Of a stretch of DNA of 64,000 nt, positions 1-64,000 are shown piece after piece. This stretch comes from an uncultured Pelagibacteraceae bacterium (GTDB lineage: Bacteria > Pseudomonadota > Alphaproteobacteria > Pelagibacterales > Pelagibacteraceae). Positions within the stretch are counted from its first letter, which is position 1, and every line of letters begins with the position of its first letter. The DNA is taken from contig CACMHW010000001.1 in assembly GCA_902613545.1 (NCBI GenBank), forward strand, positions 154,501-218,500, written 5' to 3'. The notes under the pieces are model-generated. The model saw only the letters and a list, made by a program, of their open reading frames with translations. It ran no database searches and was not told the origin of the DNA. The position numbers and the translations under genes are program-made.

Positions 1-806
1 CAATTTATATTACCTTTGAGAGTATTGATTTCACCATTATGTGCTAACGTCCTAAACGGTTGTGCTAGGTCCCAACTAGGAAAAGTATTTGTTGAGTATC
101 TTTGATGAAAAACGGCAAATCTTGATGAAAGTTTTTTATCATTAAGGTCGGGGTAAAATTCGGAAAGCATTTCTGCTAAAAACATTCCTTTATAAACAAT
201 AGATCTTGAACTAAACGAGCAAATGTAGAATTCCTTTAGTTGACTATTTCTGGCTATTTTCTCTATCTTCTTTCGAGTTTCGAAAAGATCCCTCTCAAGA
301 TCATTTGTTTCTAAATTTTCATTTTTTTTAAACATTACTTGGGCTATTTCAGGTCGACTTTGGTCAGCAATTTTTCCAAGAACAGCAGGATTAATTGGTA
401 CCTGTCTCCATCCGTAAATATAATAATTTGCCTCTAATAAGGCAGACTCTATAATTTCCCTGCATTTTTCCTGTTCCGAATAATCGCTTCGTGGTAAAAA
501 AACCATTCCTACGCAAATTCTCTTGTTGTCATCTGGTGTATGACCTGTAGCTAAAATTTTCTCCTTAAAAAATTCAGGGGCGATTTCTATCTGTATGCCT
601 GCCCCATCACCAGATTTACCATCTGCATCCACTGCTCCTCGGTGCCAAATGCCTTTTAAAGCTTCAATACCGTATTCAACAACTTTTCTAGTTTTTTTTC
701 CATTAGTTGATGCAATAAGTCCAACACCACATGCATCATGCTCCATATCAGATTTGTAATTATGAGTTCTTTCTAAAAGATATTTGTTTCTTTTATATGT
801 ATTCAT
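1..806 (-). CDS. gltB: Glutamate synthase (NADPH) large subunit, N-terminal part, cut by window edge
   Basis: Catalyses glutamine + 2-oxoglutarate + NADPH to two glutamates, with GltD as partner. Only the first 268 or so codons are present. I translated the minus strand from the ATG at 804-806. The protein reads HDACGVGLIA at residues 23-32, so the class II glutamine amidotransferase nucleophile is Cys26, which implies a short 25-residue propeptide. It is followed by the family motifs HRGAVDADGKSGDGAG and NTFPSWDLAQPFRTLAHNGE. It starts one base after the gltD stop codon, so the two are cotranscribed as gltD-gltB. The FMN/Fe-S C-terminal half lies outside the window. Confidence 0.95.
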   Translation of the reverse strand, partial: MNTYKRNKYLLERTHNYKSDMEHDACGVGLIASTNGKKTRKVVEYGIEALKGIWHRGAVDADGKSGDGAGIQIEIAPEFFKEKILATGHTPDDNKRICVGMVFLPRSDYSEQEKCREIIESALLEANYYIYGWRQVPINPAVLGKIADQSRPEIAQVMFKKNENLETNDLERDLFETRKKIEKIARNSQLKEFYICSFSSRSIVYKGMFLAEMLSEFYPDLNDKKLSSRFAVFHQRYSTNTFPSWDLAQPFRTLAHNGEINTLKGNIN

Positions 807-807
807 T

Positions 808-2247
808 TTAAGCTGCTTTAACTGATTTATTTTCTTTTGATTGTAAATATTTTTCAATTTGAACTGCAGCATCTCTGCCATCTCTTATTGCCCAAACTAC
901 TAATGAAGCTCCTCTAACTATATCTCCTGCAGCAAATACACCATCTAAATTTGTCTGCATCGACTTAAGATCAATTTTTATTGTTCCCCATTTTGAAACA
1001 GCTAACTCTTCTGCATTAAATAATTTGGGTAAATTTTCTGGATCAAATCCTAGAGATTTTATCACCAAGTCTGCTTTTATTTTATATTCTGATCCAGATT
1101 GTATTTCTGGTCGTCTTCTTCCTGAAGAATCTGGATCTCCTAATTTCATTTTAAGCACTTCTACTTCTTCAACTTTCGAATTTCCAATAAATCTTTTTGG
1201 GCTTGTTAACCATACAAACTCTACTCCTTCCTCTATGGCGTTACCAACTTCCCTTGCAGAACCAGGCATATTTTCCCTGTCCCTACGATATAAACATTTT
1301 ACTGATTTTGCTTTTTGTCTAATAGATGTTCTTACACAGTCCATAGCAGTATCTCCACCACCAATAACTACTACATCTTTACCTTCAGCGTTTAAAGTAC
1401 CATCATCAAATAACTGAACTTTATCCCCTAACCCTTTTCTATTTGATGCTGTTAAAAAATCCATTGCTGGAAAAATGTTATTCAGATTATGACCCTCAAT
1501 ATTGATTTCTCTAGCTTTGTAAACTCCAGTTGCAATTAAAACAGCATCATGCTTTTTCTTTAGACCATAAAGTGTATCATTTTTACCGACTTCAAAATTT
1601 TGAATAAACTTAATACCACTTTCTTTCAAAAGTTTAGTTCTTCTCTCAACAACAAATTTTTCGAGTTTAAAATTTGGAATGCCGTATATTAAAAGTCCTC
1701 CCGGCCTATCATACCTATCGTATATTGTTACTTGGTAACCAGATTTTCTTAATTCTTCAGCACATGCCATTCCAGCAGGTCCTGCACCTATAATTCCTAT
1801 TGACTGTTTGAGCTCTTTCTTAACTTTGATTGGTTTTACCCAACCTTTCTCCCAAGCCGTATCATTAATATATTTTTCTACTGAACCAATAGTGACTGTT
1901 CCATGACCAGATTGTTCGATTACACAATTTCCTTCACATAATCTATCTTGAGGACAAATTCTTCCACATACTTCAGGCATATTATTTGTGCTTTGTGAAA
2001 TTTCGTAAGCCTCTTTTAATCTTCCCTCGGCCGTTAACTTTAACCAATCAGGTATATTGTTACTTAGAGGACAATGGATCTGGCAAAAAGGTACACCACA
2101 TTGTGAACATCTGCTCGATTGTTCTTTAGCTTTTTCAGTAACAAATTCATTATAAATCTCGTTAAAATCATTTTTTCTTTTTATTGTAGATCTTTTAACC
2201 GGTGTTTCCTGATTTAAGTCTACAAATTGGAGCATTTTTTTTTTCAT
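808..2247 (-). CDS. gltD: Glutamate synthase small subunit (NADPH-oxidising, Fe-S/FAD)
   Basis: Supplies electrons from NADPH to GltB for glutamate formation. The 479-residue length matches the family. The N-terminal Fe-S domain shows Cys47, Cys50, Cys55, Cys59 and a second set at Cys94, Cys98, Cys104, Cys108. An FAD-binding GIIGAGPAGM lies at 151-160, an NADPH-binding VVVIGGGDTAMDC at about 292-304, and the C-terminal FAD motif GVFAAGDIVRG near 440. The ATG at 2247 is used; Met5 is a possible alternative. It is the first gene of the gltD-gltB pair. Confidence 0.96.
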   Translation of the reverse strand: MKKKMLQFVDLNQETPVKRSTIKRKNDFNEIYNEFVTEKAKEQSSRCSQCGVPFCQIHCPLSNNIPDWLKLTAEGRLKEAYEISQSTNNMPEVCGRICPQDRLCEGNCVIEQSGHGTVTIGSVEKYINDTAWEKGWVKPIKVKKELKQSIGIIGAGPAGMACAEELRKSGYQVTIYDRYDRPGGLLIYGIPNFKLEKFVVERRTKLLKESGIKFIQNFEVGKNDTLYGLKKKHDAVLIATGVYKAREINIEGHNLNNIFPAMDFLTASNRKGLGDKVQLFDDGTLNAEGKDVVVIGGGDTAMDCVRTSIRQKAKSVKCLYRRDRENMPGSAREVGNAIEEGVEFVWLTSPKRFIGNSKVEEVEVLKMKLGDPDSSGRRRPEIQSGSEYKIKADLVIKSLGFDPENLPKLFNAEELAVSKWGTIKIDLKSMQTNLDGVFAAGDIVRGASLVVWAIRDGRDAAVQIEKYLQSKENKSVKAA

Positions 2248-2270
2248 AATTTTGCAAAATAGTAAATAAA

Positions 2271-2299
2271 TATCTAAATTAATAGAATTTTAAGGTCAA
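2271..2299 (-). promoter_or_regulatory. Candidate sigma-70 promoter for gltD-gltB
   Basis: Reading the minus strand, TTGACC (2299-2294) is followed after 17 bases by TAGATA (2276-2271), 24 bases before the gltD start codon. The -35 is close to consensus and the -10 is weak. This is pattern matching only. Confidence 0.4.
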
Positions 2300-2347
2300 T
2301 ATTATTTACCTTTAATTTATAATTCCTTTAATTTTAATGTATTTTTA

Positions 2348-2373
2348 TGCATACCTGATATGCAAGCTATAAT
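2348..2373 (+). promoter_or_regulatory. TATAAT -10 element with adjoining inverted repeat upstream of uppP
   Basis: A perfect TATAAT occurs at 2368-2373, 44 bases before the uppP start. Just upstream, TGCATA (2348-2353) and TATGCA (2359-2364) form a perfect 6-base inverted repeat around CCTGA. This is the spacing of an operator or dyad overlapping the -35 region. No convincing -35 hexamer is visible. A GGGAG ribosome-binding site precedes the uppP ATG. Confidence 0.4.
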
Positions 2374-2417
2374 GACATCAAAAAAACAACCTTCAATTTT
2401 ATTAATTTTGGGAGTCT

Positions 2418-3176
2418 ATGATTGAGATATTTTTATTATCTTTAATTCAAGGAATAACAGAGTTTATACCTGTAAGCTCTTCTTCTCATTTAATTTTATT
2501 TTCAAATTATACTAATTTTGAAGAACAGAGTCTTTTAATTGATGTGAGTTTACATATTGGTTCTTTTTTGGCGGTACTTTGTTATTTTTATAAAGATATA
2601 TTAAATTTTATAAAAAATAAAATTCTTTTCTTAAAAATCTTAATTTCCTCAATACCAGTAATGTTAGTTGGTTTTTTTTTAGTTGAAACCAATTTGATTG
2701 AAAATTTAAGAAACATAGAGGTAATTGCATGGACCACTTTGATATTCGGTATACTGCTATATTTTGGTGATAAATGCGATCTAAGCAAAAATATTGAAAG
2801 CAACTTTAGTTTTAAATCAGCAATATTTATTGGTGCTTTTCAAATTTTGTCTTTGATTCCTGGCGTAAGTAGATCGGGCATAACCCTAACAGCTGCAAGA
2901 ATCTTAAATTTCAATAGGTTTGATTCCGCAAAAATTTCATTTCTATTGTCTCTACCAACTTTAGGTGCTGTATCAATATTTGGATTAAATAATACATTGT
3001 CTTCAAACGACATCAATTTTTCACTTATAAATATACTTTGTATATTTTTATCTTTTTTATTCTCAATATTAACAATAAAATATTTTTTACATTTTGTGAA
3101 AAAATTTAGCCTAAATATTTTTGTTATTTATAGAGTGTTACTTGGTGTAATTTTATTATTTTTGAGCTACTTATAA
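2418..3176 (+). CDS. uppP: Undecaprenyl-diphosphate phosphatase
   Basis: Integral membrane phosphatase that recycles undecaprenyl diphosphate to the monophosphate lipid carrier used for peptidoglycan and surface polysaccharide. The 252-residue protein has about eight hydrophobic helices. The two family signatures are visible: QGITEFIPVSSSSH at 11-24 (Glu15 and His24 correspond to catalytic residues in the family) and PGVSRSG near 150, which holds the conserved Arg. The first catalytic-motif Glu found in the E. coli enzyme is Gln here, and the usual SSSGH is SSSSH. It stands next to surface-sugar genes that would draw on the carrier it regenerates. Confidence 0.95.
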   Translation: MIEIFLLSLIQGITEFIPVSSSSHLILFSNYTNFEEQSLLIDVSLHIGSFLAVLCYFYKDILNFIKNKILFLKILISSIPVMLVGFFLVETNLIENLRNIEVIAWTTLIFGILLYFGDKCDLSKNIESNFSFKSAIFIGAFQILSLIPGVSRSGITLTAARILNFNRFDSAKISFLLSLPTLGAVSIFGLNNTLSSNDINFSLINILCIFLSFLFSILTIKYFLHFVKKFSLNIFVIYRVLLGVILLFLSYL

Positions 3177-3248
3177 AATATAGGTTAAAATTAATAAAAT
3201 TATAAGTACCGATATAAAAAATACTACAACAGCTTTTTGTAAAGACAT
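3171..3248 (-). CDS. Possible 25-residue single-span membrane micro-protein
   Basis: A minus-strand ORF reading MSLQKAVVV, then a run of about 16 hydrophobic residues, ending in TYIL. It would be one transmembrane helix with a short basic N-terminus. It starts 7 bases after the stop of the glycosyltransferase gene on the same strand, and its 3' end overlaps the uppP stop codon on the other strand by 6 bases. No Shine-Dalgarno sequence is visible. Chance occurrence in A+T-rich DNA is quite possible. Confidence 0.3.
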   Translation of the reverse strand: MSLQKAVVVFFISVLIILLILTYIL

Positions 3249-3255
3249 AAATAAA

Positions 3256-3969
3256 TTATTTTTTAATATTTAATAGTATTTTTTCAAAAAAACAATATAA
3301 TAATGTAAACAAGTATTTAGATCTAAGTTCTTTAATTTTAAATTTTGCGTTTCCTTTTTTCCTACCTAGCCAATTTATACTTATAACTTCGTATGAGTAA
3401 TTCCTACTTATAATCTTTAAGGGAATTTCTAGAAAAATATTAAAACTTTCAGAAACAAAAGGCATTAATGTTTTAAGAACATCTTTTTTGTATATCTTGA
3501 AAGCATTTGTATAATCATTATAACTATTCAAAAAAATCAAGCTTACAAAAAAATTAAATATTCTATTCAAAATAAGTTTTTTTTTTGGATAGTCTAGTAC
3601 TTTTGAGTCTTTTAAAAATCTTGAACCAAGTACAGCGTCTAGATTTTTTTCTTCGAGTAAATTATTATATTTTTTTAAATCATTTATATCATCTGACAAG
3701 TCAGCCATCATAATACATATTTTAGTTCCACTACTTTTGTCTATACCAAGATTTATTGCACCGCCTAAACCTTTTTTTTCATTATTATATATTTTAAAAT
3801 TTTTGTGGGTCTGGAAAATTTCTTTAGCTTGTTCAAATGTATTATCCTCACTAAAATCATTAATTAATATAATTTCATAATTTATTGTACCCATACCATT
3901 TTTAAAATAATTCAAAATATCTTCTAAATTATCTGACTCATTTCTTGCTGGAATTATTATGGACAACAT
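3256..3969 (-). CDS. Family 2 glycosyltransferase (dolichyl/polyprenyl-phosphate sugar synthase-like)
   Basis: Predicted to transfer a sugar from a nucleotide donor, probably to a polyprenyl phosphate or growing glycan. The GT-A fold is recognisable from the N-terminal SIIIPARNESDNLEDIL, then EIILINDFSEDNT, GLGGAINLGI and the acidic ADLSDD at about 93-98, in the place of the metal-binding DxD. At 237 residues it has the catalytic domain plus a short hydrophobic stretch near 135-150, without the C-terminal membrane anchor of larger relatives. Acceptor and donor cannot be told from sequence. It is transcribed divergently from the two epimerase genes beside it. Confidence 0.85.
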   Translation of the reverse strand: MLSIIIPARNESDNLEDILNYFKNGMGTINYEIILINDFSEDNTFEQAKEIFQTHKNFKIYNNEKKGLGGAINLGIDKSSGTKICIMMADLSDDINDLKKYNNLLEEKNLDAVLGSRFLKDSKVLDYPKKKLILNRIFNFFVSLIFLNSYNDYTNAFKIYKKDVLKTLMPFVSESFNIFLEIPLKIISRNYSYEVISINWLGRKKGNAKFKIKELRSKYLFTLLYCFFEKILLNIKK

Positions 3970-4019
3970 ATAATTAATTATTTAATACATTATTAAATTA
4001 ATAAGATATTTAAAAGTTT

Positions 4020-5045
4020 ATGAAAATACTTATCACAGGAGGATGTGGTTTTGTTGGGTCTAATCTTGCGATCTTCCTTAAAAAAAGAATAAAAAATGCT
4101 TATGTTTTAAGTTTAGATAACCTAATACGTAAAGGTTCAGAGGTAAATGAGAAGAGGTTAAAAAGAGAAAAGATTACTAATTTAAGAATAGATGTAAGTA
4201 ATTCAAAAAAAATAGGAAATTTAAGAAAGTTCAATTTAGTAATTGATTGTTGTGCAGAACCAGCTATTGAAGCCTCAAAAAAAAATCCTGACCAGGTTTT
4301 TAAAACGAATTTAATCGGTACATTTAATATTTTAAAAAAATGCCTAAAAGATCAATCCAATATAATTTTTTTATCATCAAGCAGAGTATATTCTATTAAT
4401 TCCCTAAAAAAATTAATCAAAAATTTAGATTTAAAAAAACCCCTTAAGATAAATAAAACAATTGACGAAAGTTTTGAAACAGACTCTGCAAGCTCTCTTT
4501 ATGGATTTACAAAATTAGCTTCAGAAAAATTAATAAAAGAGTTTTTTTATGAAAAAAAAATGAAATATATAATCAATCGATTTGGTGTTATTGCAGGGCC
4601 ATGGCAATTTGGTAAACAAGATCAAGGATTTGTTCCTTTATGGGTTGCTAGACATTTTTTTAAAAAAAAATTATCCTATATAGGTTTTGGAGGTAAAGGA
4701 CATCAAGTAAGAGATATAATTCATATTAATGATGTTTGTAATATAATTCTTCTCCAAATTAAAAAAATTAAGAAAGTAAACAACTTGACTTTAAATATAG
4801 GTGGTGGATTTAAAAATTATACCTCTCTTAAAAACTTAACAAAGAAGTGTGAAGTGCTAACTGGCAATAAGATTTTTATAAAAGAAGATAAGCGTACTTC
4901 TAATTATGATATTCCTTATTATATAACTAATAATAGCAAAGTGTTTAAAACATACGGGTGGAGACCGGCAGCTAATTTAGATAAAACCTTAAAAGATATT
5001 TATTCATGGTTAATTACTAGTGATATGAAAGATTATTTTAAATGA
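4020..5045 (+). CDS. NAD-dependent sugar epimerase, CDP-paratose 2-epimerase-like
   Basis: Extended short-chain dehydrogenase acting on a nucleotide sugar. The Rossmann motif TGGCGFVGS lies at 6-14. The active site shows Ser119-Ser121 in LSSSRVYS and the Tyr161-x3-Lys165 pair in SLYGFTKLASE. CAEPAIEAS at 78-86 and RVYSINSLKKL are typical of CDP-paratose/tyvelose 2-epimerases, which have C-2 epimerase activity. No CDP-sugar synthesis genes are in the window, so the true substrate is open. The stop codon overlaps the start of the next epimerase gene (ATGA), indicating translational coupling. Confidence 0.85.
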   Translation: MKILITGGCGFVGSNLAIFLKKRIKNAYVLSLDNLIRKGSEVNEKRLKREKITNLRIDVSNSKKIGNLRKFNLVIDCCAEPAIEASKKNPDQVFKTNLIGTFNILKKCLKDQSNIIFLSSSRVYSINSLKKLIKNLDLKKPLKINKTIDESFETDSASSLYGFTKLASEKLIKEFFYEKKMKYIINRFGVIAGPWQFGKQDQGFVPLWVARHFFKKKLSYIGFGGKGHQVRDIIHINDVCNIILLQIKKIKKVNNLTLNIGGGFKNYTSLKNLTKKCEVLTGNKIFIKEDKRTSNYDIPYYITNNSKVFKTYGWRPAANLDKTLKDIYSWLITSDMKDYFK

Positions 5046-6094
5046 AAAAAGCATTAATAACAGGTTCTTGTGGCTTGGTTGGATCTGAATCAGCCTTATT
5101 TTTTTCAAAAAAAGGTTTTGAAATTATAGGAATAGAAAATAATGCAAGAAAGTTTTTTTTTGGAAAAGATGGTGACATAACATGGATCAAGTCAAAATTA
5201 AGGTCATCCATTAAAAAATACAAACATTTCCATATTGATGTTAGAAATTATAATTCATTAAAAAAAATATTTAGGAAATATAAAAATAAAATATCTATAA
5301 TTATTCATTGTGCTGCTCAGCCATCTCATGATTGGGCTAAAAACAAACCTTTTGTTGACTTTGATATTAACGCTAGAGGAACTCTTAATCTTCTGGAGCT
5401 TACAAGAATTTTTTCACCTAATGCTTCATTTATTTTCATGTCCACTAATAAAGTTTATGGGGATAACCCAAACTCTTTACCTTTGGTAGAAAAAAAAATG
5501 CGATGGGAAATTAAAAAAAATCATAAGTTTTATCAAGGTATAGATGAGAAGATGTCAGTGGATGATTGTATTCACAGTTTATTTGGAGCATCAAAAACAT
5601 ATGCGGACTTAATAGTTCAAGAATACGGTAAGAATATAGGCCTTAAAACAAGTTGTTTTAGAGCTGGTTGTATCACTGGGCCTAATCATTCTGGGGCACA
5701 ACTTCATGGATTTCTATCCTATCTTGTAAAAATTGCTCTAAAGAAAAAAAAGTATAATCTAATTGGATATAAAGGCAAACAAGTTAGAGATAATATTCAT
5801 AGCAACGATTTAGTAAGATGTTTTTGGGAATTCTATAAAAGACCTACAAGAGGAGAGATATACAATGTTGGTGGGGGAAGATTTTCAAATTGCTCTGTTC
5901 TTGAAGCTTTAAATCTAGTAGAGAAAATGGCTAAAATTAAAATTAAAAAAAATTATTTAAAAAAAAATCGTGTTGGTGACCATATTTGGTATGTGAGTAA
6001 TATGAAAAAATTTAGAAAAGACTATCCTGCCTGGAAACAAAAATACTCTACGAAAATAATTATAAAAGAATTAATCAAAGAATTTTCTTCTTAG
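5042..6094 (+). CDS. NAD-dependent epimerase/dehydratase, partner of the preceding epimerase
   Basis: Second extended SDR protein of the pair, 350 residues, coupled to its neighbour by a 4-base overlap. TGSCGLVGSE at 7-16 binds NAD. The active-site region reads FMSTNKVYG (132-140) and, at the YxxxK position, FGASK (181-185), so Phe181 replaces the usual catalytic Tyr while Lys185 is kept. The later VRDNIHSNDLVRCFWEF and YNVGGGRFSNCS segments fit the family. I recall the LFGASK form as shared by a subfamily often found beside CDP-paratose-2-epimerase-like genes. Its reaction may therefore differ from plain epimerisation. The last 24 bases overlap the convergent membrane glycosyltransferase gene. 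Confidence 0.82.
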   Translation: MKKALITGSCGLVGSESALFFSKKGFEIIGIENNARKFFFGKDGDITWIKSKLRSSIKKYKHFHIDVRNYNSLKKIFRKYKNKISIIIHCAAQPSHDWAKNKPFVDFDINARGTLNLLELTRIFSPNASFIFMSTNKVYGDNPNSLPLVEKKMRWEIKKNHKFYQGIDEKMSVDDCIHSLFGASKTYADLIVQEYGKNIGLKTSCFRAGCITGPNHSGAQLHGFLSYLVKIALKKKKYNLIGYKGKQVRDNIHSNDLVRCFWEFYKRPTRGEIYNVGGGRFSNCSVLEALNLVEKMAKIKIKKNYLKKNRVGDHIWYVSNMKKFRKDYPAWKQKYSTKIIIKELIKEFSS

Positions 6095-7309
6095 ATATTT
6101 AACAAAATCTATTGATAGTAAAATTTGAACTGGTAATAAAATCAAACTATATCTCGGTAAAATGAAAAAAATTGAAAATAAAGAAATATTTAAAAAAAAA
6201 TAACACGATAAATATTGGGGGAAACCTCTTTTGCCTATAGCGATAACTGCTCCAATTAAACTTGTAATTGAGATAATTATTTTCGGAACTATATGAAAAA
6301 AATTAAAGTAATATGGGTATGATGAGTTCAAATCGAAAAATAAAAAAGAAAAAATTTTTAGTAGATATAATTTAAAATACTCTACAGGATTATTTCTAAT
6401 AAAATTTAAAGCTTTTTCTTTAAATAGATTATCAAGCTCAAATTCATAATGATTGTCTAATTTAATATTTTTTTCATCTTTTTTTATTTTTTCAATAAGC
6501 GCTATATCACCCTCTACCTTGAAAGATGGGTTATTTCCTTTAAGAAGATTATACCCGAAGGATTTAGTAAGAGTTAAGTTGTCAAAATAAAAATAATTTC
6601 TTATTAGGTATGGTGAAACAGTTAGAAGAGTTAATGATACAGAGATTAAAATTAATTTGAACTTTCTTTTATAAAAGAAAAAAAAATAGAATAAAGTGAA
6701 AAAATAGAATATTAAAAACTCACCTCGGATCAAAATTAATAAACCACCTATAACAGAAAAAATAAAAACATATTTAATTTTATTTTTTTTTAAAATTAAT
6801 AATAAATAGTAGAAAAAAATTAATGATAATAATATTTGTAAGCTTACAGAAGATATTTGTGAAGTAGCATAAATATTAATAGGAAAAAAAGCAAAAACCA
6901 GAGTAAAAGTTCTCGTTAAAAATTTACTTTTTGTGAGATTTTTAATAATTAGATAAAATATAAATATCGAGATTAAGCTTAGTAAGATTTGTAAAAAAAC
7001 TATTAGTGGAGCTATGCTAACTAGTTCATTTGATAGATTTTTAACAAAATAAATAAAATATAAATACAATGGTGGCATAAATGCAGTTGGTAAGACTCTC
7101 TCGCCAATTTCTGCAAACTTTGGAATTGCAAGATTATCACTAATAACAACATTGAACCCAAATATTCCTGAGATTTGATAATTGTGAAGTATCATTGACC
7201 ACTCATTTCTCAATACAGTATCTGAATAAAAATAAGCTACAAATATTCTTACAACTAAACTTGATAATAAAAGATAAATTATCTCTTTATGTTTTAATAT
7301 ATTTTTCAT
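6071..7309 (-). CDS. Polytopic membrane glycosyltransferase-like protein (GT-C/ArnT-PMT type)
   Basis: A 412-residue protein with about ten transmembrane helices and one larger soluble loop near residues 235-310. The N-terminal LSSLVVRIFVAYF followed by an acidic, aromatic loop (SDTVLRNEWSM) resembles polyprenyl-phosphate-sugar-dependent GT-C enzymes. No single diagnostic motif settles the family, so the acceptor (lipid A, O-antigen or protein) is unknown. Only 3 bases separate its start codon from the tRNA-Arg 3' end upstream, so it may share a transcript with the tRNA. Its 3' end overlaps the second epimerase gene. Confidence 0.65.
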   Translation of the reverse strand: MKNILKHKEIIYLLLSSLVVRIFVAYFYSDTVLRNEWSMILHNYQISGIFGFNVVISDNLAIPKFAEIGERVLPTAFMPPLYLYFIYFVKNLSNELVSIAPLIVFLQILLSLISIFIFYLIIKNLTKSKFLTRTFTLVFAFFPINIYATSQISSVSLQILLSLIFFYYLLLILKKNKIKYVFIFSVIGGLLILIRGEFLIFYFFTLFYFFFFYKRKFKLILISVSLTLLTVSPYLIRNYFYFDNLTLTKSFGYNLLKGNNPSFKVEGDIALIEKIKKDEKNIKLDNHYEFELDNLFKEKALNFIRNNPVEYFKLYLLKIFSFLFFDLNSSYPYYFNFFHIVPKIIISITSLIGAVIAIGKRGFPQYLSCYFFLNISLFSIFFILPRYSLILLPVQILLSIDFVKYLRRKFFD

Positions 7310-7312
7310 TTT

Positions 7313-7389
7313 TGGTGCGCCTGCTAGGATTTGAACCCAGAACCTCCTGGTCCGTAGCCAAGCGCTCTATCCAGTTGAGCTACAGGCGC
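7313..7389 (-). tRNA. tRNA-Arg (anticodon ACG)
   Basis: On the minus strand the 77 bases fold as a complete cloverleaf. The acceptor stem is GCGCCTG/CAGGCGC, the D arm AGCTCAACTGGATAGAGC, the anticodon arm CTTGG-CTACGGA-CCAGG with anticodon ACG, and the T arm CTGGG-TTCAAAT-CCTAG. The discriminator is A and CCA is encoded at 7313-7315. The ACG anticodon implies A34-to-inosine editing by TadA to read CGU/CGC/CGA. Confidence 0.96.
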
Positions 7390-7424
7390 AGTATTTACAT
7401 AAATTATTAAATTTAATTTTTTAT

Positions 7425-7444
7425 ATTTATCTCATGTGATAAAT
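7425..7444. repeat. Inverted repeat between tRNA-Arg and the O-antigen ligase-like gene
   Basis: ATTTATC (7425-7431) and GATAAAT (7438-7444) form a perfect 7-base inverted repeat around TCATGT. It lies in the 76-base divergent spacer between the tRNA and the ORF starting at 7466, so it could be an operator. In DNA this A+T-rich it could also arise by chance. Confidence 0.3.
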
Positions 7445-7465
7445 AAATAACATAGTTTTTAAAAA

Positions 7466-8782
7466 ATGTATTTATTATCAAAATTCCCTATTACAAAATC
7501 AAATTATCTGAATTTATTAATATTTATAATTCCAGTGAGTTTTGTTGCTGGTAATATGGTTATAAATATTAATTTAATATTACTAATTCTATCGACATTA
7601 ATTTTATACGGTAAGGAAGTTTTTAAAATTAAATATTTTTTTTTAGATAAATTATTTTTTACATTCTTTTTTTTGGTTTTATTAACTGGCATAATCAATG
7701 ATTACTATTTTTACTCAAACAGTATACCTTGGAAAGCTTATTTTGATACAATTGTTAAATCTATTTTTTTCTTAAAATATTTACTTTTATATATTGTGTT
7801 AAGATATTTAATTGAGACAAATACTTTAAGTTTTAAGTATTTTTTTACTTCATGTACATTGATGTCTGTATTTGTCAGTTTTGATATTATTTATCAATTT
7901 TTCAATGGAACAGATATCTTTGGTTATAGGGGAATTAAGAATAATCTTGGAGGGCCTTTCGGTGATGAATTAATAGCAGGAGGATACATACAAAGATTTT
8001 CTATTTTTTCTTTTTTTTTAATTCCACTTTTTTATTCTGAAAAATATCTAAAATATTTAAAATTTACTACTCCTTTTCTATTTATATTATTCTTAATAGC
8101 GATTGTGTTATCTGGAAATAGAATGCCGCTATTATTGTTTTTATTAGTAGTCACTTTAATTGTCATTTTTCAAAAACAAACTAGAAAATATTTCTTTCCC
8201 TCAATCATTATTTTTACTCTAGTTTTTTATTTATTATTTAATTTTAATTTTAAAGTAAAAGAGAATTTTAAAGCTTTTTACGATCAAATTTCAAAAATGA
8301 CTATAATTGTTTTAAATAAAGATTTTAATAATAAAAGGATGCCTCCTTACCTTAAAGAATTCACTTCATTTTATGATACCTGGTTGCTGAATAAATATAT
8401 TGGGGGAGGTATAAAAAACTTTAGATATTATTGTCATAAAAGACCTAATATTGATAAAGACTCAAAATTTATTTGTAATATGCACCCTCATAATTATTAC
8501 TTAGAGATACTTACCGAAACAGGTGTTATTGGATTTTTTCTAATATCTATTATTTTTATAATAATTTTATATCTTACATTTTTGAAAAAATATTTCATAA
8601 AATCACAATTGAATGATAATAAAATTATTATAGCTTTTATTTTTTTATTTATTGCTGAAATTTTTCCAATCAAAAGTACTGGAAGTTTTTTTACAACTGG
8701 AAACACAACATATTTATTCTTATTAATAGGAATTTTAATTGGTCTTGCCAGAAAAGATATTTTAATTGAAAAGAAATATTAA
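7466..8782 (+). CDS. O-antigen ligase / polymerase family membrane protein (Wzy_C domain)
   Basis: A 438-residue inner-membrane protein with about eleven predicted helices. The large periplasmic loop ends with the hallmark HPHNYYLEILTETGVIG at about 342-358, which characterises the WaaL/Wzy_C family. Conserved GNRMP precedes it at about 214-218. Members join O-antigen or other glycans from undecaprenyl diphosphate to lipid A-core, or polymerise repeats; sequence alone does not separate the two. It fits the surrounding surface-polysaccharide genes and uppP, which recycles the released carrier. Confidence 0.85.
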   Translation: MYLLSKFPITKSNYLNLLIFIIPVSFVAGNMVININLILLILSTLILYGKEVFKIKYFFLDKLFFTFFFLVLLTGIINDYYFYSNSIPWKAYFDTIVKSIFFLKYLLLYIVLRYLIETNTLSFKYFFTSCTLMSVFVSFDIIYQFFNGTDIFGYRGIKNNLGGPFGDELIAGGYIQRFSIFSFFLIPLFYSEKYLKYLKFTTPFLFILFLIAIVLSGNRMPLLLFLLVVTLIVIFQKQTRKYFFPSIIIFTLVFYLLFNFNFKVKENFKAFYDQISKMTIIVLNKDFNNKRMPPYLKEFTSFYDTWLLNKYIGGGIKNFRYYCHKRPNIDKDSKFICNMHPHNYYLEILTETGVIGFFLISIIFIIILYLTFLKKYFIKSQLNDNKIIIAFIFLFIAEIFPIKSTGSFFTTGNTTYLFLLIGILIGLARKDILIEKKY

Positions 8783-8800
8783 AGATATAGATTCATAATA

Positions 8801-9973
8801 ATGAAAAATATTTATATTACATCGGCTATTAGAACTGCTGTTGGGTCTCTAGGCAAAACTTTAAAAAATATTAAAGCGGAAGATTTAGGATCGACTGTTA
8901 TTTCCGGTGCTGTGGCACAATCTAAATTGAAGACTAATGATTTAGATGAAATTATAATGGGTCAAGTTTTAACAGGAGGCAGTGGTCAAAATCCAGCAAG
9001 ACAAGCAGCAATGAAATCAGGTGTACCAAAAGAAAAACCTGCCTACGTTGTAAATCAAGTTTGTGGTTCAGGTATAAGATCTGTTGCTTCTGGTTTTCAA
9101 AGTATAAAATCAGGTGATGCAAAAATACTAGTCGCTGGTGGTCAAGAAAATATGTCATTAGCGCCTCACGTGATCCATTTAAGGGATGGCAAAAAGTTAG
9201 GGGATGCAGAATTAATTGATACAATGATAAAGGACGGGTTATGGGATGCGTTTAATGGCTATCACATGGGAATAACAGCAGAGAATGTCGCAGAAAAATT
9301 TCAAGTGACCAGAGATGAACAAGATAAATTTGCTCATTACTCTCAAGAGAAAGCTTTAAAAGCACAGAAAGACGGTAAGTTTAAAGATGAAATAATAAAT
9401 TTAAAAATTAAATCTAAAAAAGCTGAATTAAATTTTGAAAAGGATGAACACCCAAGAGAAGGTATTAGTTTAGATGTACTTTCAAGATTGAAACCAGTTT
9501 TTAAAAAAGATGGTACTGTTACAGCAGGGAACGCATCAGGAATTAATGATGGAGCAGCTGCTGTTACCCTTATGGCGAGTGATGAAGCTGAAAAAAGAAA
9601 TATAGAAAAATTAGTTTCAATAAAATCTTGGGCTAGTTGTGGAGTGGATCCAGCTTTAATGGGAACAGGTCCAATACCTTCGGCAAAAAAAGCTTTAGAT
9701 TTAGCTGGATGGACTATCAAAGATGTGGATTTATTTGAAATCAACGAAGCTTTTGCAGCCCAGAGTTTAGCTGTGATCAAAACACTTTCTATTCCAAGTG
9801 AAAAAGTAAATGTAAACGGAGGCGCTATTGCTTTAGGTCATCCAATTGGAGCATCTGGGACTCGAATTCTTGTAACGCTTATTCATGAAATGATTAAAAG
9901 AGATGCTAAAAAAGGTTTAGCGACTCTTTGTATAGGTGGTGGAATGGGTATAGCAATGTGTGTTGAAAGATAA
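8801..9973 (+). CDS. phaA: Acetyl-CoA C-acetyltransferase (thiolase)
   Basis: Condenses two acetyl-CoA to acetoacetyl-CoA or runs the reverse thiolysis. The 390-residue length is typical of biosynthetic thiolases. The catalytic triad is in place: Cys88 in VNQVCGSGIRS, His347 in GGAIALGHPIGASG and Cys377 in TLCIGGGMG. Together with acetoacetyl-CoA synthetase at 12464-14392 it could complete acetoacetate breakdown to acetyl-CoA. The names atoB and phaA are both used for this family; I cannot separate them here. It follows the O-antigen gene by 18 bases. Confidence 0.94.
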   Translation: MKNIYITSAIRTAVGSLGKTLKNIKAEDLGSTVISGAVAQSKLKTNDLDEIIMGQVLTGGSGQNPARQAAMKSGVPKEKPAYVVNQVCGSGIRSVASGFQSIKSGDAKILVAGGQENMSLAPHVIHLRDGKKLGDAELIDTMIKDGLWDAFNGYHMGITAENVAEKFQVTRDEQDKFAHYSQEKALKAQKDGKFKDEIINLKIKSKKAELNFEKDEHPREGISLDVLSRLKPVFKKDGTVTAGNASGINDGAAAVTLMASDEAEKRNIEKLVSIKSWASCGVDPALMGTGPIPSAKKALDLAGWTIKDVDLFEINEAFAAQSLAVIKTLSIPSEKVNVNGGAIALGHPIGASGTRILVTLIHEMIKRDAKKGLATLCIGGGMGIAMCVER

Positions 9974-9974
9974 T

Positions 9975-10520
9975 TTAAATTATCGAAGCTCTATTTTTTT
10001 TGTAGTTTTTCATCCATAAACTAAAAACTTTAATTGCCTCATTCATGTTTTTATTTTTGTGAGGGTGTTTTTTAGCTCTACCTAACATAGTTGCGATAAC
10101 ATTTACTTGGTATTTTAAATCTCTATTTTTAATAATTTTAATAGTGTGTATTGCTTTTTTTTTATCTTTGAACCCAAGTCCCTGTGTTGTTGTTTTAGGA
10201 TTATAATCTGAAAATAATGATAAATTTAAAGGTCTAATCTTTTTATTTTTTAAAACTGTGGACATCGGCATTTTATCTATAATCTTAAATATCTTTTTAC
10301 TATCAAAACTTTTAAATGATTTTTTTTTTATACCGTCAAACCCGAATAATTCTATTGAGAAATTATTGTTAACTTTTTTTGAGATTAGTTTGATCACTCT
10401 TTTATGAAATTTTTTTATATTCTTTTGATATAGCTCTTTAGCCTTCTTATACTCTAAACTTTTATAATTAGGTGTTTTGATCATTAATATCCTGCATTTC
10501 CATTTATATTTTTCTATCAT
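9975..10520 (-). CDS. Conserved-looking basic protein of unknown function
   Basis: A 181-residue, strongly basic soluble protein that I do not recognise with certainty. It has no signal peptide or membrane helix. Features that look conserved are TPNYKSLEYKKAKELY near the N-terminus, TTTQGLGFKDKKKA at about 110-123, and a C-terminal helical segment VIATMLGRAKKHPHKNKNM at about 141-159 with adjacent HPH residues. The mix of GLGF and clustered basic residues would suit nucleic-acid binding, but this is only an impression. It is convergent with the thiolase gene (1-base gap) and divergent from the deacetylase-like gene. Confidence 0.7.
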   Translation of the reverse strand: MIEKYKWKCRILMIKTPNYKSLEYKKAKELYQKNIKKFHKRVIKLISKKVNNNFSIELFGFDGIKKKSFKSFDSKKIFKIIDKMPMSTVLKNKKIRPLNLSLFSDYNPKTTTQGLGFKDKKKAIHTIKIIKNRDLKYQVNVIATMLGRAKKHPHKNKNMNEAIKVFSLWMKNYKKNRASII

Positions 10521-10564
10521 TTGTCCTCTTTAAAAAATTTAATATTAAAGTATAGATAAATAAT

Positions 10565-11458
10565 ATGGAATTTCCTGTGGTAAATCATCCAGATTATGTC
10601 GCCAAAATAAACGATGACAACAAATTTCCTATAAAGAAATTTGGCGCACTAGCAAAACACCTTTTAGATAAGGGTGTGGTTAAAAAGTTTCATATACCAA
10701 AAGAATGTTCTATTGAAACTATGAAAACTTCACATTCTTTGAAATATATAAATGATATTAAAAATAAGACACTTGATTTAAGAGCCCAAAAAAAAATTGG
10801 GTTTCCAATTAATGATAGCGTTGTTAGAAGATCTTTTGTGGCAACTGGTGGTACAGTTCTTGCAAGTAAGTTAGCTTTAGAAACAAAGCTTGCTTGTAAT
10901 ACTGCAGGAGGTAGCCATCATGCAACTTTTGATTTTGGGGCAGGATACTGTGTGTTTAATGATACAGCCGTTGCTGCAAACTATTTAAAAAATAAAGGAT
11001 ACGCAAAAAGGATCTTAATTTTAGATTTAGATGTTCACCAAGGAAATGGAAATTCAGAAATATTTAAAGATGATAAAAATGTTTTAACTTTTAGTATGCA
11101 TTGTGCAACTAATTATCCTGCAAAAAAATCTAAAAGCGACATGGATGTCGAGCTCCAAGATAACATGGAAGATAATGAATACCTCAATATTTTAAATGAA
11201 AACTTAAAAAAGTTAAATCAAAACAAGTATGATTTCGTGTTTTATGTTGCAGGAGTTGATATTCATTATAATGACAGATTAGGAAAACTCAAAATCACTG
11301 ATGAAGGAATTAACAAAAGAGATCAGATAGTAATTGAAAACTTCTACTCAAAAAATATCCCTTTGTGTGGTGTTCTCGGCGGAGGCTACAATAAAAGTTT
11401 TGATAAACTTATAGAGCTTCATTCAATGTTACACAAAAATTGTGCTGATTATTTTTAA
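10565..11458 (+). CDS. Histone deacetylase-like amidohydrolase
   Basis: Zinc-dependent deacetylase-fold protein; bacterial members deacetylate acetyl-lysine, acetylpolyamines or small amides. The 297-residue sequence keeps the His-His dyad GGSHHA (His118, His119), the zinc ligands Asp156 and His158 in LDLDVHQGNGN, and the third Asp in AGVDIHYND. FGAGYCVFNDTAVAA at 124-138 is the usual loop between them. The substrate cannot be told. It lies close to acetyl-CoA metabolic genes, but on a separate transcript. Confidence 0.9.
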   Translation: MEFPVVNHPDYVAKINDDNKFPIKKFGALAKHLLDKGVVKKFHIPKECSIETMKTSHSLKYINDIKNKTLDLRAQKKIGFPINDSVVRRSFVATGGTVLASKLALETKLACNTAGGSHHATFDFGAGYCVFNDTAVAANYLKNKGYAKRILILDLDVHQGNGNSEIFKDDKNVLTFSMHCATNYPAKKSKSDMDVELQDNMEDNEYLNILNENLKKLNQNKYDFVFYVAGVDIHYNDRLGKLKITDEGINKRDQIVIENFYSKNIPLCGVLGGGYNKSFDKLIELHSMLHKNCADYF

Positions 11459-11460
11459 AT

Positions 11461-11506
11461 AGTCCTGGCTTTAGATGACTTAAATTTAGGGACTAAAGCC
11501 AAGACT
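11461..11506. terminator. Hairpin between convergent genes, candidate terminator
   Basis: GGCTTTAG (about 11467-11474) and CTAAAGCC (11493-11500) form an 8-base perfect stem, extended outward by AGTC/GACT across a mismatch. It starts 2 bases after the deacetylase-like stop and faces the convergent lyase-like gene. The U-tract expected of an intrinsic terminator is weak (only TTAATT follows), so it may act as an mRNA 3'-end stabiliser. Confidence 0.45.
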
Positions 11507-11592
11507 TAATTCAAATATAAGGCTTACGGCTATTAAACTTAACGTATAAAACTGACGCGCTACAATTTTATCAGAAATTATTTAAATTAATC

Positions 11593-12453
11593 TTATATTT
11601 GTTGTATTTTGCTTACTAATAATTTTTTTCTTTCGTTACTTAAACTAAACCCAGCAAAGTATATTGTATGAGATGGGAATTGATATCCTTCAGGATACAT
11701 GGCACCACCATATTCAGGATGAGAATACGTGCCATATTTAATATCAACATAATCGTGAGAAGCTGTTTTAAATCCTGATCTATTAACTTTTAACTCATTA
11801 TTAATATATACTTTTATAAAGCCATCATATTTTTTTGAATATCTAATATTAAATTCAACTTTGTGCCATTTGCCTTTTAGATTTTTTTCATCAATGACAT
11901 GATTACCTTCAATAGAAAGTTTTCCGTTATAAATAGAGGCAGAAAATTGGGGCGCATAACCTCCCACAGTTTGGCCTCCTTTGCGATTAATACTATAAAA
12001 TTGTGTTATGTAAGGTTGTAAAAATTTGTCTTCTAAATTACCAGGTATGTTAGGGACATAGAAATAATAACCTACCCATATTTCTTTTGCTTTCTTGCCT
12101 ATTCTTATATCTCCGCTTGAGGCAACTTCAAGTCTTAATCTATTACTATTACAATCAGTAGTCCCAGTTCCTATTTTAACATTATTTTCTCTCCAGAAAT
12201 GCCCTGCTGTCCCACAATCACCTTTTCTAGGACTAAAGTTTTCAATTAGTTTAAAAGGTGATGTGCCTGTAGGGTCCTTGATTATAGTATAATTATGTTT
12301 ACCTAATTCTTTTTTTAAATAATTAGCTATATGAACCTTGTCAATCTTACCCCTTTTTAAATAGTTAGGATCTTTAGATACAATATCGGCAAATACAAAG
12401 TTGATCATCATAAAAAAAGTTGCATTGATATAAAATGTGACCAGTTTTTTCAT
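11593..12453 (-). CDS. Secreted heparin-lyase-like (polysaccharide lyase) protein
   Basis: A 286-residue exported protein. Residues 1-22 form a signal peptide (MKKLVTFYINATFF... ending FVFA). The mature part looks like the concanavalin-like jelly-roll of the heparin lyase I/alginate-lyase-like family: NRLRLEVASSGDIRIG, EIWVGYYFYVP, FYSINRKGGQ near 135-145, then GKWHKVEFNIRYSKK and a closing IYFAGFSLS strand. It probably cleaves or binds an acidic polysaccharide in the periplasm or outside. Secreted carbohydrate-active enzymes are rare in streamlined SAR11 genomes. The family assignment is from remembered pattern, not a search. Confidence 0.65.
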   Translation of the reverse strand: MKKLVTFYINATFFMMINFVFADIVSKDPNYLKRGKIDKVHIANYLKKELGKHNYTIIKDPTGTSPFKLIENFSPRKGDCGTAGHFWRENNVKIGTGTTDCNSNRLRLEVASSGDIRIGKKAKEIWVGYYFYVPNIPGNLEDKFLQPYITQFYSINRKGGQTVGGYAPQFSASIYNGKLSIEGNHVIDEKNLKGKWHKVEFNIRYSKKYDGFIKVYINNELKVNRSGFKTASHDYVDIKYGTYSHPEYGGAMYPEGYQFPSHTIYFAGFSLSNERKKLLVSKIQQI

Positions 12454-12463
12454 TACTAATTTT

Positions 12464-14392
12464 CTAAGATTTTAGTTGTGGTAAATTTTCATAAAACTTT
12501 AAAGCAGCAGGATTGGCAATAGCTTGTAAATTATTGATTTTTTCCCCATTTATTATCTGTCTAACAGCTAATTCCACAATCTTTCCGCTTTTAGTTCTTG
12601 GAATTTCTGGAGCTTTAATAATTATTGCAGGCACATGCTTAGGAGAGCAGTTTTTTCTTATTCTAGATTTAATTAATTGAATTTGCTCATTATTTATTTC
12701 TTGATTATTTTTAGTTGTAACAAATAAAATAATTCTAACATCGTCATCAAATACTTGACCGACAACCAATCCCTCAGTGATAAAATCTATATCTTCTACT
12801 TGCTGGTAAATTTCAGATGTTCCTATTCTCACTCCACCTGGATTTAATGTAGCATCAGATCTTCCACGCATAATAAATCCGTTCTTATCAGTTCTTTCAA
12901 TAAAATCCCCATGGTGCCAAATATTTTTAAATTTTGTGAAGTAAGCTTTATGATATTTTTCACCGCTTTCATCTCCCCAAAATTTTACTGGCATGGATGG
13001 AAAAGGTTGTTTTACTACTAATTCTCCTTTATCTCCATCTGCTGAGCTATTTCCATCATCGGTAAAGACATCAACATCAATACCCAAACTTTGTCCTTGA
13101 ATCTCTCCCTGATAAACATTTGAAAAAAGATTTCCAAGTACTAAACATCCAACTAAATCTGTTCCTCCAGCAATGGAAGCAAGGTGAACATCTTTCTTTA
13201 TATTTTGGTATACATATTTAAAACTTTCCTCTGCTAACGGAGAACCAGTCGAAGTAATAATTTTAACAGAATTTAAATCTAAATTTTTACTATTGTACTT
13301 TTCATTCTTAAGATGATCTATATATTTTGCACTAACACCAAATAAATTGATTTTTTTATTTTGACAATATTCAAGTAGAACATCTATCTTGGGATAAACT
13401 GGAGCTCCGTCAAAAAGAAAAATTGATGATCCTGTAGCAAGCCCCCCTACCAACCAATTCCACATCATCCAGCCAGTTGTTGTGTAATAAAACAATTTTT
13501 CATTGTCTCTTATATCACAATGAAGCATGAACTCTTTATTATGTTCAATTAGTACATTTCCAGTTCCATGGGTAATACATTTTGGTTTTCCAGTCGTACC
13601 ACTTGAGAAAAGAATATAGATTGGATGGTTAAATTCAAACCTTTCAAAAGTCTCATCTGACTCAATGTTTAAAGTCTCTTCAAAATCAATAAAATTTTTT
13701 AAGTTCTCTTTTTCTTTTTTGTAATAATTATAAACTATTACTTTTTCAATCGATGGGATCTGTTTGAGCACTTCATCAACTTTATCTAAAATATTAATTT
13801 TTTTTCCATTATAAAAATAATAATCACTTGTAATTAAAACTTTTGGCTCAATTTGTTTAAACCTATCAACCACACCTTGGACTCCGAAATCTGGAGAGCA
13901 TGACGACCATATTATTCCATTTTTAGCACAGGCTAAAAAACTGATTATGGTTTCTATTTTGTTTGGTACGTAGGCAGCAACTCTATCACCTTTTTTTAAG
14001 TTTAACTTTTGAAGATAATTAGAAAATTTACAAACCTTTTCATATAAATTATTCCAGGTTATATGTTCTTCAAAACCTTTTTCAGACAAAAAGTTTATAG
14101 CGATATCATTTGATTTTTTCTTAAGAATATTTTCTGCATAATTTAGTTTTGAATCTGGAAAGAATTTTGATTTGTTAAAAACTTTATCTTTTTTAATTAT
14201 TACTGATCCTTTGTTTCCAATAATTTTAGAATAATCCCAAAACTTTGACCAGAAATCTTCGGGATTTTTTACTGACCATTTCCACAATTCTTTAAAATTA
14301 CTTGAGGATTTGAAATTTATAAAGTGACAAAAATCTTGTAAGATAGAGTCCTGTTTTAACTTCTTAGAAGGTTGCCAGAGAGGTTTATTCAT
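12464..14392 (-). CDS. aacS: Acetoacetyl-CoA synthetase (acetoacetate-CoA ligase)
   Basis: Activates acetoacetate with ATP and CoA to acetoacetyl-CoA. The 642-residue protein shows the N-terminal cap domain typical of acetyl/acetoacetyl-CoA synthetases (PLWQPSKKLKQDS), the P-loop YILFSSGTTGKPKCITHG near 260-277, TTGWMMWNWLVGGLATG, and the C-terminal PRTKSGKIVE with the acylation-sensitive Lys604. The N-terminal opening and GWMMWNW favour acetoacetyl- over acetyl-CoA synthetase. It ends 10 bases before the secreted lyase-like gene on the same strand, so both may be on one transcript. A perfect AGCTAAATTAGCT dyad lies just upstream of the start (about 14397-14409). Confidence 0.9.
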   Translation of the reverse strand: MNKPLWQPSKKLKQDSILQDFCHFINFKSSSNFKELWKWSVKNPEDFWSKFWDYSKIIGNKGSVIIKKDKVFNKSKFFPDSKLNYAENILKKKSNDIAINFLSEKGFEEHITWNNLYEKVCKFSNYLQKLNLKKGDRVAAYVPNKIETIISFLACAKNGIIWSSCSPDFGVQGVVDRFKQIEPKVLITSDYYFYNGKKINILDKVDEVLKQIPSIEKVIVYNYYKKEKENLKNFIDFEETLNIESDETFERFEFNHPIYILFSSGTTGKPKCITHGTGNVLIEHNKEFMLHCDIRDNEKLFYYTTTGWMMWNWLVGGLATGSSIFLFDGAPVYPKIDVLLEYCQNKKINLFGVSAKYIDHLKNEKYNSKNLDLNSVKIITSTGSPLAEESFKYVYQNIKKDVHLASIAGGTDLVGCLVLGNLFSNVYQGEIQGQSLGIDVDVFTDDGNSSADGDKGELVVKQPFPSMPVKFWGDESGEKYHKAYFTKFKNIWHHGDFIERTDKNGFIMRGRSDATLNPGGVRIGTSEIYQQVEDIDFITEGLVVGQVFDDDVRIILFVTTKNNQEINNEQIQLIKSRIRKNCSPKHVPAIIIKAPEIPRTKSGKIVELAVRQIINGEKINNLQAIANPAALKFYENLPQLKS

Positions 14393-14572
14393 AAGAGCTA
14401 ATTTAGCTTTTATGAAATTATTTTAATATATATTTTTTTAGTAGAAATTTCTGAACAATATGACCTTGATTGCCTCTAATTTCCTTCTTTTTGAACAAAA
14501 AATTAATTAACCATTTCATGCTTAATTAAAGCATTTAGACATGACAAAAAGTGGCAAAAAATGTGTCAAAAA

Positions 14573-14653
14573 TTGAACTATTCAACTTATGAGCGCTATT
14601 CTTTCTAGTTTATTATTCAATAACTTTTTTATATGTTCCAACCAGTTTATAAT
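14573..14653 (+). promoter_or_regulatory. aceE upstream region: candidate promoters and dyad
   Basis: Two promoter readings exist in the 267-base gap. TTGAAC (14573-14578), 18 bases, TATTCT (14597-14602) would give an mRNA with a leader of about 50 bases. A perfect TATAAT at 14648-14653 lies only 6 bases before the ATG at 14660, which would make the transcript essentially leaderless. TTGAA-CTA-TTCAA (14573-14585) is a perfect dyad that could be an operator. Further upstream TGACA and TGTCA flank 17 bases (about 14542-14568). Confidence 0.35.
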
Positions 14654-14659
14654 AGAGTT

Positions 14660-17600
14660 ATGGCTCAGAATATTTCAGTTCCAGATATAGGTGATTTTAA
14701 AGACGTTGAAGTAATAGAGATATTAGTCAAACCTGGTGATCAAATAAATAAAAATGATCCAATCGTTACAATTGAGAGTGATAAATCTAGTGTAGAAATT
14801 CCATCCCCTTCTGCTGGCCTAATAAAAGATTTAAAAGTTAAAATAGGTGATAAAGTTTCTGAGGGAAGCTTATTGGCAACTATTGAAAATGGTCAAGCAA
14901 CTCCTTCGCCAAAAAAAGAAATTAAAAAAGAAGCTACGAAAAAGGAGGAGATTAAAGAACAACCAAAATCTAATGGCAACTTAAATCCTGTAAAACAAGT
15001 CAAAAAAGTTTTTGCAGAGCCTGCCTCAAAAGATGATATTGATCCGATTGAAACAAATGAATGGATAGAATCATTAAACTCAGTAATTGAGTCCGATGGA
15101 GCGCCAAGAGCAAGCTATCTATTAAATAAAGTTATTGATCAAGCTTATAAATCAGGTTTAGTTTTGCCTGATACTAGAACAACGCCATACATAAATACTA
15201 TCCCGCCAGAAGCAGAGACTAAATCTCCAGGTGACCAAAATATTGAAAAAAAATTAAGAGCTATCATTAGATGGAATGCTGCTGCCATGGTTGTAAAAGC
15301 TAATAAAAAAAGTTCTGAGCTAGGCGGACACATAGGAACTTTTGCGTCAGCAGCAACATTGTATGACGTTGGTATGAATCATTTTTGGAGAGCAAAAAAT
15401 AATAAATTTGGTGGAGACTTAGTATATTTTCAAGGTCACTCTGCTCCAGGTATGTACGCAAGAGCTTTCTTAGAGGGTAGGCTTTCAGCAAAACAGTTGG
15501 ATGGATTTAGACAAGAAGTTGGTAGTGACGGACTTTCGTCGTATCCTCACCCTTGGTTGATGCCTGACTTTTGGCAGTTTCCAACAGTATCGATGGGTCT
15601 TGGTCCTATCATGGCAATTTATCAAGCTCGGTTCTTAAAATATCTAATCAATAGAGGATTAGTCAAAGATGAGGGAAGAAAAATTTGGGTATTCTTAGGA
15701 GATGGAGAAATGGATGAGCCGGAGTCTATGGGCGCAATCGGTTTAGCTGCAAGAGAAAAATTAGATAATTTAATATTTGTAATTAATTGTAACCTTCAAA
15801 GACTTGATGGGCCAGTAAGGGGTAATGGAAAAATTATTCAAGAACTCGAAGGAAGTTTTAGAGGAACGGGTTGGAATGTGATCAAAGTTATTTGGGGATC
15901 TTATTGGGATAAGCTTCTAATGAAAGATAAGTCTGGCCTTCTTGTGAAAAGAATGAATGAATGTGTTGATGGAGAGTACCAGGCTTTTAAAGCGAAGGAT
16001 GGTTTATATGTTCGAGAAAAATTCTTTGGCAAGTATCCCGAACTAAAAGAAATGGTATCTACTATGACAGACAAAGACATTTGGAGACTTAATAGAGGTG
16101 GTCATGATCCACATAAAGTTTATGCTGCCTATCATTCAGCAATGCAGCATACTGGTTCTCCAACTGTTATTCTTGCTAAAACAATTAAAGGTTACGGTAT
16201 GGGGAAATCTGGTGAAAGTATTAATACAACCCACCAGCAAAAAAAATTAGATGAGGAGGATTTACTTTATTACAGAGATCGGTTCGGTGTGCCGCTCAGT
16301 GATAAACAGGTAAAAAATATTGAGTATTACAAACCAGATGAAAACTCTGAAGAAATTAAATATCTTAAAGATCAAAGAATTAAGCTTGGTGGTTTTATCC
16401 CAGAAAGAACTTCATTTGCAAAACAAATAAAAGCTCCTCCTAAGGAAATTTTCGATAACTTTATGAAATCTACAGGAGATAAAGAAATGTCGACTACGAT
16501 GGCATTAGTAAGAATGCTAACTGCATTACTGAGAGATAAAAATATATCACCGAGATTAGTTCCTATCATCCCAGATGAGGCAAGAACTTTTGGGATGGAA
16601 GGTTTTTTCCAAAAAATTGGAATATATGCTCATGAAGGTCAAAAATATGAGCCTGTAGACTCAGAACAGTTAAGCTCTTACAGGGAAGATAAAAGCGGCC
16701 AAGTATTAGAAGAGGGAATAAATGAGTCAGGAGCAATGTCTTCTTGGATTGCAGCTGGTACAGCTTACACAAATCATGATTTAGAAATGATACCGATTTA
16801 TATTTTTTACTCTATGTTTGGTTTCCAAAGGGTTGGAGATTTAGCGTGGGCCGCTGGAGACTCTCAGGCAAGAGGTTTCTTGATTGGGGCTACTGCAGGG
16901 AGAACTACTTTAGCTGGAGAAGGACTTCAGCATCAAGATGGTCATAGTCATTTACTTGCATCAAATATTCCTAACTGTATTAGTTATGATCCTACGTTTG
17001 CTTATGAAATGGCTGTAATATTAAGAGATGGACTAAAAAGAATGCATGAGAAAAAAGAAAATATTTTTTATTACATAACTGCAATGAATGAAAATTATTC
17101 TCACCCGGAAAAACCAAAGGGTGCCGATGAAGGAATTCTAAAGGGAATGTATTTATTTAAAGAAAATAATAACAAGAATAAAACTAAAGTGCAGCTTTTA
17201 GGTTCGGGAACAATTTTAAGAGAAATAATTGCTGCTGCAGAAATTTTATCAAAAGAATATGGTGTAGACTCTGATGTATGGAGTGTAACTAGCTTCAATG
17301 AATTAAGAAAAGATGGTATGGAAACTGAGAGATGGAACTTACTAAATCCAAATGAAAAAAAGAAAAAATCATATGTTCAAGAGTGTTTAGAAAAAACAGG
17401 TGGACCAGTTATTGCCGCATCGGATTACACTAGATCATTTTCAGATCAAATAAGACCTTACACGGAAAAACCATTTTATTCTTTAGGAACAGATGGTTAT
17501 GGAAGAAGTGATACCAGAAAAAATTTAAGAAAGTTTTTTGAGGTCGATAAAGAGCACATAGTTGCCTATACATTAAGTGCTTTAGCAAAAGAGCAGTTGA

Positions 17601-17677
17601 TTGAGACCAAAAAAGCTGAAAGTGCGATCAAAAAGTTTAAGATTGATAAAGATAGAGATTTTCCATCTAATTTATAA
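14660..17677 (+). CDS. aceE: Pyruvate dehydrogenase E1 (homodimeric type) with N-terminal lipoyl domain
   Basis: Decarboxylates pyruvate with thiamine diphosphate and reductively acetylates a lipoyl group. I use the ATG at 14660 (1005 residues), because the protein then starts MAQNISVPDIGDFKD like the lipoyl domain of the following AceF; the ATG at 14633 adds nine residues that run across a TATAAT box. Residues 1-78 are a complete lipoyl domain with Lys42 in IESDKSSVEIP, followed by a Lys/Glu/Pro-rich linker to about 125. The E1 body follows with HIGTFASAATLYDVG, the ThDP motif GDGEMDEPES and NLQRLDGPVRGNG. Standard AceE (about 890 residues) lacks a lipoyl domain. The aceF gene begins 2 bases after its stop. 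Confidence 0.95.
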   Translation: MAQNISVPDIGDFKDVEVIEILVKPGDQINKNDPIVTIESDKSSVEIPSPSAGLIKDLKVKIGDKVSEGSLLATIENGQATPSPKKEIKKEATKKEEIKEQPKSNGNLNPVKQVKKVFAEPASKDDIDPIETNEWIESLNSVIESDGAPRASYLLNKVIDQAYKSGLVLPDTRTTPYINTIPPEAETKSPGDQNIEKKLRAIIRWNAAAMVVKANKKSSELGGHIGTFASAATLYDVGMNHFWRAKNNKFGGDLVYFQGHSAPGMYARAFLEGRLSAKQLDGFRQEVGSDGLSSYPHPWLMPDFWQFPTVSMGLGPIMAIYQARFLKYLINRGLVKDEGRKIWVFLGDGEMDEPESMGAIGLAAREKLDNLIFVINCNLQRLDGPVRGNGKIIQELEGSFRGTGWNVIKVIWGSYWDKLLMKDKSGLLVKRMNECVDGEYQAFKAKDGLYVREKFFGKYPELKEMVSTMTDKDIWRLNRGGHDPHKVYAAYHSAMQHTGSPTVILAKTIKGYGMGKSGESINTTHQQKKLDEEDLLYYRDRFGVPLSDKQVKNIEYYKPDENSEEIKYLKDQRIKLGGFIPERTSFAKQIKAPPKEIFDNFMKSTGDKEMSTTMALVRMLTALLRDKNISPRLVPIIPDEARTFGMEGFFQKIGIYAHEGQKYEPVDSEQLSSYREDKSGQVLEEGINESGAMSSWIAAGTAYTNHDLEMIPIYIFYSMFGFQRVGDLAWAAGDSQARGFLIGATAGRTTLAGEGLQHQDGHSHLLASNIPNCISYDPTFAYEMAVILRDGLKRMHEKKENIFYYITAMNENYSHPEKPKGADEGILKGMYLFKENNNKNKTKVQLLGSGTILREIIAAAEILSKEYGVDSDVWSVTSFNELRKDGMETERWNLLNPNEKKKKSYVQECLEKTGGPVIAASDYTRSFSDQIRPYTEKPFYSLGTDGYGRSDTRKNLRKFFEVDKEHIVAYTLSALAKEQLIETKKAESAIKKFKIDKDRDFPSNL

Positions 17678-17679
17678 AT

Positions 17680-18939
17680 ATGGCTAGTACAAAAATTTTA
17701 GTTCCAGATATGGGTGACTTCAAGGATGTAGAAATTATTGAAGTTCTAGTCAAAGAGGGTCAAAAAATAAAAAAAAATGATTCTCTAATTACATTGGAAA
17801 GTGACAAATCGAGTGTTGAGGTACCATCAACGCACGAAGGAGTTATTGAAAAAATAAATATTAAAGTAGGCGATAAAGTAAATAAAGGAGACTTAATTCT
17901 TAGTCTGAATGCAGAGAGTGCTACTGAGAAAAAAAAAGAAACAGTCATTGAGAAAAAAAAAGTAGAAAAGACAGAAATAAAAGAGATCAAACCTCGGAAA
18001 CCGAAGGAAATTATTCCTTTGGCGCCTACATCACAATCAGGCAGTAAGTCAGCTAGTCCAAAAGTTAGAAAATTTGCAAGAGAGTTAGGTGCCAATGTAG
18101 TTGAAATACCTGGTTCTCAAAGAGGTGGTAGAGTTTCCGAGGAAGATGTAAAAAATTTTGTAAGATCTCAGGTTACAGTCAGCGGTGGAAAAGTAGAAAA
18201 GAAAGTTCATAAAGAAGAGTATCCGCATGAAGAGTTTGGTGAAATCGAACTAAAAGATATACCAAGAGTTAAAAGATTATCTGGTCCTCACTTAGTAAGA
18301 TCTTGGACTGAAATTCCCCATGTCACACAGCATGATGAAGTTGATATAACAGAAATGGAGCAATTTAGATCATCATTATATGATTACTATACTGGTGAGA
18401 AAATAAAAGTAACACCTCTTGCTTTTATAGCAAAAGCACTTGTCAGTGCTTTGAAGAAATTTCCTAATTTCAATGCTTCAATTGATAGTGCTAACTACAA
18501 AATCATTTATAAAAAATATTTTCACGTTGGTTTTGCAGTAGATACTCCTCATGGTCTAATGGTGCCTAAAATAAGAGATGTTGATCAAATGAGTATAAAA
18601 GAAATCGGAAGCGCTTTAAGGAAAACAAGTAGACTGTGTAGAGATTTAAAAATTGATAAAAAGGAATTTTTTGGCGGGTCGATGACGATATCAAGCTTGG
18701 GTGGCATTGGAGGAACTTTCTTTACCCCAATTATAAATCCTCCTGAAGTCGCAATACTTGGAGTCGGAAAAAGTTTCGACAGATTGGTAAAAGTTAACGA
18801 CAAATTTGTTTCAAGAAAAATTTTACCTATTTCACTCTCATACGATCATAGAATAATTGACGGCGCGGAGGGTGCTAGGTTCTGCGTTTATCTCGGTAAA
18901 TGCCTTGGCAAAGACTTTGCCTTCAAGCTTGCTGTATAG
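17680..18939 (+). CDS. aceF: Dihydrolipoamide acetyltransferase, pyruvate dehydrogenase E2
   Basis: Transfers the acetyl group from lipoyl-lysine to CoA and forms the core of the pyruvate dehydrogenase complex. Its 419 residues contain one lipoyl domain (Lys43 in LESDKSSVEVPS), a Lys/Glu/Pro linker (80-120), a peripheral-subunit-binding domain (SPKVRKFARELGAN to about 161) and the catalytic domain with SYDHRIIDG (His390, Asp394). Its lipoyl domain is very like the one fused to AceE next door, suggesting duplication. No E3 gene is adjacent; lpd near sucAB is the likely partner. Confidence 0.95.
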   Translation: MASTKILVPDMGDFKDVEIIEVLVKEGQKIKKNDSLITLESDKSSVEVPSTHEGVIEKINIKVGDKVNKGDLILSLNAESATEKKKETVIEKKKVEKTEIKEIKPRKPKEIIPLAPTSQSGSKSASPKVRKFARELGANVVEIPGSQRGGRVSEEDVKNFVRSQVTVSGGKVEKKVHKEEYPHEEFGEIELKDIPRVKRLSGPHLVRSWTEIPHVTQHDEVDITEMEQFRSSLYDYYTGEKIKVTPLAFIAKALVSALKKFPNFNASIDSANYKIIYKKYFHVGFAVDTPHGLMVPKIRDVDQMSIKEIGSALRKTSRLCRDLKIDKKEFFGGSMTISSLGGIGGTFFTPIINPPEVAILGVGKSFDRLVKVNDKFVSRKILPISLSYDHRIIDGAEGARFCVYLGKCLGKDFAFKLAV

Positions 18940-18962
18940 ATCAAATTAAATTAGTAAGGGTC

Positions 18963-19865
18963 ATGAAGAATAATTTAATCCCTATATCTTGTGCCCTTGC
19001 GTGTTCGTTTCTTTGGGGAACAACTTTTGTTGCCCAAGATACAGGAATGGACTTCATTGGACCTTATACATTTTGTGCTGTTAGATTATTTTTAGGATTT
19101 TTAGGATTATTGCCTTTTTTTATATATTTTGAATTTAATGAAATTAAAAAAATCAATTTTAATTTAAAAAAAGTCTTTTTCTTTACATTAATACTAGGCT
19201 CAATTTTTGGAATGGCAAATATACTTCAGCAAGTTTCGCTTCTTTATACGGACATTGCTAACTCTGCAGTCTTTACTGTTCTTTATGTGGTCATAGTCCC
19301 GTTAATTTCGTATTTTATTTTTTCAATAAAAATTCACCCATCTATTTGGCCTTCCGTTACACTTTGTTTAATAGGTGGATTGCTTTTAAGTGAAATCAAA
19401 AATTATGATGTAAGATTTGGTGATATGCTGGTCATCATAGGAGCGTTTTTTTGGGCTTTTCACATAATCTTTATTTATAAAGTTTTAAAAATTTTTAATT
19501 TTCCAATAGCAATTGCGACTTTTCAATGTTTAGTTGCAGGTATATTTTGTTCTTTCCCTGCTTTAGCTTTTGAGACAGTGACAATCAATTTAATTTCAAA
19601 AGAAATTACAGAATTACTTTACGCTGGAATTTTATCTAGTGGAGTTGCTTTTATGCTTCAAGCATATGCTCAAAGAGTTTTATCTCCTGCATCTGTAGCA
19701 ATTATATTTTCTCTTGAGGGAGTGTTTGCTTCAATTTTTGGATGGATACTTTTAGATCAGTTTTTAAGTGAAATAAAAGTGTTTGGTATAACGATTATTT
19801 TATTAGCAGTAATATTCTCACAATTGATACCAATTTATGGTAAAAAAAATTATGGACGAATCTAA
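18963..19865 (+). CDS. DMT-superfamily (EamA) membrane transporter
   Basis: A 300-residue protein with about ten hydrophobic helices and two EamA repeats. The N-terminal ACSFLWGTTFVAQD and the second-half ISSGVAFMLQAYAQRVLSPA are characteristic of the family, which exports or imports small metabolites. The ATG at 18963 is chosen because AAGGG lies 4 bases upstream; an in-frame ATG at 18900 would overlap aceF. Substrate unknown. Confidence 0.85.
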   Translation: MKNNLIPISCALACSFLWGTTFVAQDTGMDFIGPYTFCAVRLFLGFLGLLPFFIYFEFNEIKKINFNLKKVFFFTLILGSIFGMANILQQVSLLYTDIANSAVFTVLYVVIVPLISYFIFSIKIHPSIWPSVTLCLIGGLLLSEIKNYDVRFGDMLVIIGAFFWAFHIIFIYKVLKIFNFPIAIATFQCLVAGIFCSFPALAFETVTINLISKEITELLYAGILSSGVAFMLQAYAQRVLSPASVAIIFSLEGVFASIFGWILLDQFLSEIKVFGITIILLAVIFSQLIPIYGKKNYGRI

Positions 19866-20229
19866 TAAAGGTTTTATGAAACATCTTGGCGGGTTAGAGC
19901 TAAAAAAAATTAACGATAATCAATATGAGTTTACGGTAGAGGTTAAAGAAATTCATTTAAACACTGGTAAAATTGCACATGGTGGATTCCTCTCTACTAT
20001 TGCTGATACTGGCATGGGAACGGCTGCTCACAGAGTTGCTGGGGACAAGAGATGTGTAACAATAAATTTGGATATGAAATTTATCTCAGTAGGCCAACTT
20101 GGTGATAAACTTGTTGGAAAAGTAAAAATATTAAAAAAAACCAAAACACTAGTTTTTATTTCTTGTGAAATTTCTAATTCAAGCGACATAGTTGCCTCTG
20201 CAAGTGGTACTTGGAAAATACTACAATAA
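19852..20229 (+). CDS. PaaI-type hotdog-fold thioesterase
   Basis: A 125-residue acyl-CoA thioesterase-like protein. The signature HGGFLSTIADTGMGTAA, with the hotdog HGG and catalytic-position Asp, is clear, followed by VTINLDMKFI and the strand-rich C-terminus. Substrates of this family are aromatic or short/medium acyl-CoAs and cannot be read from sequence. I take the ATG at 19852; one at 19837 in the same frame would add five residues. It overlaps the end of the transporter gene, so the two are likely coupled. Confidence 0.82.
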   Translation: MDESNKGFMKHLGGLELKKINDNQYEFTVEVKEIHLNTGKIAHGGFLSTIADTGMGTAAHRVAGDKRCVTINLDMKFISVGQLGDKLVGKVKILKKTKTLVFISCEISNSSDIVASASGTWKILQ

Positions 20230-20235
20230 TATTTA

Positions 20236-21687
20236 ATGAAATCAAAAGCTGTCTTCGTTTCGCTATTATTTATTTTTATTTCAATTAAAAGTGCGTCCGC
20301 GAATTTCTTTAAGAACATTACAGATCTAATAGAAAATAACTATGAAAGTCTTAGATATGGTATTTCTGTGGCTGATGTTGATAAAGATGGTACTTATGAA
20401 TTTATAGTAGCTGGTTTTGGAAGTGAAAATTTAGCTTTGTCATACAAAAATAGTAAACTAATAAATATTGTGAATGATGCTAAGTTTGCAGATAAAAGAA
20501 GTTTTACTATTGGTGTAGCTGCTTGCGATATTGATTCTGATGGGTACGAAGAGATTTATTTTTTAAATACTGACACTTATAGTGGTGAAAAAAAATATTC
20601 CGACCGATTAATAGATTTAAAAAATACAAAATTTTTTGATATTTTTGAACAAAAGAAGAATCAAGTAGATTTAAACTTTACAGCTGGTCGTTCCGTTGTT
20701 TGTGTAGATAGAAAGGGAAATGGTAAATATGGTATTTATGTTGCTAATTATGGTGGTCCAACAAGATTTTATGAAAAGTTTAAGGGAAGAATAAAAGATA
20801 GAGCAGCAGAGTTCGGCTTGGATAAAATAACCGGGGGAAGAGCGGTCGTTGCTGGACATATATTATCAAACAATATTGATATTTTCGCAGCTAATGAAAG
20901 GGGAGTAAATTTTTTATATAAGAATATTGACGGTGTTTTTTATGATATGGCATCTGGGTACAATGTTTTAGACCCTTATGAAAATGGAAGAGGTACTGCG
21001 TTAAGTGATATTTTGTACAGAGGTCAATTAGATATCGTTAGTGGAAATTGGAATGGAGAACACCGTATTTTTATAAAAAAAGAAAACTCCTTTAAAGACA
21101 TAGCCGATAGTAATTTTAAAAGGCCATCTAAAATTCGAACGGTTATTTCAGCTGATTTTGATAATGATGGATATGATGAAATATTTCTTAATAATATCGG
21201 CGAAGCAAATAAATTATTTAAAATTAAGGAAAATGGGAAATTAGAGGAATTAGATATCACTTCTAACTCTGAAGCAAATGGTCTTGGAACTGGTGCTGCT
21301 GTAGCGGACATTGATAAAGACGGAATTTTAGAATTACTGATTGCCCACGGAGAAACAGGAAATCAAATACTTACACTTTACAAAGCAAACGTAAAAAAAG
21401 ATAAGAATTATTTGAGAATAAAAGCTTTGAATAAAAATGGAGCTCCAGCTAGAGGTGCAACGGTGACACTAACATCTAATTTAAGAAAACATTCTAAAAC
21501 AATAGACTCTGGTTCAGGATATCTATGCCAAATGGAACCTGTTGCCCATTATGGAATTAGAAATGGTGAAAAAGACTTTGAAGTACAAATTAAATGGACA
21601 AACGGAAAAACAAATAATTATAAAATAAAAGAAACAGGAAAGACTTATATTTTCAAACAAAGCAATATGACTATCTCGCCATCCTAA
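20236..21687 (+). CDS. Secreted FG-GAP/UnbV (CRTAC1-like) repeat protein
   Basis: A 483-residue exported protein with a signal peptide (1-22, ending SASA). Four DxDxDG calcium-binding FG-GAP units are visible at 47-52 (DVDKDG), 98-103 (DIDSDG), 307-312 (DFDNDG) and 358-363 (DIDKDG), which fits a beta-propeller. The C-terminus at about 398-460 matches the ASPIC/UnbV domain: GAPARGATVTL, SGSGYLCQMEP and a WTNGK turn. Members are cell-surface or periplasmic binding proteins of unclear role. Its last 17 bases overlap the convergent gene. Confidence 0.85.
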   Translation: MKSKAVFVSLLFIFISIKSASANFFKNITDLIENNYESLRYGISVADVDKDGTYEFIVAGFGSENLALSYKNSKLINIVNDAKFADKRSFTIGVAACDIDSDGYEEIYFLNTDTYSGEKKYSDRLIDLKNTKFFDIFEQKKNQVDLNFTAGRSVVCVDRKGNGKYGIYVANYGGPTRFYEKFKGRIKDRAAEFGLDKITGGRAVVAGHILSNNIDIFAANERGVNFLYKNIDGVFYDMASGYNVLDPYENGRGTALSDILYRGQLDIVSGNWNGEHRIFIKKENSFKDIADSNFKRPSKIRTVISADFDNDGYDEIFLNNIGEANKLFKIKENGKLEELDITSNSEANGLGTGAAVADIDKDGILELLIAHGETGNQILTLYKANVKKDKNYLRIKALNKNGAPARGATVTLTSNLRKHSKTIDSGSGYLCQMEPVAHYGIRNGEKDFEVQIKWTNGKTNNYKIKETGKTYIFKQSNMTISPS

Positions 21688-22369
21688 TAAAAATATCACC
21701 CATACCAATATTCATTTCTTCTAACGGGATATCGTTTTTAAAAGCACAAAATCTACCTGTAATTTCATTGGCTTCTATCTTTTTGATATCAGCTTTTTGA
21801 CATTTTTTGGCTTCATAGAAAAGACCTATCACAAGCTTACCGTCGACGACAAATACTTCGTCATCATTTAGTCTTTGATTTTTACAAAAATAATTTCTAT
21901 TTACTTCCCTAGGAAAATCTTTTTTTGAACAAGGATTGTTAATTAGTAAAACATCAATTTTTTTAAGACCATCTTTAAACTTGTGTTTAATTTTTTTAAC
22001 TTTTGTATAATTCATTAAATCACAGGAACAAGGCCAACAACATCTATAAAGCTCACCACAAATATTTTTTTGTGTTCTTAACTCCTTAACATAGATATAA
22101 TCAGGTTTTTCTCCTGGATTGATTAAAGAACCTGAAACAGGGCAATAAAATTTATTATATTCTTTAAACTCTTCATAAGTTAAGTCTTGATCTATTAAAT
22201 ATTTGAAAAACCTTGGACCTGCAGCATTCCTGTTGCTGTCTGGAAATATTTTAGACCAATTTTTGACGAGGTTTTCGTAATAAAATTTTTTTTGCTGAAA
22301 ATTAACTTCAGCAAAACTAATCGAATTTAAAAATACACTAAAAATTAAAGCTTTTAAAAAAATTCTCAT
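21671..22369 (-). CDS. Exported cysteine-rich protein of unknown function
   Basis: A 232-residue protein with a signal peptide (residues 1-20, ending SISFA). Ten cysteines occur in the mature part, including the dense cluster CGELYRCCWPCSCD near 106-119 and FYCPVSG near 76-82. These could form disulfides, or bind a metal. The family is unfamiliar to me. A periplasmic DsbB-type disulfide system exists in the same window (35987-36469), which would suit disulfide bonding. It overlaps the FG-GAP gene tail-to-tail. Confidence 0.72.
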   Translation of the reverse strand: MRIFLKALIFSVFLNSISFAEVNFQQKKFYYENLVKNWSKIFPDSNRNAAGPRFFKYLIDQDLTYEEFKEYNKFYCPVSGSLINPGEKPDYIYVKELRTQKNICGELYRCCWPCSCDLMNYTKVKKIKHKFKDGLKKIDVLLINNPCSKKDFPREVNRNYFCKNQRLNDDEVFVVDGKLVIGLFYEAKKCQKADIKKIEANEITGRFCAFKNDIPLEEMNIGMGDIFIRMAR

Positions 22370-22410
22370 TTTAATATTTAAATAGATTTTTAGATAAAAG
22401 CACTGCGCTC

Positions 22411-24747
22411 TTATGTTGCTGGAGAAGACTTGTTTCTATAATTTAAATATCCAAAAGCTAATAAAAATAATAATGCAAAAGGATATACTATTGCTTTATT
22501 AGGTCTTTCTGGGTTTTCAATTTTAAAATTACTTATGATATCACCCATTTGAATACCAGATTTTTTGGCCTCCCCTTTCCAATTTAATTTATCAACAGTA
22601 AGTTGATCATTCTGATCTACTAGTGTCACTCCGTATTCTTCAAGATTGTAATCATTTTCAAACTTCCCTTTATCAATAACAAACAATTTATATCTTTCAC
22701 CGTATTCAGTTACTCTAGTTACTTTTATGTGAACTTCTTTTGATGGATCAAAAGATAAATTTTGAATATTTTCTGCTGAAAGTTTTTGTTCATTAAATTT
22801 CGGATAAAATTTACCTAATACATAGTCTGGGGCTAAAAAAGATAAAGATATGATTAAGAAAGCTATAGTTTCGTACCACCTTAATTTATTTATGAACCAT
22901 TGCTGTGTGGCTGCAGTAAAAACTAAAATACCAATTAGAGAAGTTGCTATTACCAATAAAGCTTGCCAGATACTATCTACCCCTATTAATAGTAGCTCGT
23001 GATTAAACAAAAAGACTATTGGTAAAATTCCGGTTCTTAAACTATACCAAATAGCTTGAAGCCCTGTTCTTAAAGGATCGCCACCAGAAATTGCGGCTGC
23101 TGCATAAGATGCTAAACCAACAGGGGGTGTAACATCAGCCATCAATCCAAAATAAAATACGAATAAGTGAACAGCAATTAATGGAAAAATAAAGCCGGAA
23201 GCATTTCCAACATCAACTAAAACTGTAGCCATTAGTGAAGCCACTACTACATAGTTTGCAGTTGTAGGAAGACCCATACCAAGTAACAAGCAAAGTATAA
23301 TAGTTAATAATATTAAAATAATTACATTATCTCTTGCTATCGTTTCAATCACTATGATTAAATTTGTACTTAGACCTGTAGAGCCAACTGCGCCAACAAT
23401 TATACCTGCTGTAGCAATTGCAATTCCTACACCTACCATGTTAATGGCACCTTTTTGAAGACCAACTATTGTTTGATTATACCAATCAATTAAACCAGTT
23501 TTAAAATCTGGATTTTTAATTATACGGCTTACTAAATTTACTAATATTAAAGATAAAGTTGCATAAAAAATGGAGAATCCTGCTGTATATCTCATATAAA
23601 CAAGTAAAAAAATCAAAACAAAAATTGGTATTAAAAAATGTAAACCAGATAAAAAAGTTTTCTTTAAGTGAGGAACATCGGCATCATCCATTCCTTTTAA
23701 TCCTAATTTAAGGGCCTCTAAATGGGAGATGTAAAATAAAGCAATGTATGAAATGATAGCTGGTAAAAAAGCATGTTTTACAACTTCAAAATAAGTAACT
23801 CCTATAAAACTTGCCATAACAAATGCAGCTGCTCCCATTACCGGAGGCATTATTTGTCCATTAACAGATGAAGAAACTTCAATAGCTCCTGCTTTCTCCT
23901 GAGAGAAACCTGTTTTTTTCATTATTGGAATTGTAAAAGTTCCTGTTGTTACAGTATTTGCAATCGAAGATCCTGAAATCATACCAGTCATTCCTGATCC
24001 TAATATTGCAGCCTTAGCTGGGCCTCCTCTCATTTTTCCAACCATTGCAAAAGCTAAATCTAAAAAATATTTTCCACCGCCAGCGGTTTCTAATAAAGCT
24101 CCAAAGAGTACAAATAAAAATATAAAATCTACTGAAACTCCGATTGGTATTCCAAAAATTGCTTCTTGATCAAACCATTGAAATCCTACTAATCTTTTTA
24201 CAGAAAGTCCGCCGTGAGAAATAATATCAGGAGCATATTTTCCAAAATAAGAAAACAAGAGGAAACAGACTGCAATTATAACTAAAGGCAAGCCTATAGC
24301 TCGTCTAGTTGCTTCTAATAAAATTAATATACCTATAGCCCCAATTATAAGTTCAACTGGAACTTTAAAACCAAATATTTCTTTAACTAAAAGAATACCA
24401 CCTCTATTTACTAAATCGTCATAGAAAAAATAAATATATAAGCAACTTAATGCCCCGATAATACTAATGATAATATCAATTACTGAAATCTTTTTTCCTC
24501 TAACTGCTGGAAAAATTAAAAAAGCTAAAGTTAAAGCGAAACCTAAGTGAATAGCTCTTGCGGGTAAACCTTTGAACATTCCAAAGTTAAACCAAAAAGG
24601 AAATGGAGAGGCATACCAAAGTTGAAAAAATGTCCAAAGAATAGCAATTCCAAAAACTATTTTTAAATGAATGCCTGATAAATTTCGAGTTGGAGAAATA
24701 TCTTCTTGTATTTTATCTTTAATCTTACTTTGAATGTTTTGATTCAT
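22411..24747 (-). CDS. TRAP-TAXI transporter, fused 4TM/12TM permease with C-terminal DUF3394-like domain
   Basis: Secondary transporter permease that works with the periplasmic TAXI receptor encoded just upstream. The small (DctQ-like) and large (DctM-like) membrane parts are fused in a 778-residue chain. The DctM half shows GGKYFLDLAFAMVGKMRGGPAKAAILGSGM-like segments, MPPVMGAAAFVMA and LGMGLPTTANYVV. A soluble loop of about 110 residues near the C-terminus (AENIQNLSFDP to KSGIQMGDIISNFK) ends in a last membrane helix and resembles DUF3394 with a PDZ-like turn. Substrate unknown; the nearby aminotransferase hints at amino or keto acids. Confidence 0.93.
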   Translation of the reverse strand: MNQNIQSKIKDKIQEDISPTRNLSGIHLKIVFGIAILWTFFQLWYASPFPFWFNFGMFKGLPARAIHLGFALTLAFLIFPAVRGKKISVIDIIISIIGALSCLYIYFFYDDLVNRGGILLVKEIFGFKVPVELIIGAIGILILLEATRRAIGLPLVIIAVCFLLFSYFGKYAPDIISHGGLSVKRLVGFQWFDQEAIFGIPIGVSVDFIFLFVLFGALLETAGGGKYFLDLAFAMVGKMRGGPAKAAILGSGMTGMISGSSIANTVTTGTFTIPIMKKTGFSQEKAGAIEVSSSVNGQIMPPVMGAAAFVMASFIGVTYFEVVKHAFLPAIISYIALFYISHLEALKLGLKGMDDADVPHLKKTFLSGLHFLIPIFVLIFLLVYMRYTAGFSIFYATLSLILVNLVSRIIKNPDFKTGLIDWYNQTIVGLQKGAINMVGVGIAIATAGIIVGAVGSTGLSTNLIIVIETIARDNVIILILLTIILCLLLGMGLPTTANYVVVASLMATVLVDVGNASGFIFPLIAVHLFVFYFGLMADVTPPVGLASYAAAAISGGDPLRTGLQAIWYSLRTGILPIVFLFNHELLLIGVDSIWQALLVIATSLIGILVFTAATQQWFINKLRWYETIAFLIISLSFLAPDYVLGKFYPKFNEQKLSAENIQNLSFDPSKEVHIKVTRVTEYGERYKLFVIDKGKFENDYNLEEYGVTLVDQNDQLTVDKLNWKGEAKKSGIQMGDIISNFKIENPERPNKAIVYPFALLFLLAFGYLNYRNKSSPAT

Positions 24748-24769
24748 TTTAGCTAAGATACATTATTCT

Positions 24770-24804
24770 AAAAAAAAAGGCCCAAAAAATATTGGGCCTT
24801 TTTT
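24770..24804. terminator. Strong bidirectional-looking intrinsic terminator between TAXI receptor and permease genes
   Basis: GGCCCAA (24779-24785) and TTGGGCC (24792-24798) form a 7-base perfect stem with a 6-base loop. On the minus strand it is followed by a run of U (A-tract at 24770-24778). It lies between the receptor gene and the permease gene of one transporter, so partial termination would give more receptor than permease. Confidence 0.88.
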
Positions 24805-24824
24805 AATTTAACTATAAAGTTGAA

Positions 24825-25829
24825 TTACATTAATCCAGCTTCTTTGTAGTACTTAATTGCACCTGGATGTAACGGAGCTGATAATCCATCAGCTATCATG
24901 TTTTTCTTTTCCAGTGGTCCAAAAGCAGGGTGTTGAGCTCTGAAATCATCAAAGTTTTCCATTACCGCTTTTGTTACTAAGTATACAAGCTCTTCAGAAA
25001 CATTAGCACTTGTTACAACAGTAGCTTTTACACCAAATGTTGTAGCGTCTTTTTTCTGATTTGAGTAAGTTCCTTTTGGAATAACTGCTTTAGCATAATA
25101 GTCTGCTCCATCAATTAAACCTTGAACTGGTGCACCTGTTAAATTAATTGGACTAGCTTTTGCTTTACAAGTAGCTGCTTGCTCCATGGCGCCATTTGGA
25201 AATCCTACTGAATATCCAAATGCATCTATTTTACCGTCACAAAGAGCTTTTACTTGCTCAGAAGAAGTAAGTTCAGTAGTTGCTTTGAACATACTCATAT
25301 CTGCACCCATAGCTTTCATTAATTCTTCCATTGTTCCTCTTTGACCAGAACCCGGGTTACCAATGTTTACTGTTTTTCCTTTTAGGCCTTTGAAATTTTT
25401 AATTCCAGATTTTTTACTTGCCCAAATTTGGAAAGGTTCGTTATGAACAGAAAATACAGCTCTCAAATCGCTGAACTGTTTTCCTTCCCATTTGCTTGAA
25501 CCGTTGTAAGCATGATACTGCCAGTCTGACTGAGCAACACCAAATTGAAACTCACCATCTTTGATTTGTCCAATATTGTAGTTTGATCCACCTGTTGAAG
25601 GTGCAGTACATCTATAAGCTTTAGCTGTACCTTTTTTTCTACCGTGATCAGCACTTATAGCTGATTTATGAAGCATTTTACAAATTGCGTTACCTGTTTG
25701 GAAATATACTCCAGTAGGTCCGCCAGTTCCTATTGTAAAGAACTCAGCTGATTTAGCGATTGATGTAATGGGGCTTGAAAAAGCAAACATTACAAGTACC
25801 GCTGAAATCAATGACATCATTTTTTTCAT
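24825..25829 (-). CDS. TRAP transporter solute receptor, TAXI family
   Basis: Periplasmic substrate-binding protein, 334 residues with a signal peptide in roughly the first 28. The family motif FFTIGTGGPTGVYFQTGNAICK follows directly (from about 30), and later GKTVNIGNPGSGQRGTMEEL is typical of TAXI proteins. A strong ribosome-binding site AGAGGAG precedes the ATG. It is the first gene before the permease, from which it is separated by an intrinsic terminator, fitting high receptor expression. Confidence 0.94.
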   Translation of the reverse strand: MKKMMSLISAVLVMFAFSSPITSIAKSAEFFTIGTGGPTGVYFQTGNAICKMLHKSAISADHGRKKGTAKAYRCTAPSTGGSNYNIGQIKDGEFQFGVAQSDWQYHAYNGSSKWEGKQFSDLRAVFSVHNEPFQIWASKKSGIKNFKGLKGKTVNIGNPGSGQRGTMEELMKAMGADMSMFKATTELTSSEQVKALCDGKIDAFGYSVGFPNGAMEQAATCKAKASPINLTGAPVQGLIDGADYYAKAVIPKGTYSNQKKDATTFGVKATVVTSANVSEELVYLVTKAVMENFDDFRAQHPAFGPLEKKNMIADGLSAPLHPGAIKYYKEAGLM

Positions 25830-25855
25830 GTGTACTCCTCTTGTTATAATGATTA

Positions 25856-25884
25856 ATTTAACTACGTTATTGAAGAGAGGTCAA
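25856..25884 (-). promoter_or_regulatory. Candidate promoter and strong RBS for the TAXI receptor gene
   Basis: On the minus strand TTGACC (25884-25879), 17 bases, TTAAAT (25861-25856). The AGAGGAG Shine-Dalgarno sequence follows at about 25842-25836, 6 bases before the ATG. This is one of the few strong ribosome-binding sites in the window. Confidence 0.5.
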
Positions 25885-25892
25885 AGAGATTC

Positions 25893-27131
25893 TTATAAAT
25901 TTTTGGCCCAATTTGATAATCTGGAAACCCCTTCTACTACATTTGGAGCGAATTTTTTTATCATAGCATCATCTATCATACTGCAATTAGTAACATTTTT
26001 AAAAAATTCTATTCCATTAAAATCAGTATAACTTAATCTTGCAAGCATCTTTTTTGGTTTAAACCCAAAATCAGATCCTGGCAGCATAGCAACACCTGTT
26101 TCATTCAAAATTGCCTCACATAATTTTGAGGAAGTTTTATATCTTTTATTTTTAAATTCAGGCATTAAATAAAAAGCTCCTTGAGGTGGTGTTATTAAAA
26201 CCTTATTTGATTTTAAGTTATTATAGACGTAATTACCTACAGCTTTAAGTATAGCTCTAACCTTAAGTTTATATTTTTCATGGTCATAAGCATAAGCTTC
26301 TACCGATGCATATTGGGTAGGAGTATTAACTGTTGAATATGATTCGCTAGCTAAAGATTTTAAGCTTTTTAAAAACTCAGAAAGTTTTTTTGGTACTGCA
26401 AGAAATCCTAATCTCCATCCACCAGCGCCACACCATTTACTTAATCCTCCGGTAATAAAAGTTAGTTCAGGATAATATTTTGAGATTGAGTCATATTTAT
26501 TTGTAAATGTTAAATCAGTGTATATTTCATCTGACAAAATTAAAATTTTGTTTTTTTTTGCTACTTTTGCTAGCTCTTCTAGATGATCACAAACAGTACC
26601 TGAAGGATTATTTGGAGAATTAATAATTAAAATCAAATTTTTATTTTTTCCGATTGATTTAATTTTTTTTTCAAGGTCCTTACCAGTTGGAAACCAGTTA
26701 TTAGATCTTGTTGTTTCTAACCAATGAACTTTATTTGATCCTATTTCTGCTTGAGGTTCATAAGATACCCAGCCAGGAGCAGGGATAATTATTTCACCAT
26801 TAAAAGCCAAATGTATAAGCAGCATTGCTTCTTTAGAACCTGGAGTGATTAATATATTTTCTTTAGGATATTTATTCCCTGTTCTTACAAATAAATATTT
26901 TGAAATTTTTTCTCTTAGTTGTGGTAGCCCCTGAATTGGCAAGTATTCTTTTCTATGAGCATTTTTTTTTAAAGCCTCGACAATTTTATCTGGAACTGGA
27001 AATGGAGATTGCCCAAAACCAAATTGATAAACCTTTTTCCCCCTCGCAATTAACTCTTTTGACTTTTCATTTATTACAAGTGTTGAAGACTCTTTGAGTT
27101 TTAAAATTTTTTTTTTAACTTTAGAGGTCAT
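25893..27131 (-). CDS. PLP-dependent class I aminotransferase (aspartate aminotransferase-like)
   Basis: A 412-residue fold-type I aminotransferase. The PLP-binding lysine is Lys232 in TGGLSKWCGAGGWRLG, with NSPNNPSGTV (171-180) and SDEIYTDLTF (200-209) supplying the usual cofactor contacts and a C-terminal LARLSY holding the substrate Arg. Substrate preference cannot be fixed. It lies 63 bases upstream of the TRAP-TAXI receptor gene on the same strand and might process the imported compound, although the receptor gene has its own likely promoter. Confidence 0.9.
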   Translation of the reverse strand: MTSKVKKKILKLKESSTLVINEKSKELIARGKKVYQFGFGQSPFPVPDKIVEALKKNAHRKEYLPIQGLPQLREKISKYLFVRTGNKYPKENILITPGSKEAMLLIHLAFNGEIIIPAPGWVSYEPQAEIGSNKVHWLETTRSNNWFPTGKDLEKKIKSIGKNKNLILIINSPNNPSGTVCDHLEELAKVAKKNKILILSDEIYTDLTFTNKYDSISKYYPELTFITGGLSKWCGAGGWRLGFLAVPKKLSEFLKSLKSLASESYSTVNTPTQYASVEAYAYDHEKYKLKVRAILKAVGNYVYNNLKSNKVLITPPQGAFYLMPEFKNKRYKTSSKLCEAILNETGVAMLPGSDFGFKPKKMLARLSYTDFNGIEFFKNVTNCSMIDDAMIKKFAPNVVEGVSRLSNWAKNL

Positions 27132-27146
27132 TAGCGCTTAGAACTA

Positions 27147-27176
27147 GGTATACGGGGACTAACTATTAGAAGTCAA
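27147..27176 (-). promoter_or_regulatory. Candidate promoter for the aminotransferase gene
   Basis: On the minus strand TTGACT (27176-27171), 18 bases, TATACC (27152-27147), 15 bases before the start codon. Moderate match only. Confidence 0.35.
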
Positions 27177-27199
27177 ATCAATTGTTAAAATGGGAACAT

Positions 27200-27228
27200 T
27201 TGACAAATTGATTCGGTCATGTTTTAAT
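27200..27228 (+). promoter_or_regulatory. Near-consensus sigma-70 promoter for the SUV3-like helicase gene
   Basis: A perfect -35 TTGACA (27200-27205), 17-base spacer, and TTTAAT (27223-27228, five of six matches). It lies 60 bases before the ATG at 27289 and drives a likely four-gene transcript ending with carD. Confidence 0.6.
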
Positions 27229-27288
27229 CTTACTTTGTTCTCAACTTTGATCTACATATAGTGTAAATAAAAATAACTAACACAAAAA

Positions 27289-29754
27289 ATGAATACCTCT
27301 TACCAAAAAATAATAGCGCTATTGGGACCTACTAATACTGGCAAAACATACGTTGCTATAGAAAAGATGCTTGAATTCGATACAGGAATATTTGGTTTAC
27401 CTTTAAGACTTTTAGCAAGAGAAGTTTACGATAAATGTGTTCAAAAAGTTGGAGTTGAAAAAGTTGCGCTTATCACAGGTGAAGAAAAAATAATACCAAG
27501 CACTGCAAATTATTTCGTATGTACCGTTGAGTCTATGCCAAAGGATAAAAAAGTAGATTTTATTGCAATAGATGAAATACAAATGTGTGCTGATCGTGAA
27601 AGAGGACATATTTTTACTGAAAGACTTTTGGAGTCTAGAGGAAATAAGTTAACTATGTTTTTAGGCTCACAAATTATGGGAAAAATTATAAATGATTTAG
27701 TCAAAAATGTAGAGTTTGAGAAAAAAGAGAGATTTTCAAAATTAAGTTATACAGGCATAAAAAAGATCTCAAGACTAGATCGAAAAGTTGCAATAATTGC
27801 TTTTTCAATTGAAGAAGTTTACGCAATAGCAGAACTAGTTAGAAGGCAAAAAGGTGGAGCTGCTTTAATAATGGGATCATTAAGTCCAAAAACCAGAAAC
27901 TCGCAGGTGGGATTATATCAATCAGGTGACGTTGATTATTTGATAGCTACAGATGCAATTGGAATGGGATTAAATATGGATATAAATGAAATTTATTTTT
28001 CTAACCTTAAAAAATTTGATGGCAAAAAAACTAGAAGATTAAATTTAGTTGAGATGTCACAAATTGCTGGTAGAGCTGGTAGATATAAAAATGATGGTGG
28101 TTTTGGAACAACAGGAGACTGCGAAACATTAAATTCCGACGAAATTGAGAAAATTGAAAAACATCATTTGCCTGAAACCAAAACAATTTTTTGGAGAAAT
28201 TCCAAATTAGATTTTAAAAATCCTGAGCAACTTATTTCTTCTTTAGAACTTAAGCCTAATCATAAAAATCTTTTGAGAACTAATGATTCTCTTGATGAAA
28301 GCGTACTAAGATTTTTTCTAAAAAAAGGTTCAAATAATATTATTTATCACAAGAACTTAGAATTACTTTGGGAATGTTGCCAAATACCAGATTTTGAAAA
28401 GAAGGCTTATGGGCAACATATAAATGTTATTGATAAAGTTTTTCAATTTTTATCAACACGAAAAAATAGAATTCCAAGCTCGTTTATGAAAGAACAATTA
28501 AAAGGATTGGAAAAAGATCATGGAAATGTTGACTTGCTTTCTCACAGACTTTCAAATGTAAGAACTTGGTCATACGTAGCTAATAAAAAAAATTGGGTTG
28601 AAAATTCTGACTATTGGGTTCAACTAACAAAAAGTATTGAAGATAAATTATCCGATAAATTACACGAAGAACTAACTAAAAGCTTTATAGATAAAAAAAT
28701 AAGTTTGCTGTCTAGAAGCTTAAAGCAAGATCTAGTTTTAAATACGGAAATAAATGAACAAAATAAAATATTTATAGACAATCAATTAGTTGGGGAACTG
28801 AAAGGTTTAAAATTTTTAATCGAAATTACGCCAAAGACTTTGGACACCGATATAAAATCTATAAAAAAAGCTGCTAGGAAGGGTTTGGAAGAAGAATTGG
28901 TTAAGAGAGTAGATGAAATCCTAAGAACTAAAGAAATTAAGATAAACGATGAAAGTAAAATTATTTGGAAAAACCACCCCATAGCTAGATTAAAAAAAGG
29001 AAATGATTATCTTAACCCAGATATAGACATTATTGCAGATGACTCTTTAAATGAAGATTCAAAACTTAAGTTAATAAAATTTTTAAATTTTTGGTTATCA
29101 GAATATATAAACGAAATATTGGGTGACCTAATAAAACTTACAAAACACAAAATAAATAATCAATATCTTAGAGGTTTAGTATTTCAGCTTTATGAAAATA
29201 ATGGTGTAATAAAACGAAACAATGTAGACAAAATTGTTAAATTAATACCTGCAGAGGAAAGAAAGAAATTGTGGGGTATGGGAATAAAGATAGGAAGATA
29301 TCATATTTACTTACCAAAGATGCTAAAACCTAAAGCTGTTGAATTTAGAATTAGTTTATGGAAAATCTATCATAATTTATCAGCTAAAAATAAAATTCCA
29401 AAATCAGGGCTTAATTTTTTAATTGGACTTAAATTTGACAAGGATTTTCTTTTACTATGTGGATTTGAAAAGTTTAGAGAATTCTTTGTCAGAATAGACA
29501 TCTTAGAAAAATTATTTTTAAAAATAATTGATAGTACAAAAGATAAAAAATTCACTATTAATGCTGATATGATGAATTTATTAGGCTGCTCTAAAGAAAA
29601 TTTTTACAAATTAATGACGTATATGAATTATAAAAAAGATAAAGCAGTAGATACCTACATTTTTAAAGGTGATAAAAGGAAAAAAAAGAAAATAATACAG
29701 TTTGACAAAAAAGAAAATCCATTTAATAAGCTTCTTTCTTTAAATATTAAGTAA
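27289..29754 (+). CDS. SUV3-like ATP-dependent RNA helicase
   Basis: Superfamily 2 helicase of the SUV3 type, the family that in mitochondria unwinds RNA for degradation. The 821-residue protein begins with Walker A GPTNTGKT (13-20), the Walker B DEIQ (95-98, the SUV3 variant of DEAD) and QIAGRAGRY near 262-270. The first 320 residues are the helicase core; the remaining 500 are lysine-rich and hold a middle helical domain and a C-terminal part unlike typical short SUV3. Downstream genes terB-like, ferredoxin and carD follow with 0, -4 and 5 base spacing. Confidence 0.9.
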   Translation: MNTSYQKIIALLGPTNTGKTYVAIEKMLEFDTGIFGLPLRLLAREVYDKCVQKVGVEKVALITGEEKIIPSTANYFVCTVESMPKDKKVDFIAIDEIQMCADRERGHIFTERLLESRGNKLTMFLGSQIMGKIINDLVKNVEFEKKERFSKLSYTGIKKISRLDRKVAIIAFSIEEVYAIAELVRRQKGGAALIMGSLSPKTRNSQVGLYQSGDVDYLIATDAIGMGLNMDINEIYFSNLKKFDGKKTRRLNLVEMSQIAGRAGRYKNDGGFGTTGDCETLNSDEIEKIEKHHLPETKTIFWRNSKLDFKNPEQLISSLELKPNHKNLLRTNDSLDESVLRFFLKKGSNNIIYHKNLELLWECCQIPDFEKKAYGQHINVIDKVFQFLSTRKNRIPSSFMKEQLKGLEKDHGNVDLLSHRLSNVRTWSYVANKKNWVENSDYWVQLTKSIEDKLSDKLHEELTKSFIDKKISLLSRSLKQDLVLNTEINEQNKIFIDNQLVGELKGLKFLIEITPKTLDTDIKSIKKAARKGLEEELVKRVDEILRTKEIKINDESKIIWKNHPIARLKKGNDYLNPDIDIIADDSLNEDSKLKLIKFLNFWLSEYINEILGDLIKLTKHKINNQYLRGLVFQLYENNGVIKRNNVDKIVKLIPAEERKKLWGMGIKIGRYHIYLPKMLKPKAVEFRISLWKIYHNLSAKNKIPKSGLNFLIGLKFDKDFLLLCGFEKFREFFVRIDILEKLFLKIIDSTKDKKFTINADMMNLLGCSKENFYKLMTYMNYKKDKAVDTYIFKGDKRKKKKIIQFDKKENPFNKLLSLNIK

Positions 29755-30144
29755 ATGAATAAAATTAATAAAGAAAGTGTAATTGGTATCTCAGCTCTAC
29801 TCGTTCATGCAGCCAAGATAGATGAACATTATTCTGATTTGGAAAAAAATTTGATAAAAAATTTCATAAAATCATATTTAAAAGATGAAGATACTAGTCA
29901 AATCTTGTCAAAAGCTGAAGAGATAGAAAATAATTCAAATCAATTATTAAGTTTTACTAAAATAATTAAAGAAAACTCTATGGATGCAAAAAAAGAAATA
30001 CTGGAACATTTATGGAAAATAGTAATTTCTGATAAAACCATCGATCAGTTTGAATCAAATTTGTTGCGTAGGATTTGTGGCTTGATATATGTTCCTGATA
30101 AAATAAGCGCTGAAATAAAATTGAAACTATTAAATACAAAATGA
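29755..30144 (+). CDS. TerB-like helical protein
   Basis: A 129-residue, mostly helical cytoplasmic protein. The pattern [20 protein letters not shown] near the N-terminus and [23 protein letters not shown] near 85-105, with paired acidic D/E residues, is that of the TerB/DjlA N-terminal domain family, whose members are often metal-binding and unrelated to tellurite. It starts directly after the helicase stop codon and overlaps the ferredoxin gene by 4 bases. Confidence 0.8.
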
Positions 30145-30482
30145 CTTATATAGTAAAAGATGAATGTATAAAATGTAAGCTCACTGATTGTGTTGAAGTG
30201 TGTCCTGTAGATTGTTTTTATGAAGGTGAAAATATGCTTGTGATAAATCCAGATGAATGTATTGATTGTGGCGTCTGCGAGCCTGAGTGTCCGATTGATG
30301 CAATCGTATCAGATGACGATCCAACTTTACAAGATAAAGAAAAATGGCTTTCATTAAATGATAAATATTCGAGAGTGTGGCCAAATATATCTAAAAAAAA
30401 AGATCCTATGCCAGATCATAAAAAATTTGAGAATGAGACTGATAAATATGCTAAATATTTTTCTGAAAAACCAGGACAATAA
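30141..30482 (+). CDS. fdxA: 7Fe-type ferredoxin (3Fe-4S plus 4Fe-4S)
   Basis: Small electron carrier of 113 residues. Its cysteines at 9, 12, 17, 21, 25, 40, 43, 46 and 50 match, shifted by one, the pattern of the Azotobacter-type 7Fe ferredoxin: one 3Fe-4S and one 4Fe-4S cluster. The acidic C-terminal extension (about 57-113) is typical of FdxA. It is translated from an ATG overlapping the preceding stop and is followed 5 bases later by carD. Confidence 0.93.
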
Positions 30483-30487
30483 AATAT

Positions 30488-31162
30488 ATGCCTAAAAAGA
30501 AAAAAACAAAAAAAATAAAAAAATATAAAGAACTCAAAAAAAAAAGTAAATCTAAAATTAAATCTAAATCAATTTTAAAAACTAACGAAAAAAAAGCTTC
30601 AATTTCTGGACCGGATGAAAAACCTGAAATAAAAAAAATTAAAAAACAACCTACAGAAAAAAGAGTATATAATTTGAAAGATTTTGTTGTATATCCTAAA
30701 CATGGTGTTGGCAAAATTACTGCGATCGAAAAAGCTAATATAGGTGAAATTGATATTCAATTTTATAAAATTTTAGTCGAGAAAGAGAAGTTAACTCTTA
30801 CCGTTCCAATAAATCAACAGTCTAAATTAAGACCAATAGCTACAATAAATCAGATTAATAAATGTGTAGCAATTTTAAAAACTAAACCGAAAATTAAAAG
30901 AACAATGTGGAGTAGACGTGCTCAAGAATATGATCAAAAAATAAATTCAGGAAAAATTTATGAATTAGCAGAGGTTGTAAAAGATCTTAACAAAAATACT
31001 GACATTATAGCTGATCAGTCTTATTCTGAGAGACAGTTATTTGAAAAGGCTTATGAAAGATTAAAATCTGAATTTGAAGCAGTATTGAAAGTTAGTCCTG
31101 AAGAAGTACAAAAAAAAATGGATAAAGCTTTAGGAAGAGTAAAAATTTCAGAAGACGCATAA
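30488..31162 (+). CDS. carD: CarD/CdnL-family RNA polymerase-binding regulator with Lys-rich N-terminal tail
   Basis: Binds the RNA polymerase beta subunit and promoter DNA to stabilise open complexes, especially at rRNA promoters. The family core begins near residue 62 with LKDFVVYPKHGVGKITAIE and continues with the helical DNA-contact part (MWSRRAQEYDQKINSG, AEVVKDLN). The first 57 residues are an unusually lysine-rich, low-complexity tail (starting MPKKKKTKKIKKYKELKKK), probably disordered and nucleic-acid binding. Fourth gene of the helicase transcript; ends just before a shared hairpin terminator. Confidence 0.9.
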   Translation: MPKKKKTKKIKKYKELKKKSKSKIKSKSILKTNEKKASISGPDEKPEIKKIKKQPTEKRVYNLKDFVVYPKHGVGKITAIEKANIGEIDIQFYKILVEKEKLTLTVPINQQSKLRPIATINQINKCVAILKTKPKIKRTMWSRRAQEYDQKINSGKIYELAEVVKDLNKNTDIIADQSYSERQLFEKAYERLKSEFEAVLKVSPEEVQKKMDKALGRVKISEDA

Positions 31163-31168
31163 AAAAAA

Positions 31169-31207
31169 CGCCCTCTTTACATTATAAAAATTATAAAAAG
31201 GGCGCTT
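31169..31207. terminator. Bidirectional terminator between carD and the polybasic peptide gene
   Basis: CGCCCTCTTT (about 31170-31179) pairs with AAAAAGGGCG (about 31195-31204), with one mismatch, around an A+T-rich loop. An A-run precedes it (31163-31169), which gives a U-tract for minus-strand transcripts. It serves the convergent carD and polybasic peptide genes. Confidence 0.75.
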
Positions 31208-31221
31208 AGTTAAAGAGAAAA

Positions 31222-31293
31222 CTATCTTCTTCTTCTTCTCTTTTTTGCTTTCTTTTTAGTTTTCTTTTTAGCTTTTTTTCTTCTTTTAGCCAT
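31222..31293 (-). CDS. 23-residue polybasic micro-protein
   Basis: Minus-strand ORF from ATG (31293) to TAG (31222). The protein starts MAKRRKKAKKKTKKKAKK and ends in five arginines; 18 of 23 residues are Lys or Arg. Evidence that it is real: an excellent AAGGGAG ribosome-binding site six bases upstream of the ATG, a promoter-like TTGACA further upstream, and a hairpin terminator directly downstream. It would bind nucleic acid and might act as a histone-like or ribosome-associated peptide. Short basic proteins of this kind are easily missed by gene callers. Confidence 0.72.
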   Translation of the reverse strand: MAKRRKKAKKKTKKKAKKRRRRR

Positions 31294-31344
31294 CTTTTCT
31301 CCCTTGTTAGTAAACAAATCTTAATGATTCGTTTGTTAATAATT

Positions 31345-31372
31345 ACATTAATTAATTAAAGATTCATGTCAA
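31345..31372 (-). promoter_or_regulatory. Candidate promoter for the polybasic micro-protein
   Basis: On the minus strand a perfect TTGACA (31372-31367), 16 bases, TAATGT (31350-31345), 52 bases before the start codon. The remaining 31373-31503 stretch is A+T-rich and I see nothing else in it. Confidence 0.42.
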
Positions 31373-31503
31373 ACATAAATTAATTTGCAAATTTGAATCA
31401 AAATTTAATTTTTTTAATTATTTTTTAATTTTTAATAAAATTAATAAAAAGTTAGTATTATCAATGTTTTTTTAAGCAAATTAAATAAGTTTTAATTTAA
31501 TTT

Positions 31504-33180
31504 TTAATAAAGATTTTCTAGTTGTTGTTTATAATTTTTTATTATTTCTTTTCTTTTTAACTTTAAAGTTGGTGTTAGCATTCCGTTTTCAATTGTAAAT
31601 TCCTCGTAAATTAAGATAAATTTTTTAATTTTTTCTATTAATGTTAAATTTTTATTTATGTTTTCAATTATAAGTTTAATTTTTTCTTTATTAATCCCTT
31701 TTTCACTAACAATTAACGCTACTAGATAATTTTTTTTATCTCCGTAAACAAAAGATTGTTTAATGTTTTCATTTAAACATAAAATATTTTCTACTTTGCT
31801 AGGAGAAATATTATCTCCACCAAGATTTACAATAATATCTTTTTTTCTATCTGTAATTTTTAAATAATTATTATTATCAAGTTCTCCTATATCCCCAGTA
31901 TGAAGCCATCCATCTTTAATTACTTTTTCTGTCTCCTCTTTTAAATTCCAATATCCCAACATAACATTTTCACCTTTAATAAGAATTTCTCCATCCTCTG
32001 CTATTTTGACTTTATTTGTCCTAAACGGAGGTCCTACTGACTCGACCTTGACTAGATCTGGTAAATTACAGCTAACGACCGGAGAAGCTTCGGTTAAGCC
32101 ATATCCTTGAAGTGTTGGTAAACCGACAGCATTTAGAAATTCTCCAATATTTTGATCTAAAGCCCCTCCCCCAGATACGAAGGCTTGGAGATTTCCCCCA
32201 AACTGATTTCTGATTTTTTTTCTAACTAATTTTTCACATAAAAAATTTACGATTTTTTCGCTTAATTTAAATTTCTCTTTTTTGAGTATTTTTTTACCTA
32301 AGTTTAATGTCTGGTTTATAAGTTTTCTTTTTAATCCAGATTGCTTCTCAAAATTCATATTTATTTTTGTAAAAAGATTTTGATAGAATCTAGGAACAGC
32401 TGTCATGATTGTAGGTTTTGCGATTCCCATATTAGAAATCAGTTTTTCTAAACTTTCAGCATAGAAAACTTTTGCTCCAACTATAATTTGTATAAATTGA
32501 ACTGTGTGTTCATAGGAATGCGATAAAGGTAACCAAGTCAAAAATACTGGATCTTTTTTTTTAGTTAAAACTTCTAGTAACTCAACTGCTCCTTCACAGT
32601 TTGACAAAATACCTCCGTGACTTAAAACAACTCCTTTGGGATTTCCTGATGTGCCTGAAGTATAAATTATACAAGCAGGCATATTTCTTTTTAAATCTTT
32701 ATTTACTATTTTTTCCTTTATTTCTTCATCTAAAATTTCTTTGATTAATAAACTATCAGTATCTATCTTTTCAAAAGATATTATTTTCTTAACATCATTA
32801 TTTATAAAGTTTTTAATTTTTTTGAATTGATCTTGATTTGAGACAAATATTAACGAGGGTTTACAATCATTTAAAATATACTCATAATCGTTTGCTGAAT
32901 AAGTTGTAAAAATAGGAACTGAAATTCCTCCGGCGTTCATAATAGCAATATCGGTCATTAACCAATAAGGTCTATTCTCAGAAAGTATTAAACATCTATC
33001 ACCTTGTTTTATTAATGATCTTATTTTTACTGTAAGCTTATAAATTCTTTCAGTTACATCATCCCAATTATAAGTTCGTTTGTCAGGTTTAAGCCATTTT
33101 AAAAATGGTCTTTTACCCTCAACCTCTTCTGTTTTTTTAAAGTAAAGTTCAACTAAACTATTTAATTTACTTATATCCAT
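31504..33180 (-). CDS. Long-chain acyl-CoA synthetase (AMP-forming)
   Basis: Activates a fatty acid by adenylation and CoA transfer. The 558-residue chain contains ACIIYTSGTSGNPKGVVLSHGG-type P-loop near 168-189, QGYGLTEASPVV near 360, and GWLHTGDIGELD near 419-430 followed by ITDRKKDIIVNLGG. These match the FadD15/ACSL-like subgroup of AMP-binding enzymes. It is one of two acyl-CoA ligases here; the other uses acetoacetate. It starts 4 bases after the 3' end of tRNA-Leu and may be cotranscribed with it and the BASS transporter. Confidence 0.88.
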   Translation of the reverse strand: MDISKLNSLVELYFKKTEEVEGKRPFLKWLKPDKRTYNWDDVTERIYKLTVKIRSLIKQGDRCLILSENRPYWLMTDIAIMNAGGISVPIFTTYSANDYEYILNDCKPSLIFVSNQDQFKKIKNFINNDVKKIISFEKIDTDSLLIKEILDEEIKEKIVNKDLKRNMPACIIYTSGTSGNPKGVVLSHGGILSNCEGAVELLEVLTKKKDPVFLTWLPLSHSYEHTVQFIQIIVGAKVFYAESLEKLISNMGIAKPTIMTAVPRFYQNLFTKINMNFEKQSGLKRKLINQTLNLGKKILKKEKFKLSEKIVNFLCEKLVRKKIRNQFGGNLQAFVSGGGALDQNIGEFLNAVGLPTLQGYGLTEASPVVSCNLPDLVKVESVGPPFRTNKVKIAEDGEILIKGENVMLGYWNLKEETEKVIKDGWLHTGDIGELDNNNYLKITDRKKDIIVNLGGDNISPSKVENILCLNENIKQSFVYGDKKNYLVALIVSEKGINKEKIKLIIENINKNLTLIEKIKKFILIYEEFTIENGMLTPTLKLKRKEIIKNYKQQLENLY

Positions 33181-33184
33181 AACT

Positions 33185-33271
33185 TGGTGGGCGAAGAGAG
33201 ACTCGAACTCTCAAGGTATTGCTACCACCGGATTTTGAGTCCGGCGCGTCTACCAGTTCCACCATTCGCCC
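33185..33271 (-). tRNA. tRNA-Leu (anticodon CAA)
   Basis: The minus strand gives an 87-base class II tRNA with acceptor GGGCGAA/TTCGCCC, discriminator A and encoded CCA (33185-33187). The anticodon arm is CCGGA-CTCAAAA-TCCGG with anticodon CAA (reads UUG). A long variable arm (TGGTAGCAATACCTT) and the T arm GAGAG-TTCGAGT-CTCTC follow. It sits between the transporter and acyl-CoA ligase genes on the same strand. Confidence 0.96.
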
Positions 33272-33284
33272 TTTTTTAGATAAT

Positions 33285-34130
33285 CTAATTGATTTTTCTT
33301 ACTATGAGAACAAAAATAATAGAGGTACAAAACATAATTAAAGCGTAGGCTGCTGTTGGTACCATAAACACAATTTCATCAAATAATTGAGTTGTTACAA
33401 ACACTGCTAAAGTTCCGTTTTGTAAGCCACATTCTAATGAAATACATTTTCTTTGCGCAATTCCTGTTGTCCAAAATTTTGCAACATAATATCCTATTAA
33501 AATCATAGTCATATTTAAAATAAAAGCTATTAAACCTGCTCTAGCTATATAAGAAACAATTCTGTCCCATTCCTCTACCCAAATTGCAATAAATACTATT
33601 AAGAATAAAATTACTGATAATCTTTGGATAATAAGTGTTTTAGAAATAATAAAATTAGTCATTAAACTTCTAACAATCATTCCAAAAATAACAGGAACAG
33701 TTACTACAAAAAACATTTTCATTGCTATATTAAACATTGATATATCTTTTGCTGTCTCAATCCCTAAAAATTCAGCTGAATTAAAGACTATAAGCGGAAC
33801 AATTAAAATACTTAATAAACTGACAATCGCTGTCAAACTGACTGATAAAGCAACGTCTCCATCTGCAAACTTAGTAAGGATATTTGAGGTAACACCTCCT
33901 GGTGCTGCAGCTATTACCATAACTCCTAAAGCTATTTCTGGTGATAGTGAAATAATATTAATTAAAATAAAAGCAATTATTGGAAGCAAAATAACCTGAC
34001 ATAAAAAACCTACTAAGAAGTCTTTTGGATTTTTTAAGACCCTTGTAAAATCCCCAATCGTTAAGCCAAGACCTAAACCGAACATTATTATGGCAAGGCA
34101 AACGGGAGCTATTTTAGTTACGATTTCCAT
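33285..34130 (-). CDS. Bile acid:sodium symporter family (BASS) transporter
   Basis: A 281-residue membrane protein with nine or ten helices. LGLGLTIGDFTRVLKNPK at about 20-37, AAAPGGVTSNILTKFADGD near 84-102 and SLECGLQNGTLAVFV near 233-247 are characteristic of the BASS/SBF family. These sodium-coupled carriers take up organic acids such as pyruvate or pantoate-like compounds; the substrate here is unknown. It is 13 bases upstream of tRNA-Leu on the same strand. Confidence 0.9.
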   Translation of the reverse strand: MEIVTKIAPVCLAIIMFGLGLGLTIGDFTRVLKNPKDFLVGFLCQVILLPIIAFILINIISLSPEIALGVMVIAAAPGGVTSNILTKFADGDVALSVSLTAIVSLLSILIVPLIVFNSAEFLGIETAKDISMFNIAMKMFFVVTVPVIFGMIVRSLMTNFIISKTLIIQRLSVILFLIVFIAIWVEEWDRIVSYIARAGLIAFILNMTMILIGYYVAKFWTTGIAQRKCISLECGLQNGTLAVFVTTQLFDEIVFMVPTAAYALIMFCTSIIFVLIVRKIN

Positions 34131-34147
34131 TTCTTTTAATTAATTGT

Positions 34148-35197
34148 TTATTCCACCTTAAATGAGGAATTCTTCATGAGGTCGAAAATTGTAGTTACGA
34201 AACCAGCTTTATGCTTTTGGTTGTGCATGTAGTTTTCTTCAAAGGATTTGATATTTTTGGGAGATGGTAAAAGCATATATTCTAGCTTTTTGTTTTTTGT
34301 AACTAATTTTTGTTTTAAAAGGTATTTTAATTTTCTAATCACAGTGGCTCTAGGGATCGTTGAAATTTCAGAAATAGAAGATGCATTTATTCCATTTTTA
34401 GGAGTATGCCTTAAAAGATGCAAATATAAGTCAGCGTAAGTTCTTGGATCTTCAACAACTCTGCTTTTTACTTGTTTTGAATAATCGGTAAATTGTGAGA
34501 TACCAATAGCACCCCAAACATTCCACGTTTCTAAATCACCAAAAAAAGTTCTGAATCTTACTAAATAAGGAATTTGAAGCCTTAGCCAATGTTGCCAACA
34601 TATTGTAAAGTATTTATCTATAAATCCCTCGATTTCTTCTTTAGAAAATGATTTTCCAAACCATTCTTCTTTCCCAAGAATAGAACTAGTTTTTTCAAGA
34701 AAATTTACTAACATTTTTTTTGAATTAGATGGTTTTTGCACACGATTTATTGCGTTATTAAAAAAAATAGTTTTCCCTTTTCTAAAAATTATATTTTGAT
34801 CTTGCAAAAAATTAACTTTTCTTCTTATTGTTTCTTTAGGAATATTAAGCTCTTTTGAAATCTCAATAAGGTTAATCTTATCAATATTTAATTCGTTTTT
34901 TTCATAGAATTCTTGAAATGAAAGATATTGAAAACGATCTGAATATTTTTGAAAAACTTGATTTACCAAATAAATTAAAATTAGATAACTATCATAATCT
35001 TTAAAAGCATTATAAGCATTGTTGCACCATGCTTGCTGTAACTTAAACCACAAAGTTACCGTTTCATTAGAATGACTGGATAAAACATCATAAACCTCAT
35101 CTGCATTTATTGTATTAAAAATTTTGTTTTCAAAAGATGGTTTCTTCTTTAAAGGCTCGAAAATTTTTACTGTTTTTAGATCTATTGGTTTAGACAT
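34148..35197 (-). CDS. Tandem winged-helix DNA-binding protein, unknown regulator
   Basis: A 349-residue soluble protein I cannot assign to a named family. Two separate winged-helix-turn-helix units are visible: EISKELNIPKETIRRKVNFLQDQNII at about 112-137 and SISEISTIPRATVIRKLKYLLKQKLV at about 274-299. Both read as MarR/IclR-like helices with R-x-K in the recognition helix. The region between (160-260) is rich in Trp, Phe and Tyr. It probably regulates the neighbouring transporter or small membrane-protein genes. It begins 6 bases after the small membrane protein gene. Confidence 0.75.
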   Translation of the reverse strand: MSKPIDLKTVKIFEPLKKKPSFENKIFNTINADEVYDVLSSHSNETVTLWFKLQQAWCNNAYNAFKDYDSYLILIYLVNQVFQKYSDRFQYLSFQEFYEKNELNIDKINLIEISKELNIPKETIRRKVNFLQDQNIIFRKGKTIFFNNAINRVQKPSNSKKMLVNFLEKTSSILGKEEWFGKSFSKEEIEGFIDKYFTICWQHWLRLQIPYLVRFRTFFGDLETWNVWGAIGISQFTDYSKQVKSRVVEDPRTYADLYLHLLRHTPKNGINASSISEISTIPRATVIRKLKYLLKQKLVTKNKKLEYMLLPSPKNIKSFEENYMHNQKHKAGFVTTIFDLMKNSSFKVE

Positions 35198-35203
35198 TTA
35201 TTT

Positions 35204-35389
35204 TTATTTTTTCCACGTCACACTTTGATTAATTAATATTGCCATTAAGATCCAAATAATAAATGTTCCTTCCGGCGAAAATCCGTAGTCAGCACCAAAT
35301 ATCCCTGCAACTATAACGATTGAATAAATAGCAACTGTAGATAATATTAAACTTGCCAGATACCTAAGGATTGTGCATTTTAAATTCAT
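35204..35389 (-). CDS. Small two-helix membrane protein, unknown
   Basis: A 61-residue protein with hydrophobic helices at about 8-30 and 41-57 joined by GADYGFSPEGT. Its ATG overlaps by two bases the divergent ATG at 35388 of the YqaA-like gene, so one of the two starts may be wrong or the genes share an unusual promoter arrangement. I do not recognise the family. Confidence 0.6.
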   Translation of the reverse strand: MNLKCTILRYLASLILSTVAIYSIVIVAGIFGADYGFSPEGTFIIWILMAILINQSVTWKK

Positions 35390-35987
35390 GATTTTAAAAA
35401 AATTATACGATAGATGCGTAGAGCTTGCTAGACATAAATTTTCAAAGCCTTTATTAGGTTTTGTAGCATTTATCGAAAGTTTCTTTTTTCCAGTTCCACC
35501 TGATTTAATGATTGTTCCAATGGTAGTGGCAAAGAGGGAAGATTATCTTAAAATATTTCTCATCGCTACTACGGGCTCTGTTTTAGGAGGCTTGTTTGGA
35601 TATATGCTTGGAGTTTTCTTTTTAGATGCATCTATGGTGATTATTGAATTTTATGGTTACGAGGAAAAAGTTTTTGAGATGCAAGATAAGATGTCAACAA
35701 AAGGTGGGTTTTTAGCTTGGCTTGGAATAATGTTTTTAGCGGGTTTTACCCCTCTTCCTTTTAAAGTTTTTACTATTACTAGTGGAGTGATCGCCTATAA
35801 TCTTCCAGTATTTTTCTTTATATGTTTATTTACTAGAGGGCTAAGATTTTTCTTAGTTTCTTATTTAACGTTTCTTTTTGGAAAAAAATTCGGTGAATTC
35901 ATCGAGAAAAGAGGTGCGCTATGGTTTACTTTAACTGGAATTTTTATTGTGGTTTTAGCCGTCGTCCTTTATATAATCTTCACCTAA
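35388..35987 (+). CDS. YqaA/DedA-family (SNARE-associated) membrane protein
   Basis: A 199-residue inner-membrane protein of the VTT/DedA superfamily, implicated in lipid flipping or membrane homeostasis. FVAFIESFFFPVPPDLMIVPM near 23-43 has the family's conserved glutamate and double proline. GGLFGYMLGVFF and ARGLRF-like positive residues near the C-terminal half also fit. I prefer the ATG at 35388 over one at 35373, because family members begin ILKKLYDRC. The stop overlaps the dsbB start (TAATG). Confidence 0.85.
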   Translation: MILKKLYDRCVELARHKFSKPLLGFVAFIESFFFPVPPDLMIVPMVVAKREDYLKIFLIATTGSVLGGLFGYMLGVFFLDASMVIIEFYGYEEKVFEMQDKMSTKGGFLAWLGIMFLAGFTPLPFKVFTITSGVIAYNLPVFFFICLFTRGLRFFLVSYLTFLFGKKFGEFIEKRGALWFTLTGIFIVVLAVVLYIIFT

Positions 35988-36469
35988 TGTTGAGTAACAA
36001 CAAGTTAATTTTAAACAGTATATTAGCCTTTAGTTTTTTATCTTTAGCTATAGCTTATTTCATTCAATACATATTAGGACATGAACCTTGTAATTTGTGC
36101 CTAATTGAGAGAATTCCTTATTTAGCCTCTTTAATACTTATTTCATTAATTTTTATAATTAATAAATTTGAGAAAGTGATTTCTAGTATTGTGCTATTAT
36201 TTTTTATTTTTGGCTCTGTAGTTTCTTTTTACCATGTAGGGATTGAACAAGAGCTTTTTAGTGAGTCTTTAGTGTGTGATTTGGGCACATCTAAAGAAAA
36301 TATGTCCAAAGAAGATTTGTTAAAACAGCTTCAAAAGAAAACCCCAATTAGCTGTAAAGACGTAACTTTTAAGTTTTTTGGACTATCTCTTGCTACAATA
36401 AATACAGTTATATCGATACTGTTAAGTGGTATTATGATTAAAGTAATTAAAAATTATGGAAAAAACTAA
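35987..36469 (+). CDS. dsbB: Disulfide bond formation protein B
   Basis: Membrane quinone reductase that reoxidises periplasmic DsbA. I use the ATG at 35987, giving 160 residues and four helices. The first redox pair is Cys35-Cys38 in EPCNLCLIERIPY. The second pair is Cys97 and Cys123 in the loop between helices three and four. An in-frame start at 35921 would overlap the preceding gene by 67 bases. It overlaps coq7 by 14 bases, a coherent order since DsbB passes electrons to ubiquinone. Confidence 0.92.
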   Translation: MLSNNKLILNSILAFSFLSLAIAYFIQYILGHEPCNLCLIERIPYLASLILISLIFIINKFEKVISSIVLLFFIFGSVVSFYHVGIEQELFSESLVCDLGTSKENMSKEDLLKQLQKKTPISCKDVTFKFFGLSLATINTVISILLSGIMIKVIKNYGKN

Positions 36470-36989
36470 TAAAAAAACTTTAGAAGAAATTATAAGAGTA
36501 GATCATGCTGGAGAACGGGGTGCTATTAAAATTTACGAAGGCCAGCTACTTGCTTTAAAAACCTTCAAACAAAATGCTTCTTTAAAAAGAAAGATTGAAG
36601 AAATGAAAGAACATGAAAGAGAGCATTACGAATACTTTGATAATGAAATCAAAAAGAGAAATATACAGCCAACTAAACTTTTGCCTCTATGGGATTTAAT
36701 GGGAGTTACTTTAGGTTTTGGAACCGCAATGCTTGGTGAGAAAGCAGCTATGTTATGTACCGCTTCGGTAGAAGAGGTGATCGACGGACATTACAAAGAT
36801 CAAACATATAAACTTGGAAAAGATGAGGAAGAATTAAAAAGGAAAATTATTAAATTTAGACAAGATGAACTTGACCATAGAGATATTGCTTATGATAATG
36901 GCGCTACAAAAAAAGGATTATTTGGAGTATTGGATAAAGTCATAAAAACCTCATCAAGAATAGCTATTACAATTTCTGAAAAAATTTAA
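36456..36989 (+). CDS. coq7: Demethoxyubiquinone hydroxylase Coq7
   Basis: Diiron monooxygenase that hydroxylates demethoxyubiquinone in the last steps of ubiquinone synthesis. The 177-residue chain shows the four-helix ferritin-like ligand set: RVDHAGERGAIKIYEGQL, MKEHEREHYEYF, ASVEEVIDGHY and DELDHRDIAY. The name follows the alphaproteobacterial/mitochondrial family. Its end abuts the convergent HNH gene by one base. Confidence 0.93.
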   Translation: MEKTNKKTLEEIIRVDHAGERGAIKIYEGQLLALKTFKQNASLKRKIEEMKEHEREHYEYFDNEIKKRNIQPTKLLPLWDLMGVTLGFGTAMLGEKAAMLCTASVEEVIDGHYKDQTYKLGKDEEELKRKIIKFRQDELDHRDIAYDNGATKKGLFGVLDKVIKTSSRIAITISEKI

Positions 36990-37559
36990 TTACGGTTCTA
37001 ATTCGATATCCCAGTATAGATAATCCATCCAACTTTCATGTAAAAAATTAGGTGGAAAATTTCTACCGTTTCTGTGCAGGTCTTCAACAGTAGGAGCGTA
37101 AGGTTTGTTGGCTAATTTCAAATCACAATCTCTATAAAGCTTACCCCCTTTTTTTACATTGCAACTTGAGCAGGCTGTAACTACATTATTCCAATCAGTT
37201 AGACCGCCTTTGGATTTTGGAAGAAGGTGATCAAAAGTTAAATCTTTTTTATCTCCACAATATTGGCAAGTAAACTTGTCTCTCAAAAAAACATTGAATC
37301 TTGTGAAGTTTGGATTTTTTGATGGTTGAATAAAATTTTTTAAAGCTATTACACTTGGTAGATTCATCTCAAAAGAAGGACTTCGAATTTTTCGTTTGTA
37401 ATTTGAAACGATACTTACTCTATCCAAGAAAACTGATTTAACTGCATCTTGCCAACACCAAATAGAAAGCGGATAATAACTCAAAGGTCTAAAATCAGCA
37501 TTTAGAACTAATGCTGGACACTTTTCTAAAGGAACTTTATCTGCAGAAGAAATAATCAT
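36990..37559 (-). CDS. HNH endonuclease domain protein
   Basis: A 189-residue protein with a C-terminal HNH/beta-beta-alpha-metal fold. Zinc-type pairs CQYCGD and ACSSCNVKKGGK flank the catalytic DHLLPKSKGGLTDWNN, with the histidine and asparagine of HNH. The N-terminal 90 residues (PALVLNADFRPLSYYPLS) are typical of a conserved chromosomal HNH family in alphaproteobacteria rather than of phage homing enzymes. Biological role unknown. Confidence 0.88.
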   Translation of the reverse strand: MIISSADKVPLEKCPALVLNADFRPLSYYPLSIWCWQDAVKSVFLDRVSIVSNYKRKIRSPSFEMNLPSVIALKNFIQPSKNPNFTRFNVFLRDKFTCQYCGDKKDLTFDHLLPKSKGGLTDWNNVVTACSSCNVKKGGKLYRDCDLKLANKPYAPTVEDLHRNGRNFPPNFLHESWMDYLYWDIELEP

Positions 37560-37620
37560 GCTTAAAGCTAACTGATAAGAAAAATTTTATCAAGTTATAA
37601 TTATGTACCAGGTAAAATAG

Positions 37621-38277
37621 TTATAAATCAAAATGTTTTTTAATGAATTGAAGACCCAAACTTGACCCTTCAGTAGGTATACGATGTTCACAGTGTTTAA
37701 ATATTTTTGTTTCAATTTCGTAATTATTTTTTCCAAAAAATTCTTTAGCTTCAAGTAGTGATTCTATAGGAACAACTTGGTCAAGATCTCCATGCATTAA
37801 GATAATATTAGGTCTAGAAACTATATTTTTAGATAAATGTTCTGTACTTATAATTCTCCCAGAATATCCAACTATAGAATTTACAGTGTCTTTTCTCTTT
37901 ATTCCAGTTTGTAAAGTTATCATACAACCCTGACTAAAGCCTCCAATAATAATATCATTAGCTTTTAAATTATATTTTTCCTTAACTTCATCTATTAATT
38001 TATTAAGTTTATTCTCAGCTACAAAAGATTTTGATAAAATCTGCTCAGGAGTTTGATCCATTAAGTCGAACCATTGAAAACCTGTTGGACTTGCTGCACA
38101 TTTTTCAGGTGCATCTGGGCAAATTATAATAGTGTCTGCCAGGTGTGCTCTCCAATAACTGGCTAAAATTGAAATATCTTTTCCATCTCCACCATAACCG
38201 TGGCAAAGAATTACTGCATTCTTTGGTTTTTCTTTAGAAAGCGGCTCTAAAATAATTGTATTTAATGAAAAGGTCAT
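37621..38277 (-). CDS. Carboxylesterase/phospholipase (alpha/beta hydrolase, YpfH/APT-like)
   Basis: A 218-residue serine hydrolase. The nucleophile elbow is GGFSQGCMI near 117-125, with an oxyanion loop HGYGGDGKDI near 26-35. The acid and base follow in HGDLDQVVP and FKHCEHRIP. This is the family of acyl-protein thioesterase-like carboxylesterases with broad specificity on small esters or lysophospholipids. It stands alone, divergent from the HIG1-like gene. Confidence 0.88.
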   Translation of the reverse strand: MTFSLNTIILEPLSKEKPKNAVILCHGYGGDGKDISILASYWRAHLADTIIICPDAPEKCAASPTGFQWFDLMDQTPEQILSKSFVAENKLNKLIDEVKEKYNLKANDIIIGGFSQGCMITLQTGIKRKDTVNSIVGYSGRIISTEHLSKNIVSRPNIILMHGDLDQVVPIESLLEAKEFFGKNNYEIETKIFKHCEHRIPTEGSSLGLQFIKKHFDL

Positions 38278-38292
38278 ATAGATAAAATACCA

Positions 38293-38493
38293 ATGTCAGA
38301 ATTTTTATTTAACTTTATAGGTTTCACTTTATTAGGTGCTGTTGCAATAGTTTTAATAATGGGTATTTATACTTTATTTAAAGGTGGAAGTACTAGTAAA
38401 AAATATTCAAATAAACTTATGCAGTTAAGAGTATTGTTACAATTTATTGCAATTATTGTTTTGGTTTTACTTGCCTATTTTTTTAAGGACTAA
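38293..38493 (+). CDS. HIG1-domain small membrane protein
   Basis: A 66-residue protein with two transmembrane helices (about 5-29 and 45-64) joined by a loop containing SKKYSNKLMQLRVLLQF. The NKLMQLRVLLQF element matches the HIG1/Rcf domain, which in alphaproteobacteria and mitochondria associates with cytochrome c oxidase. Its last 4 bases overlap the convergent thioredoxin gene. Confidence 0.83.
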   Translation: MSEFLFNFIGFTLLGAVAIVLIMGIYTLFKGGSTSKKYSNKLMQLRVLLQFIAIIVLVLLAYFFKD

Positions 38494-39017
38494 ATATATT
38501 TTCTTAAAAGTTTAATAAATTCCTCGCTAGCAAAATCGATTTCACCGATCACTTTTCCGAATTCTTTACCTTCTTTATTAATTAAGATGCTTGTAGGTAA
38601 CCCTCTTAATTTGAACTCTTTGACTAATCTCAATTCAGGATCGTAGTAAGTTTTTAGATCTTTTACTCCTATATCTTTAAAAAATTTATCTACTTTTATA
38701 TTATTTGGTTTTTCCATATTTACTGCAAAAATATCAATTTCTGGTAACTTAGTGCCTAGTTTTTCTAAAGATGGCATTTCTTTTCGACACGGTGCACACC
38801 ATGTAGCCCAAAAATTTATTATCATGATCTTGCCTCTTTTGTTGATTAAATCAACGTCTTGAAGATTTGAGTCTTTAAATTTGAGTTCGCTGATAATTTG
38901 AGGTTTTTCATGAATAATAACATTTTTTGAAAAATCTTCTGCTCCAGTAAGATTTTGGCCAACAAGAGATAAAACTATTATGTGAATATAGATTTTAAAA
39001 GATTTACTAATTTTCAT
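38490..39017 (-). CDS. TlpA-like periplasmic thioredoxin
   Basis: A 175-residue thiol-disulfide reductase with an N-terminal signal or membrane anchor (residues 7-24). The active site is FWATWCAPCRKEMPSL with Cys74 and Cys77. The TlpA/ResA family member may reduce apocytochrome c or cytochrome oxidase sites in the periplasm, suggested by the HIG1-like gene next door. It starts 30 bases from argH, divergently. Confidence 0.88.
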   Translation of the reverse strand: MKISKSFKIYIHIIVLSLVGQNLTGAEDFSKNVIIHEKPQIISELKFKDSNLQDVDLINKRGKIMIINFWATWCAPCRKEMPSLEKLGTKLPEIDIFAVNMEKPNNIKVDKFFKDIGVKDLKTYYDPELRLVKEFKLRGLPTSILINKEGKEFGKVIGEIDFASEEFIKLLRKYI

Positions 39018-39047
39018 ATTAATTTAAATTGTAGATAACATAGTAAA

Positions 39048-40430
39048 ATGAAAAATAAAACTGTTTGGGCGAATAGACTAAAGGGAAAGACATCACTTTC
39101 TTTTCAAAAAGTAGGCTCATCTATAAGTGTAGATAAAAGACTTTATGAGCAAGATATAGCTGCGTCCATTGTTCATACAAAAATGCTCGTTAAACAAAAG
39201 ATTATTGGCAAAAAAGAAGGATCTAAAATTATCAATGGTCTTAAAAAAATTAAATCACAGATTGATAAGGGAAAGTTTAAATTTCAAGAAAAATTTGAGG
39301 ATATACATTTGAATATAGAAAAAAAATTATTTGAATTAATTGGTCCTTCAGCAGGCTTTTTGCACACAGCTAGATCAAGAAATGATCAAGTTGTTACAGA
39401 TTTCAAATTATGGATTAAAAAATCATCAAAAGAAACTATAGCTAACATTAACTCTTTAATGAAAATTTTAATCAAAAAAGCAGAGAAAAATATTAATACT
39501 GTTATGCCTGGCTTAACACATCTTAAGAATGCTCAACCTATTTCATTTGCACATTATCTTCTGTCTTACTTTGAAATGTTTAAAAGAGATAAAAAAAGAT
39601 TCGAAAATAATATAAAACTTTTAGATGAGTGCCCATTAGGTTCAGCTGCACTAGCTGGAACTTCTTATAAAATAGATAGAAATTATACTTCAAGACAACT
39701 TGGTTTTAAGAAACCAACTGATAATTCAATAGACTCTGTTGCAGACAGAGACTTTGCAGTAGATTTTTTATATGCCTCTGCTTTATGTGCAATGCATTTA
39801 TCTAGATTAGCTGAAGATTTTATAATTTTTAATTCAAATGCATTTAATTTAATTTCATTTGATGACAGTATGTTGACTGGTTCATCGATAATGCCACAAA
39901 AGAAAAATCCTGACCCTGCTGAATTAATCAGAGGTAGAGTTGGTTTGAACTATGGCAATTTAAATTCGATGCTTACTATAATGAAGGGACTTCCAATGTC
40001 TTATTTTAAAGATCTTCAGGATGATAAAAAACTTGTCTTTGATGGATTTGATACTTTAAATAACTCATTGGTTTTAAGTCTTGAGTTAGTGAATTCAATA
40101 AAGCCGAGTAAAAAAAATATGCTAAAAATGGCTAATGAAGGTTTTACAACGGCTACTGATTTTGCTGATTACTTAGTTAAGGAAAAAGAGCTCACTTTTA
40201 GAGAGTCTTATGCGGTTGCAGCAAAATTGGTGAATTATGCAGAGAAGAAAAATAAATTGTTATCTGAGTTATCTTTACAAGAAATAATGAAAGTTTACAA
40301 AAATTTAGATAAAAATGTACTAAAAATATTTGATGTTAATAATTCAATGAACTCAAAAAAATCCTATGGAGGAACTTCTGCTACAAATGTTAAAGCAATG
40401 ATTAAAAAATACAAAAAGGAAGTAAAATGA
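39048..40430 (+). CDS. argH: Argininosuccinate lyase
   Basis: Splits argininosuccinate into arginine and fumarate, the last step of arginine synthesis. The 460-residue length is normal. The fumarase/aspartase superfamily signature GSSIMPQKKNPDP is present near 282-294, with TARSRNDQV near 107-115 and TGL-type TMPGLTHLKNAQP near 152-164. First gene of a tightly overlapping argH-lptM-lysA-plsC transcript. Confidence 0.96.
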   Translation: MKNKTVWANRLKGKTSLSFQKVGSSISVDKRLYEQDIAASIVHTKMLVKQKIIGKKEGSKIINGLKKIKSQIDKGKFKFQEKFEDIHLNIEKKLFELIGPSAGFLHTARSRNDQVVTDFKLWIKKSSKETIANINSLMKILIKKAEKNINTVMPGLTHLKNAQPISFAHYLLSYFEMFKRDKKRFENNIKLLDECPLGSAALAGTSYKIDRNYTSRQLGFKKPTDNSIDSVADRDFAVDFLYASALCAMHLSRLAEDFIIFNSNAFNLISFDDSMLTGSSIMPQKKNPDPAELIRGRVGLNYGNLNSMLTIMKGLPMSYFKDLQDDKKLVFDGFDTLNNSLVLSLELVNSIKPSKKNMLKMANEGFTTATDFADYLVKEKELTFRESYAVAAKLVNYAEKKNKLLSELSLQEIMKVYKNLDKNVLKIFDVNNSMNSKKSYGGTSATNVKAMIKKYKKEVK

Positions 40431-40537
40431 AAATATTAGTATTAATTTGTATAATAATTTTAACACTATCTGGATGTGGAAAAAAATCAGAGCCAAAATA
40501 TCAAGGAAAATTTAATCATATAAAAATAATTTTATAA
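40427..40537 (+). CDS. lptM: LptM-like short lipoprotein between argH and lysA
   Basis: A 36-residue lipoprotein precursor read from the ATG overlapping the argH stop codon (ATGA). The signal peptide has the lipobox LSGC, with Cys17 to be lipidated, followed by GKKSEPKY. In E. coli the comparable LptM (YifL) supports LptD maturation, and a tiny lipoprotein between argH and lysA is a recurring gene order in proteobacteria. The short length is normal for this family. Confidence 0.8.
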   Translation: MKILVLICIIILTLSGCGKKSEPKYQGKFNHIKIIL

Positions 40538-40541
40538 TCTT

Positions 40542-41771
40542 ATGCAAAATTTAAGATATGTAGGTAAAAATTTATTTCTGGAGCGAGTATCTATCCAAAA
40601 TTTTTTAAAGAAAAATAAAACTCCTTTTTATATTTATTCTGAAAATCAAATAATTTCTAATTATTTAAATTTTGTAAAAACATTTAAAAAAACTAATCCT
40701 TTGATATGTTTTGCAGCAAAATCAAATAGCAATACGAATATTTTAAGAATTTTGGGTAAACTTGGTGCTGGAGCTGATGTTGTATCTGGCGGAGAGCTAT
40801 TAAAAGCGCTTAAAGCAGGTATAAAACCAAAAAAAATTGTTTTTTCGGGGGTTGGTAAGTCTGAGGATGAGTTAAAAATTGCAATAAACAAAAAAATTTT
40901 GTTGATCAACTGCGAGTCTGAAAGTGAAGCAAAGTTAGTCAACTCATTAGCAAAAAAATTGAGAAAAAAAGTTTCTATTGGCTTCAGGTTAAATCCAAAT
41001 GTTGACGCAAAAACACATAAAAATATTTCTACAGGTAAAGCAGATAACAAGTTTGGTTTATCAATAAAAAATTTTAAGTCTTTTCTCAAAGAGATAAATA
41101 AATTCAAAAATATCAACCTTGAAGCGCTAAGTGTTCATATAGGTAGCCAAATTTTAAATGATGGACCTTTCAAAAAAACGCTTAATGTAATGAATAAATT
41201 AATTAAAGAATTAAAGTTAAATTTAAAATATGTCGATTTAGGCGGAGGTTTCGGAATTAATTATATTGACAGTGAAAAGCCAATCAATCTTAATAACTAT
41301 GCAAAATTAGTAAATAATTTTGCAACGAAAAATAAATGTAAAATTATTTTTGAGCCAGGTCGATCCATAATTGGAAACACAGGTTTGCTTGTTAGCAAAG
41401 TTCAATTTATAAAAAAAGGGCTCAATAAAAACTTTATAATTTTAGATGCAGGCATGAACGATTTTATGCGACCAGCTTTATATGATGCATTCCATAAAAT
41501 TATTCCTATAACTAAAAATTCATCTAAAATGAAAAATACAATAGAATTTGTAGGTCCAATTTGTGAAAGCACTTGTAAATTTGGAGTTTATAGAAAATAT
41601 CAAAAATTGATTGAAAATGACTTTGTAGCAATTACAAATGTTGGTGCATACGGCTCATCATTGTCATCAAATTACAATACTAGACCTTTGATCGCTGAAA
41701 TTTTAATCAATAAAAATAAATTTAAATATATAAGAAGAAAACAAAATTTACTAAAATTGATAAATTCTTAA
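40542..41771 (+). CDS. lysA: Diaminopimelate decarboxylase
   Basis: PLP enzyme making lysine from meso-diaminopimelate. In the 409-residue chain, Lys60 in CFAAKSNSN forms the Schiff base. SVHIGSQI, GGGFGINY and EPGRSIIGN bind the phosphate, and GPICESTCKFG supplies the catalytic cysteine near 342. It follows the lptM-like gene by 4 bases and its stop overlaps the plsC start by one base. Confidence 0.96.
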   Translation: MQNLRYVGKNLFLERVSIQNFLKKNKTPFYIYSENQIISNYLNFVKTFKKTNPLICFAAKSNSNTNILRILGKLGAGADVVSGGELLKALKAGIKPKKIVFSGVGKSEDELKIAINKKILLINCESESEAKLVNSLAKKLRKKVSIGFRLNPNVDAKTHKNISTGKADNKFGLSIKNFKSFLKEINKFKNINLEALSVHIGSQILNDGPFKKTLNVMNKLIKELKLNLKYVDLGGGFGINYIDSEKPINLNNYAKLVNNFATKNKCKIIFEPGRSIIGNTGLLVSKVQFIKKGLNKNFIILDAGMNDFMRPALYDAFHKIIPITKNSSKMKNTIEFVGPICESTCKFGVYRKYQKLIENDFVAITNVGAYGSSLSSNYNTRPLIAEILINKNKFKYIRRKQNLLKLINS

Positions 41772-42478
41772 TGCAATTTATTAAATCCTTAATTTTTAAT
41801 TTCTTCCTATATTTTGGACTTATTCTAATTTTCATATTAGCCATACCAACATTAATTCTTCCTGATAAATTTACGATTTTTTTCGGAAGGTTATCAGCAA
41901 AATACATCGTTTTAATTTTAAAACTTGTAATGAATACTAAAGTAATTTTTCATGGAGAAGAAAACTTAAAAAAAGTAGATCAATTTTTTGTTGCCTCTGC
42001 CCATCAATCAATGTTTGAAACTTTTGCTTTACAAATTCCGCTAAATGGTCCAATTTTTATTTTAAAAAAAGAACTTTTAAACATTCCATTGTTTGGTTGG
42101 TATTTACAAAAAATTGGTTCTATTGCAATCATAAGAGAAACTACTACTAAAGAAAACTTAAATTTTTTTGATAAAGTAAAGGAAAAATTAGAGAAAAATA
42201 AAAGACCACTTTTAATATTCCCTCAAGGGACTCGAGTAAAATTAGATGAACAGCCTCCCTTTAAAAAAGGAGTTGGTCGAATTTATAAAACATTAAATTT
42301 ACCTTGTATTCCAGTCGCATTAAATACAGGAAAAGTCTGGCCAAAAAATAGTTTTATGAAATTCTCAGGAGATATTCATATTTCATTTCTAGATCCTATT
42401 ATGCCCGGTAAAGACAATGATGAGTTTACAAAAGAAATTGAAAATAAGATTTATACTGAAATAAAGAAATATTATTAA
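41771..42478 (+). CDS. plsC: 1-acyl-sn-glycerol-3-phosphate acyltransferase
   Basis: Acylates lysophosphatidate to phosphatidate in membrane lipid synthesis. A 235-residue protein with an N-terminal membrane helix (10-30). The catalytic block is HQSMFETFALQ (His-x4-Glu, a variant of the classical HX4D seen in several alphaproteobacterial members) and the glycerol-phosphate-binding motif is FPQGTR. It is the last gene of the argH-lysA transcript and abuts convergent tyrA with no spacer. Confidence 0.9.
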   Translation: MQFIKSLIFNFFLYFGLILIFILAIPTLILPDKFTIFFGRLSAKYIVLILKLVMNTKVIFHGEENLKKVDQFFVASAHQSMFETFALQIPLNGPIFILKKELLNIPLFGWYLQKIGSIAIIRETTTKENLNFFDKVKEKLEKNKRPLLIFPQGTRVKLDEQPPFKKGVGRIYKTLNLPCIPVALNTGKVWPKNSFMKFSGDIHISFLDPIMPGKDNDEFTKEIENKIYTEIKKYY

Positions 42479-43375
42479 TTATTTTCTTCCAAAGTCTGGC
42501 TTCGCTGTATCTTGCCCTGCTTCAATAATTTCTTTTCTCACTTTTTTGGTTGATGAAAATATTTCCAAAAGTTTTTTACTGTCTTTATTTTTGATGGCGC
42601 TTTTGATTTCATTAAGATTTTTGGAATAGTTATCTAAAACTTTTAAAATGTTATCACTATTATCAAAAAAAATATCTTTCCACATCAAAGGGTCTGAGGC
42701 GGCAATCCTGGTAAAATCTCTTAGTCCACCCGCACTATATTGAATCACATCGTTTTTAAATTTATCTTCATTGTTTATTGCCGTTCTTACAATACTATAA
42801 GCTACTGCGTGTGGAAGGTGACTTGTTAAAGACAATACATAGTCGTGGTCTTCAAATGACATGATCTTAACCTTACTACCTAGTTTAGACCAAAATTTTT
42901 TAAGATTATCTATTTTATCTTTAGCAACTTGATTGGCAGCTGAAAGAATGCACCATCTATTTTCAAATAAGCTTGAAAATCCCGCATCTGGACCGCTGTG
43001 CTCTGTTCCGGCTATTGGGTGTGAAGCTATCCAACTAATATTTTTAAGTCCTAGATTGTTAACAATTTTATTGACCTCTTTTTTAGTTGAACCAGTATCA
43101 GTTAAAATAGAACCTTCTTTCAAATTTGACTTTATCGAAAGCAAAATTTCTTTGTAACTACTTAATGGTGCAGAAATAATTATTAAATCTGCATCTTTTA
43201 CAGCCTCTGACACATTAGAACAAATATCGACTGAAAAATTTTTTTTTAAATATTCCATGACTCGATTTGAATTGTCGTTAACACTTATTTTTGATGCTAA
43301 TTTTTTTTCCTGTGCTGCTCTCAGAATTGAAGAACCAATCAATCCACAACCTATTATGCTTAACTTACCGAACAT
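42479..43375 (-). CDS. tyrA: Prephenate/arogenate dehydrogenase
   Basis: NAD(P)-dependent oxidative decarboxylation of prephenate or arogenate for tyrosine synthesis. The 298-residue chain has an N-terminal Rossmann motif IGCGLIGSS (8-16), TDTGSTKKEV near 96-105, and SHPIAGTEHSGPDAG near 116-130. LTSHLPHAVAY near 185-195 contains the conserved histidine. There is no chorismate mutase or ACT domain. It overlaps hisC by 11 bases, as in the common alphaproteobacterial hisC-tyrA pair. Confidence 0.93.
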   Translation of the reverse strand: MFGKLSIIGCGLIGSSILRAAQEKKLASKISVNDNSNRVMEYLKKNFSVDICSNVSEAVKDADLIIISAPLSSYKEILLSIKSNLKEGSILTDTGSTKKEVNKIVNNLGLKNISWIASHPIAGTEHSGPDAGFSSLFENRWCILSAANQVAKDKIDNLKKFWSKLGSKVKIMSFEDHDYVLSLTSHLPHAVAYSIVRTAINNEDKFKNDVIQYSAGGLRDFTRIAASDPLMWKDIFFDNSDNILKVLDNYSKNLNEIKSAIKNKDSKKLLEIFSSTKKVRKEIIEAGQDTAKPDFGRK

Positions 43376-44450
43376 TTAAAATCTTTCTCATTTTTTTAAT
43401 TAACACTATATTCTCTGACGATGTCCCAATAGTTATACGTAAAGAATTTTTAATTCCGTAAACATCCATTTTACGAACTAATATTCCAGATTTTGCAAGT
43501 AATTTAAAAACTTTAGCAGAGTTTAATTTCACTTTATCGAATTTCACCAATAAGAAATTAGTAAAACTGTAATTTGTTTCTATTCTCATTTTTTTAAACT
43601 CAGAAAACATTTTTTTACTCCATTTATTTACATGTTTAATTTCTTTATTAAGCCATGCGCTGTCTTTTACTGCAGCAGAAGCCGCAAATAAGGCTGGTCT
43701 ACTCACATTGAAAGGTGGCTTAACCTTGTTTAATGCAGAAATAATTTCTTTTGACCCATATCCCCAACCAACTCTAAGTCCTGCTAAACCATATATTTTT
43801 GAAAAGGTTCTTGTCATAATCACATTTTTAAAATTTGTAAAAGTTCTTAAACCAGACAGATAATCTTTTTGTTTTACATACTCAAAATAAGCATCATCAA
43901 CTACCAATAGAATATTGCTTCTCAATTTTTTTCTTAAAAAGAGCAATTTTTTTTTTGAAATATATGTTCCAGTTGGGTTATTTGGATTAGCTAAGAAAAC
44001 TATTTTGGTTCTCCCTGTAACTTTTTTTAGTATATCTTTAATTGAAACAGTAAAATTATCCTCCTTTGAATAAATAACTTTTGCTCCATTCATTCTGCTG
44101 TAAATTCTGTAAATTATAAAACTAAACTTTGGAACTATAACTTCGTCTCCTTTTTTTAAGAACGATTTACATATTAGTTCAAATATTTGATCAGAACCTG
44201 ATCCTAGGATTATTCTATTTTTATCAATCTTAAATTTATTAGCTAAAGTATTTCTTAAAAAGGTTCCGTCAGAGTCAGGGTATCTTGCAAAATTTTTTGA
44301 AACTTCTAAGTATTGTTTTTTTGCTTTAGGGCTAGGGCCAAGAGCAGACTCATTAGCTGATAATTTAATTTTTGCTAATTTACTCTTAAATAAACTCATT
44401 CCAGCTACATATTTCTCTGCAACAATATTATTTGGTTTCGGAAATCTCAT
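43365..44450 (-). CDS. hisC: Histidinol-phosphate / aromatic aminotransferase
   Basis: PLP-dependent aminotransferase of 361 residues. The cofactor lysine lies in TRTFSKIYGLAGLRVGWG near 213-230; NPNNPTGTYI and DDAYFEYV complete the site. Paired with tyrA it probably serves both histidinol-phosphate and aromatic transamination, as alphaproteobacterial HisC2 enzymes do. It is divergent from metX across a 176-base regulatory gap. Confidence 0.92.
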   Translation of the reverse strand: MRFPKPNNIVAEKYVAGMSLFKSKLAKIKLSANESALGPSPKAKKQYLEVSKNFARYPDSDGTFLRNTLANKFKIDKNRIILGSGSDQIFELICKSFLKKGDEVIVPKFSFIIYRIYSRMNGAKVIYSKEDNFTVSIKDILKKVTGRTKIVFLANPNNPTGTYISKKKLLFLRKKLRSNILLVVDDAYFEYVKQKDYLSGLRTFTNFKNVIMTRTFSKIYGLAGLRVGWGYGSKEIISALNKVKPPFNVSRPALFAASAAVKDSAWLNKEIKHVNKWSKKMFSEFKKMRIETNYSFTNFLLVKFDKVKLNSAKVFKLLAKSGILVRKMDVYGIKNSLRITIGTSSENIVLIKKMRKILNVR

Positions 44451-44510
44451 TTATTTAATGTATTATCTAAATTGTTTAAGTTTTTCTATAGCTCTTTATC
44501 GTATATAAAA

Positions 44511-44539
44511 TTGACAAGTTTGTGATGATTTAGTAAACA
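44511..44539 (+). promoter_or_regulatory. Candidate promoter placing the transcript start at the SAM-II aptamer
   Basis: A perfect TTGACA (44511-44516), 17 bases, then TAAACA (44534-44539). The start point would fall at about 44545, where the riboswitch begins. The -10 is weak. Confidence 0.5.
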
Positions 44540-44543
44540 TTAA

Positions 44544-44596
44544 TCGCGCTGATTTAACCGTATTGCAAGCGCGTGATAAATGTAGCTAAAAAGGGG
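44544..44596 (+). promoter_or_regulatory. SAM-II riboswitch controlling metX
   Basis: The sequence closely matches the SAM-II consensus (metA motif). P1 is CGCGCT (44545-44550) with AGCGCG (44568-44573), enclosing GATTTAACCGTATTGCA. The conserved GTGATAAATGTAGCTAAAAAGGG tail (44573-44595) forms the pseudoknot in known structures. I recall an environmental SAM-II crystal-structure sequence essentially identical to this one. SAM binding sequesters the 3' G-run, lowering expression. It sits 30 bases before metX, a methionine gene, which is the classical alphaproteobacterial target. Confidence 0.93.
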
Positions 44597-44598
44597 AT

Positions 44599-44624
44599 GC
44601 CCAGTTTAGCTGGGCTTTTTTTTT
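44599..44624 (+). terminator. Intrinsic terminator directly after the SAM-II aptamer
   Basis: GCCCAG (44599-44604) and CTGGGC (44610-44615) form a 6-base stem with loop TTTAG, followed by nine T (44616-44624). The G-run of the aptamer (44593-44596) could instead pair with CCC (44600-44602), giving a competing structure. The arrangement suggests transcription attenuation controlled by SAM. Confidence 0.85.
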
Positions 44625-44626
44625 GG

Positions 44627-45766
44627 ATGAATATAAAACTTGAGAATATAAAGAAACTAGATGTAAAAAAACCACTCAAATTGGATTGTGGAAAAACTAT
44701 TAGTAATTTTCCTTTAGCTTATGAAACTTATGGAAAATTAAACAAGAATAAGGATAATGCTATTCTTGTTTTTCATGCTTTAACTGGTGATCAGTATGTT
44801 ACTGGTATTAATCCAATAACTAATAAAGAAGGTTGGTGGATCACTGCAGTAGGACCAGGTAAAGCTATAGACACTAACAAATATTTTGTTATTTGCGCAA
44901 ATGTCATTGGCGGATGTATGGGTTCTTTAGGTCCACGAAATATTAACCCTGAAACAAATCAACCATATGGACTAGATTTCCCGGTTATTACAATTAAGGA
45001 TATGGTAAGAGCTCAAGAGTCTTTACTTGATCATCTTGGAATTAAAAAACTTTTATGTGCAACTGGTGGTTCTATGGGTGGAATGCAACTATTGCAGTTT
45101 TGTGCAACTTTTCCAGATAAAACTTTTTCTGCTATTCCAATAGCCTGCAGCTCAAGTCATAGTGCACAGAATATTGCTTTAAATGAGTTAGCGCGCCAAG
45201 CAATTATGGCTGATCCGGTGTGGGAGAATGGAAAATATGTTTTGAAAAACCTTCAACCAAAAAATGGTTTGGCTGTTGCAAGAATGGTTGGACATATAAG
45301 TTATCTATCTGAAAAGGGAATGCAGGAAAAATTTGGAAGAAAATTACAAGAGAAAGCTGACTATGAATTTAGTTTTAATGCAGATTTTCAAGTAGAAAGT
45401 TACTTAAGACATCAAGGTTATGCATTTGTTGAAAGGTTTGATGCAAACTCAGTTCTTTATATTACAAGAGCAATGGATTATTTTGATCTATCAAAACAGT
45501 TTAAAGGCGGCCTTATAGAAGCATTTAAAAATCAAGAAACAAAGTTTTTGATAATATCTTTTTCTTCTGATTGGTTATACACAACAAAAGATAATAAAGA
45601 CATAGTAATTGCACTAAACGCATCTGGAGCTGATGTTTCATATTCAGAAATTGTTACAGACAAAGGGCATGACTCATTTTTACTGGATGAACCCGAATTT
45701 CTAAAAACTTTGAAAGGTTTTATAGACTCCATTTACGAAAAATTTAAAAATGAAAAAAGAATTTAA
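44627..45766 (+). CDS. metX: Homoserine O-acetyltransferase
   Basis: Activates homoserine for sulfhydrylation to homocysteine in methionine synthesis. I choose the ATG at 44627 (379 residues, MNIKLENIKK), immediately after the terminator U-run. An in-frame ATG at 44597 has the G-run directly before it but would place the terminator inside the gene. The alpha/beta hydrolase motifs are FHALTGDQYV near 49-58, the nucleophile Ser149 in GGSMGGMQ, and later SSDWLYT and KGHDSFLLDEPEF with Asp and His. The stop overlaps metW by 17 bases. Confidence 0.93.
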   Translation: MNIKLENIKKLDVKKPLKLDCGKTISNFPLAYETYGKLNKNKDNAILVFHALTGDQYVTGINPITNKEGWWITAVGPGKAIDTNKYFVICANVIGGCMGSLGPRNINPETNQPYGLDFPVITIKDMVRAQESLLDHLGIKKLLCATGGSMGGMQLLQFCATFPDKTFSAIPIACSSSHSAQNIALNELARQAIMADPVWENGKYVLKNLQPKNGLAVARMVGHISYLSEKGMQEKFGRKLQEKADYEFSFNADFQVESYLRHQGYAFVERFDANSVLYITRAMDYFDLSKQFKGGLIEAFKNQETKFLIISFSSDWLYTTKDNKDIVIALNASGADVSYSEIVTDKGHDSFLLDEPEFLKTLKGFIDSIYEKFKNEKRI

Positions 45767-46343
45767 AGTAATTGCAGACTTATTACCAAGCAACACACGT
45801 GTCCTAGACGTAGGTTGTGGAGATGGATCATTGATGAGTCTTCTTAGAAAAGATAAAAATATAAATGTAAGAGGATTGGAGTTAAATCAAAGTAATGTAC
45901 AACAATGTATTCGTAAAGGATTACCAGTAATACAAGGTAATGCTGAAACTGAGCTTCATCAATTTCCAGATCAATCCTTTGACTTCGTAATTTTAAGTCA
46001 GACCCTTCAAGCTTTTTACGAACCTGAGAAAGTCTTAAGAGATCTTTTAAGAATTGGTAAATCTGTAATTATTTCTATTCCAAATTTTGGGTATTGGAAG
46101 GTAAGAACAAAACTTTTATTTTTTGGTAAGATGCCAGTTACAAAGACTTTACCAAACACTTGGTATAATACACCAAATTTACATATGTGTACTATAAAAG
46201 ATTTATTTAATTTTTGTGATGAAAAAAAAATAATTATAAAAAAAGTCGTTGGAGTAAATGAGGATAAAATTTCATTGATTAAAAAGGGAAATTTGGAAAT
46301 CAAAAATCTTTTTTCAAAACTAGGTATTTTCTTAATTGGATAA
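45750..46343 (+). CDS. metW: Methionine biosynthesis protein MetW
   Basis: A 197-residue class I methyltransferase-like partner of MetX. The SAM-binding motif is VLDVGCGDGSLM near 19-30, followed by DFVILSQTLQAF. MetW is thought to support MetX activity rather than methylate a known substrate. It is translationally coupled to metX and is therefore under the same SAM-II control. Confidence 0.93.
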   Translation: MKKEFKVIADLLPSNTRVLDVGCGDGSLMSLLRKDKNINVRGLELNQSNVQQCIRKGLPVIQGNAETELHQFPDQSFDFVILSQTLQAFYEPEKVLRDLLRIGKSVIISIPNFGYWKVRTKLLFFGKMPVTKTLPNTWYNTPNLHMCTIKDLFNFCDEKKIIIKKVVGVNEDKISLIKKGNLEIKNLFSKLGIFLIG

Positions 46344-46344
46344 A

Positions 46345-47103
46345 ATGAAAATAGAGATAATTTCTTGTTTGAGCGATAATTACAGTTATTTAATTCATGA
46401 TGAAGAAACTAATACTGTTGCAATTATAGATCCATCAGAATTCAAAACATGTGATAAAATTATTACAAAATATAATAAATTAGATTTTATTTTAAATACG
46501 CATCATCATGCTGATCATGTTAATGGAAATCTAGAGCTTAAAAAAAAGTATAATTCAAAAATTTTAGGTTTTGGTCAAGATAAGAAGCGAATACCTGGTA
46601 TAGATGTCTTGTTAGATGAAAATCAAAAACAAAAAATTGGTAATCTGGAATTTGAGGTAATTTTTATTCCAGGTCATACAAAAGGTCATATTGCTTTTTT
46701 CTTTACTAAAGAAAAAATTGCTTTTACCGGAGATACATTATTTTCATTAGGTTGTGGCAGAGTTTTTGAAGGAACTCATGAAGAAATGTATTATTCTTTA
46801 AATAAAATTAAAAACCTTCCACCTGATACAAAAATCTATTGTGGACACGAATACACAAAATCAAACTTAAATTTCTGTTTAACTTACGATCCTAAAAATA
46901 CCTTTTTAAAAGAAAAAGAAATTGATATTCAAAAAAAATTAAATTCAAATCTCCCAACTATACCATCAATTTTAGGACAAGAAATTAAAACAAATATTTT
47001 TTTAAGGTGTAATGATCCCGAAATTAAGCTTGCTTTGGGCCTTAAAGATTCTTCTGAAGTTGAAGTTTTTTCAAAATTACGAGATTTAAAGGACTCTTTT
47101 TAA
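46345..47103 (+). CDS. gloB: Hydroxyacylglutathione hydrolase (glyoxalase II)
   Basis: Hydrolyses S-lactoylglutathione in methylglyoxal detoxification. I use the ATG at 46345 (252 residues) over an in-frame TTG at 46336 inside metW. The metallo-beta-lactamase zinc motif is NTHHHADHVNG near 51-61, followed by FIPGHTKGH, FTGDTLFSLGCGR and YCGHEYT. It follows metW by one base and may be on the same transcript. Confidence 0.93.
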   Translation: MKIEIISCLSDNYSYLIHDEETNTVAIIDPSEFKTCDKIITKYNKLDFILNTHHHADHVNGNLELKKKYNSKILGFGQDKKRIPGIDVLLDENQKQKIGNLEFEVIFIPGHTKGHIAFFFTKEKIAFTGDTLFSLGCGRVFEGTHEEMYYSLNKIKNLPPDTKIYCGHEYTKSNLNFCLTYDPKNTFLKEKEIDIQKKLNSNLPTIPSILGQEIKTNIFLRCNDPEIKLALGLKDSSEVEVFSKLRDLKDSF

Positions 47104-47114
47104 CTTCAATAATC

Positions 47115-47142
47115 TTGACTTGCTAGCACTTAAGGCTATATT
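47115..47142 (+). promoter_or_regulatory. Promoter of the rplU-rpmA-obgE transcript
   Basis: TTGACT (47115-47120), 16 bases, TATATT (47137-47142), 26 bases before the rplU ATG at 47169. A good consensus match for a highly expressed ribosomal operon. Confidence 0.6.
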
Positions 47143-47168
47143 GCGTAAAATTAAAAAAAAAAGATTTT

Positions 47169-47576
47169 ATGTCATTTGCTATAATTGAAACAGGCGGAAA
47201 ACAATACAAAGTATCTGCAAGTAAAATATTAGAGATTGAAAAACTTAATTTTAAAGTTGGTGAAACTATTAAATTTGATAATGTCTTACTTTTAAACGAC
47301 GACAAAAGCACAGAAGTTGGAAGTCCAAAAGTTGAGGGTGCTATGGTAGAAGCTAAACTTTTAGACACTGTTAAAGATCGAACTGTATTAGTATTTCACA
47401 AAAGAAGAAGAAAACACTCAAGAAAGAAAAATGGTCATAGACAACGTCATTCTAAGATACAAATTACAAAAATTTTAGCAAAAGGTGGTAAAGTTGTAAG
47501 TGAAGCTAAAATAGTAGAAAAAAAGAAAATTGTAAAAGAGGAAAAAAAAGTTATAAAAAAAGAAGCAAAGAAATAG
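47169..47576 (+). CDS. rplU: 50S ribosomal protein L21
   Basis: Large-subunit ribosomal protein. The first 100 residues (FAIIETGGKQYKVSAS, VLVFHKRRRKHSRKKNGHRQ) match bacterial L21. The C-terminal 30 residues are a Lys/Glu-rich extension (KIVEKKKIVKEEKKV) that gives 135 residues instead of about 103; such tails occur in other alphaproteobacteria. Followed 8 bases later by rpmA. Confidence 0.96.
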   Translation: MSFAIIETGGKQYKVSASKILEIEKLNFKVGETIKFDNVLLLNDDKSTEVGSPKVEGAMVEAKLLDTVKDRTVLVFHKRRRKHSRKKNGHRQRHSKIQITKILAKGGKVVSEAKIVEKKKIVKEEKKVIKKEAKK

Positions 47577-47584
47577 GAAAATAA

Positions 47585-47839
47585 ATGGCAACAAAAAAAG
47601 CAGGTGGATCATCGAAGAACGGCCGAGATAGTAAGGGCAGACGCCTTGGTGTTAAAAAATACGGCGAACAAATTGTAATACCTGGAAATATTATAGTTAG
47701 ACAAAGAGGAACTAAAATCCACCCTGGTGAAAATGTTGGCATTGGTAAAGACCATTCAATTTTTTCTTTGGTCAAAGGAAAAGTAAAATTCAAAAAATCC
47801 AAATTAAACAGAACTTTTGTTTCTGTAATCCCCAACTAA
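47585..47839 (+). CDS. rpmA: 50S ribosomal protein L27
   Basis: Large-subunit protein near the peptidyl-transferase centre. The 84 residues begin [20 protein letters not shown] and continue [21 protein letters not shown], the standard L27 sequence. There is no N-terminal cleaved extension of the Firmicutes type. Follows rplU directly. Confidence 0.97.
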
Positions 47840-47879
47840 ATCTATATAAATAACTTAAGTTATTTGTATTATAAAAGGT

Positions 47880-48863
47880 ATGAAATTTTTAGATCAAGCA
47901 AAGATTTATATTAAAGCTGGAAATGGCGGGTCAGGATCTGCAAGCTTTAGAAGAGAAAAGTTTGTAGAGTATGGTGGGCCGGATGGTGGTGATGGCGGAG
48001 ATGGTGGATCTATTATTGTTCAATCTGATAGAAATCTTAATACATTAATTGACTTCAGATATGCACAACATTTTAAAGCTGAACATGGGAAACCTGGAAG
48101 CAAAAGAAATAAAACTGGAGCAAATGGAGAAGATTTGATTTTAAAAGTTCCATTGGGCACACAAGTATATGAAGAAGATAACAATACTTTAATTTATGAT
48201 TTTACCAAAAATAAGGAAAAATATCTTGTGGCATCGGGCGGTAAAGGTGGTCTTGGAAATGTAAGATTTAAAAGCTCAACAAATAGAGCACCAAGAAAAA
48301 AAACAAATGGAAAACTTGGAGAAGAATTTTGGATTTGGCTGCAATTAAAAGTAATCGCAGATATTGGAATTATAGGTAAACCAAACGCTGGTAAATCTAG
48401 TTTACTTGCAGCATTAACAAGAGCTAAGCCGAAAATAGCAAATTATCCATTTACAACAGTTAATCCGAACTTAGGAGTATCTTACTATGCGGGTAAAGAA
48501 ATTACCTTAGCTGATATACCTGGTTTAGTGGAAGGCGCACACAAAGGTGTTGGCCTTGGGGATAAATTCTTAAGACACATAGAAAGATGCAAAATTTTAC
48601 TTCACTTGATAGACCTATCAGAGGACAATTTGTTTAATTCTTACAAAAAAATTAAATTAGAACTATCTAATTATGATAAAAATTTAATAAAAAAAAAAGA
48701 GATTATTTTTTTTAATAAGTCAGATTTGTTAGATGATAATGAGATAAAAAAAAAATTAAAGGAGTTTAAAAAAAAAGTAAAAATTAAATATGAAATAGTT
48801 TCTGTTTATTCTAATGAAGACATCCAAAAAATAAAAAAATTATTAGCCAAATATGTTAATTAA
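47880..48863 (+). CDS. obgE: Obg GTPase
   Basis: Ribosome-assembly and stress GTPase of 327 residues. Residues 1-155 are the glycine-rich Obg fold (DQAKIYIKAGNGGSGSASFRR, GPDGGDGGDGG). The G domain has GKPNAGKSSLL, DIPGLVEGAHKG, NKSD and a C-terminal SVYSNED. The long C-terminal domain of some Obg proteins is absent. It overlaps proB by 11 bases. Confidence 0.96.
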   Translation: MKFLDQAKIYIKAGNGGSGSASFRREKFVEYGGPDGGDGGDGGSIIVQSDRNLNTLIDFRYAQHFKAEHGKPGSKRNKTGANGEDLILKVPLGTQVYEEDNNTLIYDFTKNKEKYLVASGGKGGLGNVRFKSSTNRAPRKKTNGKLGEEFWIWLQLKVIADIGIIGKPNAGKSSLLAALTRAKPKIANYPFTTVNPNLGVSYYAGKEITLADIPGLVEGAHKGVGLGDKFLRHIERCKILLHLIDLSEDNLFNSYKKIKLELSNYDKNLIKKKEIIFFNKSDLLDDNEIKKKLKEFKKKVKIKYEIVSVYSNEDIQKIKKLLAKYVN

Positions 48864-49944
48864 AAATGTAAATAAAATTGTTTTAAAGCTCGGATCTTCC
48901 ACTGTAGTCGACAGTAAAGGTGTTTTCAAAAAAAAGTGGGTAACATCTCTTATTAAAGATATAAAAAAATACGGAAAAGGAAAAAATTTTGTAATTGTTT
49001 CTTCAGGAGCAATCGCTCTTGGACAAAAATATCTAAAAATTAAAAAAGGGAAAATTAAACTGGAAATGAGTCAAGCTATTGCGGCTGTTGGGCAAATTCA
49101 TTTAGCAGGAGAATTTCAGAAACTGTTTGATAAATATAAGATTAAAACTGGCCAGATCTTAATAAGTCCAGATGATACAGAACAAAGAAGGAGAGCTATA
49201 AATGTTAGAAGAACTTTTGATAATCTATTTAAAATTAAAGCTATACCTGTAGTAAATGAAAATGACTCTACAGCCACAAGTGAAATAAAATATGGAGACA
49301 ATGATAGATTAGCAGCAAGAGTAGCACAAATTATTGGAGCTGACATGCTGATATTGTTTTCTGACGTTGATGGACTCTATGATAAATCAAAAGGTAAAAA
49401 AATTATTAGAGAGGTCTCTTCAATTAATGAGAAAATCAAATCGCTTATAGATAATAGAAAGAATAAATTTGGCTCAGGGGGAATTGCTACTAAGTTAGAT
49501 GCTGCTAAAATCTGTATGAATTCAGGTAGTCATATGTTTATTGCTAATGGAAAAATAAATAACCCGATTTTGAATATGATCAAGAATAAAAAATATACTC
49601 ATTTCTTACCAAAAATTTCTACTTTAGATGCCAGAAAAAAATGGATCATTGGCTCTCTAAATTACAATGGAACTATATATATCGACAGTGGAGCAGCTAA
49701 AGCTTTATCAAATGGCAAAAGTTTGCTCGCTGCCGGTATCACTAAGATTAATGGAAATTTTAAAAAGGGAGAAAATGTAATAATTTTAGATCAAAATAAT
49801 GTTCAGCTGGCTCGAGGATTGTCATCTTTCAGTTCTACTGAAATAGATAAAATTAAAGGTAAGCAAAGTAAAGAAATTGAGGCAATTCTTGGTTATCTCA
49901 GTAAAACTGAGGTAATTCACAAAGATGATATGGTACTATTATAA
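48853..49944 (+). CDS. proB: Glutamate 5-kinase
   Basis: Phosphorylates glutamate in the first step of proline synthesis. The 363-residue chain has the amino-acid kinase domain (KLGSSTVVDSKG, IVSSGAIALG, NENDSTATSEIKYGDNDRL, LFSDVDGLYD) and a C-terminal PUA domain from about 275. It overlaps obgE and is immediately followed by proA with no spacer. Confidence 0.96.
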   Translation: MLIKNVNKIVLKLGSSTVVDSKGVFKKKWVTSLIKDIKKYGKGKNFVIVSSGAIALGQKYLKIKKGKIKLEMSQAIAAVGQIHLAGEFQKLFDKYKIKTGQILISPDDTEQRRRAINVRRTFDNLFKIKAIPVVNENDSTATSEIKYGDNDRLAARVAQIIGADMLILFSDVDGLYDKSKGKKIIREVSSINEKIKSLIDNRKNKFGSGGIATKLDAAKICMNSGSHMFIANGKINNPILNMIKNKKYTHFLPKISTLDARKKWIIGSLNYNGTIYIDSGAAKALSNGKSLLAAGITKINGNFKKGENVIILDQNNVQLARGLSSFSSTEIDKIKGKQSKEIEAILGYLSKTEVIHKDDMVLL

Positions 49945-51186
49945 ATGGATTATTTAAAAACAATAGGAATAAATGCAAAAAAAGCCTTTAAAGATTTAAA
50001 AGGTGTGAGACACAAAAAAATAAAAAAAGTTTTAGAGAATTACAATCAATCTCTTTTGAAAAATATTAGTAAAATAATTAGAGAAAATTCAAAAGATGTT
50101 AAAAATGTCAAAAGAAAGCATTTAGTTGACAGACTTATTTTAAATAAAAAAAGAATAGAGGGTATTAGACATTCAATAAATGAAATAGCAAAGTTTCAAA
50201 ATCCAGTTGGAAGAATTTTAGAAACATGGCATAGACCAAATAATTTGAAAATAAAAAAGGTAACAACTCCGATTGGCATTATAGGTGTGATATATGAAAG
50301 CAGACCCAATGTAACTGCTGATGTTGCTGCATTATGTTTAAAATCAGGTAATTGTTCTATTTTGAGAGGTGGATCGGAAGCTTTTAATTCAAACAGATTA
50401 TTAGCTAATTTATTCAGAGATAATTTAAGAAAAAACAATATCAATCAAAATTGTGTTCAGTTTATAGAAAATAAAAATAGAAGAATAGTTAATCAGCTAT
50501 TATCAAAAATGAGTGCATATATTGATGTAATTGTTCCAAGAGGAGGAAAAGGACTGGTGGCGAAAGTTCAAAAATTTTCTAATGTGCACGTAATCGGCCA
50601 TCTCGAAGGATTGTGCCACATTTATGTTGATAAAAGTGCAAATATAAAAATGGCCAAAGATTTAATTGTTAACGCAAAAATGAGAAGAACAAGTATTTGT
50701 GGCGCAGTTGAAACCCTTCTGATCGAAGAAAAAGCTTTAACCTCACATGGTAAAGAGATAATTAATGCTCTTTTGAATTCAGGCTGTGAAGTAAGAGCTG
50801 ATAATAAAGTTAATAAACTTTTTAAAGGAAAATTGAAAAAAACCGCAGAAAAAGATTGGAAAACAGAATATCTGGATGCAATTATTTCAATCAAGTCAGT
50901 AAAAAATGTTAATGGTGCTGTCGAGCATATTTTAAAATATGGCACAATGCATACCGATAGCATTATTACTAGCAACAAAAAAAGTGCTGAGATTTTTTTA
51001 AATGGCGTTAACAGCTCCATAGCAATGCATAATGTTTCAACTCAATTTGCTGACGGCGGAGAGTTCGGTTTTGGAGGAGAAATTGGTATTTCTACAAATA
51101 AACTACCGCCTAGAGGACCTGTAGGAATAAATCAATTAACATCATATAAATATCTTGTTTCTGGAAAAGGCATTGTTAGACCATAG
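49945..51186 (+). CDS. proA: Gamma-glutamyl phosphate reductase
   Basis: NADPH-dependent second step of proline synthesis. The 413-residue chain shows TPIGIIGVIYESRPNVTAD near 108-126, LRGGSEAFNSN, IVPRGGKGLV and the catalytic cysteine region RRTSICGAVETLL near 250-262. The start codon abuts the proB stop. Confidence 0.96.
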   Translation: MDYLKTIGINAKKAFKDLKGVRHKKIKKVLENYNQSLLKNISKIIRENSKDVKNVKRKHLVDRLILNKKRIEGIRHSINEIAKFQNPVGRILETWHRPNNLKIKKVTTPIGIIGVIYESRPNVTADVAALCLKSGNCSILRGGSEAFNSNRLLANLFRDNLRKNNINQNCVQFIENKNRRIVNQLLSKMSAYIDVIVPRGGKGLVAKVQKFSNVHVIGHLEGLCHIYVDKSANIKMAKDLIVNAKMRRTSICGAVETLLIEEKALTSHGKEIINALLNSGCEVRADNKVNKLFKGKLKKTAEKDWKTEYLDAIISIKSVKNVNGAVEHILKYGTMHTDSIITSNKKSAEIFLNGVNSSIAMHNVSTQFADGGEFGFGGEIGISTNKLPPRGPVGINQLTSYKYLVSGKGIVRP

Positions 51187-51189
51187 TTA

Positions 51190-51720
51190 ATGGCAAGTAC
51201 CCAAAAAAAATTCATTGGCTTATTAGGTGGAAGTTTTGATCCTGCACACAAAGGACATTTGATTATATCAAAAATTGCTATTAAAAAATTTAAATTAAAA
51301 AAAATTTACTGGGTTATTACAAAAAAAAATCCCTTCAAAAATAAAACTTTTTATTCTCTAGATGAAAGAATTAAATACGCAAAAAAAATTACTAAAATTC
51401 ATAAGAAAATTAATATAATTTATTTAGATAACATTGTTAAATCTTCTAGAATTATTGATGTAATTAATTACTTTATTAAAAAAAAGAGAATTAGAAATAT
51501 CTATTTTATAATTGGTTCTGATAATTTAATACAACTTCACAAGTGGAAAAGCTGGAAAAAGATAGTAAAATTGGTAAAATTAATTGTTTTTTCCAGAAAA
51601 GGATATGATAGAAAGGGAATGAAATCAACTGTGGCTAAAAAATTAAAAAAAAGAATATCATTTATAAAAAATAAGCCAATAAATATATCATCAACTCAAT
51701 TAAGAAAGCAGACAAAATAG
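51190..51720 (+). CDS. nadD: Nicotinate-nucleotide adenylyltransferase
   Basis: Forms deamido-NAD from nicotinate mononucleotide and ATP. The 176-residue nucleotidyltransferase has GLLGGSFDPAHKGHLIIS near 10-27, with the HxGH-type motif, FIIGSDNL near 103-110 and the C-terminal ISSTQLRK. Usual neighbour of rsfS. Confidence 0.93.
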   Translation: MASTQKKFIGLLGGSFDPAHKGHLIISKIAIKKFKLKKIYWVITKKNPFKNKTFYSLDERIKYAKKITKIHKKINIIYLDNIVKSSRIIDVINYFIKKKRIRNIYFIIGSDNLIQLHKWKSWKKIVKLVKLIVFSRKGYDRKGMKSTVAKKLKKRISFIKNKPINISSTQLRKQTK

Positions 51721-51728
51721 AATATTTA

Positions 51729-52076
51729 ATGGGAATTACTGATATTAAAAATAATATTGAAAAAATATTAGATGATAATAAAGCTCAAAATATATCATGC
51801 ATTGACTTAAAAAATAAATCATACATAGCAGATTATATGGTTATAGCTTCCGGGACATCTTCAAGGCATTTGCAGGCATTATCTGAAATTCTTGTAGCAC
51901 AATTAAAAAAATTAGGAATAGACAATTGTCGTCTTGAGGGAAAAGATAGTAGCGACTGGAAATTAGTTGATGCACATGATGTAATTGTGCATATTTTTCA
52001 TCCAGAAAAAAGAAAATTTTATGATCTTGAAAAAATGTGGTCAGAGGAAATACCAAAAGAAAAGGCCATGATATGA
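51729..52076 (+). CDS. rsfS: Ribosome silencing factor
   Basis: Binds L14 and blocks subunit joining in starvation. The 115-residue sequence carries YMVIASGTSSRHLQALSE and EGKDSSDWKLVDAHDVIVHIF, the two family signatures. The stop overlaps the ctpA start (ATGA). Confidence 0.94.
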   Translation: MGITDIKNNIEKILDDNKAQNISCIDLKNKSYIADYMVIASGTSSRHLQALSEILVAQLKKLGIDNCRLEGKDSSDWKLVDAHDVIVHIFHPEKRKFYDLEKMWSEEIPKEKAMI

Positions 52077-53209
52077 AAAAATTTTTAATTTTATTAGTTT
52101 TTTTTTTCAATTTATCTTCTACTTTAGTAAATTCAAAAAATAATCTTTATGAAAAAATTGATCTTTTTGGTGAAGTCTTAGAAAATATTAAAAAAGAATA
52201 TGTTGATGATGTAAATCAAGCTGAAATGATGGACTCAGCCATTAATGGGGTCCTCCAATCTTTAGATCCTTACTCGGCTTACATGAGCCCAGAACTTTTT
52301 AAAGAAATGCAAACTGATACGAAAGGTGAATTTGGCGGATTAGGAATAGAAATTGGTATGGAGGCTGGAGTGGTGAAAGTAATCTCTCCTATAGATGATA
52401 CTCCTGCAGCAAAAGCTGGTATTAAAGCTGGAGACTACATTGTAAAAATCGGAAACAAACAAGTGCAAGGCAAATCTCTGCTGGAAGCTGTAAAGTTAAT
52501 GAGAGGTCCAGTTGGAACTTCAATTGAACTTACGATAAGACGTAAAAATGTAAAAAAACCTTTAGAATTCAAAATTATAAGAAAAATAATCGAGGTACAG
52601 TCAGTAAGTGCTAAGCTCTTAGGCAAGGATAAAAATTTAGGTTACATAAGACTTAAATCGTTTAACGAAAACAGTGATAAACAAGTTCTTAAATCTGTGA
52701 AAGAATTTGAAAAAAAAACTAAGATTAAAGGTTATGTGTTTGATTTAAGGAACAATCCGGGTGGATTATTAACTCAAGCAATAAATATAACTGATTTTTT
52801 TCTAGAGGATGGAGAAATAGTTTCCACTAAAGGAAGAAAAATTTCAGAAACTAGAAAATTTTTTGCAAGGAAAGGAGACGCAATTAAAGGTAAACCAATT
52901 GTTGTTATGATCAACAATGGATCAGCCTCTGCCTCTGAAATATTTGCTGGAGCTTTAAAAGATCATAAAAGGGCTATAATACTTGGTGAAAATTCTTACG
53001 GTAAAGGATCAGTTCAATCAATAATACCTTTACAAAATGGTGGAGGAATGAGACTTACTATCTCAAAATATTACTTACCATCTGGTAAATCTATATCAGA
53101 GGTTGGTGTTACACCTGACATATTTGTGGAAGAAGAAGGTGAAGATTTTCTAATTAATTCCGATAGAGACAACCAACTAAACTACGCTATAAAACTTTTT
53201 AGTTCTTAA
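52073..53209 (+). CDS. ctpA: C-terminal processing peptidase (S41 family)
   Basis: Periplasmic serine protease that trims protein C-termini. I use the ATG at 52073 (378 residues), which gives a signal peptide (1-21, ending VNS); a start at 52037 would hide it. The PDZ domain spans about 87-160 (GGLGIEIGMEAGVVKV, AGIKAGDYIVKI). The catalytic serine is in GSASASE (283-289) and Lys311 in SYGKGSVQ. It follows rsfS by overlap and precedes rppH by 5 bases. Confidence 0.94.
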   Translation: MKKFLILLVFFFNLSSTLVNSKNNLYEKIDLFGEVLENIKKEYVDDVNQAEMMDSAINGVLQSLDPYSAYMSPELFKEMQTDTKGEFGGLGIEIGMEAGVVKVISPIDDTPAAKAGIKAGDYIVKIGNKQVQGKSLLEAVKLMRGPVGTSIELTIRRKNVKKPLEFKIIRKIIEVQSVSAKLLGKDKNLGYIRLKSFNENSDKQVLKSVKEFEKKTKIKGYVFDLRNNPGGLLTQAINITDFFLEDGEIVSTKGRKISETRKFFARKGDAIKGKPIVVMINNGSASASEIFAGALKDHKRAIILGENSYGKGSVQSIIPLQNGGGMRLTISKYYLPSGKSISEVGVTPDIFVEEEGEDFLINSDRDNQLNYAIKLFSS

Positions 53210-53214
53210 CTTTC

Positions 53215-53685
53215 ATGAGTAAAATAAAGCTTCCTATGCGCCATGGTGTTGGTGTGATTATATTGAACAAAAAAAACGAGGTTTTTGTTGGAAAAAGAAA
53301 AGATAATCCAATAGATAAATGGCAAATGCCGCAGGGTGGAATTGACTATGGTGAAGATTATATATCAGCCATGAAGAGAGAGCTTTTAGAGGAGACAAGT
53401 ATTAAAAATATTAAAATATTGAAAGAAATTGATGGATTTTTTGAATATCAGCTTCCTAGTAATTTAATTGGTATTATTTGGAAAGGAAAATTTAGAGGAC
53501 AAAGACAGAAGTGGTTTATTGCAAGATTTACTGGAGATGAAAAAGAAATAAATTTAAATACTCAACATCCAGAATTTATTGAATGGAAATGGATATTGCC
53601 CGACAAACTACCAGAGGTAATCGTAAATTTTAAAAAAGAAATGTATATTAAACTATTAAAGAATATAAAGGAATTTATAGGCTAA
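53215..53685 (+). CDS. rppH: RNA pyrophosphohydrolase (Nudix)
   Basis: Removes pyrophosphate from mRNA 5' ends to start decay. The 156-residue protein has the Nudix box GGIDYGEDYISAMKRELLEE near 41-60, preceded by KWQMPQGG. QRQKWFIARF near 101-110 is typical of the RppH/NudH subgroup. The end overlaps convergent atpC by 11 bases. Confidence 0.93.
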   Translation: MSKIKLPMRHGVGVIILNKKNEVFVGKRKDNPIDKWQMPQGGIDYGEDYISAMKRELLEETSIKNIKILKEIDGFFEYQLPSNLIGIIWKGKFRGQRQKWFIARFTGDEKEINLNTQHPEFIEWKWILPDKLPEVIVNFKKEMYIKLLKNIKEFIG

Positions 53686-54060
53686 AATTTTTTAATGTAT
53701 TAATTTTATAGGACAACAAATATTTTTCTTTATCTGTAATTTCACTTTCTCTCATTCTCTTTTCAGCATTTGCAATAAGAGCTTCTTTCGATCCTTTATT
53801 TATTTCGGATATATTTTTTGCAGTTGATGATAAGATTAAAAGATTGTTGTTTGCAAATTCCACTATTCCTTCCTCAACAAAAAATTCTTCATTTGTATCT
53901 TTAATTTTGATTTTTCCTGGTCTTAAAAAGGTAATCAAAGGAATATGGTCTTTTAAAATCCCCATTTCACCCTCATACGCAGGGATTATTACTTCAGTAG
54001 TATCCTTTTTCATTATTGATTTATCAGGAGAAATTATTTCAAATGTAAATTTGTCTGACA

Positions 54061-54061
<1 letters not shown>
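53675..54061 (-). CDS. atpC: ATP synthase F1 epsilon subunit
   Basis: Rotor subunit of ATP synthase with regulatory C-terminus. The 128-residue sequence starts FEIISPDKSIMKKDTTEVIIPAYEGEMGIL, the epsilon beta-sandwich, and ends with a helical part. The start overlaps the atpD stop by one base (TAATG). It is last in the atpHAGDC order. Confidence 0.93.
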
Positions 54062-56359
<2,298 letters not shown>

Positions 56360-56360
<1 letters not shown>

Positions 56361-57889
56361 CAACTTTTACCTTTTTTGTGTTCTAATATAACTTGAGAAA
56401 GAATTTTTTCATTATCTTCATCAAGTTTTCCAGATGATTGAATCGCATCGATTATTTCAGGTTTGTTAGATTTTATTTTTTCAACAATATCTTTCTCAAA
56501 ATCTTTAATTTTGCTTAAGTCAACGTCATCTAAATAACCTTTTACCCCAGTAAATACAGATATAACTTGCTCTGCGACTGTCATAGGCGAATATTGATCT
56601 TGCTTTAAAAGCTCTGTCAGTTTTGCACCTCTGTTAAGTAATTGTTGCGTTGATGCATCCAAATCAGAACCAAACTGAGCAAAAGCAGCCATTTCTCTAT
56701 ATTGTGCTAGTTCTAGTTTTATCGAACCTGCTACTTTTTTCATAGCCTTTGTTTGAGCTGCTGACCCAACTCTAGATACAGATAAACCTACGTTAACAGC
56801 TGGTCGTATACCTTGATTGAATAGTTCTGTTTCTAAAAAAATCTGCCCGTCAGTAATGGATATCACATTAGTAGGGATATATGCTGACACGTCTCCAGCT
56901 TGAGTTTCAATAATAGGTAAAGCTGTTAAAGATCCTCCTCCACTCTTTTCATTTAATTTAGCAGCACGCTCTAGTAGTCTACTATGTAGATAAAATACGT
57001 CACCTGGATAAGCTTCTCTACCTGGAGGTCTTCTCAGTAATAAAGACATCTGTCTGTACGCAACAGCTTGTTTTGATAAATCATCGTAAACAATTAAAGC
57101 ATGCATACCGTTGTCTCTAAAAAATTCGCCTATAGTACAACCTGTATAAGGAGCTAAAAATTGTAACGGTGCAGAATCTGATGCTGTAGCTGCAACTATT
57201 GTTGTATATTTCAATGCTCCAGCTTCTTCCAATGTTTTAGTAATTTGAGCGACTGTGGATCGTTTCTGACCTATTGCAACGTAAACGCAATATAATTTTT
57301 TCTTTTCATCTGAAGACTCGTTAATTTTTTTTTGATTAATAATTGCATCAATAGCCACGGCTGTTTTACCAGTTTGTCTATCACCGATTATTAATTCTCT
57401 TTGACCTCTGCCAATAGGGATAAGTGAGTCTATTGATTTTAATCCTGTCTGCATAGGTTCGTTTACGGATTGTCTTGGAATAATGCCTGGAGCTTTAACT
57501 TCAACTCTTTTTCTAGTTTTCGCTGAGAGCGGACCTTTGCCATCTATTGGAACACCTAAACCATCCACAACTCTTCCAAGAAGCTCTTTACCAACTGGAA
57601 CATCTACAATTGCATTAGTTCGTTTTATAGTGTCGCCCTCTTTTATATTTCTATCATCACCAAAAATTACAACACCAACATTGTCATTTTCTAAATTCAA
57701 TGCCATTCCTTTTGATCCATCTTCAAACTCTACCATCTCACCAGCTTGCACATTATCTAACCCATAAACACGTGCAATACCGTCTCCAACAGATAAAACT
57801 TTTCCTATCTCTGATACTTCTGCTTTCTCACCAAAATTTTTTATTTGATCTTTTAATAGTTTTGTTACTTCTGAAGGATTAATAGTCAT
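56360..57889 (-). CDS. atpA: ATP synthase F1 alpha subunit
   Basis: Non-catalytic nucleotide-binding subunit, 509 residues. P-loop [10 protein letters not shown] near 170-179, [13 protein letters not shown] near 201-213, [26 protein letters not shown]-type block near 283-308 (shortened here), and the C-terminal [12 protein letters not shown]. Order is atpH-atpA-atpG-atpD-atpC. Confidence 0.98.
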
Positions 57890-57890
57890 A

Positions 57891-58448
57891 TTAATTTTCT
57901 AACATTGCTTGTTCATATTTTTTTAGCTTATTTTTAATAGATGTATCAATCATAAAACTTCCCAATTGAAGCTTTAAACCTCCAATTAAATTTTTATCTA
58001 CGATATAATCAAACTTTAATGTTGCTCCCATTGATAGGGATAATTCTTTATTTATCTTATCGAGATCAGATTGGGATAGTTCTTTTGATGAAATTAACGA
58101 AGCTTTAATTTCACCTCTCTTTTTTAAGCATAGCTTTAAAAAACTTTCAAATATTTTTTCTACAAAAAAAATTCTTCTTTTTTCTATAAGTAATAAAAAA
58201 AAGTTTTTTAAATTTTTGGAAAAATCAAATTTTTCAGCTAATATATTTATCACCTTATTTTGCTGATCAATACTTTGAGTTGGGTCTTTAAGAAAGTTTT
58301 TAACTTCTGGGCTTATTTTAATAAGTGATTGGAAATTTTTTATATCGCTCTCCGTTTTGTCTAATTCGTTGAATTCTTTTGTAACTTCAAATAAAGCACG
58401 AGAATATCTTTCTGAAGTTTCAGTTGAGAAAGATTTATTTGAGCTCAT
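57891..58448 (-). CDS. atpH: ATP synthase F1 delta subunit
   Basis: Peripheral-stalk subunit (OSCP-type) of 185 residues. It shows [18 protein letters not shown] near 15-32 and the C-terminal [22 protein letters not shown] near 150-171, the family signature. First gene of the F1 operon; F0 genes are not in the window, as is usual in alphaproteobacteria. Confidence 0.93.
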
Positions 58449-58502
58449 TTTTTAATTGTCAGATTTTAATGTGAAATATGCAGAGGTCGTACCATAAGAG
58501 TA

Positions 58503-58518
58503 TAACTTGATCAAGTTA
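58503..58518. promoter_or_regulatory. Perfect 16-base palindrome upstream of atpH
   Basis: TAACTTGATCAAGTTA reads identically on both strands. It lies 55 bases before the atpH start, in the 82-base gap after priA. On the minus strand TATACT follows directly (58503-58498 region), so the dyad sits where a regulator would block or assist RNA polymerase. Confidence 0.45.
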
Positions 58519-58530
58519 CCAATTTTGAAA

Positions 58531-60474
58531 TTAAGCAAAGTTGATAGGATCAACATCAACTGTAAGTTTTATTTTTGGTGAGATTTTTAGCCCATTTAGT
58601 ACATTTGTGATTTTTTTTTGCAACATAGACTGATTATTGAACCTTATTAATAATCTTGATCTAAAATTTTTTTTAATCTTTAACAAAGGTGAGTCTACAG
58701 GTCCTAGAACTTCGAGATTATTTATTTGATTTAATTTCAATTTAATCTCTCTAGCTCCTTGTAAGCTTAGACTTCTATCTTTAGATGATATAATTATTGC
58801 AATAAGTCTAATAAATGGAGGTAGATTATTTTTTTCTCTAAGTACTAGCTCATTTTTCAAAAGATCTTCAAATTTATTTTTGATTAGTTCATTAAGAGTG
58901 AAATCTTGCGGAGTGAGTGTTTGATATATTATTAAAGACTTCGAGCTAAATCTACCAGCTCTTCCACTTAACTGATGGTATAACTGAATATTTTTTTCTG
59001 TTGTCCTTAAATCGTAACCCCTTCCTGAAAAGTCAGCATCTATTACTACGATACAATTTAATTTTGGGAAATTGAAACCTTTTGAAATCATTTGAGTCCC
59101 TACCAAAATATCTATTTTATTTTCATTAATTGCATTAAAAAGATTTTTTGTTCTTTCTTTAGTTTTTAAATAATCACTTGAAAAAATACTTGCCTTGTAA
59201 GAAGGAAATATTTCTTTTACTTCATCAAATATTTTTTCTACACCTGGACCATACATTACAAAATCACAATTATCTTTTTTTTTACATTTTGCTTCGATTT
59301 TTTTTTCAAAAGAACAATGATGGCAAACTGCTCTTTTTTTAAATTTATGAAATGTAAGATATAGTGAACAGTTTGGACATGTATGCTTATAACCACATTT
59401 TTTGCATATCAAATATGGAGCAAATCCTCTTCTATTAATAAAAAACAAAACCTGATCACCTCTATCTAAAAATTTTTTTACAATATCAATAGTTTCTTCC
59501 GCAATAAATTTATTTTTAATTTTATTCAAATTTAGGTTAATTATTTTAGTTTCGGGTAGAGGGTAATCCTTAAATCTTTTCAAAATCTTTATATGTCTAT
59601 ATTTTTTATTCTTAATATTATTATATGTTTCTATTGAAGGAATAGATGAAACTAAATGTACAGGGATATTTTCAAAGTAAGCTCTAGATATCGCCATATC
59701 TCTAGCATTATAGATAACACCTTCATCTTGTTTGTAAGATGCATCGTGCTCTTCATCTACGATTATAATTCCAAGTTTTTTGAATGGCAAAAGTAAAGCT
59801 GACCTCGCTCCAACTAATATTTTTATTTTATTACTAATTAAGCCCTTCCAAATAATCCTTTTTTGTTTTGGTGTTATCTTAGAATGCCAAATAGCAGGTT
59901 GAAAACCAAAAAAATCTTCAAATCTTGATTTAAAATCATTTGTTAAAAATATTTCAGGTAAAAGCACTAATGCTTGATTTTTTTTTTCTATAATTTTTTT
60001 TATACGCTCAAAATAAACTAGAGTTTTTCCTGAACCAGTTGTACCTTGTAAAACTGATACGTCAAATTTATTATCAATTTTTTCAAGAAACTTAAGTGCA
60101 TCTGCCTGCTCAGGATTTAGTTTGAAAAATTTTTTTTTTGTTTTTTTTGCAACTGCCAATTTGTCATTTTTTTTAATAAATTTATCTGAATTTCCGATGA
60201 CCATTTTTAAAACAAGTCCAATAGGAACCATATTATACGATGCGAACCATTCGATAAAATCAATCAACTTTCTATTAATTGAGTAGTTTGTCTTATTTGC
60301 AATATCTTTAATTTTAATATTTTTTGGTTCTGAATAATTATTTTTCCAAATTACACCTATTTCCTTTTTAGAACCGAATGGTACTTCCACTAGACTTCCA
60401 ATTTTAGTTTCGGTTTTTGAATTGTAAGTAAATGGAAAATTAAAAACCTTAGGCAACAATACTTGTGCTTTCAT
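58531..60474 (-). CDS. priA: Primosomal replication-restart helicase
   Basis: Reloads the replisome at stalled forks. The 647-residue protein is somewhat shorter than the E. coli enzyme (732). It has the N-terminal DNA-binding part, Walker A GTTGSGKT (144-151), IIVDEEHDASYKQ near 235-247, and the zinc-binding cysteine series CKKCGYKHTCPNCSLYL near 358-374 and CHHC. QLSGRAGRFS lies in the C-terminal helicase half. All eight zinc cysteines seem present, counting the KCKKKDNC segment. Confidence 0.94.
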   Translation of the reverse strand: MKAQVLLPKVFNFPFTYNSKTETKIGSLVEVPFGSKKEIGVIWKNNYSEPKNIKIKDIANKTNYSINRKLIDFIEWFASYNMVPIGLVLKMVIGNSDKFIKKNDKLAVAKKTKKKFFKLNPEQADALKFLEKIDNKFDVSVLQGTTGSGKTLVYFERIKKIIEKKNQALVLLPEIFLTNDFKSRFEDFFGFQPAIWHSKITPKQKRIIWKGLISNKIKILVGARSALLLPFKKLGIIIVDEEHDASYKQDEGVIYNARDMAISRAYFENIPVHLVSSIPSIETYNNIKNKKYRHIKILKRFKDYPLPETKIINLNLNKIKNKFIAEETIDIVKKFLDRGDQVLFFINRRGFAPYLICKKCGYKHTCPNCSLYLTFHKFKKRAVCHHCSFEKKIEAKCKKKDNCDFVMYGPGVEKIFDEVKEIFPSYKASIFSSDYLKTKERTKNLFNAINENKIDILVGTQMISKGFNFPKLNCIVVIDADFSGRGYDLRTTEKNIQLYHQLSGRAGRFSSKSLIIYQTLTPQDFTLNELIKNKFEDLLKNELVLREKNNLPPFIRLIAIIISSKDRSLSLQGAREIKLKLNQINNLEVLGPVDSPLLKIKKNFRSRLLIRFNNQSMLQKKITNVLNGLKISPKIKLTVDVDPINFA

Positions 60475-60502
60475 GCATCAATAGTATTAGAATTTTTTTT
60501 TT

Positions 60503-61903
60503 TTAAAAATGAATTGGTCTTTTATCAACAGCTAAAGCTGCTTCTTTTATTGCTTCAGTGTGTGTGGGATGAGCATGGCATGTTCTTGCAATATCTTCAG
60601 CGCTTGCACCAAATTCCATTGCTAAGGCCATTTCTGCAATCATATTTCCACAATGTGGGCCAATTATATGTACACCCAAAACCTTGTCAGTTTTACCATC
60701 GGCCAGAATCTTTACAAAACCGTCTGTTTCATTATTAACTTTCGCCCTAGAGTTTGCCATAAAGGGGAATTTTCCTACTTTATAAGATCTATTTTCTTCT
60801 TTTAATTGTTCTTCAGTCTTTCCGACGGTTGCAACTTCTGGCGAAGTATAAATAACTCCTGGAATTACATCATAATTTACATGGCCTGCTTGTCCAGCTA
60901 AAATTTCTGCAACTGCAATTCCCTCTTCCTCAGCTTTATGCGCTAACATAGGTCCTTTAATTACATCTCCTATAGCATAAATATTTTTCACTGATGTTTG
61001 TAACTTATCATTAACTTCGATTCTCCCTTTGTTATCTTTTTTGACACCTAATTTTGTTAAATTTAAACCTTCTGTGTAAGGTTTTCGGCCAACAGAAACC
61101 AATACTTTGTCAAATTCATCTTTTTCATTTTTTGAATTTTTAATATCTGTATAATTTATAGATACAATATTGCCATTATTTTTTAATGAATTTACTTTAG
61201 ATCCCATTTTAAAATTGATGCCTTGTTTTGTTAGAATTTTTTTAAATTCATTAGATATTTCTCTATCCATACCTGGTGTTATGTATTCTAGGTATTCAAA
61301 AACTGTAACTTTAGAACCTAGTCTAGACCAAACTGAACCCATTTCTAAACCAATATATCCGCCACCTATAATTGCTAACTTTTTTGGGACTTGTTTAAGT
61401 GATAGTGCTCCAGTGGAAGAAATAATATTTTTTTCATCAATATCTATACCGGGTAAAGATGCTACTTCAGAACCAGTGGCAATTACGATATTTTTTGCCT
61501 TATAATTACTTTTTTTATTATTTTCATAAACTACTATATCATTTTTTGAAAAGAGAACGCCTTTGCCTTTGATATATGTAACATTGTTTTTTTTGAATAA
61601 AAACTCAACACCTTTTGTAAGAACTTTAATTGATTTATTCTTATTAGACATCATTTTTTCAATATTAAGTTTGATGCCCTCGATCTCTATACCCTGCTGA
61701 TTAAAATCTTTTTTTGCCTTATGAAAATTTTCAGATAAATTTAACAAACTTTTTGAGGGAATACATCCAACATTTAAACAAGTACCTCCTAGTGCTCCTC
61801 TGGACTCAACACAAGCAGTTTTTAACCCTAACTGTGCTGCCCGAATTGCACAAACATATCCTCCAGGTCCTCCACCAATTACTACTAAGTCAAAATTACT
61901 CAT
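60503..61903 (-). CDS. lpdA: Dihydrolipoamide dehydrogenase (E3)
   Basis: Reoxidises dihydrolipoyl groups with NAD. The 466-residue flavoprotein starts FDLVVIGGGPGGYVCAIRAA, with the redox pair in GGTCLNVGCIPSK near 40-52, the NAD motif LAIIGGGYIGLEMG, and the C-terminal catalytic HAHPTHTE near 445-452. It follows sucB by one base. Being the only E3 in the window it probably serves both 2-oxoglutarate and pyruvate dehydrogenases. Confidence 0.96.
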   Translation of the reverse strand: MSNFDLVVIGGGPGGYVCAIRAAQLGLKTACVESRGALGGTCLNVGCIPSKSLLNLSENFHKAKKDFNQQGIEIEGIKLNIEKMMSNKNKSIKVLTKGVEFLFKKNNVTYIKGKGVLFSKNDIVVYENNKKSNYKAKNIVIATGSEVASLPGIDIDEKNIISSTGALSLKQVPKKLAIIGGGYIGLEMGSVWSRLGSKVTVFEYLEYITPGMDREISNEFKKILTKQGINFKMGSKVNSLKNNGNIVSINYTDIKNSKNEKDEFDKVLVSVGRKPYTEGLNLTKLGVKKDNKGRIEVNDKLQTSVKNIYAIGDVIKGPMLAHKAEEEGIAVAEILAGQAGHVNYDVIPGVIYTSPEVATVGKTEEQLKEENRSYKVGKFPFMANSRAKVNNETDGFVKILADGKTDKVLGVHIIGPHCGNMIAEMALAMEFGASAEDIARTCHAHPTHTEAIKEAALAVDKRPIHF

Positions 61904-61904
61904 T

Positions 61905-63245
61905 TTAAATATCTAAAAATAATCTCTTGGGTTGTTCTAAAGACTCTTTAATAATTTTTAAAAAAGAAACTGCTTCTTTACCGTCAATTATTCTGTGGTC
62001 ATAAGATAAAGCTAAAAACATAACAGGCCTTATTTCAACATTGCTGTTTACAGCTATTGGTCTTTGAACAATATTATGCATTCCAAGCACTGCAGATTGA
62101 GGTGGATTTAAAATAGGCGTAGATAACATAGATCCATAAATTCCACCATTAGTAATTGTGAATGTACCACCTTGTAAATCTTCTATAGTAATCTTACTAT
62201 CTCTTGCTTTTTGTCCGAGTTCACTAATATTTTTTTCAATATCAGCAAAAGACATTTCATCTGTTTGTCTTAAAACTGGAACTACCAAACCTCTATCAGT
62301 TCCTACAGCAATGCTTATATTATAATAATTTTTGTAAACTATTTCCTCACCTTGAATTTCTGCGTTAATTGAAGGAAAATTTTTTAATCCTATTACACAT
62401 GCTTTTACAAAAAAAGACATAAACCCAAGTTTTACTCCATAACTTTTTAAAAATTCATCTTTGTATTGATTTCTCATTGATATCACTTCGCTCATATCCA
62501 CTTCATTAAATGTCGTTAGCATTGCAGCATTTTCTTGGGCCTCTTTAAGTCTTTTAGCAATCGTTAACCTCAATCTTGTCATTCTAACTCTTTCCTCTGG
62601 ACCATATTTTATTTTTCTTTCAGCTGGAGAAGGTTTAGAACCCATTAAACTCATAATGTCTTCTTTTAAAATCAATCCATTTTTTCCAGTCCCTTCAATT
62701 TTATTTATATCTACATTTGCTTCGTTTGCCATTTTACGAGCAGCCGGAGAAATCTGGGTTTCTTTTTTTGCTGGAATGGTTTTTTTTGCTTTTACTTCTT
62801 GATGTGCTTCCTCTAATATTAGTGGTTCTTCATCCGTTTCTATACTTTCGTTATCCAATTTTAAAATAGGTTCATCGATTTGTGGTTTGTTGATTTTTTT
62901 TGAAATCTTTTTTTCTTTTTTTTCTTCAAATAGTTTTATATTTTTACTTTTATCTTTTTTGGGCGGGCTATAAGTTTTAATTTCTTTTGGAATATTTTCT
63001 TGCTTGGTATTATTGCTAATTGTACCTAATAACGAACCCACGTTTACAGTTTCTCCTTCTTTAACGGCGATGCTTCCTAAAAATCCGTTTATTGGTGCTG
63101 GAACCTCAACATTTACTTTATCTGTCTCTAGTTCAACTACTGGTTCGTCTGCGATTACTTTATCGCCCTGTGATTTTAACCACTTAGAAACTGTTGCTTC
63201 AGTAACTGACTCACCCAATGATGGAACTGTAATTTTTTCTGACAT
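61905..63245 (-). CDS. sucB: 2-oxoglutarate dehydrogenase E2 (dihydrolipoamide succinyltransferase)
   Basis: Transfers succinyl to CoA and forms the complex core. The 446-residue chain has one lipoyl domain (Lys43 in [13 protein letters not shown]), a long Lys/Glu/Pro linker (about 85-158), a binding domain beginning [14 protein letters not shown] near 166 and the catalytic [13 protein letters not shown] near 418-430. It starts directly after the sucA stop. Confidence 0.96.
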
Positions 63246-64000
63246 TTAATCTTTTAGTATCTTTTCTAATATTTCTTTTTGTTGTGCAAGATGTTTATTA
63301 GCATTTCCAGTCGCAGTGGAAGAAGAAGCCTTTCTTCCTACATATTTTACGTTGATATCTTTAAAATTTATTATTTCTAGGGTTCTTTCAATATAATTTC
63401 TTACAGTATTCCATGCACCCATATTTTTAGGTTCTTCTTGACACCAAATAAACTCTGCATTTTTATATCTTTTTAAAACATTGGCTAAAGTTTTTGCTGG
63501 AAAAGGATATAGTTGCTCTAATCGTACAAAAATTACTTTGTCTTTTTTATTTTTTTCTCTTGCCTCTACTAAATCATAGTATATTTTTCCTGAACACATT
63601 ACTACTTTTTTGATTTTACTATCTTTTTTAAGAGAAATAAGTTTGTTTTCTTTTTTATAAGCGTCGTCCTCTAAAACTCTGTGAAATGAACTTCTAGATG
63701 TAAATTCTGAAATATTTGAAATACATCTTTTATGTCTCAATAAAGATTTCGGTGTCATTATTATCAATGGTTTTCTGAACTCTCTATGCATTTGTCTTCT
63801 TAAGACGTGAAAATAGTTAGATGGGGTTGTGCAATTAACTACTTGTATGTTTTCACCAGCACAAAGTTGAAGGAATCGTTCTAGTCTTGCGGATGAATGT
63901 TCAGGTCCTTGTCCCTCATAACCATGCGGAAGTAATAGGACCAGACCACTAGCTCTTCCCCATTTAGACTCTGAGGATGTAATAAATTGGTCTATTATAA
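63246..64000 (-). CDS. sucA: 2-oxoglutarate dehydrogenase E1, C-terminal part, cut by window edge
   Basis: Decarboxylates 2-oxoglutarate with thiamine diphosphate. Only the last 251 codons or so are present, and the reading frame stays open to the window edge. I translated from the edge: IIDQFITSSESKWGRASGLV, then LLPHGYEGQGPEHSSARLER and CTTPSNYFHVLRRQ, followed by the C-terminal KVVMCSGKIYYDL and VRLEQLYPFP. These match the transketolase-like end of SucA. The start codon and the N-terminal two-thirds lie beyond 64000. Confidence 0.95.
   Translation of the reverse strand, partial: IIDQFITSSESKWGRASGLVLLLPHGYEGQGPEHSSARLERFLQLCAGENIQVVNCTTPSNYFHVLRRQMHREFRKPLIIMTPKSLLRHKRCISNISEFTSRSSFHRVLEDDAYKKENKLISLKKDSKIKKVVMCSGKIYYDLVEAREKNKKDKVIFVRLEQLYPFPAKTLANVLKRYKNAEFIWCQEEPKNMGAWNTVRNYIERTLEIINFKDINVKYVGRKASSSTATGNANKHLAQQKEILEKILKD

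Follow-up and report, generated by a model that had tools for sequence, protein, structure and literature searches.

A SAM-II aptamer joined to an intrinsic terminator ahead of metX in Pelagibacteraceae, and apparent changes of expression platform within the order

The 52-nt metX SAM-II RNA has been studied by crystallography, smFRET, NMR, SAXS and simulation, work that is framed as Shine-Dalgarno sequestration in the relevant passages of PMC10907184 and PMC12434664. The window analysed here, a stretch of 64,000 nucleotides from an uncultured Pelagibacteraceae bacterium, contains such an aptamer running into an intrinsic terminator immediately before metX, and raises the question of which step of gene expression the RNA controls in its genomic setting. 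A preliminary description of the locus had taken SAM-II switches to be usually translational. This holds for this particular RNA as it has been treated, but SAM-II switches with intrinsic terminators were predicted earlier (Corbino 2005, PMC1273637; Barrick and Breaker 2007, PMC2258182), and the metX leader belongs to this known kind.

The aptamer and its setting

Read 5' to 3', the leader consists of the SAM-II aptamer, a short linker, a GCCCAG/CTGGGC hairpin, nine T, GG and the metX ATG at 44627. The features of the locus are as follows.

43365-44450, minus strand: hisC, divergent from metX (TIGR01141, 318.4 bits)
44511-44516, plus strand: TTGACA, picked out by eye as a weak candidate for the -35 element of the metX promoter
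44544-44595, plus strand: SAM-II aptamer, 52 nt (RF00521 match; identity with the published SAM-II-WT RNA)
44583-44590, plus strand: predicted antiterminator 5' strand, UAGCUAAA, including the P2 3' strand and the adenines of the SAM site (nascent folds, controls, 2QWY numbering)
44593-44595, plus strand: GGG at the aptamer 3' end, doubling as the predicted inner antiterminator stem with 44600-44602 (nascent folds)
44597-44599, plus strand: in-frame AUG adjoining the G-run, not a conserved start (80 relatives)
44599-44615, plus strand: terminator hairpin GCCCAG(UUUAG)CUGGGC (folding, terminator scan, 80/80 near relatives)
44605-44612, plus strand: predicted antiterminator 3' strand, UUUAGCUG, lying in the loop and 3' arm of the terminator (nascent folds; SAM-II leaders elsewhere in the order give similar duplexes)
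44616-44624, plus strand: U9 tract of the terminator (sequence; kept in relatives)
44627-45766, plus strand: metX, homoserine O-acetyltransferase, the regulated gene (NCBIfam NF001209, 511.8 bits, cut-off 331)
45750-46343, plus strand: metW, overlapping metX (TIGR02081, 233.3 bits, cut-off 189.5)

The Rfam model SAM_alpha (RF00521) matches 44536-44610 with 34.1 bits and, for a search space of 601 bases, an E-value of 5.9e-6. The gathering score, a search cut-off and no biological feature, is 36; the match falls slightly short of it, and RF00521 is for this reason absent from the default scan of the window. Positions 44544-44595 are identical at all 52 nucleotides to the SAM-II-WT RNA given in the methods of PMC8494917. 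With 44544 counted as position 1, the window also matches all nine nucleotides that the passage on base triples in PMC3764141 names for structure 2QWY (G8, C23 and G42; U11, U21 and A45; U12, U20 and A46), so that the nucleotides conserved in the SAM-II core and pseudoknot are present; the adenines of the SAM site, A45 and A46, correspond to 44588 and 44589. The account of 2QWY in PMC8525861 describes an RNA crystallised in complex with SAM and originating from a metX 5' UTR on a Sargasso Sea sequence. Judging by the full identity, the nine shared triple bases and this metX 5' UTR origin, the window appears to carry the crystallised RNA in its natural form, or something very close to the sequence from which it was taken. 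Among the loci compared, the exact 52-mer was found in this genome, in G010 and on the L032 contig (single cell AG-914-J05), the last two being possibly one genome. Unlike the RNA as treated in the publications cited here, where it occludes a ribosome-binding site, the RNA in the window runs on into a terminator.

The P1 helix pairs 44545-44550 with 44568-44573. In an alignment of 22 chosen relatives, 95.5% of P1 cells were paired and two of the six pairs showed two-sided changes; the covariation score was reached by none of 500 shuffles and the number of pair types by 129.

The genes metX and metW presumably form one operon. A promoter scan of 44400-44700 found none, and the positions taken for the metX promoter and the ends of the leader RNA are putative. 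An ordinary terminator of an upstream gene was considered for the hairpin and ruled out, there being no plausible plus-strand gene ending nearby: the terminator serves metX only, because the nearest such gene upstream ends at 42478 and two minus-strand genes intervene before the leader.

The terminator and its predicted competitor

The spacing given in the preliminary description agrees with the letters: the G-run (44593-44596) is followed by AT and, within three bases, by the hairpin arms GCCCAG (44599-44604) and CTGGGC (44610-44615), nine T and two further bases before the ATG. A terminator scan of 44400-44700 returned this hairpin as its one site, against 0.1 in shuffled sequence. Conservation was assessed in 80 named Pelagibacteraceae loci, the best 80 of 211 by metX similarity, with MetX 90-98% identical; loci L112-L181 share genomes with L032-L111, and the main counts are therefore restricted to the named loci. 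Both hairpin and U-tract are kept in 80/80 of these near relatives, and all 31 letters from hairpin to ATG are common to 71 of them. Identity to the majority is 99.1% at positions -28 to -1, 93.8% in the aptamer and 71.4% at metX third codon positions. A first hairpin finder scored 156 of 178 metX loci, the other 22 having visible hairpins with 14-nt loops past its limit. A wider finder scored 250 of 252 aptamer-matching loci and gave no match in nine: six metX leaders of the genus numbered g6 (genera are labelled g1-g14 by working number), and L222, L234 and L250, which have a hairpin with a broken U-tract.

Folding 44544-44626, a check that the preliminary description had suggested, gives P1 and the hairpin, the latter lengthened by pairs between an A/G strand and the U-tract. 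As 14 of 200 shuffles fold equally well (z -1.54), the folding energy alone is weak evidence. In folds of nascent transcripts from 44580, pairing of GGG with CCC appears first (-4.7 kcal/mol), and for transcripts ending from 44609 to 44623 the minimum free energy (MFE) structure is an antiterminator, consisting of 8 bp between UAGCUAAA and UUUAGCUG (U44583-A44590 with U44605-G44612) and 3 bp between G44593-95 and C44600-02, with -13.8 to -14.3 kcal/mol at full size. The G-run had been proposed as the strand that pairs with the terminator's CCC when SAM is absent; this pairing does form in the folds, but contributes only 3 of the 11 antiterminator pairs, the main part lying between 44583-44590 and 44605-44612. 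With 44583-44595 barred from pairing, to imitate the pseudoknot with SAM bound, the terminator alone forms (-12.0 kcal/mol); the two pairings are mutually exclusive in these calculations, which predict an antiterminator that would exclude both aptamer and terminator. From 44624 the free MFE structure is the terminator extended by the A/G strand-U-tract pairs (-15.0 to -16.5 kcal/mol), and equilibrium favours the terminator side, the MFE of 44580-44626 being the extended terminator at -16.5 kcal/mol.

The same competition is predicted throughout the leaders compared. For all of 89 distinct leader segments, which represent 252 loci if overlapping genomes are counted, there is a nascent length at which the core is paired to the hairpin region; this is so for 750 of 1780 downstream-shuffled segments (781 of 1780 if any pairing of the core is counted). 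Blocking the strand leaves a terminator-type hairpin in all 89. Free folds of segments that stop 5 nt into the U-tract show core-hairpin pairing in only 61/89. This, together with the terminator-like free MFE, implies that antitermination must be kinetic.

A terminator acting constitutively, uncoupled from SAM and doing no more than reducing metX expression, would account for a hairpin that is good by itself (-12.0 kcal/mol, followed by U9) and for the terminator-like MFE at full length. It leaves unexplained the excess of nascent core pairing over shuffles and the complementarity of the loops to the SAM-binding strand across SAM-II leaders, and is the least probable of the readings considered. 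For 65 distinct combinations of aptamer strand and hairpin, taken from SAM-II leaders before metX and elsewhere, the calculated duplexes range from -7.4 to -18.6 kcal/mol; the program reports a duplex for any input. The weakest are those of L007 and L248, both in the second family of the order (g2, g3, g4 and g13). The observed energy was reached by 2-6 of 1000 shuffles of the leader's own hairpin in three leaders of the window's family, and by 4, 22, 78 and 86 per 1000 in four second-family leaders, so for two of these four order relatives the controls are weak. Two of 15 control hairpins, a small set, did as well. When hairpins were swapped between leader groups, the cognate was best in 34 of 65, a shared GCUAA core and GCCC arm binding many strands.

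Covariation was sought in 27 second-type SAM-II leaders, of which the copy in the window's own genome precedes metY. In these, 88.9% of antiterminator cells pair and three pairs show two-sided changes, a number reached by 1 of 500 shuffles, with the covariation score reached by 4 of 500. The support is thin because L230 is the sole source of two of these pairs; for the third, which varies in L230 and L233, 22 of the 27 leaders show no pairing. Variation in the terminator stem is too small to be informative (34/500 shuffles).

It is highly probable, from the conservation and the folding, that this riboswitch represses metX, together with metW, by premature transcription termination. When SAM is bound, the H-type pseudoknot would keep AGCUAAAAAGGG (44584-44595) occupied; with this strand held, the GCCCAG/CUGGGC hairpin with its U9 would form and RNA polymerase would halt just before the start codon. 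In the SAM-free RNA, the same strand would first pair with UUUAGCUG of the terminator, and GGG with CCC; once in place, this antiterminator would leave the terminator too late to form, and metX would be transcribed. The termination in the cell would thus depend on SAM, as in the off-switch of the preliminary description. The arrangement reported there is real and the guess at its logic was right; the interpretation as a whole is partly supported. If termination is the mechanism, the 'Shine-Dalgarno' of the 52-nt RNA would be the P2/antiterminator strand, co-transcriptional folding rather than equilibrium would count, and the usual 52-nt construct would lack the part that competes with SAM.

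The leader resembles the predicted terminator-type SAM-II switches (PMC1273637, PMC2258182) in its aptamer, its position before a methionine gene, the terminator between P2 and the open reading frame and its OFF logic; those predictions were made in bulk, whereas the present analysis works out the antiterminator, and how well it is conserved, for the lineage of the crystallised RNA. In the part of PMC9373788 that deals with S. meliloti metZ, a terminator is likewise predicted to form upon SAM binding. The passage of PMC11508383 on the full-length tandem RNA reports that SAM-II is kept from responding to SAM by a linker with a predicted hairpin, a result that a kinetic switch would fit by analogy. 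One sentence of PMC5069961 states that SAM-II switches act on transcription in the case of SAR11 bhmT and metX. For sulfur-limited HTCC1062 this source names osmC, bhmT, metY and mmuM as the four transcripts with the strongest rise, metX not being among them; depending on the leader type of that strain, this may weigh against the metX switch.

Readings based on translation

Direct occlusion of the ribosome-binding site alone, in which SAM locks the G-run, acting as Shine-Dalgarno sequence, in P2 and blocks metX translation, is the accepted model for the metX/Sargasso or 52-nt SAM-II RNA in the relevant parts of PMC10907184, PMC12434664 and PMC9373788, and the leaders of a related clade (g5, g8 and g11) do look translational. 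In the window's own lineage the aptamer holds no Shine-Dalgarno sequence at working distance from metX: SD-like motifs were found 4-20 nt before the metX AUG in 0/80 named near relatives, and the end of the G-run lies 30 nt from the AUG, with the terminator in between. The codon beside the G-run is ATG in 63 of the 80 relatives (62 in frame with metX), TAG in 13 and ACG in 4. Since ATG is replaced in 17/80, the G-run and its adjacent AUG are no conserved start site. SD-like motifs also precede the first ATG by 4-20 nt in only 5 of 42 window open reading frames of at least 200 aa, against 46 of 274 internal in-frame ATGs. Although these starts are crude, no enrichment is seen at long open reading frames, and any model based on a ribosome-binding site is therefore weakened in this lineage. 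Occlusion by itself is accordingly very improbable here. The same figures remove one argument of the preliminary description, which had invoked the terminator to explain the missing ribosome-binding site; no such explanation is needed.

A start of metX at AUG 44597 was also considered, and was rejected on the TAG (13/80), the ACG (4/80) and a frame shift in 1/80. As a separate observation, positions 44597-44626 of this genome, with the terminator in frame with metX, would encode MPSLAGLFFW ahead of the conserved start; the same three kinds of change in relatives speak against its translation.

Dual control in the style of S. meliloti metA, in which SAM would act twice, stopping transcription and masking a distant Shine-Dalgarno sequence that serves AUG 44627 across the folded hairpin, overlaps with termination and would add to it. 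The order of elements is that of metA (SAM-II, Shine-Dalgarno, AUG1, terminator, AUG2), the section of PMC9373788 on metA reports use of the distant Shine-Dalgarno sequence, and with the hairpin folded the G-run would be 13 nt from the AUG. The distance is lengthened, though, in g9, g10, g12 and g14 by U-runs between G-run and hairpin and by longer tails before the AUG, and the use of Shine-Dalgarno sequences in the window looks rare. The metA terminator, moreover, is not predicted to respond to SAM in that section, whereas the metX terminator shares its predicted antiterminator with the aptamer strand, and a Shine-Dalgarno role in the metX leader would be putative. Such an additional layer is a possibility of lower probability.

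Expression platforms across the order

The window's genome contains a second SAM-II (L002; G000:C3 92973-93047, 24.8 bits), in a leader in which SAM-II is followed by a terminator, a SAM-V (RF01826, 74.4 bits) and metY (TIGR01326, 574.8 bits), the elements spanning 1501-1679 and 1770-3062 of L002. The loop of its terminator is complementary to the SAM-II core, the same design as in the metX leader. The metX leader is like the tandem SAM-II/SAM-V of Ca. Pelagibacter ubique (PMC9481103, and the passage on it in PMC11508383) in that SAM-II is followed by a terminator, and differs from it in consisting of SAM-II alone, with the terminator abutting the start codon.

The aptamer model R1 matches 366 of 397 sampled genomes of the order and 193 of 197 of the family. 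Terminators were present in every metX leader read from a subset of the genomes of g1, g9, g10, g12, g14 and the second family. In g6, the leaders sampled were 56, from 50 of 101 genomes with a match plus six from order-wide matches; 55 were scored, and L259, which looks alike, was left out because its sequence ends within the aptamer. None of the 55 metX leaders has a GC hairpin together with a T-run of six, so the case that the preliminary description had named as telling against it, an aptamer retained where the hairpin is lacking, exists in part. All 55 have U5-U9 directly after the core, and all 55 contain CUC(N)(C/U)AAUUC within one error. The aptamer's UGAAUUGCGAG is complementary to the CUC element, with duplexes of -10.2 to -10.5 kcal/mol that 0-1 of 1000 shuffles equalled in four leaders. 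The pseudoknot itself may be the terminator stem in g6, or the CUC element may refold the aptamer after read-through. The anti-aptamer motif reads CUC(A)CAAUUCA and is conserved in the g6 leaders L220, L224, L226, L228, L249, L251 and L253-L302.

The translational-looking genera were sampled in 8/8 genomes of g5, 6/6 of g8 and, in g11, two with metX of three searched (L309, L310, L312-L314, L316, L319, L320, L325, L327 and L330-L335). R1 finds the aptamer in all 16 leaders (E 3.3e-7 or better), and an AGG run follows the core in 16/16, with a T-run of six before the AUG in 0/16. A hairpin between G-run and AUG, ending 4-10 nt before the AUG, was found by script in 12/16; in L310, L313 and L330 the script mistook another stretch for the core, and the hairpin was identified by eye, while L333 holds an N that obscures the reading. 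This spacer hairpin changes in sequence and has no U-tract, and it looks as if the folded spacer brings a Shine-Dalgarno sequence near the AUG. No R1 match was obtained in the four metX loci of g7 (L315, L318, L323 and L324), where, by eye, coding sequence seems to reach just before the gene.

Mapped onto a MetX tree of 48 chosen rows (49 taken, the short L327 dropped; midpoint rooting), the four leader states require three changes, each derived state lying on one branch; one deep fork has modest support (90/78). This suggests that the terminator is likely, though not proven, to be the ancestral metX platform. Three platforms are apparent within the one order: a terminator, a Shine-Dalgarno sequence with a hairpin spacer, and an anti-aptamer with a U-tract. 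The full proposition is that the archetype RNA of ribosome-binding-site occlusion is in nature a termination switch, and that its combination of aptamer and gene was rewired on two or more occasions in the order, to a Shine-Dalgarno sequence with a spacer-folding hairpin in g5, g8 and g11, and to a U-tract abutting P2 with the anti-aptamer CUC(A)CAAUUCA in g6, the pseudoknot there possibly being the terminator stem. For this the chances seem evenly balanced. The metX leaders of the order constitute a natural series with one aptamer, one gene and an output mechanism that has apparently changed, so that the evolution of expression platforms can be tested directly. The interest of the locus lies in this turnover and in the identity with the archetype RNA, both computational so far.

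One further Rfam match in the window, to the Rickettsia sRNA Rp_sR47 at 52745-53057 on the minus strand (65.6 bits, gathering score 60), lies antisense inside a 390-aa open reading frame (52037-53209, plus strand) which by eye resembles that of a periplasmic S41-type protease, and probably reflects conserved coding sequence rather than an sRNA.
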